The translations under genes were made by a program, and so were the position numbers. From NCBI GenBank assembly GCA_017466445.1, contig JAFTUC010000011.1, positions 1-39,713 of the forward strand: a stretch of DNA of 39,713 bases, read 5' to 3'. A model generated the notes under the pieces. That model ran no database searches, had not been told where the DNA came from, and saw only the letters and a program-made list of their open reading frames with translations. Shown piece after piece: positions 1 through 39,713 of this stretch. Source of the stretch: Clostridia bacterium (GTDB taxonomy: Bacteria; Bacillota; Clostridia; Oscillospirales; CAG-272). Each line of letters starts with the position of its first letter. Position 1 is the stretch's first letter.

Positions 1-1154
1 GGGGTATAGAAACTACCCGTACTCTTCTTTGCATTTTCACCGTTTTCTTGACTTATCTCCGCTAAGAGGTTTTCAAAAATTCTACCGAGCATTTCGGGAT
101 CGATAGACAACTCAATATCGTAAGAGGTGTTCTCATCAACGGTAAAGTTGTACTGACCTAATATCTCATAGAAATGTTCAAACCATCCGTTAGGAATGGT
201 AACAAGTCCGTATTGTCCCGTCTGCAATTCGGGAGCAAACTTGTAGTGATCGTCAGCGTGAGGGCTGAAAAGACCACCGTTCAGATACGGAATCTGTGTA
301 TAGATTTTCTCACGAGCAAACTTGCCCTTACGGCGAGGCTGATTGGTATTCAAAAGCTCAAAGAACAACGGCTCAAGGGTATCGTGATAATAGTTACGAC
401 TTGTCTTAACAGAATCAAGAGCAAGCATACTTTCGGGTATCAGCGGAATGCCATTTTCGCTCTTCTTCTCCTTCAAGAACCAACAGAACACAATACGACC
501 GATAAGTCTTACAGCAAACTCAGCATACTTGTTCTGATCGGTAACGCCATAAAGGTTAAGTTCCTTTTCAAAGCTTTTGCCGTCACGCTGACCGCCAACA
601 AGCTTGGTAAACGCAAGAGCAATCTCGTTATAGAACTGCTTATTGACTACCTCAACGGAGAAACGGTTGATAAGCTCATCAAGAGAGTTCACCTTGCCTT
701 TGCCAATCAAGAAATCATATGCGGTTTTGGTCTTTGTACCGTAACCCAAGCTATACGAATATCTACGAGGGTTGGAAAGAACCTTAACTACTTTTTCGCC
801 GTCAAACTCGTACTTACTCGTCAAGAGTGAGAAACGATAATTGCGGCGATCTGCGTTAGAGAATGCAACTATAGCATTATTCACGCCAAGCCCTCTCAGA
901 ATACGGAACATCTCCTGCGTAATCGTTACACGGCGGTTCTGCGCGCCCTCGTTAAGTATAACCTCATATACGTTTACGTCGCACTTGTCGGAATAACCCA
1001 ACTGCTGAACGGATGTGAAGATCGTATTCTTAAAGTCCACGTCGTGCTTGTCTGCTCTGAAGTCGGGCAGCAATAGCTCGTCCACAACGTACAGAAAGTT
1101 ATCGACGTGGTATTCCTTTTTCAATATTTCTTCGGCTTCTTTAATCGTTATCAT
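1..1154 (-). CDS. N-terminal part of adenine-type DNA methyltransferase (Type IIG/Eco57I-like), cut by window edge
   Basis: An open frame runs leftwards from an ATG at 1154 to the window edge, giving about 384 residues without a stop. The start reads MITIKEAEEILKKEY. Near the edge come LGRIFENLLAE and then KSTGSFYTP, the sequence that leads into the SAM-binding domain of large Eco57I/Type IIG-type adenine methyltransferases; catalytic motif I and NPPY lie outside the window. The ATG overlaps the last 14 bases of the upstream helicase gene, so the two are probably translationally coupled and act together, with modification by this protein and translocation or cleavage by the helicase. It could be a modification-only subunit or a fused restriction-modification enzyme; the missing C-terminus decides. 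The family call rests on the short motif and on context. Confidence 0.75.
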   Translation of the reverse strand, partial: MITIKEAEEILKKEYHVDNFLYVVDELLLPDFRADKHDVDFKNTIFTSVQQLGYSDKCDVNVYEVILNEGAQNRRVTITQEMFRILRGLGVNNAIVAFSNADRRNYRFSLLTSKYEFDGEKVVKVLSNPRRYSYSLGYGTKTKTAYDFLIGKGKVNSLDELINRFSVEVVNKQFYNEIALAFTKLVGGQRDGKSFEKELNLYGVTDQNKYAEFAVRLIGRIVFCWFLKEKKSENGIPLIPESMLALDSVKTSRNYYHDTLEPLFFELLNTNQPRRKGKFAREKIYTQIPYLNGGLFSPHADDHYKFAPELQTGQYGLVTIPNGWFEHFYEILGQYNFTVDENTSYDIELSIDPEMLGRIFENLLAEISQENGENAKKSTGSFYT

Positions 1155-4100
1155 TTCTCAAATCCTCTGTGAACATAATGATTTCTGCCTGCGAGTCGAT
1201 AGCTTCAACTCTCGTTTTGATCTGAATGATGTAGTGTACGGGAATTTTCTGCTTCAATTCCACCACGAGCTCGGCAGCGTTGGCTTTTCTTACCACGAGA
1301 GCCGCCAAATACTTCAATTCACCGTCGCTCAAATCGTCATAGGTCTTTATGACGTCAATCAAATCGGTAATATAGTCCTTCTCAGCAGGGCAAATTGCGA
1401 GCAACTGCTGAAGGTTATCGAGTGCTTCGCTCTTTCTCTTGTCAAGTCTGATTTTCGGATGGGGCTTGCGGATCTCGTCACGCAGAATTTGGAACTTCTT
1501 ATCAAGCTCCTCATCATATTCATATCCCTTTTCCTCATAGTCAGCCGAGAACAAATCAAGCACCTTATCGGCAGGTACGATTTTGGCTTGCGGAACATCG
1601 GGATATGCGATTGCAAAGAGAGTGTTATCCCCACGCTTTGCAAAGGATATAGCACAAGCTTCCTTTTGACCTTTGCGGACAATTCTTGCGCGCTCCGGGA
1701 TACCGTGAATCTCGTCAATCAAGTCCATATTGTGCTTGATAGAGTTATAGATGTTGCGATATTCATTATCCCAACTTCTATCATTGTTTTCTTCATCAGC
1801 TTCGTCGTAGCGCTTCTTAAAGTAGCTCTGCAAGGTTTCATCGGGGGTAAGTGTTTTAGTATCACTACCTACAATGTTGTTAATAAGGAGCATTTTCAAT
1901 GTAGAAATACCCTTAATAAGCGTGTTTTCCTCGCCGATGTCCGTCGGGAAGAAGTTGTAAATATAGATGCTGTCAAACATCTTTTTATTGATACGGTTGA
2001 TACGTCCGATACGCTGAACAACTCTTGTGGGGTTATAAGGAATATCGTAGTTTATGATGACTCCCGCACGGTTCAAGTTAAAGCCCTCACTCAGAGCATC
2101 GGTTGCGACAATAATATCGTAATCGTTTGCTTGGTCGGCAGGTTTGCAGGATGCGTCAAAGTTGCATTTTACAATACTACGGTCAATCTGTGAAGCTCCG
2201 CCCGTGTAAAGCAATACTCTGAAGCCATCTCTCTCAAGATGCTCTTTAACGTACTCTGCGGTATCGGCAAAGGTCGAGAAAACAACAAGCTTACGGTTCT
2301 TGTTTTCTTCAAGAGATTTCGCGATTTTTTGCTTTACTATGTTATATTTTGGATCGATGCCAACATCGTCACTTTCAAACCACTCGGTATAGATACCCTT
2401 CAAAAGCTCGATGTCACTCTTAACCGCTTCTATAAATTCTTCACGGAACAAGCTCTTTTCAATCGGAATAGCCTTTTTCTTGATTTTGTTCAAATCAATA
2501 CCAAACTCATCGATGCTGCTGATTTCATCAAGGGTTTCTTGGATTTCCTCATCATCGGGCTCGGACAAGTATCCACTCTTTTTGATCGGAACGTAACCTT
2601 TTTCCCACCACTTAATGATGTTTTCATAAGAGGACAGAATGCTTGTAAGCGTTGATTTGAAGGCAGACTTTGAGCTTTCAAAGCGCATAACGAGCAACCT
2701 CTTAATGAACATTGCCAAGTTTCTCTGCGAAAGCTGAATGTTCATTTCACCGAACACCTCGCCGTACTGCTTCATAAAGGCTTCGGGATTTACAAGATAT
2801 GCCGAAGGATTATAACGGGCGCAAATAAACTTGTTGCTGAGCAAGTCAAGAGTATGCAGGTACAACGGGCGAATTTCTCCCAAATCGTATTCGACAAGTT
2901 CGGGACCCACGACCTGCGGGAACTGAATGCCCTGTATTTTCAAATCCTCTGCGTACTCCTTGATTTCTTGAAGGTCAATACGGCTACGTCTTACAATAAC
3001 GGGATCAATCAATATTCTAAGCTGTTGGCTAAGCTGATCCAACTCGTATTTGATTTCAGAGGTCAAGCCCTTTTTGCCTTCCTTTTCCAAGCGGTTATAT
3101 TGTGCAATCAACTCGTGGAAACGCACACCGAGGTTATCAACCGAGTGAATGGTAGAACGGCTCGGCGTTTGGAAAAGCTTAATAAGCGCAAATAGGTCTT
3201 GCGGTCTATTGTTATAGGGTGTTGCAGTAAGCAAAACAACCTTGTTGTCTGCGTGAGAACGGGTAAGCTGATGCAACCATTGGTAAGCATCGCTTAATTC
3301 GTTACGGTATCTGTGCGCCTCGTCTATGATGTAGAGGATGGGGTTAGGATCGGCAGCGTATGTATTATAGAGTTCTTCTATTTTACCGCTACTGCATACT
3401 CTGACACCGCGAAGTCCGAAGTCTTGCTGATAATCGTTCCATTGATCTACAAGGTGAGGGGGCGCGATAATAACGGTTCGCTTCATATCCAAGTTATGGG
3501 CAATAGCCGATGCAATAACGGATTTACCCAAACCTACAACGTCTGCGATAATTACACCGTTGTTCTTGTTGATACAATCCACGCCGTATTTGATAGCATC
3601 CAACTGATACTTCAAGTTGGAGAACTTACCGTCGGTGATCTCGTAGGGAGATTTAACCACGTTACTTTCAAGAGAAGCGTAAAGCTCAAACAAAATGCGA
3701 ATGAATATCTGATACGGTGTGGGCTTTGCAAAAATCCAAAGCTTCTTCTTCAACTCATTGATAAAGTCTTGATTGCCGTCCTTTACGCAAACGTCAATGG
3801 ATTTACTGTCATTCCAAAGCTTTTCGAAGCTCTCGGAATATTCCTCGTACTTGCTATTGTCACTAAATCTCTCATTCATTTCACCTTGACCACGAAGTCC
3901 GTTGTAGGTGAAGTTGGATGAACCCGTGAAAACAACGCCCTTCTGATCACCAAAGCAAGAATACTCAAACATATTCGTAAGAATATATGCCTTTGCGTGA
4001 TTGGGGGTAGCGGTCAGTCTTATTTCAAGAGTGCCATCTGCAATCTTATCGAGGAACATCTTAAAGATAGCTTGGCTATCGGTAGAGTCAAACTCATCAG

Positions 4101-4434
4101 CCAAAGCCGACTTGTTGAACAACTCCACGAAGCTATCTACGTAGTAGTTCTTCTTTTGAGAATTATTCAGTCTTGTATAGCCACGAACTGCATAGGTTTC
4201 AAGCAATTCATCTGGGCTGTCCTTTACAGCATTACAGAGGTCAGCAATAGCACTCGGATCAATAGTATTACCCACCAAAATTCTTATTTTTTTGTCCTTT
4301 AATTCTTCTGCCAAGGCATTGAACCCCGAAAAGTAGAAGAATGCGGTCAATATATCAACGCTCTCGGCTTGCTTCAAAGAGTTTTTCAGTGAGTCAAGCA
4401 TTGTTTTATTTCTGTTGTCTATGATAGAAGCCAT
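1141..4434 (-). CDS. PLD-domain superfamily 2 helicase, putative restriction/defence component
   Basis: 1097 residues. The first ~220 residues form a phospholipase D-like domain with HAK at 146-148 and GSSNFTYNG about 20 residues later; the Asp usual five residues after the Lys is a Thr here. An SF2 ATPase follows: Walker A around K304 (VVGLGKS), DEAH at 371-374, LLTATPYNN as motif III, and QRIGRINRI as motif VI. A C-terminal domain of ~250 residues is not recognised. ATP-driven DNA translocation is expected; the PLD domain could cut DNA, as in PLD-type restriction nucleases, or only bind it. AGGAG lies upstream of the ATG at 4434. The 3' end overlaps the methyltransferase start. The order matches no classical DISARM or Type I/III operon that I recognise. 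Helicase call firm, defence role inferred. Confidence 0.88.
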   Translation of the reverse strand: MASIIDNRNKTMLDSLKNSLKQAESVDILTAFFYFSGFNALAEELKDKKIRILVGNTIDPSAIADLCNAVKDSPDELLETYAVRGYTRLNNSQKKNYYVDSFVELFNKSALADEFDSTDSQAIFKMFLDKIADGTLEIRLTATPNHAKAYILTNMFEYSCFGDQKGVVFTGSSNFTYNGLRGQGEMNERFSDNSKYEEYSESFEKLWNDSKSIDVCVKDGNQDFINELKKKLWIFAKPTPYQIFIRILFELYASLESNVVKSPYEITDGKFSNLKYQLDAIKYGVDCINKNNGVIIADVVGLGKSVIASAIAHNLDMKRTVIIAPPHLVDQWNDYQQDFGLRGVRVCSSGKIEELYNTYAADPNPILYIIDEAHRYRNELSDAYQWLHQLTRSHADNKVVLLTATPYNNRPQDLFALIKLFQTPSRSTIHSVDNLGVRFHELIAQYNRLEKEGKKGLTSEIKYELDQLSQQLRILIDPVIVRRSRIDLQEIKEYAEDLKIQGIQFPQVVGPELVEYDLGEIRPLYLHTLDLLSNKFICARYNPSAYLVNPEAFMKQYGEVFGEMNIQLSQRNLAMFIKRLLVMRFESSKSAFKSTLTSILSSYENIIKWWEKGYVPIKKSGYLSEPDDEEIQETLDEISSIDEFGIDLNKIKKKAIPIEKSLFREEFIEAVKSDIELLKGIYTEWFESDDVGIDPKYNIVKQKIAKSLEENKNRKLVVFSTFADTAEYVKEHLERDGFRVLLYTGGASQIDRSIVKCNFDASCKPADQANDYDIIVATDALSEGFNLNRAGVIINYDIPYNPTRVVQRIGRINRINKKMFDSIYIYNFFPTDIGEENTLIKGISTLKMLLINNIVGSDTKTLTPDETLQSYFKKRYDEADEENNDRSWDNEYRNIYNSIKHNMDLIDEIHGIPERARIVRKGQKEACAISFAKRGDNTLFAIAYPDVPQAKIVPADKVLDLFSADYEEKGYEYDEELDKKFQILRDEIRKPHPKIRLDKRKSEALDNLQQLLAICPAEKDYITDLIDVIKTYDDLSDGELKYLAALVVRKANAAELVVELKQKIPVHYIIQIKTRVEAIDSQAEIIMFTEDLRNDND

Positions 4435-4474
4435 TTTTACTTCTCCTAACCAAACTTGATTTATATTAAATCGT

Positions 4475-5356
4475 TTAATCTTTATTTTGATTACCTTTTT
4501 TCTCTTTATGTGAATGTTTTACTTTAGACTTTGAATCGAAATTCAAAAGCCTATCAGCCTCTTGTGCTGTTGCCACTTCAAGTGTTTCAAAGGTAGAACC
4601 TATGCTTTGCAACAAAGCTCTATATTTGGTTTCATACACTCTAATAAATTCACTATTATAAAATGCTATCTGCGAGTTTATATTTTCGCTACTTATGTTT
4701 TTTAGTTTTTCTATAATTTCTTGGTTTGTTGCTAAATTTTCCTTTGAAAAAGAACCAGGGCGAGCTTTCTCAATTTCGACCATTTGATAAGCTGAATCTT
4801 TGTTTTGAAGGATACGAAAATCAGAATACTGCTCAATTTCGCCTGAACTTATATCGACAAATTCTTCAGCCATCTCAGCAATCCCATCAATTAAGTGCTT
4901 AACCTTTGGATAGTCGTTCATATTGAGATATGCATTTAATAAATCCGTTGAGGTTTTGCAATTCATTTGATACCTTTGCAGAATATGAATTGCCTTAGTA
5001 GGATCGATAAAACCGTTATCCATAACCTCTTTCAAGGTTCCCATTGGATTTATGTTTGAGAGTATGTCTAAAAAGATGGACTTTAATTTAGACCACTTTT
5101 CACTCTCGTTTTTGAGAAAACTTTCTCTTTGAATCTGTTTCTTTGTAAAGGTTATTGTTGCAACAAGAGTCACAACAGTTATAATTGCACCAAGAATTGT
5201 ACAATAATATCCAAGCATGGCGGAAGCATCCCACGCTGTTGAATATCCACAATTAGCTTTATAACACTCGTTTATTACAATCGGTATTCCAACGAGAAAA
5301 GCCGATATAACGAGAATACCTAAAATGATTTTTAATACACGTTTGAATTTTGACAT
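4475..5356 (-). CDS. Unknown protein with two N-terminal membrane segments
   Basis: 293 residues, family not recognised. A hydrophobic segment spans about residues 9-28 (ILGILVISAFLVGIPIV) and a second about 47-68 (MLGYYCTILGAIITVVTLVA). The remaining ~220 residues are soluble, charged and mostly helical in character, ending in a Lys/His-rich tail. By the positive-inside rule the C-terminal part is probably cytoplasmic. The overall look, a short TM hairpin plus a helical domain, recalls phage-abortive or sensor membrane proteins, but no motif proves that. The gene is sandwiched between the AlbA/HATPase gene (29 bases upstream) and the helicase gene (40 bases downstream), so it is probably part of the same operon. 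Function unknown. Confidence 0.75.
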   Translation of the reverse strand: MSKFKRVLKIILGILVISAFLVGIPIVINECYKANCGYSTAWDASAMLGYYCTILGAIITVVTLVATITFTKKQIQRESFLKNESEKWSKLKSIFLDILSNINPMGTLKEVMDNGFIDPTKAIHILQRYQMNCKTSTDLLNAYLNMNDYPKVKHLIDGIAEMAEEFVDISSGEIEQYSDFRILQNKDSAYQMVEIEKARPGSFSKENLATNQEIIEKLKNISSENINSQIAFYNSEFIRVYETKYRALLQSIGSTFETLEVATAQEADRLLNFDSKSKVKHSHKEKKGNQNKD

Positions 5357-5385
5357 AAATTATCCCATTTATAGTTCACTATTGT

Positions 5386-6846
5386 TTACGCTTTTAGTTT
5401 ATAAACTCTGTTTCTATTTTCACCCTCGGTCACAATTGTACCTTCTGAAACCATTTCCGCAAGCAAACGGCGCGCTCTTGCATCCTTAACACCGAGCAAT
5501 TCAGCAATTTCTGTAGTTTTAGCAGTAATCTTCTCGGTTAAATAGGTAACAACAGCCTGTTTTTGAATTTGAGATTTAGTTTTAGTTGTTTTATCGCTAC
5601 TTTTTATCGCTACTTTTTTATCGCTACTTTCGCCAATGAGTAGCGATAACGTGATCCTGTCGGGTTCAAAGCTCTCGTTGATAACGGGTGCAGACCAGCC
5701 TTGCTTTTTCCAAACGCTGAAAATGTTAGGAATACCGCTGCCTGCGCGCTCACCTACGTCGATGAGGTTAAACATCTTGATGAGCGTGCTGTTACGAGGG
5801 TCGGAAACTCCGCCACTCTTTGCAGCCTCCACATCGATACGGAAACCGCCGGGGTTGGAAAGCGTGATAACATCTTTTTTCTTGATTATGACAAGACCTT
5901 GTCTGCCGTAATAGTCGGCATTTATCAAGCAGTTGGCAAGAGCTTCGCGTAATGCTTTATGAACGGGGGTATCGTCAATGCGATCACCGCCTTCGAGCTT
6001 GAACGGAACTTTAATATCCTGTGTGATCTTGTTGTAAACGCGAAAATAGAAATCGTAAACATTTCCACTCCAATCGCCCGACGAGGATACGATGCGGTCT
6101 GTCCAACGGGTGTTGGGATCAAACTGCTCTTGATAATCAAGAAAATATGCGGGAAACTCTTTGACAATTTCGTATTCGTAGCCGAACATCAACAGTCCTG
6201 CGGCGGTGGGGTGCATCTTGCCATCGCTTGATCTTCCAACCGCGCCGAGCTTGTAAAGGAACTCTACATCTTCAAGCTCTTCCCAAACGTGTCCGGGACG
6301 GTAGGTTTTCATACGGATGCGGTAACGTTTCACGCTATCGTAATCGAAGGCATCAAGCTCCATATTTTCAAGCACAATCATATCCTGCGTCTTGATTGCC
6401 GCGTCACGCATCATTGCTTGGACTTCTTCCTTGGTACACTTGTAATCACCCTCGCCGTTACGGCGATAGCTTCCCGAAAGAGGATTACCGTCGATATACA
6501 CGGGCTTATCGCTACGCTGCGCGCGAGGTACACGGATAGCCACAATGCGCTTGCCGTCGATGTCCTCGATAGTTACGTCCTTGTCGGATAAAATGTTTGC
6601 GCTCACCTTGTTCGCGTTGTTGACAATATCCCAAAAGTCCTTTATCAGCTTTTCGGGATCGGGTAAGTCAACAGGGTGCAAGGACTTGTCCGCGTGTTCC
6701 TCAACACCGAGCAGAATGATACCGCCGAGCGTATTGGCGAACGCCGAGTAGGTTTCCCAAATGCTACGGGGCAGACCACCGATTGCCTTTTTTGCTTCGA
6801 TGCGATTGTTTTCTTTATACTTTTCTATGTTAGTAAAATCAATCAT
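5386..6846 (-). CDS. AlbA_2 / HATPase_c_4 transcriptional regulator-like protein
   Basis: 486 residues from the ATG at 6846, which has GGAGGT eight bases upstream; an in-frame start 63 bases earlier would lie inside the upstream gene and has no ribosome site. Residues ~10-130 form an AlbA_2 (Schlafen-like) domain (NRIEAKKAIGG, FANTLGGIILLGVEE). Residues ~280-400 resemble HATPase_c_4 (ALREALANCLINADYYG, ITLSNPGGF, GSGIPNIF). A C-terminal winged helix (TTEIAELLGVKDARARRLL) ends the protein. Such proteins are usually annotated as ATP-binding regulators; many are found in defence islands. A Ser-Asp-Lys-rich linker is encoded by three near-identical copies of a short unit at 5591-5630. It probably regulates, or is an effector of, the helicase/methyltransferase operon. 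Confidence 0.85.
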   Translation of the reverse strand: MIDFTNIEKYKENNRIEAKKAIGGLPRSIWETYSAFANTLGGIILLGVEEHADKSLHPVDLPDPEKLIKDFWDIVNNANKVSANILSDKDVTIEDIDGKRIVAIRVPRAQRSDKPVYIDGNPLSGSYRRNGEGDYKCTKEEVQAMMRDAAIKTQDMIVLENMELDAFDYDSVKRYRIRMKTYRPGHVWEELEDVEFLYKLGAVGRSSDGKMHPTAAGLLMFGYEYEIVKEFPAYFLDYQEQFDPNTRWTDRIVSSSGDWSGNVYDFYFRVYNKITQDIKVPFKLEGGDRIDDTPVHKALREALANCLINADYYGRQGLVIIKKKDVITLSNPGGFRIDVEAAKSGGVSDPRNSTLIKMFNLIDVGERAGSGIPNIFSVWKKQGWSAPVINESFEPDRITLSLLIGESSDKKVAIKSSDKTTKTKSQIQKQAVVTYLTEKITAKTTEIAELLGVKDARARRLLAEMVSEGTIVTEGENRNRVYKLKA

Positions 6847-6862
6847 CGTGCAGACCTCCACA

Positions 6863-7078
6863 TTATGCGTTCTCATCGGGAACGATCTCGACAATATCCC
6901 CAATCTCACAGTTCAAAGCCACGCATATTTTCACGAGAACATCGGTTGTCACGACCGTACCTTCCTTGCCCATTTTCGTAATGGTAGCAAGGCTAAGTCC
7001 TGCACGCTCTGCGAGCTCTTTTTTCTTCATATTACGGTCAATCAGAAGTTTGAATAAGGGTTTATAACTTGCAGCCAT
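6863..7078 (-). CDS. Small XRE-family HTH regulator
   Basis: 71 residues, almost entirely a Cro/CI-type helix-turn-helix: KKKELAERAGLSLATITKM followed by LVKICVALNCEIGDIVEIV. Short XRE proteins of this type bind DNA as dimers and usually repress their own promoter. It is the first gene after the promoter at 7143-7115, has GAGGTG eight bases before its ATG, and stops 16 bases before the AlbA/HATPase start. This is consistent with autoregulation of the whole island operon, keeping a potentially toxic system low. Family call firm; target inferred. Confidence 0.88.
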   Translation of the reverse strand: MAASYKPLFKLLIDRNMKKKELAERAGLSLATITKMGKEGTVVTTDVLVKICVALNCEIGDIVEIVPDENA

Positions 7079-7114
7079 AAGTCACCTCAAAAAAATTACA
7101 TTATTACAATTTAT

Positions 7115-7143
7115 ATTATATCACATAATATTCCAAAAATCAA
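7115..7143 (-). promoter_or_regulatory. Sigma-A promoter of the XRE/helicase/methyltransferase operon
   Basis: On the minus strand TTGATT (7143-7138), a 17-base spacer and TATAAT (7120-7115) lie about 40 bases upstream of the XRE start codon. The surrounding DNA is very AT-rich. No perfect operator palindrome stands out. Confidence 0.75.
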
Positions 7144-7209
7144 CACGCAAATTAAAATATTCGTGCGATAATAGGAATTTTATAATAGAACATACCTATA
7201 AAGTAGATA

Positions 7210-7235
7210 GGGCGCAGACAAAATTGCCTGCGCCC
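7210..7235 (-). terminator. Hairpin after the DUF6809-like gene
   Basis: GGGCGCAG and CTGCGCCC form an 8-bp GC-rich stem directly downstream of the 7245 stop. The minus-strand tail has only scattered T residues, so termination may be partial. The hairpin also separates this gene pair from the divergent promoter region of the defence operon. Confidence 0.5.
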
Positions 7236-7244
7236 GTTTGGGTT

Positions 7245-7517
7245 TTAGTTTGTATTCGTTAATGTTTCAATTGCGATTTGCATACCGAGCTTGAATGCAT
7301 ACTCAAAAATGGAAGCTTCTGCCAAGCTCATATACTCGCTCCAACAATCGTGGAACTTTTCAAATGTTTCTTTCTGTTCGTCGGAAAAGCTTTTCTCCAA
7401 GTCCTCGTGATGCCTTGCCATATAGCCAAGCAGTTCTTTCATTTCTTTGGAGTTGGTTCGGCTATCTTCTTGCGGGATAATATTTCCGTGCCAAAGTTCG
7501 TTGATGATCGACTTCAT
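7245..7517 (-). CDS. DUF6809-like transposon-associated small protein
   Basis: 90 residues from the ATG at 7517 (MKSIINELWHGNIIPQED), which has GGAGG nine bases upstream; the longer frame to 7586 is an artefact inside tnpV. The N-terminal pattern ELWxGNIxPxE and the helical, acidic remainder resemble small proteins annotated DUF6809 that travel with clostridial mobile elements. Its start overlaps the tnpV stop as ATGA, so the two are co-translated. Function unknown; the family call is from memory of the pattern. Confidence 0.6.
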   Translation of the reverse strand: MKSIINELWHGNIIPQEDSRTNSKEMKELLGYMARHHEDLEKSFSDEQKETFEKFHDCWSEYMSLAEASIFEYAFKLGMQIAIETLTNTN

Positions 7518-7885
7518 ACCAACACCACCTCCCGCAAAACAATTTCTTCCGCGTTTGCCTTGATGTTGTTCATCTCGGCAACCCAACGGAGCATATCGCG
7601 AGCTTTCACATTCTCGTCAATACCTCTTTCGGTAGTGAGGCGGGGGATGATGGTTTCAAGCATTTCATTTGCTTCAAGGTCGATTTCGTGCAGCCGAGCG
7701 TTCAACTTGCCTTCGGTCAGCAAGGTTGTGTACCTTCCGCGATGGTGCTGCTTGATGTAGTCAAGGTGCATCCGTCCATACTTGCCGATCTGATAGTCGG
7801 TCTGTTCGGGAAGGGTTACGTTAGGAATAAGGTGTCCGTTTTCTTCGTGATAAGTCCCACCAAGGTTTTCATACAATATTTTCAT
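7514..7885 (-). CDS. tnpV: TnpV-like transposon-encoded protein
   Basis: 123 residues from the ATG at 7885, chosen because GGAG sits eight bases before it; an upstream in-frame ATG at 7903 overlaps that site. The sequence follows the TnpV pattern of Tn4451-type clostridial elements: LYENLGGTYHEENGHLIPN, then YQIGKYGRMHLDYIKQHHRG, then RWVAEMNNIKANAEEIVL. TnpV is an accessory transposon protein without a proven role. No recombinase or integrase gene is visible nearby, so this is either a remnant or cargo left by an element that brought in the defence operon. Confidence 0.8.
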   Translation of the reverse strand: MKILYENLGGTYHEENGHLIPNVTLPEQTDYQIGKYGRMHLDYIKQHHRGRYTTLLTEGKLNARLHEIDLEANEMLETIIPRLTTERGIDENVKARDMLRWVAEMNNIKANAEEIVLREVVLV

Positions 7886-8014
7886 TACAGTATCTCCATT
7901 CAAATAAATATTTGCGATATACTGTATCGATTGTCTTTACCACTATTTTTTGAAACCTTCGTTATGGGACATCAAGAGAAGTCAGCGCACAAAAAATACG
8001 TCGCTCCGATTGTC

Positions 8015-8135
8015 GCCAAACAAAACCTTTAACATCACTCAGATAAGCGTATGCAAAGAGGAGCATCTGTATTTTTGTCATAAAAACAAAAACACACACG
8101 CTGTCTGAGTAAAAAAATATTAGGTTTTGTTTGGC
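8015..8135. repeat. 121-bp long imperfect palindrome (MITE-like or structured RNA)
   Basis: The outer 14 bases GCCAAACAAAACCT at 8015-8028 are repeated perfectly in inverted orientation at 8122-8135. Inside them ACTCAGA/AGCGT near 8037-8050 pairs imperfectly with ACGCTgTCTGAGT at 8098-8110. Both arms therefore continue into one long hairpin with a ~45-base apical region. No clear target-site duplication flanks it. It lies in the otherwise geneless stretch 7886-8310, between the tnpV gene and the operon 1 promoter. It may be a non-autonomous element, a transposon end structure, or a small RNA. Confidence 0.6.
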
Positions 8136-8153
8136 AAAAATATTCTATCACAC

Positions 8154-8171
8154 TTTATACGGTTTATACGG
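8154..8171. promoter_or_regulatory. Tandem 9-base direct repeat upstream of operon 1 promoter
   Basis: TTTATACGG occurs twice back to back (8154-8162, 8163-8171), about 60 bases before the -35 box. It could be an activator or repressor half-site pair, or a chance repeat. No regulator gene is adjacent. Confidence 0.3.
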
Positions 8172-8230
8172 TTTGTCAAGATAGATATACGCAAGCCGTC
8201 CTGCATTTTCAATTTTTATGGGTATTTCTC

Positions 8231-8259
8231 TTGACAGTACCATATCTTCGTGATATAAT
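8231..8259 (+). promoter_or_regulatory. Consensus sigma-A promoter of carbohydrate operon 1
   Basis: A perfect TTGACA (8231-8236), a 17-base spacer and a perfect TATAAT (8254-8259) lie 51 bases before the hydratase ATG. GAAAGG at 8295-8300 is the ribosome site. The operon should be strongly transcribed unless repressed. Confidence 0.85.
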
Positions 8260-8310
8260 TACTCTATATAATTATGACTTAAATCAGTTCACACGAAAGG
8301 TAATATCAAA

Positions 8311-10515
8311 ATGGTAAAGCTTACAGATCACGGCGTATTTTACCGAAACGGCGAGATAATCGAAAGTAGCTCCGCTTCGGTCGAGGACGCACGCAAAAAC
8401 ACTATGGCTTACTCGATACTCACGTCGCACAACGTATCGGGCAACGACTCCTTCCTTAATATCAAATTCGACGCTATGGCATCGCACGACATAACCTACG
8501 TCGGAATCATTCAGACCGCCAAGGCGAGCGGACTTAAAAAGTTCCCCCTTCCCTACGTTCTGACAAACTGCCACAACTCGCTCTGTGCGGTCGGCGGCAC
8601 TATAAACGAGGATGACCACATGTTCGGTCTCTCGGCGGCAAAGAAATACGGCGGAATCTACGTCCCCGCGCATCAGGCGGTCATCCACTCCTTTATGCGT
8701 GAGAATTTCGCAGGCTGCGGAAAGATGATCCTCGGCTCTGACAGCCACACGAGATACGGTGCTATCGGATGTATGGCTATCGGAGAGGGCGGTCCCGAGC
8801 TCGTAAAGCAGCTTCTCAGCCGTACGTACGACATTAAATATCCCGAGGTCATCTGCGTAAAGCTCACGGGTGCTCCCCGCAAGGGCGTAGGTCCGCAGGA
8901 CATTGCCATCGCTCTTATCGGGGCGGTATTCAAGTCGGGCTTTGTAAAGAACAAGGTGCTTGAATTCGTGGGCGACGGAATTTCCTCGCTCCCCATGGAG
9001 TTCCGCAACGGAATCGACGTTATGACCACCGAGACCACCTGTCTCTCCTCTATTTGGGAGACCGACTCCGAGACCGAAAAATATCTCACCCGTCACAAGA
9101 GACCCGGCGATTACAAGGAGCTTTCCCCCAAGGACATCGCTTACTACGACGGAATGGTCGAGATCGATCTTTCATCGGTCGAGCCGATGATCGCGCTTCC
9201 CTTCCATCCGAGCAACGCTTACACTATAAGAGAGTTCCTCGCAAACGCAGACGAGATACTTGCCGAGGTCGAAAGGACCGCAGTCGAGCAGCTCGGCGTT
9301 CCCGAAGGACGTCTCGATCTCAGAAGCAAATTCTACGACGGCAAGATGCACATCGACCAGGGCGTCATCGCAGGATGCGCGGGCGGAACCTTTGACAACC
9401 TTACCGCGGCCGCCGACATATTAAAGGGCAAAAGCACGGGCAACGGAGCGTTCGCTCTTTCGGTATATCCCGCAAGTCAGCCCGTTCTTCTTGAGCTTAT
9501 GAAGTGCGGTGCGGCACAAACTCTTATCGAGTCGGGCGCTACGATGCGTACCGCCTTCTGCGGACCCTGCTTCGGTGCAGGCGACGTTCCCGCGTGCGGC
9601 GGTCTCTCGATCAGACACTCGACAAGAAACTTCCCCAACCGCGAGGGCTCCAAGCCGAACGACAATCAGATAGCGGCAGTCGCGCTTATGGACTCGCGTT
9701 CTATCGCGGCGACCGCGGCAAACGGCGGAATCCTTACCCCTGCAGACGAGTTTGAGGGTGAATTTACCTCCTACGATTATAACTTTGATAGCGGCGTATA
9801 CGACAACCGAATCTACAACGGATTCGGAAATCCTCAAGAGGACGTTGAACTCGTTCTCGGTCCGAACATCACAGACTGGCCGAAGATCCCCGCTCTTGCA
9901 AACGACGTACTTATAAAGGCAGTATCTATAATAAACGATCCGGTCACCACGACAGACGAGCTTATCCCCTCAGGCGACACCTCCTCCTACCGCTCAAATC
10001 CCATAAGACTTGCTCAGTTCACTCTTTCGAGAAAGGATCCTCAGTACGTATCGGAGGCAAAGAAGGCACTTGAGACCCCCGCTGACGCTATTCTTGACAA
10101 GGTCTCCGAAATCAAGGGCTGTAAGGTAAGTGCAGAGGATCTTCAGATAGGAAGCACCATCTGCGCTCTGCGTCCGGGTGACGGAAGCGCAAGAGAGCAG
10201 GCGGCATCCTGTCAGAGAGTTCTCGGAGGAAGCGCAAACGTCGCTCTTGAATACGCGACAAAGCGTTACCGCTCCAATCTTATCAACTGGGGAATGCTTC
10301 CCTTCACCTACAAGGGTGATCTTAAGATCGAAAAGGGCGACTACATTTTCATTACGGGAATCAGAGATATCGTTGCCTCCGGTCTTGAAAAGGTCGATGC
10401 ATTCGTTATAAACGAAAGCAAATGTGAAAAGATCGAGCTCCTGCTTGAAAATCTGTCCGAGGGAGAGCGTAAGATCCTTTGCGACGGATGTCTTATAAAC
10501 CACTACGCAAAATAA
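8311..10515 (+). CDS. Aconitase-family hydratase (YbhJ-like), substrate unknown
   Basis: 734 residues, close to the length of single-chain aconitase-family proteins. GSDSHT at 142-147 is the aconitase signature. Cys356 (AGCAGG) and the pair Cys417/Cys420 (FCGPCFGAGD) match the three [4Fe-4S] ligands of mitochondrial aconitase (358, 421, 424) nearly position for position. The C-terminal ~150 residues form the swivelling domain (ICALRPGDGSAREQAA; SNLINWGMLPF). The enzyme should add or remove water stereospecifically on a hydroxy-carboxylic acid in the cytoplasm. It opens an operon with GH127 and ThuA genes and no other TCA-cycle gene is near, so the substrate is more likely a sugar-derived acid than citrate. 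It resembles the uncharacterised E. coli YbhJ group by general architecture. Family firm, substrate inferred. Confidence 0.9.
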   Translation: MVKLTDHGVFYRNGEIIESSSASVEDARKNTMAYSILTSHNVSGNDSFLNIKFDAMASHDITYVGIIQTAKASGLKKFPLPYVLTNCHNSLCAVGGTINEDDHMFGLSAAKKYGGIYVPAHQAVIHSFMRENFAGCGKMILGSDSHTRYGAIGCMAIGEGGPELVKQLLSRTYDIKYPEVICVKLTGAPRKGVGPQDIAIALIGAVFKSGFVKNKVLEFVGDGISSLPMEFRNGIDVMTTETTCLSSIWETDSETEKYLTRHKRPGDYKELSPKDIAYYDGMVEIDLSSVEPMIALPFHPSNAYTIREFLANADEILAEVERTAVEQLGVPEGRLDLRSKFYDGKMHIDQGVIAGCAGGTFDNLTAAADILKGKSTGNGAFALSVYPASQPVLLELMKCGAAQTLIESGATMRTAFCGPCFGAGDVPACGGLSIRHSTRNFPNREGSKPNDNQIAAVALMDSRSIAATAANGGILTPADEFEGEFTSYDYNFDSGVYDNRIYNGFGNPQEDVELVLGPNITDWPKIPALANDVLIKAVSIINDPVTTTDELIPSGDTSSYRSNPIRLAQFTLSRKDPQYVSEAKKALETPADAILDKVSEIKGCKVSAEDLQIGSTICALRPGDGSAREQAASCQRVLGGSANVALEYATKRYRSNLINWGMLPFTYKGDLKIEKGDYIFITGIRDIVASGLEKVDAFVINESKCEKIELLLENLSEGERKILCDGCLINHYAK

Positions 10516-10540
10516 TCACACCTTAATTTCGGAGGATATT

Positions 10541-12355
10541 ATGAAAAATATCGGATTTGAAAATGTAACCATCACCGGTGGCTTTTGGAAGGATCAGCAG
10601 GATATAAACAAAAACAACTCAGTATATAGCGTGTACAACCGTTTTTACGACACAGGACGCTTTGAAAGTCTCAAGCAGGATTGGCAGAAGGGCATGCCAA
10701 ACCGTCCTCATTTCTTTTGGGATTCGGACGTAGCAAAGTGGATAGAGGCTCTTGCCTACATCCTTTGCAAGACTCCCTGCGATGATCTTGAAGCCAAGGC
10801 CGACGAAATGATAGACCTTATCGAAAAGGGGCAGGCTGAAAACGGATACATAAACAGCTATCTGCTCCACTTTGAACCTGACAATATATTCTCAGACCGT
10901 AACAGACATGAGCTCTACACTATAGGACACCTCATTGAGGCGGCTATTGCGTACGATAAGTTTACCGGAAAGCGCAAGCTCCTCGACTGCATGGAAAAGT
11001 GTCTTGACAGAGTATACAAGGTATTTATCGAGGAAAATTCCGCAGGATTTGTAACTCCCGGACACGAGGAGATCGAGCTTGCTCTCGTAAAGCTCTACAA
11101 ATACACGGGCAACGAAAAATATCTTGAGATGGCAAAATTCTTCATCGACAAGCGCGGACTCAACGAAAAAAACGAGAGCTCAAATCCCTTTGAGCCGAAA
11201 TATTCGCAGTCACATCTTCCCGTAAGAGAGCAAACGACCGCAGAGGGACATGCCGTAAGAGCGGTATATCTTTACACTGCCATGGCAGATCTCGCAAGCC
11301 TAACAAAGGATGCGGAGCTTCTTAAGGCGTGTGAGACCGTCTTCTCAAACATCGTGAACAAAAGAATGTATATAACCGGCGGGATCGGATCGACTCCGGT
11401 AGGAGAAGCCTTTACTAAGGATTACGATCTTCCCAACATCTCGGCATACACGGAAAGCTGTGCCGCTATCGGACTTATATTCTTTGCATCCCGCATGCAG
11501 CTCACGTCGAAGGATTCGATCTACGGTGATATAATCGAGAGAATCCTCTATAATGGATTTCTCTCAAACAAAACACTCGACGGAAAGGCATTCTTCTACG
11601 AAAATCCGCTTGAGATCCCGCCCAAGGAATCCAAGGTGGACGGCGTAAGATATCCTATCACTCAGCGTCTTGAGGTCTTCGGCTGCTCTTGCTGTCCTCC
11701 CAACATCGTAAGACTTCTTGCGACCCTTGGTGACTACATATATTCGACCGACGAGGACACTCTCTTTATTCATCAGTACGTATCATCGGAAGCCTCATTT
11801 GAGGTCGGAAGCAAGCAGGTAAAGGTAGTTCAGTCTACAAGCTATCCGACAGACGGCAGGATATCGATAACCTGCACCGGTGCTGACATCAAGGCCGCTT
11901 TACGTATTCCTTACTGGTGCGACTCTTACGCAGGACGCACCGTAAACGGTTACCTTTACGTCGATCTGAAGGACGGCGAGACCTTCGAGCTTACACTTGA
12001 CATGACCCCTCGTTTCATAAGTGCCGACGTAAGAGTAAACGAGGACATCGGCAAGGCAGCTCTTATGAGAGGACCTGTGGTCTTCTGTCTTGAAGAGGTT
12101 GACAACGGTCCCTATCTCCGCTCGATAAGAATGCGCGAGGATGCAAGCTTCACCCTCGGTACAGACGAAAAGCTCGGTGTCATGACTCTTACTGCCGATG
12201 CTGAAAAGCTTATTTCCGACGTCTCGGATAACGCTCCTCTCTATTTTGGCACAAAGACACGCAAATATGAAAAAATCAGAGCGAAATTCATCCCCTACTA
12301 TGCATTTGCGAACCGCGGCGAGAGCGAAATGATAGTATTTACAAGCGTTATTTAA
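10541..12355 (+). CDS. GH127 glycosidase, probable beta-L-arabinofuranosidase
   Basis: 604 residues. The GH127 (former DUF1680) pattern is complete: E289, E305 and C307 (AYTESCAAIG) and C384-C385 (GCSCCPPN). The spacing equals that of Bifidobacterium longum HypBA1 (E322 acid/base; E338, C340, C417, C418 zinc site, C417 nucleophile) with a constant offset of 33. The N-terminal two thirds form an (alpha/alpha)6 barrel and the rest a beta-sandwich. No signal peptide is seen, so it acts in the cytoplasm on imported oligosaccharides, releasing beta-L-arabinofuranose or a related sugar. GGAGG precedes the ATG and the gap from the hydratase is 25 bases. Related families (GH146) have other specificities, so the substrate is not fixed. 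Confidence 0.9.
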   Translation: MKNIGFENVTITGGFWKDQQDINKNNSVYSVYNRFYDTGRFESLKQDWQKGMPNRPHFFWDSDVAKWIEALAYILCKTPCDDLEAKADEMIDLIEKGQAENGYINSYLLHFEPDNIFSDRNRHELYTIGHLIEAAIAYDKFTGKRKLLDCMEKCLDRVYKVFIEENSAGFVTPGHEEIELALVKLYKYTGNEKYLEMAKFFIDKRGLNEKNESSNPFEPKYSQSHLPVREQTTAEGHAVRAVYLYTAMADLASLTKDAELLKACETVFSNIVNKRMYITGGIGSTPVGEAFTKDYDLPNISAYTESCAAIGLIFFASRMQLTSKDSIYGDIIERILYNGFLSNKTLDGKAFFYENPLEIPPKESKVDGVRYPITQRLEVFGCSCCPPNIVRLLATLGDYIYSTDEDTLFIHQYVSSEASFEVGSKQVKVVQSTSYPTDGRISITCTGADIKAALRIPYWCDSYAGRTVNGYLYVDLKDGETFELTLDMTPRFISADVRVNEDIGKAALMRGPVVFCLEEVDNGPYLRSIRMREDASFTLGTDEKLGVMTLTADAEKLISDVSDNAPLYFGTKTRKYEKIRAKFIPYYAFANRGESEMIVFTSVI

Positions 12356-12384
12356 TTTTAAGATAATAAAAGAGGTAAAAAACA

Positions 12385-13128
12385 ATGATCAGAGTAACTG
12401 TATGGAACGAATTTTTCCACGAGCAGCACGATGAAACGACAAAAAAAGTATATCCCGAGGGAATCCACAAGGCGATCGCGGCATTCCTCGGCAAGGAAGA
12501 GGACATCACGGTAAAGACCGTAGTTCTCGACGATGAGAATTGCGGCATTACCGAAGAACTTCTCAACGAGACCGACGTTCTTCTTTGGTGGGGACACGTA
12601 AGACACAACGACGTTCCCGATTCTGTTGTTGATCTTGTTCAGCATGCCGTTCTTAAGGGAATGGGAATCATATTCCTTCATTCGGGGCATCACTCAAAGC
12701 CTTTCAGAAGACTTATGGGCACTACGGCAAATCTCTGCTGGAGAGAAACAAACGATCTCGAGCGCGTATGGGTTGTAAAGCCTTATCACCCCATCGCTCA
12801 GGGTCTGCCCCGCTATTTCGATCTTAACGGTGAAGAGACCTACGGCGAGCCCTTTGACATTCCTGAACCCGATGAGCTCGTATTCATCGGCTGGTTCTCG
12901 GGCGGCGAGGTATTCCGGGCAGGATGCTGCTACAGAAGAGGAAACGGAAAGATATTCTACTTCCAGCCCGGTCACGAGACCTTCCCGACCTATTACAACG
13001 AAAACGTACAGACCGTGCTTAAAAACGCGGTACGTTGGGCAAAACCGGACGTTCGCGTAAGCTCGCTCACTGCTCCTCACGTCAGAAAAATCGACGATAT
13101 GAAGGACGGAGAGGATTACGTAAGATAA
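12385..13128 (+). CDS. ThuA-fold protein (copy 1)
   Basis: 247 residues with the class I glutamine amidotransferase-like ThuA fold: [61 protein letters not shown]. ThuA proteins accompany sugar-utilisation genes and are thought to act in sugar oxidation or isomerisation, but their reaction is not established. AGAGGT lies nine bases before the ATG. It is the last gene of operon 1, followed at once by a strong terminator. A close paralogue lies at 33926-34678. Confidence 0.88.
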   Translation: MIRVTVWNEFFHEQHDETTKKVYPEGIHKAIAAFLGKEEDITVKTVVLDDENCGITEELLNETDVLLWWGHVRHNDVPDSVVDLVQHAVLKGMGIIFLHSGHHSKPFRRLMGTTANLCWRETNDLERVWVVKPYHPIAQGLPRYFDLNGEETYGEPFDIPEPDELVFIGWFSGGEVFRAGCCYRRGNGKIFYFQPGHETFPTYYNENVQTVLKNAVRWAKPDVRVSSLTAPHVRKIDDMKDGEDYVR

Positions 13129-13129
13129 C

Positions 13130-13169
13130 AAAAAAGTCGCCTTTTTTCAAGGAAAAGGCGACTTTTTTT
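13130..13169 (+). terminator. Rho-independent terminator of operon 1
   Basis: AAAAAGTCGCCTTTT (13131-13145) pairs with AAAAGGCGACTTTTT (13153-13167) around a short loop, followed by a run of T. The symmetrical A/T flanks would let it work in both directions. Confidence 0.92.
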
Positions 13170-13179
13170 GTTTTTCCTA

Positions 13180-13208
13180 TTGACAAACGGTACCTCAAAA
13201 TTTAAAAT
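13180..13208 (+). promoter_or_regulatory. Sigma-A promoter of operon 2
   Basis: TTGACA (13180-13185), 17-base spacer, TAAAAT (13203-13208), directly after the operon 1 terminator. The predicted start site (~13215) is only ~17 bases before the ATG at 13232, so the leader is very short and leaves just room for AAGGA. Confidence 0.8.
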
Positions 13209-13231
13209 ATACCTTAAGGACGGTGATCTTT

Positions 13232-14263
13232 ATGAAAAAATATCTACTTCCCGAAAACGGTAATTTCTACAAGGCAAATCTTCACTGCCATTCAAATTAT
13301 TCGGATGGAAAGCTTTCTCCTGCCGAGCTCAAGGAGCTTTACAGATCTCGCGGCTATTCGATAATCGCATACACCGATCACGACATTATGATTGATCACA
13401 GCGATCTTACGGATGACCGATTTCTTGCACTCAACGGATATGAGATGGAGGTCTACAAGCCCTCTCACGGAGAGCCCTTTGACGATATTCCCTGCTGCCA
13501 CATATGCCTGATCGCGCTTGAAAAGGACAATCTCAAGCAGGTCTGCTATCACAGAAGCGCATACCTTTTCGGCAATGCGCCGTCGCACCGCAGCGAGGTA
13601 CAGTTTTACGAGGACGAGCCCGATTTCGTAAGGGAATACACACCCGAGTCGATCAATACTATGATAAAGACGGGGCGTGACAGAGGCTTCTTCGTGACCT
13701 ACAATCATCCATCGTGGTCGCTTGAAACATATCCCGAGTACACGTCTTACGTCGGAATGAACGCAATGGAAATATATAACGCGGCGTCTGCCGACGGTCA
13801 TCTTGATTACAATCCGCGCGTATACGACGACATGCTCCGTACCGGACACCGTATCTACTGCATTGCCGCAGATGACAATCACAATTACGGTGATATAAAT
13901 TCAAAGCGTTACACCTCCTTCAAGGGAGCTACCGTTATAAAAGCCGACAAGCTTGAATATCGCACTGTAACCAAGGCGCTTGAGAACGGAAGCTTTTACT
14001 CGACTCTCGGTCCCGAGATATACGAGCTCTATTTTGAGGACGGAAAGGTTCACATAAGCTGCTCAGATGCAGAGTCCATAACCTTCACGACCGGCTCCCG
14101 CAGAGCGGATATACGCTGGGCGCCCGACGGTGAGGTAGTAAACAGTGCCGAATTTAACGTCGATCCCAACGGAAAATATTTCCGTCTGACAGTAAGTGAT
14201 TACAGAGGCAAGGTCGCCTGCACGAACGCCTACTTCACCGACGAGCTTTTTGAAAGTAACTGA
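13232..14263 (+). CDS. PHP-domain metal-dependent phosphoesterase
   Basis: 343 residues from the ATG at 13232; a GTG nine bases earlier is in frame but too close to the ribosome site. The PHP metal motifs are present: HCHSNYSDG (His18, His20, Asp25), AYTDHD, a central NHPSW, and ADDNHNYGD near the C-terminal end of the domain. Stand-alone PHP proteins hydrolyse phosphoesters such as nucleotides or sugar phosphates in the cytoplasm. About 80 C-terminal residues form a beta-rich extension (ITFTTGSRRADIRW). It opens operon 2 with a hydrolase and a NanA-type aldolase, so a sugar-phosphate substrate is plausible but unproven. Confidence 0.87.
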   Translation: MKKYLLPENGNFYKANLHCHSNYSDGKLSPAELKELYRSRGYSIIAYTDHDIMIDHSDLTDDRFLALNGYEMEVYKPSHGEPFDDIPCCHICLIALEKDNLKQVCYHRSAYLFGNAPSHRSEVQFYEDEPDFVREYTPESINTMIKTGRDRGFFVTYNHPSWSLETYPEYTSYVGMNAMEIYNAASADGHLDYNPRVYDDMLRTGHRIYCIAADDNHNYGDINSKRYTSFKGATVIKADKLEYRTVTKALENGSFYSTLGPEIYELYFEDGKVHISCSDAESITFTTGSRRADIRWAPDGEVVNSAEFNVDPNGKYFRLTVSDYRGKVACTNAYFTDELFESN

Positions 14264-14286
14264 TTCTTTTCAAAAGGAAATACAAA

Positions 14287-15249
14287 ATGTTTTTCAAAAA
14301 AATAGAAAAAATGTATAGGGATCAGATCTATACGCGCTCGGATGACAACGGATGCGTTTTCTACTTTTCGAGCGATGATTTTGAAGGTCTAAATAAGATC
14401 CCGTATCCGTTCAAATCCTCCAAGGGACACAAGCTTCAAGGATATTTTTATTACTACGACGGATACGATACCGACCGTATCGTAATGTTCGAACATGGAA
14501 TGGGCTCGGGACATCGCGGATACATGACCGAGATCGAGCTGCTCGCGCGTCACGGATATCTCGTATTTTCATACGATCACACGGGATGCATGGAATCCGA
14601 GGGAGAAACCACAGGCGGATTCGTTCACTCTCTGATCGATCTGAACGATGCTATAAACACCCTTCGTGCTGATGACCGATATTCGGACAAGAGAATATCT
14701 ATCGTCGGTCACAGTTGGGGAGCGTATTCGACCCTCAACATATCGAATTTTCAAAGCGGTATAGAGCATCTCGTTGCGCTTTCGGGTCCGATATCTCTTA
14801 TGGCGCTTTTAAAGCAGTCATTTCGCGGAATTTTGGCGCCTATTGGCAGAAAGCTATACAAGAAGGAGCTTGCAGGCAATCCCAAATACGTACCGTCCGA
14901 TGCAATAACTGCGCTCTCAGAGACCGGTGCGAAAGTCCTCATCATCCATTCGGACGATGACGGCATCGTAAGATGCGATCAGCATTTTGACGTTATGCAA
15001 AAATCGCTTTCCGAGCGCGGGAACGTACGCTTCGTAAAGGTACACGGCAAGGCACACAATCCGAATTACACGCCTGATTCTGTGCGCTACAAGGATGAAT
15101 TCTTTGCTACGTATCAAAAAGCGCTTAAAGAAAACGCTCTCGATTCGGACGAAAAGAAGCAGAGCTTCAAGGCTCGTTTCGATTGGAAGAGAATGACCGC
15201 TCAGGACGATGAAATATGGAACTTGATATTTGAGCATCTTGACTCATAA
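14287..15249 (+). CDS. Alpha/beta hydrolase
   Basis: 320 residues with the complete catalytic triad of the fold: nucleophile elbow GHSWG (Ser143), acid within HSDDDG (Asp223-225), and His257 in HGKAHNP. An oxyanion-type EHGMGSG lies near residue 70. It lacks a signal peptide and lies between the PHP and aldolase genes with gaps of 23 and 14 bases. A cytoplasmic esterase that removes acyl groups, for example acetyl decorations from sugars, would suit the neighbours, but peptidase or lipase activity cannot be excluded. Confidence 0.88.
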   Translation: MFFKKIEKMYRDQIYTRSDDNGCVFYFSSDDFEGLNKIPYPFKSSKGHKLQGYFYYYDGYDTDRIVMFEHGMGSGHRGYMTEIELLARHGYLVFSYDHTGCMESEGETTGGFVHSLIDLNDAINTLRADDRYSDKRISIVGHSWGAYSTLNISNFQSGIEHLVALSGPISLMALLKQSFRGILAPIGRKLYKKELAGNPKYVPSDAITALSETGAKVLIIHSDDDGIVRCDQHFDVMQKSLSERGNVRFVKVHGKAHNPNYTPDSVRYKDEFFATYQKALKENALDSDEKKQSFKARFDWKRMTAQDDEIWNLIFEHLDS

Positions 15250-15263
15250 AGAAAGAGGTAATT

Positions 15264-16136
15264 ATGAAAAACTTCAAGGGAATATTCCCCGCACTTCTCA
15301 CTCCGTTTGACAAGGATAACAAAATAAACGATAAGGCTCTCGAAGCACTTATAGAAATGAACATAAAAAAGGGCGTTCAAGGCTTCTACGTCAGCGGAAG
15401 CACTGCCGAGGTCTTTCTCCTCAGCGAGCAGGAAAGAGCTTCTCTGTACAAGACGGTCAAGGAGATAGTCGGTGACCGCGCCACGCTTATTGCTCACATC
15501 GGAGCCATCGGTACTGACAATTCCATAAATTTTGCAAAGCTTGCAGATAAGCTCGGATACGATGCCGTATCCTCTGTCGCACCCTTTTACTACAAGTTTT
15601 CCTATCCCGAAATAAAGCAGTATTACTTTGATATTGTAAATTCTGTGTCTATTCCGATGATAATATACAATTTCCCCGGATTCTCGGGTGTAAATCTCTC
15701 GGTATCGCAGATCGGCGAATTTCTTTCAGACGATCGCTTCATCGGTGTCAAGCACACGTCGAACGATTATTTTGCACTCTCGCAGTACAAGATCGCATTC
15801 CCGGACAAGATCATCTATAACGGATTTGACGAGATGATGCTCGCAGGTCTCTCGATGGGAGCGGACGGCGGAATCGGAAGCACCTACAACTTTATGGCAG
15901 AAAAATTCTTAAAGCTTATCGAGCTTTATAAGGATTGCAAAATGGTCGAAGCTGACCTTCTCCAAAAGGAAATCAACAAGATCATTGCTGCTCTCTGCGA
16001 GATCAGCGTAATGGCAGGCGAAAAGGCTATACTCTGTGAAATGGGTCTCGACTTCGGCATATGCAGAAAGCCCTTCGGCGAGATCGAGCCCGAAAAGAAA
16101 AAGGCATTTCTCAACACAGTAATGCCCCTCATATGA
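15264..16136 (+). CDS. nanA: N-acetylneuraminate lyase-type aldolase (DapA superfamily)
   Basis: 290 residues, a class I (Schiff base) TIM-barrel aldolase. Lys163 (GVKHTS) and Tyr135 (IIYNFPG) correspond to Lys165 and Tyr137 of E. coli NanA, and Ser46-Thr47 of GSTAE to its Ser47-Thr48. GADGGIGSTYN, typical of NanA, is present, as is YNGFDEM. This favours cleavage of sialic acid to N-acetylmannosamine and pyruvate. NanK, NanE and a sialidase are absent from the window, and a KDG-kinase-like gene lies next door on the other strand, so a 2-keto-3-deoxy sugar acid is an alternative substrate. GAAAGAGG precedes the ATG. Last gene of operon 2. Confidence 0.85.
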   Translation: MKNFKGIFPALLTPFDKDNKINDKALEALIEMNIKKGVQGFYVSGSTAEVFLLSEQERASLYKTVKEIVGDRATLIAHIGAIGTDNSINFAKLADKLGYDAVSSVAPFYYKFSYPEIKQYYFDIVNSVSIPMIIYNFPGFSGVNLSVSQIGEFLSDDRFIGVKHTSNDYFALSQYKIAFPDKIIYNGFDEMMLAGLSMGADGGIGSTYNFMAEKFLKLIELYKDCKMVEADLLQKEINKIIAALCEISVMAGEKAILCEMGLDFGICRKPFGEIEPEKKKAFLNTVMPLI

Positions 16137-16149
16137 AAATCGGCTCAAT

Positions 16150-16187
16150 AAAAGCGGCAGATCGAAAAGATCTGCCGCTTTTGATTT
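16150..16187. terminator. Bidirectional terminator between nanA-like and kdgK-like genes
   Basis: AAAAGCGGCAGATC (16150-16163) and GATCTGCCGCTTTT (16169-16182) make a 14-bp stem with a five-base loop. T-runs in both orientations serve the convergent genes. Confidence 0.92.
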
Positions 16188-17210
16188 TTATCTCTGAACT
16201 CTGCCCGAGCCGTCGCCGCCTGCAAGCTTTTCGACCTCGGCAACGCTGACTCTGTTATAGTCACCCTCTACGGTATGCTTGAGTGCGGATGCCGCGACCG
16301 CAAACTCGATCGCCTGCTGAGAGGTCTTTCCGCTGAGAATGGAGTATATAAGTCCGCCGCCGAAGGAATCTCCTCCGCCTACGCGGTCAACAATATGAAG
16401 ATGATAGGATTTTGAGAAGCAGTAATCGTTTCCGTCATAGAGCATTCCCGCCCAATCGTTATCGTTTGCCGAGATCGACGTACGGAGAGTGATAGCGACC
16501 TTTTCAAATCCGAATTTATCGGCAAGCTGCTTTGCTACCGACTTATATCCCTCGTGATTGAGCTTGCCTCCGTAGATATCGGAGCCCTCCGCCTCAATAC
16601 CGAACACATCCTTCGCGTCCTCCTCATTCGAGATACAGACGTCAACGTACTTGCAAAGATCGGTCATAGCCTCTCTTGCCTGATCTCTCGTCCAAAGCTT
16701 TCCGCGGTAATTGAGATCGCAGGATATCTTAACGCCCTTCGCCTTTGCCGCTTTGCACGCCTCTCTGCATATGTCAACGAGATTCGCTCCGAGAGCGGGG
16801 GTGATTCCGGTAAAGTGGAACCAATCGGCACCGTCAAATATATCGTCCCAATCAAAATCCTCGGGCTTTGCCATCTGGATAGCGGAATATGCGCGGTCAT
16901 ATATGCATACAGATCCTCTCTGAGAAGCACCCTTCTCAAGGAAATATATACCAACTCTTTCGCCGCCGCGGACGATCTTCGAGGTGTCTACTCCGAAATA
17001 GCGCAGAGAATCGACCGCCGCCTGTCCGATAGCGTGCTTCGGAAGCTTAGTGACGTAAACACTGTCCATTCCGTAATTAGCGAGCGATACGGCAACGTTT
17101 GCCTCTCCTCCGCCGAAGGTAGCCTGCATCTGATCGTTCTGAAAAAAGCGGTAATAACCGTTGGGTGCGAGACGGAGCATAAGCTCTCCGAAAGTAACTA
17201 TTTTAGCCAT
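16188..17210 (-). CDS. kdgK: PfkB-family sugar kinase, probable 2-dehydro-3-deoxygluconokinase
   Basis: 340 residues from the ATG at 17210 (MAKIVTFGELMLRLAP), with GGGAG upstream; an earlier in-frame start lacks a site. PfkB features: N-terminal GGGEANVAVSLANYG, a central SCDLNYRGKLW, and the anion-hole/catalytic DRVGGGDSFGGGL with Asp as base. The N-terminal FGELMLRL and DLNYRxKLW are usual in KDG kinases, which make KDPG from 2-keto-3-deoxygluconate on the uronate pathway. The KDPG aldolase is not in the window. A fructokinase or other ketose specificity remains possible. Transcribed divergently from the GH2 gene. Confidence 0.85.
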   Translation of the reverse strand: MAKIVTFGELMLRLAPNGYYRFFQNDQMQATFGGGEANVAVSLANYGMDSVYVTKLPKHAIGQAAVDSLRYFGVDTSKIVRGGERVGIYFLEKGASQRGSVCIYDRAYSAIQMAKPEDFDWDDIFDGADWFHFTGITPALGANLVDICREACKAAKAKGVKISCDLNYRGKLWTRDQAREAMTDLCKYVDVCISNEEDAKDVFGIEAEGSDIYGGKLNHEGYKSVAKQLADKFGFEKVAITLRTSISANDNDWAGMLYDGNDYCFSKSYHLHIVDRVGGGDSFGGGLIYSILSGKTSQQAIEFAVAASALKHTVEGDYNRVSVAEVEKLAGGDGSGRVQR

Positions 17211-17247
17211 TTTTATTCTCCCTGTTTTTAACATTAAATACATTTAT

Positions 17248-17276
17248 ATGATACATCATTTCAAATCTTTTGTCAA
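17248..17276 (-). promoter_or_regulatory. Sigma-A promoter of kdgK-like gene
   Basis: Minus-strand TTGACA (17276-17271), 17-base spacer, TATCAT (17253-17248). It is back to back with the GH2 promoter, leaving 53 bases between the two -35 boxes in which a shared regulator could bind. Confidence 0.8.
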
Positions 17277-17329
17277 TATGAAAAAATTGCTTTATTACGG
17301 CTTTTTTAGTACCAGTTTTGAATTTGCTA

Positions 17330-17358
17330 TTGATTTTGTCGGGTCTATATGATATAAT
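17330..17358 (+). promoter_or_regulatory. Sigma-A promoter of GH2 gene
   Basis: TTGATT (17330-17335), 17-base spacer, TATAAT (17353-17358), 34 bases before the GH2 ATG, which has AAAGGTG as ribosome site. Confidence 0.82.
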
Positions 17359-17392
17359 GCAGTTAAAATAAACACTCGAAAGGTGCAGTATT

Positions 17393-19144
17393 ATGAACGT
17401 AAACATTCCAAGATCCGAGCATCCGCGTCCCGACCGAATGAGAAGCGAGTGGATAAATCTCAACGGCACGTGGGATTTTGAGATCGACAATGCCGACGTC
17501 GGTGCGGCAAAAAGATTTTTTGAACGTGATTCCCTTGAAGGAAGGATCACCGTCCCCTTCTGTCCCGAAAGCTCTCTTTCCGGAGTAGAGCACAAGGATT
17601 TTATGAATTCGGTATGGTACAGAAGAGACATAGACATTCCCGCAGATTGGGCAGAAAAGCGCGTCATCCTTCACATAGACGCATCCGACTATGAGACCAC
17701 CGTCTACGTTAACGCAAAGCGTGTCGGATCGCACTGCGGCGGATATACATCCTTCCTATTCGACATTACCGATTTTCTTAGGGAAAGCGGAAACTATATT
17801 TCGATAAACGTAAAGGACGATATCAGATCGGAGCGTCAGGTAGCCGGAAAGCAGAGCCTTCAGCTCGGCTCCTACGGTTGTCTTTACACGAGGACCACGG
17901 GTATATGGCAGACCGTATGGCTCGAGGCTACAGAAGCCGCTCACACGGTTTCGTACAGAGCCTATCCCAACATTTCCGATCCCTCTGTATCGCTTGAGGT
18001 CATAACCAGCCTTCCCTCAATAGGCGGAAAGCTTTCTGTTGAGGCATATTACGAAGGCAAGTCTGTAGGCTCGGCAAGCGCTGTCATCGATTCTTCATCG
18101 ACGATGCTTAACGTAAAGCTCTCCGAAAAGCACCTTTGGGAATGCGGAAACGGCAGACTTTACGATCTCATCTTCAAGCTTGAAAAGGACGGCAGGACCG
18201 ACGTTTTGAACGGCTATTTCGGACTCCGCGAGGTCTTCCTTTCCAAGGAAAAGGGCTTTATGCTTAACGGTAAGACCGTATTCGGACGCTTCGTGCTCGA
18301 TCAGGGCTTCTATCCCGACGGAATATGCACCGCACCCTCCGACGAGGCGCTCGTATTCGACATCAAGGCATCGATGTCCTGCGGATTCAACGGCGCAAGA
18401 CTTCACCAAAAGGTCTTCGAGCCGAGATTCTTCTATCACGCAGACCGTCTCGGTTACATGGTATGGGCAGAGACCGGAAACTGGGGACTCGATCACACGG
18501 TCGACACCGCAATATATAACTTCCTTCCCGAATGGCTCGAAGAGGTAGAAAGAGATTTCTCGCACCCCTCGCTTATCGGCTGGTGCCCCTTCAATGAGAC
18601 CTGGGACAAGCACGGAAGACAGCAGAGCAACAAATTCCTTGATTCGATATACGATATCACGAAGGCGATAGACAAGACCCGTCCGATCATCACGTCAAGC
18701 GGATCTTATCCGACCGAGCGCACCGATGTCCATGACGTTCACGATTACGAGCAGGACGTTGAAAAATTCCGTTCCTACTACAGTGAGATCGACAAGGGTA
18801 TAGTAAAAGACCAGCTCTTCAGAATCAGCTCAAATAGACAGCACTATAAAACAAATCTCCCCATTTTCGTAAGCGAATACGGCGGAATCGCTTGGGTAAT
18901 GACCGATGATAAGACCGCTTGGGGATACGGAAAGAGCGTTGAGGGCGAGGAGGAATTCTTCGAGAGACTCAAGGGTCTTACCGACGTGCTTCTCGACAAC
19001 GGCAACATTTTCGCTTACTGCTACACTCAGCTTACCGACGTTGAGCAGGAGCAGAACGGACTTCTTACCTACGATCGCCGCTTCAAGTTTGATCCCGCGA
19101 GATATCACGCTATCTTTGCAAAAAAATCGGTAATAGAAGACTGA
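17393..19144 (+). CDS. Glycoside hydrolase family 2 protein, substrate unknown
   Basis: 583 residues. The order is typical GH2: a sugar-binding jelly roll (~1-165, NLNGTWDFEIDN, WYRRDIDIP), an immunoglobulin-like domain (~170-265), and a TIM barrel. The acid/base is Glu402 in FNETWD and the nucleophile is most likely Glu495 in FVSEYGG. There is no signal peptide, so it acts on imported oligosaccharides. The protein is short compared with LacZ-type enzymes and lacks their C-terminal domains, which fits beta-galactosidase, beta-glucuronidase or beta-mannosidase-like members of gut Clostridia. The divergent KDG kinase gene makes a uronide product attractive, by context only. Single-gene unit with its own promoter and terminator. 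Confidence 0.9.
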   Translation: MNVNIPRSEHPRPDRMRSEWINLNGTWDFEIDNADVGAAKRFFERDSLEGRITVPFCPESSLSGVEHKDFMNSVWYRRDIDIPADWAEKRVILHIDASDYETTVYVNAKRVGSHCGGYTSFLFDITDFLRESGNYISINVKDDIRSERQVAGKQSLQLGSYGCLYTRTTGIWQTVWLEATEAAHTVSYRAYPNISDPSVSLEVITSLPSIGGKLSVEAYYEGKSVGSASAVIDSSSTMLNVKLSEKHLWECGNGRLYDLIFKLEKDGRTDVLNGYFGLREVFLSKEKGFMLNGKTVFGRFVLDQGFYPDGICTAPSDEALVFDIKASMSCGFNGARLHQKVFEPRFFYHADRLGYMVWAETGNWGLDHTVDTAIYNFLPEWLEEVERDFSHPSLIGWCPFNETWDKHGRQQSNKFLDSIYDITKAIDKTRPIITSSGSYPTERTDVHDVHDYEQDVEKFRSYYSEIDKGIVKDQLFRISSNRQHYKTNLPIFVSEYGGIAWVMTDDKTAWGYGKSVEGEEEFFERLKGLTDVLLDNGNIFAYCYTQLTDVEQEQNGLLTYDRRFKFDPARYHAIFAKKSVIED

Positions 19145-19150
19145 CATCAT

Positions 19151-19192
19151 AAAAATCACTCGCACCTATCTTCCGTGCGAGTGATTTTTATT
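19151..19192 (+). terminator. Terminator after GH2 gene
   Basis: AAAAATCACTCGCAC (19151-19165) pairs with GTGCGAGTGATTTTT (19175-19189), followed by ATTT. Confidence 0.9.
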
Positions 19193-19231
19193 TCATTTGG
19201 AAAATAGTTATAAAATAAAAAATATAATTAC

Positions 19232-19260
19232 TTGTTTTTAAGTCTATATCGGTATATAAT
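19232..19260 (+). promoter_or_regulatory. Promoter of the 640-residue putative glycosidase gene
   Basis: TTGTTT (19232-19237), 17-base spacer, TATAAT (19255-19260), in very AT-rich DNA. GGAGG at 19280-19284 then sets the start at 19295 rather than the out-of-frame ATG at 19288. Confidence 0.7.
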
Positions 19261-19294
19261 TATTCCGTAAACAAAAATCGGAGGTTTATGATTT

Positions 19295-21217
19295 ATGAGT
19301 AACGTATTTATAAGCGAAAAGGCTCTTTGGAAAAAGCCTTGCACAGGTCAGAGATATTTACACGGACCATATTCCGAAGAGATCGTATCCATGTGGTGCG
19401 ACGGAAAATTTGTGTTTGAACCGGTCGACCCAAGTGAAGATCCCTATTTTTTTGTGGCCTCGGCATTTAAATTTTTAATAGGCGACGAGTATGAAGAGCT
19501 TGATTTCAAAAAGGTAAAGTACCGTTCCGATAAAGACGGGCTTCCGATCCACGGATTTTATCACAAGATCGGAGATCTGAAGATCGACATGGAGGCTTGT
19601 GCAACGATCGAACGTAGCCCCATAGCATATATAAAGGTCACACTTTCCAATCTCGGAAATAAAAAACTCGAAAAGAAGCTTGCTATCATTACTCGCAGCG
19701 GAAATCTCCGCAAGCTTATGGGAATCGAGACCGACTCATACGGGCACCTTAATACCAACATCGGAAACTGGGGCTTTATTCCCACCGAATTCGTCTATGA
19801 AAACAACACGATACACGACCGGAGCTCGACTGTGATACTTAGTGGCACGGATGATATGCATCCCGCATGGCAGGGGGACGTCAAGGGCAGACCTTGGCAT
19901 CATCGCGGTCTGCTCGACCTCAGCGTTTCTCTCGCATCGGGTGAGGAAAAGACCTTTTTCATTGCCTTTTACAGAACCGGAAAGCACTGTATCACCGATT
20001 TTGATTACGAAAAAGAGAAGGATACTATCAAGGATTTTTGGAAAGGCGAACTAAAAAAGATCCACACCTATCCGAAAAACAACAAGAAAAAATACTACAC
20101 GATGGTAAGAACGCTCGTATCCAACTGTCTTCAGATGTTTGCAACTCCTATCGATGCGGATTTTACCATCCCACGTCAAGGAGGAAATCAATCCTACGTT
20201 TGGGGACAGGAAGCGCTCTCTATGTTCAAGGCGCTCGACAGGATAGGTAATTTTTCCGATTATTCCGAAAAGGTATTCGACTCCTTCTATATCGGTGAGC
20301 TTTACGTAAATGACGGCGATGACAAGGGAAGCTATCGCAAATACAAAAACAACGGTGGCACGGCGTGGGCTACTAACGCATCCGGAATCATGGAAAGTCT
20401 TGCATGGCACACCTATTACAAGACCGAAAAGGAATTTGAAAAATACAAAGAATATATCTATGAGACCTTTATGTACCTAGCAAGGCAGCGAGAGACCACC
20501 AAAAACAGTGATTTCCCGGGATACGGACTCTTTCCTCCGAAAAAATCCTGCGACTGGGCGGAAACATTCCAAACGTGGACTAAGACCGACGCGTGGATGT
20601 TGAAATCCTGCGAAGCGGTCATAAAGGCATTTGAAAAATACAGCGATCCGAGAACGGACGAGCTTAGGAGCGTATACGGCGATTATATGGGATGCGCTAA
20701 AAAAATATTTGATAACGTTGTCAAAAAGTACAGCAAAAACGGAGAGCTTCCTATTCCTATGCACGTGGGCAGAGAGATAAAGGATCCTCAGCAGGAAGGT
20801 CCAAACATCCATGATGGAATCATTATCGTATCTTCCGGTATTTGCCCGATAGACAGTATATACGTTGACGAAATAAGAAATTATTACCGCAATCGCTGTC
20901 TGGTCAAAAACGGTCTGCACGGACTTATGAATGACGGACTTATTCCTTGGCATCAGTGGGATCCTTGGGCGGGTCACGTCTGGTATACCGGCTTTGTAGA
21001 GCAGGATTGGTTTGACGTATGTATCAAGCGCGGAGAATTTGTTGAAGCGAAGGAGACCTTGGACGGATCATTAAAGTACAGCATGACCAAAGAATTTTAC
21101 TGCGTCGAAAGATATGCTGACAACGATCCGTACTTCACGCCATGGACCCCCAACGCAAGCTGCAACGGGCGTATCATCGATATGATATACGACTATTATG
21201 AGGCGACCGAGATATGA
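19295..21217 (+). CDS. Putative glycosidase of unrecognised family, (alpha/alpha)6-barrel type
   Basis: 640 residues, no signal peptide. Residues ~1-240 are beta-rich (SPIAYIKVTLSNLG, KTFFIAFYRTG), as in the N-terminal sandwich domains of GH15/GH65/GH94-like enzymes. Residues ~260-640 are helical and rich in Trp, Asp and Glu (GQEALSMFKALDR, DWAETFQTW, NDGLIPWHQWDPWAGHVW, FTPWTPNASCNGR), as in six-hairpin glycosidases. I cannot assign a CAZy family or catalytic pair with confidence; acidic residues in DWAETFQTW and in WHQWDPW are candidates. It stands alone between a promoter and a terminator, next to GH2 and GH127 genes, so a role in glycan breakdown is likely. Confidence 0.7.
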   Translation: MSNVFISEKALWKKPCTGQRYLHGPYSEEIVSMWCDGKFVFEPVDPSEDPYFFVASAFKFLIGDEYEELDFKKVKYRSDKDGLPIHGFYHKIGDLKIDMEACATIERSPIAYIKVTLSNLGNKKLEKKLAIITRSGNLRKLMGIETDSYGHLNTNIGNWGFIPTEFVYENNTIHDRSSTVILSGTDDMHPAWQGDVKGRPWHHRGLLDLSVSLASGEEKTFFIAFYRTGKHCITDFDYEKEKDTIKDFWKGELKKIHTYPKNNKKKYYTMVRTLVSNCLQMFATPIDADFTIPRQGGNQSYVWGQEALSMFKALDRIGNFSDYSEKVFDSFYIGELYVNDGDDKGSYRKYKNNGGTAWATNASGIMESLAWHTYYKTEKEFEKYKEYIYETFMYLARQRETTKNSDFPGYGLFPPKKSCDWAETFQTWTKTDAWMLKSCEAVIKAFEKYSDPRTDELRSVYGDYMGCAKKIFDNVVKKYSKNGELPIPMHVGREIKDPQQEGPNIHDGIIIVSSGICPIDSIYVDEIRNYYRNRCLVKNGLHGLMNDGLIPWHQWDPWAGHVWYTGFVEQDWFDVCIKRGEFVEAKETLDGSLKYSMTKEFYCVERYADNDPYFTPWTPNASCNGRIIDMIYDYYEATEI

Positions 21218-21237
21218 TCTGCTAACATCTCTATAAC

Positions 21238-21275
21238 AAAAAATCGATGCAACTAACCGTTGCATCGATTTTTTT
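21238..21275. terminator. Bidirectional terminator between convergent units
   Basis: AAAAAATCGATGCAAC (21238-21253) and GTTGCATCGATTTTTT (21259-21274) form a 16-bp stem with a five-base loop, followed by T. It ends both the glycosidase gene and the long minus-strand TasA-like operon. Confidence 0.92.
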
Positions 21276-21287
21276 ATTCAAATAATA

Positions 21288-21857
21288 TCAGTTTGATGAC
21301 GAAACGTTAACGACCGGCAGCGGTTCTCCGTCTGCAACGGCAGAGCCTACCGCCTTACCCTCGGTAGAAGCCACAGAGGTTCCCCAGCAAGGGATAAACT
21401 GTATTACGTTTCCGTCCTCAAGTCCGGTTATCTCGAGATATATGATCTCATCGGGCGTTTTTTTCGTTTCTATTTGCGACGTAAAGACAGTCGATCTGAC
21501 ATTGCCGAGGCTATCTGAAACTACTATCTTGCAGTATCCCGTGGTAGCACTGCCCGTCGCGTCGAATTTCAGCTTAAGTGACGTTTTCGCACCGCTTACA
21601 ACGTAGGTACTATCGGCAAGCTCCGTGTAAGATCCGTTATCCTCATATGAGATATCGATATCGTAATTAGCCGACGTAAGCTTATTCGAAGCGGTCGCCT
21701 GCGAGGACGAGAAATACGCATACGCGGAAATCCCCATTGCGAGCAGACAAATTATAACGATTGCGCAGGAGGAGAATATCCGAGCCGTAAAGACTTTATC
21801 GCTCACGTTTTCGCCGTCACGGACTTCAAAAAAGTCCTTATAAAGTTTTTTGAGCAC
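21288..21857 (-). CDS. Small SipW-type signal-bearing secreted protein (last gene of fibre locus)
   Basis: 189 residues from a GTG at 21857, supported by AAAGGAGG eight bases upstream. A 25-residue N-terminal arm precedes a hydrophobic stretch (~27-47), which ends ISAYAYFSSSQATASN. This is a divergent version of the LAWFTD motif found after SipW-dependent signals in TasA/camelysin proteins. The mature part is ~140 residues of predicted beta-sheet (YDIDISYED, TSLKLKFDATGS). It has only two Cys. The protein is probably cleaved by one of the two locus signal peptidases and exported. No family match beyond the signal; minor fibre subunit or tip protein is a guess. Confidence 0.72.
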   Translation of the reverse strand: MLKKLYKDFFEVRDGENVSDKVFTARIFSSCAIVIICLLAMGISAYAYFSSSQATASNKLTSANYDIDISYEDNGSYTELADSTYVVSGAKTSLKLKFDATGSATTGYCKIVVSDSLGNVRSTVFTSQIETKKTPDEIIYLEITGLEDGNVIQFIPCWGTSVASTEGKAVGSAVADGEPLPVVNVSSSN

Positions 21858-21892
21858 GGATCTTACCTCCTTTCCGCTTTTGTCAAATCAAA

Positions 21893-22546
21893 TTACTCGG
21901 GTATTTTATCTATCGTTCCCTTTTGTGAAGCAAAGACCTTTATTCCGAGATCTATAGACGGTGCCAGACCGTTTCTGTAATTAGCGGCATTATCGACGCT
22001 TTTAGGCATATGAACGACAAGCGCTACGTAGACCGCACTATCCTGAGTTTCATTCGCGTCGAGCTCGCCGCGCTGCGAGTAATTTGCAAGATCGTACAGT
22101 GCGTACTGCTTTGCAAGCTCTCTGTCGAGCTCTGCCTCGCTATCGCTGAATATCGCGCCGAACTTAAGATAATCGGGAAGATGTATCACTTTTCCAAGCT
22201 CGTTCATACCGTCAACGGTATTATCGACAGTGACCGAAAGTCTATAGTCGAAATCTATCTCGCCTTTATTCTCGATACGCAGATAAACGACCTGAACGTA
22301 TCCGGGCTCGTAAAGAGCGCTATCGTCGAAAACAGCGGTGTTTTCATCGACCGGAAGATATTTTCCGTCCACCTTATACGAGACCTCAAGGTCGAGAACT
22401 CCTATATCAAAGGTGTTTCGCGTAGCGGGCGTTGTATCGGTAAACCAAGCGAGAGAGGTAGCCGTCCCGAGAAAAGCCCAGACAGCTATCATAAACAGGC
22501 TGACCGAAAGTGCGAATTTTGTGAGTGTTCTGGTTTTTATAGTCAT
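21893..22546 (-). CDS. TasA/camelysin-like secreted protein
   Basis: 217 residues. The signal ends TSLAWFTDTTPATRNTFDIG, the classic SipW-dependent junction followed by the first TasA strand (VLDLEVSYKVDG). EPGYVQVVYLRIENKGEIDFDYRLSV is the usual TasA-family strand pair, and the middle contains a helical insert (ELDRELAKQYALYDL). In Bacillus this family polymerises to biofilm fibres or acts as a surface protease-like protein (camelysin). The domain order closely resembles the N-terminal part of the 754-residue protein at the head of the operon, including YVALVVHMPKSV versus YVALIIYMPTTV. Its ATG overlaps the previous stop by four bases. Confidence 0.85.
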   Translation of the reverse strand: MTIKTRTLTKFALSVSLFMIAVWAFLGTATSLAWFTDTTPATRNTFDIGVLDLEVSYKVDGKYLPVDENTAVFDDSALYEPGYVQVVYLRIENKGEIDFDYRLSVTVDNTVDGMNELGKVIHLPDYLKFGAIFSDSEAELDRELAKQYALYDLANYSQRGELDANETQDSAVYVALVVHMPKSVDNAANYRNGLAPSIDLGIKVFASQKGTIDKIPE

Positions 22547-23250
22547 CTCAAAGCACCTCCTGAAGCATCGGAGTTACCTTGATCGTCTTTTTCTATATCA
22601 TTTGCCTCGTCATCCTTTTTACGCTTCTTAACAAGGATGATAATGATGACGAATACGACCGCAACTGCCACAAAGAGCAGTATTACGTTTCTGAGTCCGT
22701 CTCCTGTTTCGGGGGACGGATCCTCGGGCTCTACGGGAAATTCTTCAACCCTGAACTCCCAAGTAAGATAACCTATCTTTTTGACGTACTCGCTTCCGAG
22801 CGACGTCGGCACAGTAAGAGTTACGTTCAGATCGGCCTCGCCGCCCGAATATATGAGACCGATATAGGTCCAATCGGTAAGCTGAGCGCTCTGATCAGCG
22901 GGTGCTTCGAACATAACGGTATCCGTGATACCCTCAACCTTAAGGCTGAGCTGAGAGAGAAAGTCACGCGATTCCTCGTCTGCACCGAGAGAACGCATAT
23001 ATATCCTTACTTTTACTTTTTCGGATGCATCGTTTCTGACCATGATCTTTTGTTTGATCACATCACCGGGCATAACATCCTTCATGTCGGTGAAAAGGTC
23101 GGTGGGGGAATAGTCGCTACCGGGACTGAAAATGAAATTACCCGAATCTCCGCTATACGTTACGTTTCCTTTGGCAAACGCCGAAAGGCCACTAACGGAC
23201 ATAACGGTAATCACAGCGAGAACAGCGGCTATTATTTTTATTTTTTTCAT
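22543..23250 (-). CDS. Membrane/cell-wall anchored accessory protein with SPETG sorting-like motif
   Basis: 235 residues. An ordinary Sec signal peptide (KKIKIIAAVLAVITVMSVS, cut near SAFA) replaces the SipW type. The extracellular part (~25-175) is beta-rich and includes PGDVIKQKIMVRNDASEKVKVRIYM, as in TasA-like and DUF11-type beta-sandwiches. The tail has SPETGDGLRN, then a ~20-residue hydrophobic segment, then KKRKK and ~25 polar residues. SPETG fits a sortase motif of the xPxTG type, although the tail after the basic residues is longer than usual; the protein may instead stay a membrane anchor. No sortase gene is in the window. It could be the base that holds the fibre to the cell, similar in role to TapA. 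Confidence 0.78.
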   Translation of the reverse strand: MKKIKIIAAVLAVITVMSVSGLSAFAKGNVTYSGDSGNFIFSPGSDYSPTDLFTDMKDVMPGDVIKQKIMVRNDASEKVKVRIYMRSLGADEESRDFLSQLSLKVEGITDTVMFEAPADQSAQLTDWTYIGLIYSGGEADLNVTLTVPTSLGSEYVKKIGYLTWEFRVEEFPVEPEDPSPETGDGLRNVILLFVAVAVVFVIIIILVKKRKKDDEANDIEKDDQGNSDASGGALR

Positions 23251-23263
23251 ATCCGCACCTCAC

Positions 23264-23824
23264 TTAATCTGCAGGCCAGCCGAGAGCTTCCCATGCATTT
23301 TCGGCAGGGTTGTTCTCACTCTGAACAGCCTGTGCGGAAACGGTGAGCGTAAGTACAGATCCGATAAAATCGTTATCTACCTTATCACCTATGATCTCAA
23401 CCTGATTAAAAAACGGCTTCGTGGTCTCGCCGGGATCCACGATATCAATGTAGTAATAGAATCCGTCATCCTTGAGGATCCAATTTTTAGTATCGATATC
23501 GATCCCCAGGCAATCCTTTGCACTGAGATCCTTTCCGCTTACTCCGCTGACGAGCTTCACTCTCAGATAAAAGGGATGCTCGCAAGCGCTTTCAATGGTT
23601 ACTATCTTTCCGACGACCTGACCCGGCATAACGGGTATTCCCTCCTCGGGAAAATCGGATCCGTCGGACTGCTTTTCATGAATTATAAACTGAATGTTTC
23701 CGGAGGTAACGACGTTATTTGCCTGACCGACAGTTGTATAAAAAGCAAGCGTGCCCTGCGTAAGCATTGAAAAAATTATTGCGACCATAGCTATTGCAAA
23801 CAGTCTGAACTTGATTTTTTTCAT
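23264..23824 (-). CDS. TasA-like secreted protein with SipW-type signal
   Basis: 186 residues. The signal (KIKFRLFAIAMVAIIFSMLTQ) ends GTLAFYTTVGQANNVVTSGN, a variant of LAWFTD with Phe-Tyr in place of Trp-Phe. Next comes a TasA-type strand pattern: IQFIIHEKQ, IPVMPGQVVGKIVTIESACEHPFYLRVKL. Two mature Cys are present (AC and DC), unlike most of its neighbours. AAAGGAGG precedes the ATG. The gene starts just after a 16-bp perfect palindrome that separates it from the upstream gene, and is followed 13 bases later by the anchored-protein gene. Structural component or adaptor is the likely role. Confidence 0.82.
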   Translation of the reverse strand: MKKIKFRLFAIAMVAIIFSMLTQGTLAFYTTVGQANNVVTSGNIQFIIHEKQSDGSDFPEEGIPVMPGQVVGKIVTIESACEHPFYLRVKLVSGVSGKDLSAKDCLGIDIDTKNWILKDDGFYYYIDIVDPGETTKPFFNQVEIIGDKVDNDFIGSVLTLTVSAQAVQSENNPAENAWEALGWPAD

Positions 23825-23866
23825 TTATCGTTTCCTCCTTTCATGAAATTTTAGTGCTTCCACTTA

Positions 23867-23901
23867 TTTTCGAATATCCCTTTGTAAGGGATATTCGAAA
23901 A
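23867..23901. repeat. 16-bp perfect palindrome with 3-base loop inside the fibre operon
   Basis: TTTTCGAATATCCCTT (23867-23882), loop TGT, and AAGGGATATTCGAAAA (23886-23901). In the mRNA (minus strand) the 3' arm ends in A, not U, so it is not a standard terminator. It lies between the 350-residue protein gene and the next gene. A stabilising 3' hairpin or RNase processing site that separates a highly expressed subunit from downstream genes is likely. Confidence 0.75.
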
Positions 23902-23915
23902 TTTGCGGACTGAAA

Positions 23916-24968
23916 TCAGTTGCTAAAAGGGAATACAAGAACGTTCTGGAAGTAGTCCTCGTAATTAGCAACGTCGAAGATGGGCGTTCCGTTGAGCGTT
24001 GTATCGGTGGAGATATAAACGCAAAGTCCGCCTGCACCCTCAGCCTTTACGACATAAGCGCCGTCAGGAACGGTAAGATTGCAACTGTCGATAATAATCG
24101 TAGCGTTGTTAAATTCTGTGGGAACAACAACAAATGCTTCGTTAACAGTTGCAGTTACACCGGTGAAGGATCCCTCTGCGGTACCATTCTCACCGATTGT
24201 GTAGTAAACGTCAGCAGTAGCGTTCTCGTTTACCTTTCCGTTAGCCTTGATATCCTCGTCAGCATAGCCGGCGACGGTACCCTCTGCATCCCAGTAAAGC
24301 TCGAAAGCTCTCTGAGCGGTAGTTACCATTGCGCCGGGAGTTGCGGGATCACCAAGATGCTCGGACTGGATAACCTGACCGAGAATGCTTACCTCAAAAT
24401 CTCTCATTTCCTGAGCCTGCTCAAGGGTAAGACCGGTAGGAATTACTACTTCCTTAAAGAGCTCTTCGGTGGTAGCACCTGCTGCAAGCTCAGTGTTGTA
24501 GTAGTAAATGTAAACGAGCTCATCGTCAACCGTATAGAGGATGTCTGTGAGAGTCCAGGTGTCTGCAGTTCCGGGGAGGAACTTGTCAGCATCGCCCCAT
24601 GCTCCTTCCATTGCCTCTCTGAGGATACGAGCCTCAGTAACGGTAACGATAGCACGAACAAACTGAGGATGGATTCCGGTGTTGGTAAGGTAAGGAGCCT
24701 TACTGAAACGCTGACCGGGAAGAATATCCTCATAGATTGCTCCTTCGTCATCAGCGGTATCCTTGCCATAGTCTACACCGTCAACGGTCTCCCACACGTC
24801 AATACCGAAAACATCATCGGGATCGGTGTTGGAGTCACCAACGTAGAACTCGTTGGTTACAGAATCGCTTGCGGTGAACCATGCAAGAGTACCCATGGAA
24901 AGGATAGCAACAAGACAGAGAGCAACAGCAACAACAACAATCTTCTTCTTTGTGGACATGTTTTTCAT
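23916..24968 (-). CDS. TasA-like major secreted protein candidate
   Basis: 350 residues. The signal (KKKIVVVAVALCLVAILSM) ends GTLAWFTASDSVTNEFYVG. The mature N-terminal part is acidic and camelysin-like: YEDILPGQRFSKAPYLTNTGIHPQFVRAIVTV is the conserved strand pair in SipW-dependent proteins. Residues ~215-350 add a second beta-rich, Cys-poor domain (NATADVYYTIGENGTAEGSF, NNATIIIDSCNLTVPDGAYVVKAEG) resembling a partial beta-helix. The gene uses frequent codons such as GAG, GTT and ACT. It is flanked by 113 bases with a palindrome upstream and by a stable hairpin downstream, a layout that suggests high expression. Likely a fibre subunit. Confidence 0.85.
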   Translation of the reverse strand: MKNMSTKKKIVVVAVALCLVAILSMGTLAWFTASDSVTNEFYVGDSNTDPDDVFGIDVWETVDGVDYGKDTADDEGAIYEDILPGQRFSKAPYLTNTGIHPQFVRAIVTVTEARILREAMEGAWGDADKFLPGTADTWTLTDILYTVDDELVYIYYYNTELAAGATTEELFKEVVIPTGLTLEQAQEMRDFEVSILGQVIQSEHLGDPATPGAMVTTAQRAFELYWDAEGTVAGYADEDIKANGKVNENATADVYYTIGENGTAEGSFTGVTATVNEAFVVVPTEFNNATIIIDSCNLTVPDGAYVVKAEGAGGLCVYISTDTTLNGTPIFDVANYEDYFQNVLVFPFSN

Positions 24969-25005
24969 TTTCTTTTTACTCCTTTCTTTAAGATTTTATT
25001 TTAAC

Positions 25006-25017
25006 GCCGTATACGGC
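25006..25017. promoter_or_regulatory. 12-bp palindrome GCCGTATACGGC upstream of 350-residue gene
   Basis: A perfect dyad in AT-rich DNA, about 40 bases before the downstream start codon and 65 bases after the previous stop. It could be an operator or a small mRNA hairpin. No well-spaced promoter boxes go with it. Confidence 0.35.
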
Positions 25018-25081
25018 AATAAAATACAATCATTCAAGAAAAATTTATTTTATTTTTTGATTACCGAATAAATCTCTGCGC

Positions 25082-25861
25082 TTACGGAGTTACGAGTGAG
25101 AAGTCGGGGAGACTGTCGACTCCGCTTCCGAAGCCTCCAATAAAAGCTTCTTCGGCGCTTCCGAATCCCTCGACCTGGATCGCCTGGGTCGCAACGTAGA
25201 TATCGAGTCTGTCTCTCGCGTCGAAGCCGCCTACCGTCTGACCGTTCATTACGAAGTAAGCATCCGAAATATCTCCGTTTGCATCGCGTATAACGTCAAG
25301 ATCAGCGATCATATCGATATAAACGCCTTCGATAACGGGAGCTGTCGTTGCTTTGGGTGCAAGGACCGTATTATATCTGTAAAGATATACGTTATAGAGC
25401 ATACCGTCGATAATAACGTCAAGGAATTTTTCCTGATCGCCCGCGAGCGAATTATCAACGTCTGTAACGAGCGTCCAACCGTTAGCGGCAAGATTTTCGT
25501 CATAGATATGTACCACTCCTGCGTTATCAAGAGAAGCGGGAACTGCTACATACGTTTGAACATAAGCGTTATTCTTGCCGATATTCTCGACAGTTACGAT
25601 CTTATCCTGAAAATTATCATCATTTATTGCATTGTTGTTATCAATAACGGGAATGAGCATCTTGTCGTTTTCAAAGGGCTCAAGATTTCCGTTTTCGTCG
25701 TACTGCTGCTCGTGCTGAACGATCTCGATGCTTCCTATCGTGAAGACGTTCTTCACCTCGTCGGTATCCATAAACCAAGCAAGAGACCCGCCGATCATGG
25801 CGACAGCGGCTATTGCAACGACGATACTGACAACTGCTATCAGCTTCTTTTTAGTCGTCAT
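25082..25861 (-). CDS. TasA-like secreted protein
   Basis: 259 residues from the ATG at 25861 (MTTKKKLIAVVSIVVAIAAV), which has GGAGGAG nine bases upstream. The longer frame upstream of it is Arg-rich and out of phase with the real upstream gene. The signal ends GGSLAWFMDTDEVKNVFTIG and is followed by IEIVQHEQQYDENG, then IVTVENIGKNNAYVQTYVAVP, the TasA-family strand pair. The C-terminal ~110 residues are acidic and end GFGSGVDSLPDFSLVTP. The start overlaps the end of the signal peptidase gene by 11 bases. Exported and matured by that peptidase is the simple expectation. Confidence 0.85.
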   Translation of the reverse strand: MTTKKKLIAVVSIVVAIAAVAMIGGSLAWFMDTDEVKNVFTIGSIEIVQHEQQYDENGNLEPFENDKMLIPVIDNNNAINDDNFQDKIVTVENIGKNNAYVQTYVAVPASLDNAGVVHIYDENLAANGWTLVTDVDNSLAGDQEKFLDVIIDGMLYNVYLYRYNTVLAPKATTAPVIEGVYIDMIADLDVIRDANGDISDAYFVMNGQTVGGFDARDRLDIYVATQAIQVEGFGSAEEAFIGGFGSGVDSLPDFSLVTP

Positions 25862-26585
25862 TTTTGATCTCCTCCGATGCTGTATTTTCAATATCTTCTG
25901 TAGCTTCCTCTGCCTCAGCTTCCGACGTCTGCGCCGTAGCATGAGCTGCATTAAGCGCCTCTGCCTCGGCGGCACGTCTTCTCAGCTCCTCAAGCTCTGC
26001 GAGAAGCTCCTCATTGGATGCGGACGCGGCAGGTGCGGCAGGTGCGGTAGGTTTCTGCTCGCCGTCCTTCTTTTTGAAGAAATCGGGGAGGAAGACGAGA
26101 AGTATCAGCAGAAGTCCGACTCCTATAGCAATATAGGTTCCGGGGGGATTCTGAATAAAATCGGCAACGTATCCGAGAAGCGGAATGCTGAACACGGGAA
26201 CGCCGATAACGTTCTTGAAGAGGACCGGTTGTCTGTCCTCGTCCTTGTTCGCATCACCCTTTGTGTATATCTTCTGCTCCTCGTAGTCGATCCTTACGAC
26301 GCGGTGAGTTGCGACGGTAAGAGTGTTATCGACAACGAAGGTTATCGGAGTACCGACCTTCACGGGAGAATCCTTACTGTTTGTTATTTCGTTTACCTTG
26401 ACCTCGTCAACGTAGATCAGGTCGCCCTTGCTGTATTTCGGCTCCATACTTCCCGAAATTACGTTAAAAACACGAAGACCGATTATTCGTGAGCCAAGCA
26501 AAAAGATCGCAAACATAACGAGAATGACTACAAGCACGGTGGAAACGATATTCCACACCTTTTCAAATTTAGTTTTCGTTTGCAT
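25851..26585 (-). CDS. sipW: SipW-like type I signal peptidase with coiled-coil tail
   Basis: 244 residues from the ATG at 26585; a GTG 15 bases earlier is less likely. One TM segment (~14-31), then catalytic Ser46 in ISGSMEP, His94 in ATHRV and Asp111/115 in KGDANKDED. This Ser-His-Asp set with His instead of Lys marks the ER/archaeal-type subfamily, whose B. subtilis member SipW (Ser47, His87, Asp106) cuts TasA. A second TM (~148-168) is followed by ~75 cytoplasmic residues with a Pro/Ala-rich linker and heptads (EELLAELEELRRRAAEAEALNA). Its own position, directly before a TasA-like gene, fixes the substrates. The coiled-coil tail is absent from B. subtilis SipW as I know it. Confidence 0.92.
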   Translation of the reverse strand: MQTKTKFEKVWNIVSTVLVVILVMFAIFLLGSRIIGLRVFNVISGSMEPKYSKGDLIYVDEVKVNEITNSKDSPVKVGTPITFVVDNTLTVATHRVVRIDYEEQKIYTKGDANKDEDRQPVLFKNVIGVPVFSIPLLGYVADFIQNPPGTYIAIGVGLLLILLVFLPDFFKKKDGEQKPTAPAAPAASASNEELLAELEELRRRAAEAEALNAAHATAQTSEAEAEEATEDIENTASEEIKNDD

Positions 26586-27384
26586 CCTTCTCCACCTCAC
26601 TGTCGTTTGTACTTTCCTGTGCGGTCTCGTCCTTGGGTGCGGTCGGCTCTCCCGATCCCGTCACCGTTGCCGTCGAAACACCCTGTGCCTCAAGCTGAGC
26701 CTTAAGCGCCTGGAGCTCCTTCATCATTTCAAGAGAAGCCTGACGCTCCTGCTCGAGCTGGATACGCTCTTCCTTCATAGCGTCGGTCTGCTCTGCCTTG
26801 TAGCGCTTGAACAGGCTGATGCTCTTTATCGCCTGATATATTATAAGAAGCATAAAGGGGGTGAATATGCAAATGAAGTATCCCTGCGGCTGCTTTAAGA
26901 AGTTGAAGAAGTTTCCGACGTTCGGGATATGGGTGACGTACTTACCTCTTATAAACTCGTAAGTAACGACGGTCTCATCGCTCGTATCTGTGTTAGTACC
27001 GTAGGTAACGAATCCGGGGCGACCCTCAGCGGTGGTCTTTCTGTCGATCGCGTGGGTTATATTGCTTCCGTACGGAACACCCGACGGATCGTTTTTGTTA
27101 AGTGACTGGAAGGTAATGACGTCTCCCGGCTTAAGGGTGGAGGGGTCCTTTACGTTCTTGACTATTACAAGGTCACCGGCATTGAAATGAATGGGGAAAT
27201 CCTTGTTTTTCTCGGACTCGCTCATCGAGTCAGTAAGTACGATAAACGCCTTGAAGCCGAAGATCTCTCTATCGTTGCGGTCGAACACGGAGACCGAGAT
27301 GATAGTGAATACCATCATAAAGATAGCAAGAGCCACAACGAGATAAACAAGTATGTTTTTTATTATATTGAGCGCCTTTTTCAT
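26569..27384 (-). CDS. Second SipW-like signal peptidase, coiled-coil tail
   Basis: 271 residues from the ATG at 27384 (MKKALNIIKNI), chosen because GGAGG lies just upstream and overlaps the earlier in-frame ATG. TM1 ~11-31, Ser53 in LTDSMSE, His111 in ITHAIDR, and YGTNTDTSD where SipW has the Asp motif. LKPGDVITF between them is typical. A long insertion around FPIHFNAGDL makes the catalytic box unlike its neighbour's. TM2 (~182-202) leads to a heptad-rich tail (EERIQLEQERQASLEMMKELQALKAQLEAQ) and an acidic end. It overlaps the next peptidase gene by 17 bases. Catalytic set complete; division of labour with the other peptidase unknown. Confidence 0.88.
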   Translation of the reverse strand: MKKALNIIKNILVYLVVALAIFMMVFTIISVSVFDRNDREIFGFKAFIVLTDSMSESEKNKDFPIHFNAGDLVIVKNVKDPSTLKPGDVITFQSLNKNDPSGVPYGSNITHAIDRKTTAEGRPGFVTYGTNTDTSDETVVTYEFIRGKYVTHIPNVGNFFNFLKQPQGYFICIFTPFMLLIIYQAIKSISLFKRYKAEQTDAMKEERIQLEQERQASLEMMKELQALKAQLEAQGVSTATVTGSGEPTAPKDETAQESTNDSEVEKDANEN

Positions 27385-27485
27385 GCGTTCCTCCATAAAT
27401 GTATTATGTGTAAAAAAGCCGAATACGCCTATTTTTTCATAGAAAAACGGGCATGTTCCGTTCTTTTACGGGAGAAAATTCCCTT

Positions 27486-27517
27486 TGTCCCACCCGCCCG
27501 CGTGAGCGGGTGGGACA
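27486..27517 (-). other. GC-rich hairpin between beta-helix protein and signal peptidase genes
   Basis: TGTCCCACCCGC (27486-27497) pairs with GCGGGTGGGACA (27506-27517) around an eight-base loop. The minus-strand sequence after it is AAAGGGAATTTTC, without a U-tract. It lies just after the stop of the first gene of the operon. Partial termination or 3'-end protection of the first transcript would make that protein more abundant than the peptidases. Confidence 0.7.
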
Positions 27518-27535
27518 GAAAGGAGAGATTTTCAA

Positions 27536-29800
27536 TTAATAAACGTCAACGCCGTCAACTACAACGTTAAGCTTATCGGTACCCATGGAGTTCTTGTTTG
27601 CCCAGAGGGTAGTACCGGTATTGATGCCCTTGTCGTTGATCTCGTAACCGTTAACGGTGGTGTTATTAACGATGAGCTCATAAGACTTGCCATAATCGTT
27701 ACCGATCTCGATAGCTGCCTTAAGGTCGGTTAGACCGCCGTTATCGTTGAAGGTGCATCCGTTTACGGTAAGCTTGGTGTTAGCCGTACCGTAGAGAAGG
27801 AGTGCCTTACCGTCAGAGTTGAATGTACAGTTATTGAAGGTTGCAGTAGGAGCGCCCCAAGTCCAGATGTTGTAAACGTCTCCAGTTACGTTGAATGTGC
27901 AGTTGTTGAATACACTATCTCCGTAAAGTGTATAGGTTCCGTTGAAGGTGCAGTTGTTGTAAGTTGCATTGCATCTTGCGTAACCGATATAAGTGGAGCT
28001 GTTGGTGGTGATCGTAATGTTCTCGAAGGTTACAGTAGATCCGTCGAGACCGTAATCACAGTTTTCTCCGCCGGTACCAACCTTAGTTACAGCAACAGTG
28101 GTGTCACCGGTTCCTACAAATGTAAGACCGGTCTTGCCCTGTGCGGCGGAAGGAATGACGTAATTACCGGAGCTAAGGAATACGGTGTCAGCGCCATCTG
28201 CGATTGCAGTACCAAGCGCAGCGTTGTCATCTGCAGTCGCCGCCTTGGTAGATATAGTCACATTCTTTATGGTGTTATCGAATACGTTTGCAGGAGCAAG
28301 TGCATTAGAAACAACAGTGCCGGGCTGATATGCAGAAGTATCTGCTGCACCTACTGTTACGGTATCAACAGTGTTGTTGCGAACCTTGACGTTAACGTTT
28401 ACCTGTGCTATAAGACCTGCAGCGCGGTTGCCTGCGTATACAGTTACATTTTTGACGGTGTTATGCGCAACTGTTGCCTCTGATCCTGAAGTTACAACAT
28501 AACCTGCGAGACCGCCTGCTTCCTTACCAGTTGCAACTACGGAACTGTCGATAACCTTACAGCCGTTAACTGCGCCATAGGAATAACCAACTATACCACC
28601 GACATAGTCGACACCGGAAATTGTTGCGTTCTTTACGGTAACATTAGAAATGTTGTGATCCGCAGAGCCTATAAGAGCACCGTTTGTAGCCTTAACATTT
28701 TCCAGAGTAAGATTGGAGAATGTAGCGCGAGCCTTATCAGCAAACAAACCGGTTGTTGTATTGATATTGCGAATAGTGTGATAGTTGCCATCAAAGGCAG
28801 AAGCGCCGGTGCTCTGACCAAGTACAATGTTAACGGGCGCGAGTGCCTTGTTATTGAGATCAATGTCGGTCTCAAGGCTTACTGTCCACTTACTGCTGTA
28901 GTAGTAATTAGCGCCTGCACCGTTTGCATAGTTGGTGTAGGTAGTTCCATTACCGTCGGTGTAGAACTCAGCCCACTTTGCGCTCAGAGTGCTGAGGTAT
29001 GCAAATGCAGCGGCATCCTTAACGTGAACGGTCTGCGTTGCGCCGTCAACTACAAGAGTCTCGGGCATCTCTGCAGGAACTGTGCCGTCCCAAACGGAGT
29101 AAGCAGCATTTTTATCATAATCATTTCCGAAGCTATCGTTTTCAGCAGCGAGCTGAGTTGCGTAGAGCTCTACGCCCATCTCGATGGAGGGAGCCTCCGT
29201 TCCGGTCTTGTAGTTAGCCTCATTACCAACGGTAGTGGGCATGTAGATGATAAGTGCTACATAGTCCTCGTCGTTTGCGCCATCCTTGGCATCAAGACTC
29301 GTGGTCTCGCCGTTATACGCTCTGAGTCCCATCTCGGTTCCTGCAGCAGCGATAGCGGTATCGCGGGTGTAAGTACCAACTTCAGCCTCGGCGATATCAA
29401 CTACCTTGAATACGAGATAATCGGAGAGATAGAATATCTTGCCGTCAACGTTTGTTCCGGCAACTTCGCTGTAAACGTTAACATTCAGCTGATATTTGAG
29501 AGCGAGAGTTCCAAGGTTGGATACCTTAAGGTAAGCCACCTCGGTGTGTCCGGGCTCCCAAAGGGCGTTAGGATCAAAAATATCCTCTGCGCCTTCAACG
29601 GATTCCCATCTGTCAAATTTGCCGTTATCGAACTTGGCATATTCAAGTTCAACGTCGAGATTTCCGGCAACGATCTTGTTCTTTCCGCTCTTTACCGAAT
29701 CGGTGAACCAAGCGAAAGTGGTGCCTATGAGCATAGTGAAGCAAAGTACCAAGGATATAACGCTTGCAACCAATGCTCTTCTGGTTGTCTTTTTCGTCAT
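27536..29800 (-). CDS. Large TasA-like/beta-helix fusion surface protein
   Basis: 754 residues. The signal ends GTTFAWFTDSVKSGKNKIVAG, the SipW-type junction. Residues ~30-230 are a TasA/camelysin-like domain (DVELEYAKFDNG, EPGHTEVAYLKVSNLGTLALKYQLNV, YVALIIYMPTTVGNEANY). Residues ~235-330 form a linker with an aromatic patch. From ~330 the protein is repetitive: GLUG-like turns (VGGIVGYSYGAVNGC, AGGLAGYVV) around 397-445 and at ~608-680 four rungs of the NNCTFN type (YNNCTFNGT, FNNCTFNVT, FNNCTFNSD, NGCTFNDNG), typical of a right-handed parallel beta-helix. There is no wall anchor. AAGGAGG precedes the ATG. It is probably a fibre subunit or cap carrying a glycan-binding or adhesive beta-helix. 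Function inferred from architecture. Confidence 0.88.
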   Translation of the reverse strand: MTKKTTRRALVASVISLVLCFTMLIGTTFAWFTDSVKSGKNKIVAGNLDVELEYAKFDNGKFDRWESVEGAEDIFDPNALWEPGHTEVAYLKVSNLGTLALKYQLNVNVYSEVAGTNVDGKIFYLSDYLVFKVVDIAEAEVGTYTRDTAIAAAGTEMGLRAYNGETTSLDAKDGANDEDYVALIIYMPTTVGNEANYKTGTEAPSIEMGVELYATQLAAENDSFGNDYDKNAAYSVWDGTVPAEMPETLVVDGATQTVHVKDAAAFAYLSTLSAKWAEFYTDGNGTTYTNYANGAGANYYYSSKWTVSLETDIDLNNKALAPVNIVLGQSTGASAFDGNYHTIRNINTTTGLFADKARATFSNLTLENVKATNGALIGSADHNISNVTVKNATISGVDYVGGIVGYSYGAVNGCKVIDSSVVATGKEAGGLAGYVVTSGSEATVAHNTVKNVTVYAGNRAAGLIAQVNVNVKVRNNTVDTVTVGAADTSAYQPGTVVSNALAPANVFDNTIKNVTISTKAATADDNAALGTAIADGADTVFLSSGNYVIPSAAQGKTGLTFVGTGDTTVAVTKVGTGGENCDYGLDGSTVTFENITITTNSSTYIGYARCNATYNNCTFNGTYTLYGDSVFNNCTFNVTGDVYNIWTWGAPTATFNNCTFNSDGKALLLYGTANTKLTVNGCTFNDNGGLTDLKAAIEIGNDYGKSYELIVNNTTVNGYEINDKGINTGTTLWANKNSMGTDKLNVVVDGVDVY

Positions 29801-29957
29801 TTTCTTTTCCTCCTTATATAAATTTTAATAACGAAAATGTATTCCTCCGCCGTATTTGGGCGAAAATACCTAAAATAACGTCCGCGCAGAGAGAATGCCG
29901 CCTATTTTGCCTCGTTTTTGCGCGCAAAATGATATGTATCGACTCTACGACTTCTAA

Positions 29958-29986
29958 AGTATAGCACACTTCTTTCAAAAAATCAA
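29958..29986 (-). promoter_or_regulatory. Sigma-A promoter of the TasA-like/SipW operon
   Basis: Minus-strand TTGATT (29986-29981), 17-base spacer, TATACT (29963-29958). The predicted start site leaves a leader of ~150 bases before the ATG at 29800, which contains the dyad TTTTGCGCGCAAAA. I do not recognise a riboswitch in the leader. Confidence 0.72.
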
Positions 29987-30379
29987 TAGTTTAACCGAAT
30001 ATTTTTTTGTTTTTTCCTAAATCGGGCACTTTTTGTGAAAATTTTATAGATTTTACTATGTCTTATCCTTCATTTTTTGTAAGCCGTTTATCGATAAAAA
30101 GTACACAATTTCGCCGTATTTTTCGCTATTTTTAAATAAAACGGCGCTTTTTCGGCAGATGTCCGCATTTTCGGACATTATGCGTTATGTACAATACTTT
30201 TCGGTTAGTTATTTTTTTAACAACGTTTTAACATTTTTTCTTACTGTAACGCCGTTACCGTGGGAGTCTTGTTCCTTACGCGAATCAACGCGGAAAGCGG
30301 TAAGGAACTCGGGAGCGGATCTACAGAAGCAAAAGTCAACAAAAATTACAGCAAGTTTCAAAAAATACGCTTTTATTGC
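29987..30379. other. Geneless divergent region between fibre operon and SCIFF unit
   Basis: About 390 AT-rich bases without a convincing gene on either strand. Two hairpins are visible: ATGTCCG/CGGACAT at 30159-30178 and GTTCCTTAC/GTAAGGAAC at 30271-30308. They could belong to small RNAs, to a far-upstream leader, or to regulator sites for either side. Short open frames here have no ribosome sites. Confidence 0.5.
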
Positions 30380-30408
30380 TTGACTTATCAAAAAAAGCGT
30401 GCTATAAT
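30380..30408 (+). promoter_or_regulatory. Sigma-A promoter of SCIFF peptide gene
   Basis: TTGACT (30380-30385), 17-base spacer, perfect TATAAT (30403-30408), 33 bases before the peptide ATG; GGAGG is the ribosome site. Confidence 0.85.
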
Positions 30409-30441
30409 AAGACAAATATAAAATTTTACGGAGGAAAAACC

Positions 30442-30600
30442 ATGCGTATAAAGACTCTCGAGACCAAGAATCTCTGCGAAAGCGCAAAGAACGGCGGTTG
30501 CGGCGAATGCCAGACCTCTTGTCAGTCCGCTTGCAAGACCAGCTGCGGTATCGCTAATCAGCAGTGCGAAAGCACCAAGAAGGAAAAGGAAAGCAAGTAA
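30442..30600 (+). CDS. scfA: SCIFF ribosomally made peptide precursor (six-cysteine type)
   Basis: 52 residues. The leader MRIKTLETKNL and the Cys-rich core with GECQTSCQSACKTSC match the SCIFF family of Clostridia, in which a radical SAM enzyme makes Cys-to-alpha-carbon thioether bonds. The family pattern has six Cys; here they fall at 20, 23, 27, 31, 35 and 42. A seventh Cys at position 12 lies in the leader/core border (KNLCESAK), where other members usually have a non-Cys residue, to my recollection. The C-terminal KKEKESK tail is also longer than usual. The maturase gene follows 81 bases later after a hairpin. The biological role of the modified peptide is unknown; the family is nearly universal in Clostridia. 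Confidence 0.95.
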   Translation: MRIKTLETKNLCESAKNGGCGECQTSCQSACKTSCGIANQQCESTKKEKESK

Positions 30601-30615
30601 TCCGATTTCGCTCCG

Positions 30616-30643
30616 AATGCCGCCTCTTTCAGGCGGCATTTTT
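30616..30643 (+). terminator. Hairpin with T-tract between SCIFF peptide and maturase genes
   Basis: AATGCCGCCT (30616-30625) and AGGCGGCATT (30631-30640) with a five-base loop and TTTTT overlapping the arm end. It probably acts as a leaky terminator, so that the peptide is made in excess over the maturase. Confidence 0.8.
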
Positions 30644-30681
30644 GGTGAGCTTTTACATTATTTATTTAAGGAAGTATATTT

Positions 30682-32070
30682 ATGATACACGCATACAAGC
30701 TCGGCGGTATGAACATAGTTCTCGACACCTTTTCGGGATCTATCCACGTTGTGGACGATATCGCGTACGACATCATAACGAGCTACGAAACCAAGGAAAA
30801 AGAAGAAATAATCTCGGAGATCCTCGCAAAATATCCCGATCGCGCGGATGCGACACGCGAGGAGATTCTTGAATGTCTTGATCAGATAGAGGGTCTGAAG
30901 AGTGCGGGAAAGCTTTTTGCACCCGACACGTTCGAGCCTATGGCTGACACGCTCAAGAAAAAAACGTCGGGTGTTATCAAGGCGCTCTGTCTGCACGTCG
31001 CGCACACCTGCAATTTAAACTGCGAATACTGCTTTGCAAGTCAGGGCAAATATCACGGTGAGCGCGCCATAATGAGTCTTGAGGTCGGAAAGCGCGCGCT
31101 CGATTTTCTTATTGAAAATTCGGGACCCCGAAGAAATCTCGAGGTAGACTTCTTCGGCGGCGAGCCTCTTATGAATTTCGACATGATAAAGGAGCTCGTA
31201 AAGTACGCACGGGAGAGAGAAAAGGAGTGCTCTAAGAATTTCAGATTCACTCTGACGACAAACGGACTTCTTATCGACGACGACGTCATCGATTTTGCCA
31301 ATCGCGAGATGAGCAACGTCGTGCTGAGTCTTGACGGACGAAGGGAGATCCACGATCGCTACCGCATCGATTACGCCGGAAACGGAAGCTGGGAGCGGAT
31401 CGTTCCGAAGTTCCAAAAGCTCGTAGAGGCGCGCGGGAACAAGAATTATTACATGCGCGGAACCTTTACGCACGCAAATCCCGATTTCCTTTCGGATATT
31501 CAGACGATGCTCGATCTCGGATTCACCGAGCTCAGCATGGAGCCCGTGGTCAGCGCTCCCGGAGACGCGTCCGCGCTCACCGAGGAGGATCTTCCGATCG
31601 TTCTCGAGCAGTACGAAAAGCTCGCTGAGCTCATGCTAAAGCGCCATCGCGAGGGGCGTCCGTTTACCTTCTATCATTACATGATCGACCTTAAGGGCGG
31701 ACCCTGCATCTACAAGCGAGTTTCGGGCTGCGGCTCGGGAAGCGAATACATGGCGGTCACTCCGTGGGGAGATCTTTACCCCTGCCACCAGTTTGTCGGC
31801 GAAGAAAAGTTCAGACTCGGCGATATCTGGACCGGAGTTACGAATCTTGAAAAGCAATCCGAATTTTCCTCCTGCAACGTATACACGCGTCCCGAATGCA
31901 AGGACTGTTGGGCAAAGCTTTACTGCTCGGGCGGTTGCGCGGCAAACGCGTATCACTCGACAGGCTCTGTAAACGGAGTCTACAAGTACGGCTGCGAGCT
32001 CTTCAAGAAGCGAATGGAATGTGCCATCATGCTTGAAGCGGCAAAGCTTGAGGAACTTGAGGAAGAATAA
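30682..32070 (+). CDS. scfB: Radical SAM SCIFF peptide maturase
   Basis: 462 residues. The N-terminal ~90 residues are a peptide-recognition (RRE/PqqD-like) region. The radical SAM CX3CX2C is Cys110, Cys114, Cys117 (CNLNCEYC), followed by DFFGGEPLMNF. The C-terminal SPASM domain carries the auxiliary-cluster Cys: Cys342, Cys350 in SGCGSGSEY, YPCHQF, and CKDCWAKLYCSGGC. This is the expected arrangement for thioether-forming SCIFF maturases such as CteB. It uses SAM to abstract hydrogens from core residues of the peptide encoded just upstream. AAGGAAG is the ribosome site. No transporter or protease gene for the product follows. Confidence 0.95.
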   Translation: MIHAYKLGGMNIVLDTFSGSIHVVDDIAYDIITSYETKEKEEIISEILAKYPDRADATREEILECLDQIEGLKSAGKLFAPDTFEPMADTLKKKTSGVIKALCLHVAHTCNLNCEYCFASQGKYHGERAIMSLEVGKRALDFLIENSGPRRNLEVDFFGGEPLMNFDMIKELVKYAREREKECSKNFRFTLTTNGLLIDDDVIDFANREMSNVVLSLDGRREIHDRYRIDYAGNGSWERIVPKFQKLVEARGNKNYYMRGTFTHANPDFLSDIQTMLDLGFTELSMEPVVSAPGDASALTEEDLPIVLEQYEKLAELMLKRHREGRPFTFYHYMIDLKGGPCIYKRVSGCGSGSEYMAVTPWGDLYPCHQFVGEEKFRLGDIWTGVTNLEKQSEFSSCNVYTRPECKDCWAKLYCSGGCAANAYHSTGSVNGVYKYGCELFKKRMECAIMLEAAKLEELEEE

Positions 32071-32081
32071 TATTTTAAATT

Positions 32082-33434
32082 ATGAAGACTCCAATATACG
32101 ATTTTGCACGCAAGTACGCGGACAGCGATCCTATCCGCATGCACATGCCCGGTCACAAGGGGGTCCCATCCCTTCTCGGAGTCGAGTCTCTTGACATAAC
32201 CGAGATCGGCGGTGCGGACATTCTATACGATGCCCGCGGGATAATAAAGGAGAGCCGCGAGAACGCTTCCCGACTTTTTAAAAGCGGAGCGAGCTTTTAT
32301 TCGACCGAGGGCTCTTCCCTTTCGATCCGTGCGATGCTATATCTGATACTTATGCACGCCAAAAGTGAGGGAAAGCGTCCTCTCATCCTTGCCGCACGAA
32401 ACGCTCACAAGGTCTTTTCGAGTGCTTCGGCGCTTCTCGACATCGATATCGATTGGATCCTTCCAAAAAGCGGCGAGGGTCTTATCTCATGCACGGTCGA
32501 GCCCGACAGACTCGACTTACTGCTTTCATCCTACAAACACGAAAAGCCAACTGCCGTATATCTGACAAGTCCCGACTATCTCGGCAATATTGCGGACATT
32601 TCGGGCATTGCGAGGGTATGCAGATCTCACGGCGTCCTTCTTGCCGTTGACAATGCGCACGGAGCATATCTCGCTTTTCTCGAGCCGTCTATGCATCCCA
32701 TTGCGCTCGGAGCGCACGTCTGTGCCGATTCTGCGCACAAGACCCTGCCCGTTCTTACGGGCGGCGGATATCTGCACGTATCAAAGGACGCTCCCGAAAT
32801 ATTTTTCACGCATGCCGAGCGAGCGATGTCGACCTTTGCATCTACGAGTCCATCGTATCTCATACTTCAGTCGCTCGATCTTGCAAACGATTATCTTGAC
32901 AAAAATTACAGAAAAGATCTTTCTGCCTTTACAAAAAAGGTAGATGTTTTGAAAAAAAGGCTTTCGGAGACAGGATATCTTCTTATCGGAAGCGAACCTC
33001 TCAAGCTGACCGTTTCGGCAAAGTCTTACGGATACACGGGAAGCGAGCTTGCGGATATACTCTTCTCTCACGGCATAATATGTGAATTCAGCGATCCCGA
33101 TTTTACGGTGCTTATGATGACTCCCGAGTCATCCGAGGAATCGCTCGAAAGGCTTTCGGAGATCCTTCTATCTATAGAAAAGAGGGTACCGATAGATACG
33201 GCCATGCCGAGCGTCGGCACTGTAAAAAGGGTACTTTCCCCAAGAGACGCTATGCTCTCCCCAGCGTGCGAGATCCCGATACACAAGAGTGTCGGAAGGA
33301 TACTTGCCTGCGAATCGGTAGGATGTCCTCCCGCGATACCGATCGTTATCTGCGGCGAGGAGATAAGCGAGGACTCGGTGAGGATATTTGAATATTACGG
33401 CATAAAAACGGTGATATGCACCGAAAAAAATTGA
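32082..33434 (+). CDS. Orn/Lys/Arg decarboxylase family PLP enzyme
   Basis: 450 residues. MHMPGHKG near residue 20 is the family's N-terminal signature, and Lys220 in DSAHKTLPVL is the PLP Schiff-base lysine. Fold type I with a C-terminal domain (~330-450) typical of the short SpeA/YaaO-like branch in Bacillota rather than the 700-residue inducible enzymes. It should decarboxylate arginine, lysine or ornithine to a polyamine precursor in the cytoplasm; the substrate cannot be told. It starts 11 bases after the SCIFF maturase stop with no strong ribosome site of its own, so it may depend on coupling with that gene. Confidence 0.9.
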   Translation: MKTPIYDFARKYADSDPIRMHMPGHKGVPSLLGVESLDITEIGGADILYDARGIIKESRENASRLFKSGASFYSTEGSSLSIRAMLYLILMHAKSEGKRPLILAARNAHKVFSSASALLDIDIDWILPKSGEGLISCTVEPDRLDLLLSSYKHEKPTAVYLTSPDYLGNIADISGIARVCRSHGVLLAVDNAHGAYLAFLEPSMHPIALGAHVCADSAHKTLPVLTGGGYLHVSKDAPEIFFTHAERAMSTFASTSPSYLILQSLDLANDYLDKNYRKDLSAFTKKVDVLKKRLSETGYLLIGSEPLKLTVSAKSYGYTGSELADILFSHGIICEFSDPDFTVLMMTPESSEESLERLSEILLSIEKRVPIDTAMPSVGTVKRVLSPRDAMLSPACEIPIHKSVGRILACESVGCPPAIPIVICGEEISEDSVRIFEYYGIKTVICTEKN

Positions 33435-33448
33435 AAGGCGGAATTACT

Positions 33449-33847
33449 ATGGCACCCAAGATCACAGGAATACACCACATTGCGCTCAAGGCGCGCGGAA
33501 CTGAAAATTACAGACAGATGTTTGAGTTTTATCACGAGATCCTCGGACTTCCGATAGTAAGGACATGGGGAGAAGGCGAAGGAAGCGGCGCGATGCTCGA
33601 CACGGGTGCGGGCATGCTTGAGATCTTCGCAAACGCTCCCGACCGTCTCGGAGAGGGCGCGCTCCGTCACATAGCTTTTGCAGTCGAGGACGTTGATGCT
33701 TGCATCGAAGCGGTACGCAAGGCGGGATATACTGTCACAATGGAGCCTCGCGACATCGTAATAGCATCCGAGCCTCCATTCCCCGCAAGAATCGCCTTCT
33801 GCACAGGTCCGGTGGGCGAGGACGTTGAGTTCTTTACAGAAAAATAA
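33449..33847 (+). CDS. VOC-family (glyoxalase/bleomycin resistance) protein
   Basis: 132 residues from the ATG at 33449, with AAAGGCGG upstream; an earlier in-frame ATG lies inside the preceding gene. Two beta-alpha-beta3 modules are visible: ITGIHHIALKARGTENYRQMFEFYHEILGLP and then LRHIAFAVEDVDACIEAVRKAG. Likely metal ligands are His in HHIAL, Glu in MLEIF, His in LRHIAF and Glu near the end. Members include methylmalonyl-CoA epimerase, glyoxalase I and dioxygenases, so the reaction is open. It lies 14 bases after the decarboxylase gene. Confidence 0.88.
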   Translation: MAPKITGIHHIALKARGTENYRQMFEFYHEILGLPIVRTWGEGEGSGAMLDTGAGMLEIFANAPDRLGEGALRHIAFAVEDVDACIEAVRKAGYTVTMEPRDIVIASEPPFPARIAFCTGPVGEDVEFFTEK

Positions 33848-33925
33848 GATCAAAACTGCTTTTTTCACCGGTTGCTTACATTATATTATGACGCACTTAA
33901 AATAGTTTTGGAGGTAACATACTAT

Positions 33926-34678
33926 ATGATAAGAGTAACTGTATGGAACGAAAATTTCCATGAGAAAGCAGACCCAAAGATTGCCGCAATCTATCCTGAC
34001 GGCATTCACGGCGCCATTGCCGAGGGGCTTTCGGAGTACTCCGAGTTTGAAGTACGTACTGCTACCCTTGACATGCCCGAATGCGGTCTCGATGACGATA
34101 CTCTGAACAATACTGACGTTCTTATTTGGTGGGGACACTGCAGACACAAGGACATTCCGGACGAAATCGCAGAAAAGGTCAGACTACGAGTCCTTGACGG
34201 TATGGGGCTGATCGTTCTTCATTCCTCACATATGTCGAAGCCGTTCTTACGGCTTATGGGAACCATCTGCCGTCTCAAGTGGAGAGAAAACGACGAAACC
34301 GAGCGTATATGGGTCATAGATCCGGGTCATCCGATCGCAAACGGACTTCCCGAATTTATAGAGATCGAGCAGGAGGAGACCTACGGTGAGCGTTTCGAGA
34401 TACCAAATCCCGATGAGCTCGTATTTATAAGCTGGTTTTCCGGAGGAGAGGTCTTCAGGAGCGGATGCTGCTTCAGACGAGGACTTGGAAAGATCTTTTA
34501 TTTCCGTCCGGGACACGAGGCATATCCGATATATTATCGGAAGGATATACGGAAGATCATAGCGAATGCCGTAAGTTGGGCAAAACCGTCATGCGGTCCC
34601 CGTCCGACGCTCGGACATTTTCCCGTTCCGCTTGAAAACATAAGGATCGTAGATCATTCTGACGAATATCATCCGTAA
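33926..34678 (+). CDS. ThuA-fold protein (copy 2)
   Basis: 250 residues from the ATG at 33926, which has GGAGGT ten bases upstream; the longer frame begins with a TTG that has no site. Conserved ThuA segments line up with copy 1 throughout: [73 protein letters not shown]. More than half the aligned positions look identical by eye. It is followed 31 bases later by a Gfo/Idh/MocA oxidoreductase gene, a common pairing in sugar clusters. Role: sugar conversion, mechanism unknown. Confidence 0.88.
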
Positions 34679-34709
34679 TTCTTCAAAAAAGTCACAAGGA
34701 GAAAAGAAA

Positions 34710-35765
34710 ATGAAAGTAACCAGAATAGGAATAGTCGGTGTCGGCGGAATCGCAAATTACAAGCATTTACACGAGCTTCTCACCTTTGAGGACGTCAGGG
34801 TAACAGCAATATGCGACATAAATCCCGCAGCGCTCAAATCCACGGGAGACAAGCTTTCCCTTCCCGACGAAAAGCGGTACACAAGCTACAGAGATCTGAT
34901 TGCCGATCCCGATGTTGATGCGGTCGAGATCTGCACCTCGAACGACGTTCACGCGGAGATCGCGATCGCCGCCCTTAACGCAGGCAAGCCTATAAATCTC
35001 GAAAAGCCTATCGCTCTCAACTACGAGCAGGCTCTTGAAATACTTGAGGCCGAGAAAAACAGTTCTGCATTCGGTATGATATGCTTCTCATACCGTTTTA
35101 TGGCGGCAGCACGCTACGCTATGCATCTTATGGAGGAAAATATTATCGGCGACGTTGTCGGAATCAACGTTGCTTATCTGAAAAACAGTGCGTTCTGGGA
35201 AAACAGACCGCTCGAATGGAGATTTATAAAGGAGATCGCGGGATCGGGCGTTACAGGCGATCTCGGTGCACATCTTATCGATCTTGCTCAGCTTCTTGCG
35301 GGCAACATAACCGAGCTTTGTTCGGTATGTTCTACCATCGTAAAGGAAAGAAAAAAGATAGGAAGCGACGAGATCGGACAGGTCACAACCGACGATCAGT
35401 GCAGCTTCATCGTGAAATTCGCAAACGGAGCGGACGGTGCATTCCACATCACGCGTTGTGCTATCGGTCACGCAAACACTATAAGGTACGACGTATACGG
35501 AACGAAGGGATCCATCTCATTTGATCTTAACGATCCGTCTATACTTTCTCTGAGCTGCGGAGAGGGCGACCCGAAAAATCTGCGTCCCACCACCGTTAAG
35601 GTTCCCGAGGAGTTTTACTACATGCAGGAAAGAGCCTTCGTTGATGCGGTAAACGGAAAGCGCGATTTCCTCTTCCCCACTATCGCGGACGGGGTACGGG
35701 GTCAGAAGGTCATAGACGCGGTCATTCGCTCGGCAGAGGAAAGACGCTGGGTAAATCTTGACTGA
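34710..35765 (+). CDS. Gfo/Idh/MocA family NAD(P)-dependent oxidoreductase
   Basis: 351 residues. The Rossmann start is RIGIVGVGGIANYKHLHEL, then TAICDINPAAL, and EICTSNDVHAEIAIAALNAGKPINLEKPIAL with the characteristic EKP. The C-terminal domain carries GSGVTGDLGAHLIDLAQLL, where Asp and His are the usual catalytic pair. It oxidises or reduces a sugar, inositol or sugar acid in the cytoplasm with NAD(P). AAGGAG lies nine bases before the ATG. Paired with ThuA copy 2; a keto-sugar intermediate shared by the two is a reasonable guess. Confidence 0.92.
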   Translation: MKVTRIGIVGVGGIANYKHLHELLTFEDVRVTAICDINPAALKSTGDKLSLPDEKRYTSYRDLIADPDVDAVEICTSNDVHAEIAIAALNAGKPINLEKPIALNYEQALEILEAEKNSSAFGMICFSYRFMAAARYAMHLMEENIIGDVVGINVAYLKNSAFWENRPLEWRFIKEIAGSGVTGDLGAHLIDLAQLLAGNITELCSVCSTIVKERKKIGSDEIGQVTTDDQCSFIVKFANGADGAFHITRCAIGHANTIRYDVYGTKGSISFDLNDPSILSLSCGEGDPKNLRPTTVKVPEEFYYMQERAFVDAVNGKRDFLFPTIADGVRGQKVIDAVIRSAEERRWVNLD

Positions 35766-35787
35766 TCTGTCAAGATACAAAATTACA

Positions 35788-35826
35788 GCACCCCAAGGTC
35801 TGAATTCCTTGGGGTGCCCGTTTTTT
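35788..35826 (+). terminator. Terminator after Gfo/Idh/MocA gene
   Basis: GCACCCCAAGG (35788-35798) and CCTTGGGGTGC (35807-35817), then CCG and six T. Confidence 0.92.
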
Positions 35827-35852
35827 GAGGCAGGATACGGGCAAAAATACTG

Positions 35853-35881
35853 TTTACAAAAGAAAAAATATATGATATAAT
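35853..35881 (+). promoter_or_regulatory. Sigma-A promoter of methyltransferase-fold gene
   Basis: TTTACA (35853-35858), 17-base spacer, TATAAT (35876-35881); 59 bases before the TTG start. Confidence 0.78.
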
Positions 35882-35940
35882 GTTTAAAACCGATTTCACC
35901 GCACCTTTTTTGACCTTTGATTCCGCTAAGGAGGGATATT

Positions 35941-37008
35941 TTGAAAAGCGAGCTTTCTGAAAAAATCACAAGGCGTCTGAAGATCCTTGAAAAAACAAGG
36001 CAAAGGAATTTCAGGCTTCTCGATCTTTACAGTAATTTTCTTAATCTTGAGCCCGATTTTATAAAAAGCGAGCTTATAGACGAGCTGGTCTCCGACTGCG
36101 GAGTCTCTGTGCTCGAGGCCTACACGGCAGTTCTTGCCGCCGCCTTCGACATCGATTCGGATCGCAGTGACGAGGATCTTCTTTTCGAGCACGAATATTT
36201 AAAAGGCTCGGTCGAGCTTCTCGATCCCGAAAAATACCGCTCGTCCTCCTACATAAAAAAGATACGCTTCCCGAGCATCAAAAGGGCAGGTTGGGAGATG
36301 AAGATCTCGTCATATGCACCTTACGAGGCCTTCGTATGTCGGGAGATCACTCTCGAAAAGGGCTTTAAGGAGCTTCCGCACATCGGATTTTTTACCGAGC
36401 GATTCGAGTTTCCCGCGGTTTTCGAAAACGGCAGAGAATGGATGACGGTCACCCCGAACGAGATCGAAACGATGCGAGCTCCGATCTCAGAAGCCTACGG
36501 AAAAGTTCTGACGCTCGGACTCGGACTCGGATATTTTACTCATCAGGTCTCCGAAAAGAGCGAGGTAAGCTCTGTGACCGTAGTTGAGCGTGACGAAAAC
36601 GTGATCTCTTTATTTAACGAATTCATCCTTCCTCAGTTTGAAAACAGAGACAAAATAAAGATAATCCGTGCCGATGCACTCGATTTTCTTGAAAACACCG
36701 ACATTTTCGAAGGATTTGACTTTATGTTCGCCGATCTCTGGCACGACGCCTCCGACGGACTTCCGCTCTATTCAAGGATCAAATCGGTGCTAGGAAAAAA
36801 GAAAAGAGAGGAAGGATCCTCTCTTATATGCAGATACTGGATAGAAAATTCAATACTGTCGCGTCTTCGCTGGCTGATATATTCGGAAGCGGTCATAGGA
36901 AAAAGCGCTGACAGGCTATCGTTTTCCTCCTACGAGGATATTGAAAGGCTCCTTTCAAACGATTCTCTATCAGACATTGCACCCGACATAAAGCTTGCGT
37001 CAGACTGA
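35941..37008 (+). CDS. SAM/spermidine synthase-like Rossmann protein
   Basis: 355 residues. The start is TTG at 35941, chosen because AAGGAGG ends six bases before it; no ATG fits. Residues ~1-175 are an unrecognised, mostly helical N-terminal domain (KITRRLKILEKTRQRNFRLL). Residues ~180-300 are a class I methyltransferase fold: VLTLGLGLGYFTHQVS is motif I, VTVVERDEN the acidic loop, IIRADALDFLEN motif II/III, FDFMFADLW motif IV. Such proteins are usually annotated as methyltransferases or spermidine-synthase-like; without NPPY or a known accessory domain the substrate is open. The 3' end overlaps the convergent mini-RNase III gene by nine bases. Confidence 0.78.
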   Translation: MKSELSEKITRRLKILEKTRQRNFRLLDLYSNFLNLEPDFIKSELIDELVSDCGVSVLEAYTAVLAAAFDIDSDRSDEDLLFEHEYLKGSVELLDPEKYRSSSYIKKIRFPSIKRAGWEMKISSYAPYEAFVCREITLEKGFKELPHIGFFTERFEFPAVFENGREWMTVTPNEIETMRAPISEAYGKVLTLGLGLGYFTHQVSEKSEVSSVTVVERDENVISLFNEFILPQFENRDKIKIIRADALDFLENTDIFEGFDFMFADLWHDASDGLPLYSRIKSVLGKKKREEGSSLICRYWIENSILSRLRWLIYSEAVIGKSADRLSFSSYEDIERLLSNDSLSDIAPDIKLASD

Positions 37009-37452
37009 TTCGGTCTCTGCTCCTTCGGTCGCTTTCTTTCCGTTTTCGGGATAAGCCACGGAAAACAGGTATTTTAATCTATCGTGATCTCCGACGAGCC
37101 AGAGATATCCGAGCAGTGCCTCAAATCCGGTCGCACGTCTGTACTGCCCCGCCGATGCGCTTTTCGGAATACTTGCTCCGTGCTGATTTCTTCCTCTTTT
37201 ATATATCTCGGTCTCCTTTTCGGTAAGGAGCGGAAGAATTCTTTCTATCGCCTCCGACTGCGCGACCGCGGTAACGAAGCCGAGCGCCTCCTTATTCAGT
37301 TGTCCGACACCGTGTATACCGTTTTCCACAAGACGTTGTCTTGTAAGTATCTCACAGGCGGCGTCTCCGAGATAGGCAAGCTCACACGAGCTTATCTCTC
37401 CGATCGGGGTCTTATCCTTATCTTCACGCATAATCAAAAAATTCTCTTTCAC
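37000..37452 (-). CDS. mrnC: Mini-ribonuclease III
   Basis: 150 residues from a GTG at 37452; an ATG seven codons later is a possible alternative start. The RNase III catalytic core without a dsRNA-binding domain: ELAYLGDAACE with Asp30, KRGRNQHGASIPKSASAGQYRRATGFEALLGYLWL with the second acidic residue. In B. subtilis the enzyme trims 23S rRNA ends. Here it stands alone rather than next to cysS, and shares nine bases with the convergent methyltransferase-fold gene. Motifs and length fit the family well. Confidence 0.93.
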   Translation of the reverse strand: MKENFLIMREDKDKTPIGEISSCELAYLGDAACEILTRQRLVENGIHGVGQLNKEALGFVTAVAQSEAIERILPLLTEKETEIYKRGRNQHGASIPKSASAGQYRRATGFEALLGYLWLVGDHDRLKYLFSVAYPENGKKATEGAETESV

Positions 37453-37474
37453 GGTTTATCTTTTCTTAAATGAG

Positions 37475-37503
37475 ATTATACCCGAAAAAAGTCTTTTTGT
37501 CAA
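37475..37503 (-). promoter_or_regulatory. Consensus promoter of mrnC
   Basis: Minus-strand TTGACA (37503-37498), 17-base spacer, TATAAT (37480-37475), 22 bases before the start codon; a leader of only ~15 bases is predicted. Confidence 0.85.
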
Positions 37504-37534
37504 CCTCGGCAGATGCATTTAACCTCTTAACTAC

Positions 37535-37563
37535 TTGAAAAAGCAAAAAATATATGTTATTAT
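37535..37563 (+). promoter_or_regulatory. Promoter of thyX
   Basis: TTGAAA (37535-37540), 17-base spacer, TATTAT (37558-37563), divergent from the mrnC promoter; GAGG lies 11 bases before the thyX ATG. Confidence 0.7.
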
Positions 37564-37610
37564 ATATTCAGTGAATACAAAACTCTTTATTTCAGTGAGG
37601 ATCTTATAAT

Positions 37611-38369
37611 ATGAAGGTAGAACTTCTCGCATACACGCCCGACGCCGACAAGATAGTTTCGGCTGCGGCAAAGCTTTGCTACGCAAAAAGTGACATTGGA
37701 ACTCTTATGGACGGTCTGACACCCGAAAAGGTAGCGGAATTTCTTGACACGCTCACCCGACTCGGGCACGAAAGTCCCGTCGAGCACGCATCCTTCACCT
37801 TCGGAATCGAGGGTGTATCCCGTGCGCTTCTCGCGCAGATAACGAGGCACAGGATCGCTTCCTTCTCGGTACAGAGCCAGAGATACGTCGAAAAAAGCGG
37901 ATTTGACTACATAACCCCGCCCGAGATCGCCTCTATTCCCGAGGCGGCAGAGCTTTTCGAGCAGGAAATGAAGCATGACGCAGAGGTATATTCCCGTCTG
38001 CGCGAGCTTCTTATAGAAAAGCACAAGGCTGCCTTTATTGCCGAGGGAATGGACGAAAAAGAGGCAAGTCGTGCCGCGGGCAAGAAGGCAAACGAGGATG
38101 CGAGATTCGTTCTTCCCAATGCCTGTGACACGCGAATCATAATGACAATGAACACAAGATCTCTTTATAATTTCTTCGAGCTTCGTTGCTGCAATCGAGC
38201 TCAGTGGGAGATCCGCGCGCTTGCTATCGAGATGCTGAAGCTTGTCAAGGGAGTCGCTCCCCTGCTCTTTTCCGCGGCAGGTCCCGCCTGTGTAAGAGGT
38301 AAATGCTCCGAGGGACCCATGACCTGCGGGAAGTCCGCTCAAGTCCGCAATTTCTTCAGGGAAATGTAA
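37611..38369 (+). CDS. thyX: FAD-dependent thymidylate synthase ThyX
   Basis: 252 residues. The ThyX signature RHRX7S is present as Arg79-His80-Arg81 to Ser89 (RHRIASFSVQS), with SQRYVE directly after. DTRIIMTMNTRSLYNFFELR is the second conserved region. The enzyme makes dTMP from dUMP using methylene-THF and NADPH-reduced FAD as a homotetramer. Its presence suggests that the genome may lack ThyA. Followed 27 bases later by the deacetylase gene, probably by chance pairing. Confidence 0.95.
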   Translation: MKVELLAYTPDADKIVSAAAKLCYAKSDIGTLMDGLTPEKVAEFLDTLTRLGHESPVEHASFTFGIEGVSRALLAQITRHRIASFSVQSQRYVEKSGFDYITPPEIASIPEAAELFEQEMKHDAEVYSRLRELLIEKHKAAFIAEGMDEKEASRAAGKKANEDARFVLPNACDTRIIMTMNTRSLYNFFELRCCNRAQWEIRALAIEMLKLVKGVAPLLFSAAGPACVRGKCSEGPMTCGKSAQVRNFFREM

Positions 38370-38396
38370 TTTTTATTAAGGGAGATCTTTACTGGT

Positions 38397-39059
38397 ATGT
38401 TTAACGGAAAAATGAAAGCTATCACCTTCAGCTATGACGACGGTGTGTTTCAGGACAGACGTCTTGTTGAGATCTTCAACAAATACGGTCTTAAATGTAC
38501 ATTCAACGTAAATTCAGGTCTTTTCGGCAAGGGCTCACGCACAGTTATGCCCGAGGAAATGCCCGAGCTTTACAAGGGTCACGAGGTCGCGGTACACTGC
38601 ATCACTCATCCGCAGCTTTCAAAGCTTGAAAGCGATGAGGAGATCATAAACGAGGTCGAGGGAGACCGTAAGCGTCTTTGTGAAATAATGGGCTACGAGG
38701 TAGTCGGAATGGCGTATCCGTACGGAGACTATGATGACCGTGTAGTCGATATTATAAAAAAGCACACAGGTGTACTCTATTCCAGAGGCGTTCCGCAGTC
38801 ACTTTCGTTTGATATGCCGAGCGAGCTTCTTACCCTCTCTCCGACGTGTCACCACGCATGCGATCAGCTCTTTGAGCTTGCCGAAAAATTCATAGCGCTG
38901 AAGCCTGACTCCCCGAAAATGTTTTATATTTGGGGTCACAGCTACGAGTTTGACAGAGTTAACGGCGCGTGGGAACGCTTTGAAAGATTTTGCGAGCTCA
39001 TCAGCGGTCACGACGACATTTTCTACGGCACGAACAAAGAGGTCCTTATTCAAAAATAA
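38397..39059 (+). CDS. NodB-type polysaccharide deacetylase
   Basis: 220 residues without signal peptide. Motif 1 TFSYDDG supplies Asp14 (base) and Asp15 (metal), motif 2 HCITHP the two metal His, and MAYPYGDYDD stands for motif 3. A late HSYEF completes the pocket. CE4-like enzymes remove N- or O-acetyl groups from sugars; without export signal this one would act in the cytoplasm on imported oligosaccharides, in line with the glycan genes of the window. GGGAG lies 12 bases before the ATG. It is shorter than many secreted peptidoglycan deacetylases. Confidence 0.88.
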   Translation: MFNGKMKAITFSYDDGVFQDRRLVEIFNKYGLKCTFNVNSGLFGKGSRTVMPEEMPELYKGHEVAVHCITHPQLSKLESDEEIINEVEGDRKRLCEIMGYEVVGMAYPYGDYDDRVVDIIKKHTGVLYSRGVPQSLSFDMPSELLTLSPTCHHACDQLFELAEKFIALKPDSPKMFYIWGHSYEFDRVNGAWERFERFCELISGHDDIFYGTNKEVLIQK

Positions 39060-39113
39060 TAAAAAATCAGACTCCAAAGGGACGTTATCATAAGGACGTT
39101 TGCCTGACAGACG

Positions 39114-39161
39114 GTAGGGGCGAACTGTGTTCGCCCGCAGGAGACCGCAGGTCTCCCCTAC
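39114..39161. repeat. Palindromic interspersed repeat with two nested hairpins
   Basis: GTAGGGG (39114-39120) and CCCCTAC (39155-39161) bracket two inner dyads, CGAAC/GTTCG and GGAGACC/GGTCTCC. Elements of this GTAGGGGCGA type are scattered in many gut Firmicutes genomes between genes. It follows the deacetylase stop and may help to end transcription. Confidence 0.75.
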
Positions 39162-39198
39162 GAACAAGGAAGATTGGCTCCACAGAAAACAAATAATT

Positions 39199-39223
39199 GA
39201 CCCCGACAGAAACCTGTCGGGGT
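39199..39223 (-). terminator. Hairpin between convergent deacetylase and small hypothetical gene
   Basis: CCCCGACAG (39201-39209) and CTGTCGGGG (39214-39222) with a four-base loop. T-rich sequence follows in the plus direction and less so in the minus direction; it can serve either gene. Confidence 0.7.
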
Positions 39224-39228
39224 TATTG

Positions 39229-39552
39229 TCATTTTTCTGCTATAAATGTCCAGCGTTCAGAAATGTTTTTAGGCATCATTCGTGCGAAGGCATCCGCATC
39301 TTTAATAAGATTTTTGTTTCCAAAGTGGAAGAAAAAGAATTCTCCTTTTCCTTCATTATATCCCAATTGGAATTCAAGTTCCTTCTTGAAATAGGGAAAC
39401 ACCGGCTTTAATCGTTCGTCAATAGCCCAAACAAAAGCTGAATCGTGATTAGAAAGACAATTGATTATCCATAATTCTTGTTCTTCAAACCAAGCCCAAA
39501 AAGTTCTTGCTGCTGCCTCATTCATGAACTTTTTTGAAAATAATGAAAACAT
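39229..39552 (-). CDS. Small conserved-looking hypothetical protein
   Basis: 107 residues. Aromatic-rich and probably a compact alpha/beta domain: AARTFWAWFEEQELWIINCL, then RLKPVFPYFKKELEFQLGYN and GEFFFFHFGNKN. No catalytic motif is recognised. AAGGAG seven bases before the ATG and an unbroken reading frame support a real gene. The type is reminiscent of small cytoplasmic proteins found near toxin/immunity genes, but nothing in the sequence proves it. Single gene, convergent with the deacetylase. Confidence 0.75.
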   Translation of the reverse strand: MFSLFSKKFMNEAAARTFWAWFEEQELWIINCLSNHDSAFVWAIDERLKPVFPYFKKELEFQLGYNEGKGEFFFFHFGNKNLIKDADAFARMMPKNISERWTFIAEK

Positions 39553-39604
39553 ACTTTTCTCCTTTTAAGTAAATTATTTTTCGTTTTATCGCCAGTTTCG
39601 CCTT

Positions 39605-39713
39605 TGTATTACAAAGGCACAGGGCAAAGCCCATACCCCTAAGGTTGCGCGCACCCAAAGGCTCTCCCTTTGGGAGAGCTCCCGCGATAGCGGGTGAGAG
39701 GGTAGTCGTTGCA
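39605..39713. repeat. Multi-hairpin interspersed repeat, cut by window edge
   Basis: CCTTTGtattaCAAAGG, GGGCAAAGCCC, CTCTCCCtttGGGAGAG and CCCGCgataGCGGG follow one another. The block GGCTCTCCCTTTGGGAGAG is a familiar intergenic repeat in Clostridia genomes. No coding potential is seen between 39553 and the edge. Confidence 0.65.

Follow-up and report, generated by a model that had tools for sequence, protein, structure and literature searches.

A nine-gene locus with two SipW-class signal peptidases from gut Clostridia, a candidate TasA-type surface filament

Layout of the locus

The window, by which we mean the whole 39,713-nucleotide stretch of DNA that was analysed, carries nine consecutive open reading frames, g1–g9, all on the minus strand between positions 29800 and 21288. 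A preliminary description of this DNA had proposed nine genes in a row on one strand, comprising six secreted proteins with SipW-type junctions, two SipW-like peptidases and one anchored protein, and this composition was borne out. The source genome is a draft, with a completeness of 86.6% and a contamination of 6.3%.

The first gene, g1 (27536..29800, 754 aa), encodes an N-terminal domain of the g8 type (TasA-like) followed by a right-handed β-helix. Two SipW-class signal peptidases follow: g2 (26569..27396), a divergent member of TDSMS type with a FDRNDREIFG insert and a cytosolic tail rich in Glu and Gln, and g3 (25851..26600), of SGSMEP type. The secreted SipW-type subunits g4 (25082..25861, 259 aa) and g5 (23916..24968, 350 aa) come next, then the small BsaA-like subunit g6 (23264..23824, 186 aa) and the anchored protein g7 (22543..23250, 235 aa). 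In g8 (21893..22546, 217 aa) the g1-type domain stands alone, and g9 (21288..21857, 189 aa) has about 27 residues ahead of its hydrophobic stretch and a divergent ectodomain. Read by eye, the six junctions are exactly those listed in the preliminary description, namely AWFTD (g1), AWFMD (g4), AWFTA (g5), AFYTT (g6), AWFTD (g8) and AYFSS (g9).

The start of g4 is most likely ATG 25861; the GTG at 25975 given in the open reading frame list was rejected because a normal signal peptide begins at the ATG. For g3, ATG 26585 may be the start rather than GTG 26600. With starts corrected, three pairs overlap (g2/g3 by 17 or 32 nt, g3/g4 by 11 nt and g7/g8 by 4 nt), two gaps are short (g6/g7, 13 nt; g8/g9, 35 nt) and three are long (g1/g2, 139 nt; g4/g5, 113 nt; g5/g6, 91 nt). 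Hence, of the spacing first described (four overlaps, or gaps mostly of 13–35 nt), the short gaps stand, but there are three overlaps and not four, and the remaining gaps are 91–139 nt.

Strong hairpins are present in two of the long gaps. That between g1 and g2 (27474..27533, minus strand) has a folding energy of −39.1 kcal/mol (z −7.1) and that between g5 and g6 (23859..23909, minus strand) one of −29.4 kcal/mol (z −9.1), with none of 200 shuffles as good in either case. Among relatives, a strong hairpin was likewise found in 10/10 testable g1–g6 gaps and in 5/5 g1–g3 gaps. The g1/g2 hairpin is a possible attenuator, terminator or mRNA stabiliser. A terminator scan gave counts not above chance (8 versus 9.2), and an Rfam scan of 21000–31500 led nowhere. 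Upstream of g1, a consensus scan, in which sites were no more frequent than in shuffles (13 versus 12.4), placed a promoter-like site, TTGATT-17-TATACT (29958..29986, minus strand).

Peptidases, subunits and the anchored protein

Both peptidases scored above the 51.85-bit cut-off of TIGR02228, the SipW-class model of archaeal/ER-type signal peptidases (g2, 64.7 bits; g3, 81.7 bits), and neither reached the 190-bit cut-off of the Bacillus SipW equivalog NF046067 (68.8 and 78.5 bits, respectively). Ser57, His115 and Asp140 (g2 numbering), which we take to be the catalytic residues, are invariant across 10 aligned peptidases and all three are kept in g3. The possibility that g2 is a dead peptidase was ruled out, since it retains Ser, His and Asp.

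The SipW-type signal model TIGR04088 (cut-off 19 bits) was passed by g1 (21.8), g4 (23.1) and g5 (28.2), with g6 (16.2) and g8 (16.4) below it and no match for g9. A profile search against the TasA/camelysin family, proposed in the preliminary description, gave a mixed answer: with PF12389 (Peptidase_M73; gathering threshold 22.5 bits), g1 (22.3) and g4 (22.2) lay close to the threshold as isolated proteins and at 26.1 and 22.9 bits in a whole-genome search, g5, g6 and g8 scored 12.6–13.8 bits, and g7 and g9 had no match at E ≤ 1. None of the subunits attained the 60-bit cut-off of the BsaA family TIGR04090 (g6, 33.5; g5, 21.1; g4, 15.7), and with the TapA family TIGR04087 (cut-off 80) g6 alone scored, at 13.3 bits. 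The β-helix of g1 matched PF13229 with 33.6 bits (cut-off 25.9), consistent with an adhesin-like subunit in which a g8-type domain is joined to a β-helix.

Relationships between the subunits were examined with hhalign on mature cores only, because signal peptides inflate whole-protein scores, and alignments of whole proteins were discarded as evidence of homology. Against column-shuffled controls of 0–2%, the cores form two families, g4/g5/g6 (99% mutual probability) and g1/g8 (100%), with a weak link between g1 and g6 (41–57%). Similarity to a TasA/CalY profile built from two sequences was weak (0–52%), the g9 core showed no link to the other cores of the locus, and no TasA entry came up when the PDB sequence set was searched with profiles of g6, g7 and g8.

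Two further marks of TasA were scored across the homologues, with patterns that were defined after the sequences had been viewed and on proteins gathered by homology, so that the counts are not independent. The TasA spacing from junction to strand, within one residue, was present in g1 (57/57), g4 (6/6), g6 (14/15), g8 (10/13) and g9 (11/14), against a background rate of 0.001–0.013; the g5 family lacked it (0/27). The proline box PG...N, also found in the TasA and CalY yardsticks, occurred in g6 (13/16), g7 (12/14), g8 (10/13) and g1 (38/57) and was mostly absent from g4 (1/6), g5 (3/27) and g9 (1/14). Among the proteins of the window itself, the pattern was matched by g6, g7 and g8 only.

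The anchored protein g7 has what looks like an ordinary signal peptide, with no SipW-type junction, a TasA-type proline box and, at its end, PETGD, a membrane span and a basic tail. Pro180, Thr182 and Gly183 (PxTG) are invariant in 14 aligned orthologues. Scores with the LPXTG models fell just or somewhat under the cut-offs (TIGR01167, 15.3 against 15.9; PF00746, 15.7 against 20), and the core aligned with that of g6 over some 30 columns with 92% probability. These features suggest that g7 is probably a wall-anchored base. The draft genome contains one sortase match, on a different contig from the locus. The pattern of Spa-type, sortase-assembled pili was not found, as PxTGD occurs on g7 only (by eye) and there is no sortase in the cluster. 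We also dropped the idea that one-peptidase loci generally have a sortase after g7: several neighbours of about 220 aa look, by eye from the start of the sequence, like other things. The two such neighbours that were tested with Pfam, in L081 and L085, are both sortases.

As for g9, one orthologue (in L198) has a LysM domain (46.2 bits), and some relatives carry either such a domain or acidic/Pro/Thr-rich tails. The window g9 has neither, and the protein is perhaps wall-associated.

The β-helix fold is common among glycan-active proteins. The β-helix of g1, the gut setting and the naming of M73 after a metallo-endopeptidase could all be taken to mean that the locus makes no filament at all and encodes secreted enzymes or binding proteins sharing SipW-dependent export. 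We consider this very improbable, as no enzyme family scored above its cut-off for g4–g9, and the anchored partner g7 and the TasA marks argue against it.

Recurrence of the layout and pairing of peptidases with substrates

A gene-order survey of relatives, also suggested in the preliminary description, found that the block recurs. Among 44 g2 loci taken from one scan of genome contigs, 28 were of the window type and shared a single gene order, 14 lacked g3 and two were cut off beside g2. The order in window-type loci is interleaved, g2-g1-g3-g5-g1-g6-g7-g8-g9. Sequence extended to g8 in 12 of the 28, with g6-g7-g8 in 12/12 and g9 in 11/12, and in the other 16 it ends 0–1435 nt past the last recognised gene. 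The arrangement of the window, with g1 immediately before g2, was unseen in other window-type loci and was found only in the g3-less loci L144 and L148. Since the same order is repeated on many contigs of other species, the nine-gene order is beyond chance. The layout recurs in mostly uncultured gut bacteria, Clostridia from herbivore guts, in which attachment to plant fibre or to the host could matter.

Two one-peptidase systems were also found alone. One, g3 with g4–g7-like genes, resembles sipW-bsaABCRSD of C. perfringens; a g3-type gene occurs without a g2 gene in 21 one-peptidase loci. The other is g7'-g6'-g2-g1-g9'. By this comparison of gene content, the window locus appears as a composite of two export modules, each also existing separately. 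That each module exists alone, together with the weak g1–g6 link, would also suit two separate structures whose genes are merely co-located, a fibre of g3/g4/g5/g6/g7 and a surface coat of g2/g1/g8/g9. However, the two sets are interleaved and not side by side, and in the 396 genomes of the order searched, g8 (above 290 bits in nine genomes, 10 copies) adjoins g7 in all 10 copies, which makes separate structures unlikely. It is possible that g8 is an adaptor linking g1-type and shaft subunits. In most of the loci inspected, which leave out L031–L034, g6 lies next to g7 or g7'.

The peptidase type was associated with the substrate family. Of 22 genomes with a g1/g8-family match (E ≤ 1e-25), 19 carried g2 (E ≤ 1e-35), whereas g2 is found in 33 of all 396 genomes (Fisher p 9e-21, with no correction for ancestry). 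Strict coupling is countered by 14 of the 33 g2 genomes with no g1/g8 match at this threshold, by L150 and L152, where g2 is present with no g1 match nearby, and by the one-peptidase locus L083, whose opposite strand carries two genes of the g1 family. The peptidases g2 and g3 look like those of two separately existing systems, each with a substrate family of its own, and not like two steps of one pathway.

The preliminary description had suggested an ordered multi-subunit structure, to be doubted if homologues proved to be scattered singly. The different SipW-type subunits form, together with an anchored member, a set of conserved order, which speaks for such a structure, and the block as a whole recurs in order, but g1 is also solitary, with five g1-like genes standing by themselves elsewhere in the source genome. 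Solitary genes of this kind would also suit a plain biofilm-matrix locus comparable to BsaA or TasA, encoding independent homopolymers or matrix proteins with duplicated, interchangeable peptidases. In the available text on these proteins, BsaA produced in E. coli polymerises in the absence of BsaB and BsaC, the polymers being very stable (PMC7395162), and TasA-type proteins serve as matrix scaffolds (PMC9674648). The fixed order of different subunits and the fact that peptidase types mostly part by substrate family nonetheless render a simple matrix locus rather unlikely.

A proposed filament and a candidate promoter switch

We propose, with a probability of roughly 0.6, that the nine genes specify a secreted surface filament of the TasA/camelysin/BsaA kind, a heteropolymer, and that the locus arose by the merger of two SipW export modules. 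One module (B) would comprise peptidase g3, subunits g4, g5 and g6 and the anchored g7; the other (A) would pair peptidase g2 with g9 and the g1/g8 family. Sec would export the precursors, and each peptidase would act on its own family, cutting at the A-W/F-F junction and freeing an N-terminal strand; polymerisation would then take place outside the cell, most likely by insertion of this strand into a neighbouring subunit (donor-strand exchange). The shaft would consist of g4/g5/g6 and the base of g7, which the sortase of the genome would attach to the wall, with g8 as the adaptor carrying the β-helix-bearing g1 adhesins and g9 as a second wall-associated part. The hairpins after g1 and before g6 would reduce downstream expression.

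The three-gene operon of Bacillus, to which the locus was first compared, is not the sole comparison, as the systems of C. perfringens and B. cereus are already multi-component. As far as the accessible parts of the published accounts go, C. perfringens sipW-bsaABCRSD, in which BsaA forms filamentous polymers, shares with the window a SipW-class peptidase and several secreted proteins, g6 being a distant relative of BsaA; a predicted terminator with read-through follows bsaA and a putative sortase gene flanks sipW (PMC7395162). It differs in having one peptidase, where the window has two, and a two-component system, and the same parts of that account mention no β-helix partner and describe BsaA as lacking LPXTG (PMC7395162). 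B. subtilis tapA-sipW-tasA, as excerpted, is alike in the SipW-type junction, the donor-strand spacing, the proline box and a helper or anchor protein adjoining the main subunit, whereas it has three genes with one peptidase, and TapA is SipW-processed, unlike g7 with its ordinary signal peptide and PxTGD anchor (PMC9674648, PMC10151520). In B. cereus (sipW-tasA/capP/calY), two TasA-type subunits are reported to form a heteropolymer, with a third protein retained in the wall, similar to the assembly proposed here, and polymerisation is sortase-independent, a further likeness; yet a single SipW processes all three, and the text available describes no β-helix subunit or PxTGD anchor (PMC13082335). 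In the accounts available, TasA-type systems of Bacillus and C. perfringens thus have one peptidase each, compared with the two paired here with two subunit families. With two peptidases and two subunit families together in one operon, and with naturally occurring one-module loci to set against it, the substrate choice of SipW-class peptidases becomes testable.

The fim locus of E. coli is a phase-variable surface locus with an invertible promoter. Loci of this kind, in which an invertible promoter goes with a tyrosine recombinase, are described for C. difficile RecV in the sections available (PMC7446863, PMC9286219). Among 66 fetched g2 loci (the window excluded and one of each duplicate pair, L143=L205, L151=L173, L070=L177 and L074=L187, removed), 18 had a tyrosine recombinase upstream, including a sister copy of the source genome; the window copy has none. 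Inverted repeats lay beside the recombinase in 17 of the 18, with no repeat found in L186, and a promoter-like site lay between the repeats in 15 of the 17, facing the operon in four and away from it in 11. L153 and L166 have repeats but lack the exact motif pair, and in L166 and L170 no promoter-like site beat shuffles. In the sister copy (C22), the 27-nt arms are 96% identical with 214 nt between them, the recombinase matches PF00589 with 99.1 bits and the promoter-like site faces away (p 0.075, 40 shuffles).

Repeats around a promoter beside a recombinase are a signature of phase variation and mark a candidate switch, and the sister copy looks as if it lies behind a DNA on/off switch. The likeness to the RecV switches, as far as these are covered in the sources available, and to fim lies in the promoter-like site between inverted repeats, the tyrosine recombinase and the surface structure downstream, in relatives and sister copy alike. 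The candidate switch differs in preceding an operon of SipW/TasA type, in being read from sequence and in being absent from the window copy. There, no repeat pair of at least 18 nt at 90% and no motif site were found; a repeat at 29960–29986/30380–30406 was rejected, being only 78% paired, with no motif site and the look of two divergent promoters.

More tentatively, such loci might represent undescribed Gram-positive pili of gut Clostridia, with two SipW-class peptidases serving one subunit family each, donor-strand assembly without a pilus sortase, a PxTGD-anchored base and exchangeable β-helix or leucine-rich-repeat adhesins; in about one third of loci, a dedicated tyrosine recombinase would flip the operon promoter between on and off.

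A search for the switch in 20 Blautia genomes matched the query genome alone. One complete isolate genome, that of Blautia parvula NBRC 113351, has a g3-less version of the g2 locus and an apparently complete promoter switch at L203:7552–7849, which opens phase variation of a TasA-type structure to laboratory tests. As a separate observation, the site upstream of g1 in the window resembles the promoters within the switches of relatives.

The nine-gene locus and its copies in the same genome

All nine reading frames announced in the preliminary description are present on the minus strand, namely g1 (29800-27536), g2 (27396-26569), g3 (26600-25851), g4 (25861-25082), g5 (24968-23916), g6 (23824-23264), g7 (23250-22543), g8 (22546-21893) and g9 (21857-21288). 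The six SipW-type junctions (g1, g4, g5, g6, g8 and g9) read as worded there, with NCBIfam TIGR04088 over its cut-off for three of these six proteins. The two SipW-like peptidases are borne out, g2 and g3 both exceeding the TIGR02228 cut-off and sharing with eight other aligned peptidases an invariant Ser, His and Asp, which we take to be the catalytic residues. The one anchored protein would be g7, which combines an ordinary-looking signal peptide with PETGD, a membrane-spanning stretch and a basic tail. The described spacing holds in part: gaps of 13 and 35 nt are found, but there are three overlaps instead of four, and further gaps of 139, 113 and 91 nt. Hairpins in the 139-nt (-39.1 kcal/mol) and 91-nt (-29.4 kcal/mol) gaps each beat all 200 shuffles. 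Divergent from g1, positions 30436-32070 hold a small frame for a Cys-rich peptide and, after it, one for a radical-SAM-like protein, presumably a SCIFF-like peptide and its maturase.

The locus is a real, conserved composite of the SipW/TasA class, and a filament is its likely product. The best explanation, to which we give a probability of about 0.6, is a heteropolymeric filament of the TasA/camelysin/BsaA kind merging two SipW export modules; the figure is no higher because g1, g4, g5 and g9 of the window miss the proline box of TasA and two g2 loci lack g1. Among the titles of the best-ranked literature matches, with subscription papers mostly outside, no two-peptidase or phase-variable SipW operon appeared, and the main text of a paper on gut invertons (PMC11892184) names neither SipW, TasA nor Blautia.

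Contig C4, which is the window, belongs to a 2.09-Mb draft genome (52 contigs, 86.6% complete, 6.3% contaminated). A second gene set in this genome lies at two contig ends, g2-g3-g5-g1 on C22 and g6-g7-g8-g9 on C8, where the final part of a g1-like beta-helix frame, judged by eye, precedes g6; we think that these are the two ends of one putative sister locus. Homologues scattered singly, which the preliminary description would have held against a common structure, are seen for g1, with five solitary g1-like genes (L020, L021, L023, L024 and L026; 734-1262 aa) among unrelated neighbours, but the block as a whole recurs with its gene order. Four of the five were tested: L020 ends in a beta-helix, L026 in leucine-rich repeats, and L023 and L024 have no assigned end; such variety would be expected if these were exchangeable adhesins. 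On C15 lies a third SipW locus (L025:6312-14241), which has one peptidase, four small subunits and a 1541-aa protein bearing Listeria-Bacteroides repeats. The genome has six SipW-class peptidases over cut-off and one sortase match, the latter on C15.

Gene order and the association of peptidase type with substrate family

At E <= 1e-6 the g7 profile matched 44 of 396 genomes from the order, and 22 of these scored more than 200 bits. Profiles built up from the window's genes were used to read gene order in 36 stretches, namely the window, 6 of 16 fetched earlier and 29 fetched for g7 matches. Two layouts emerged, the window type and a one-peptidase type. The latter has a single g3-type peptidase, a varying number of g4/g5/g6-like genes and, mostly after a large protein, g6 and g7. 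Among three large proteins tested, one carries a VWA domain and one DUF5979, each over cut-off, and a sortase lies 3' of g7 in both neighbours tested (L081 and L085). No g2 was found in any of the 21 one-peptidase loci checked; in one of these, L083, two genes of the g1 family lie on the opposite strand.

The g2 profile matched 33 of the 396 genomes at E <= 1e-35. A third layout, g7'-g6'-g2-g1(n)-g9' (primes marking counterparts), emerged from 20 further g2 neighbourhoods, 19 without a g3 match and 16 with a g1 match; L145 and L149 stop just past g2, and L150 and L152 have g2 without a g1 match. Searching genome contigs with g2 gave 44 loci, 31 with a herbivore gut as named source (29 goat, sheep, deer, buffalo or yak; two 'Lapin', taken as rabbit) and one from an isolate, Blautia parvula NBRC 113351, whose genome is complete. 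These comprise 28 of window layout, 14 lacking g3 and two cut off beside g2. In this gene-order survey, a check proposed in the preliminary description, an ordered block recurs: genes present in the 28 window-type loci keep the order g2-(g1)n-g3-(g4)-(g5)-(g1)n-g6-g7-g8-g9. Twelve reach g8, and all of these except L200 (11 of 12) have g9; in the remaining 16 the sequence ends 0-1435 nt past the last recognised gene. A same-strand g1/g8-family gene follows downstream in 39 of the 42 typed g2 loci; in L174 such a gene is on the opposite strand, and the sequences of L192 and L193 end about 1.8 kb past g2.

The g8 profile matched 22 of 396 genomes at E <= 1e-25. True g8, a stand-alone g1-type domain (>290 bits), accounts for ten copies in nine genomes, the remainder being g1-like. 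Nineteen of the 22 also have g2 (Fisher p 9e-21 over 396 genomes, shared ancestry uncorrected); genomes G150, G169 and G370 do not, the matches in the last two lying near contig ends. Conversely, 14 of the 33 genomes with g2 lack a g1/g8 match at E <= 1e-25. In hhalign comparisons of mature cores, g4/g5/g6 group at 99% and g1/g8 at 100%, with shuffled-column controls at 0-2%; the g7 core matches g6 (92%) and g4 (77-81%) along some 30 columns, g1 and g6 match weakly (41-57%), and g9 is separate from the rest. Peptidase type is therefore associated with substrate family, g3 with g4/g5/g6/g7 and g2 with g1/g8, and the window locus holds both modules interleaved. The genomics thus makes two export modules a well-supported, if predicted, arrangement.

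Likeness to TasA and proposed roles

The first mature residues of TasA form a strand completing the next subunit (PMC9674648), and the interface contains a conserved proline box (PMC10151520). A TasA-like (L207) and a CalY-like gene (L206), named from PF12389 matches and neighbours, served as yardsticks. With a pattern drawn up after the sequences had been seen and tolerating one residue more than TasA, junction spacing agreed in g1 (57/57), g4 (6/6), g6 (14/15; no junction was found in a sixteenth protein), g8 (10/13) and g9 (11/14), against a background of 0.001-0.013, and in none of 27 g5 proteins. The proline box, likewise defined after inspection, occurs in g6 (13/16), g7 (12/14), g8 (10/13) and g1 (38/57; 4/56 in a later stretch) and is rarer in g4 (1/6), g5 (3/27) and g9 (1/14), the window's own matches being g6, g7 and g8. 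Core links to TasA/CalY are weak by hhalign. At their export end the proteins clearly resemble TasA, and in the body the likeness is moderate. Strand exchange between subunits is plausible.

The g7 protein, whose PxTG is kept across 14 orthologues, would fit the role of base; given its ordinary signal peptide, no freed strand is required of it. In the g3-less layout, both g7' proteins tested (L203:8334-9389 and L204:8213-9382) contain a Spy0128-like isopeptide (FctA) domain, which connects TasA-type loci to a covalent-pilus domain; the L204 protein also passes the anchor model. Some orthologues of g9 carry LysM (L198) or acidic, Pro/Thr-rich tails; window g9 has neither, so that any association with the wall is a guess.

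For 18 of the 28 window-type loci, every gap of 40 nt or more was folded and compared with 15 shuffles. Strong hairpins occupy the g1-g6 (10/10), g1-g3 (5/5), g1-g1 (8/10) and g3-g5 (9/13) gaps, few g5-g6 (1/3) and g2-g1 (1/7) gaps, and no g5-g1 (0/10), g2-g3 (0/3) or g4-g5 (0/3) gap, nor either of the two g6-g9 interior gaps long enough to fold. Because the predicted terminator 3' of bsaA in C. perfringens has read-through (passage in PMC7395162), a fair reading is that the hairpins would make gene dosage uneven.

A putative promoter switch upstream of g2

A tyrosine recombinase (276-284 aa; PF00589 in 5/5 tested; only a 112-aa piece in L153) lies upstream of g2 in some loci, several kb away in L159 and L160. 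Of 66 distinct g2 loci fetched besides the window, 18 have a homologue, 17 of these being among the 52 loci whose sequence extends 3.5 kb or more upstream of g2; the 21 one-peptidase and five lone-g1 loci have none. Several loci also have a TetR-type gene upstream of g2 (two tested, one just under cut-off). Inverted repeats adjoin the recombinase in 17 of 18, and the motif pair ACATAAY...RTTATGT is found in 15 of 18, in one of 48 g2 loci without recombinase (L154), and in no one-peptidase (0/21), lone-g1 (0/5) or shuffled (0/198) locus.

Promoter scoring of 18 segments (the 17 with repeats and L154) against 40 mononucleotide shuffles at p <= 0.1 gave a promoter-like site facing the operon in four (L176, L198, L153 and L159) and facing away in 12; L166 and L170 did not pass. 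Passing sites begin 61-96 nt from the arm faced, L154 excepted. L176 and L192, from different hosts, have identical 25-nt arms and inner segments that align at 160 inverted versus 32 direct, as a past inversion would leave them; among the next-best pairs, L149/L160 align directly and L176/L180 and L176/L179 inverted, in line with their promoter calls.

Neither switch repeat nor motif occurs in the window copy. Elsewhere in its genome the motif occurs in two places only, both arms of a putative switch directly upstream of the sister g2 (L022:6945-8766, equal to C22:104944-106765), with a tyrosine recombinase, 27-nt inverted repeats around a 214-nt segment, and a TetR-like gene. With its promoter-like site facing away from the operon, it has the look of a promoter switch in the OFF state. 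That the sister copy and about a third of the relatives are phase-variable is strongly suggested. The same recombinase family, with a 26-nt perfect inverted repeat, stands upstream of the g2 operon in Blautia parvula NBRC 113351 (L203:6684-7849).
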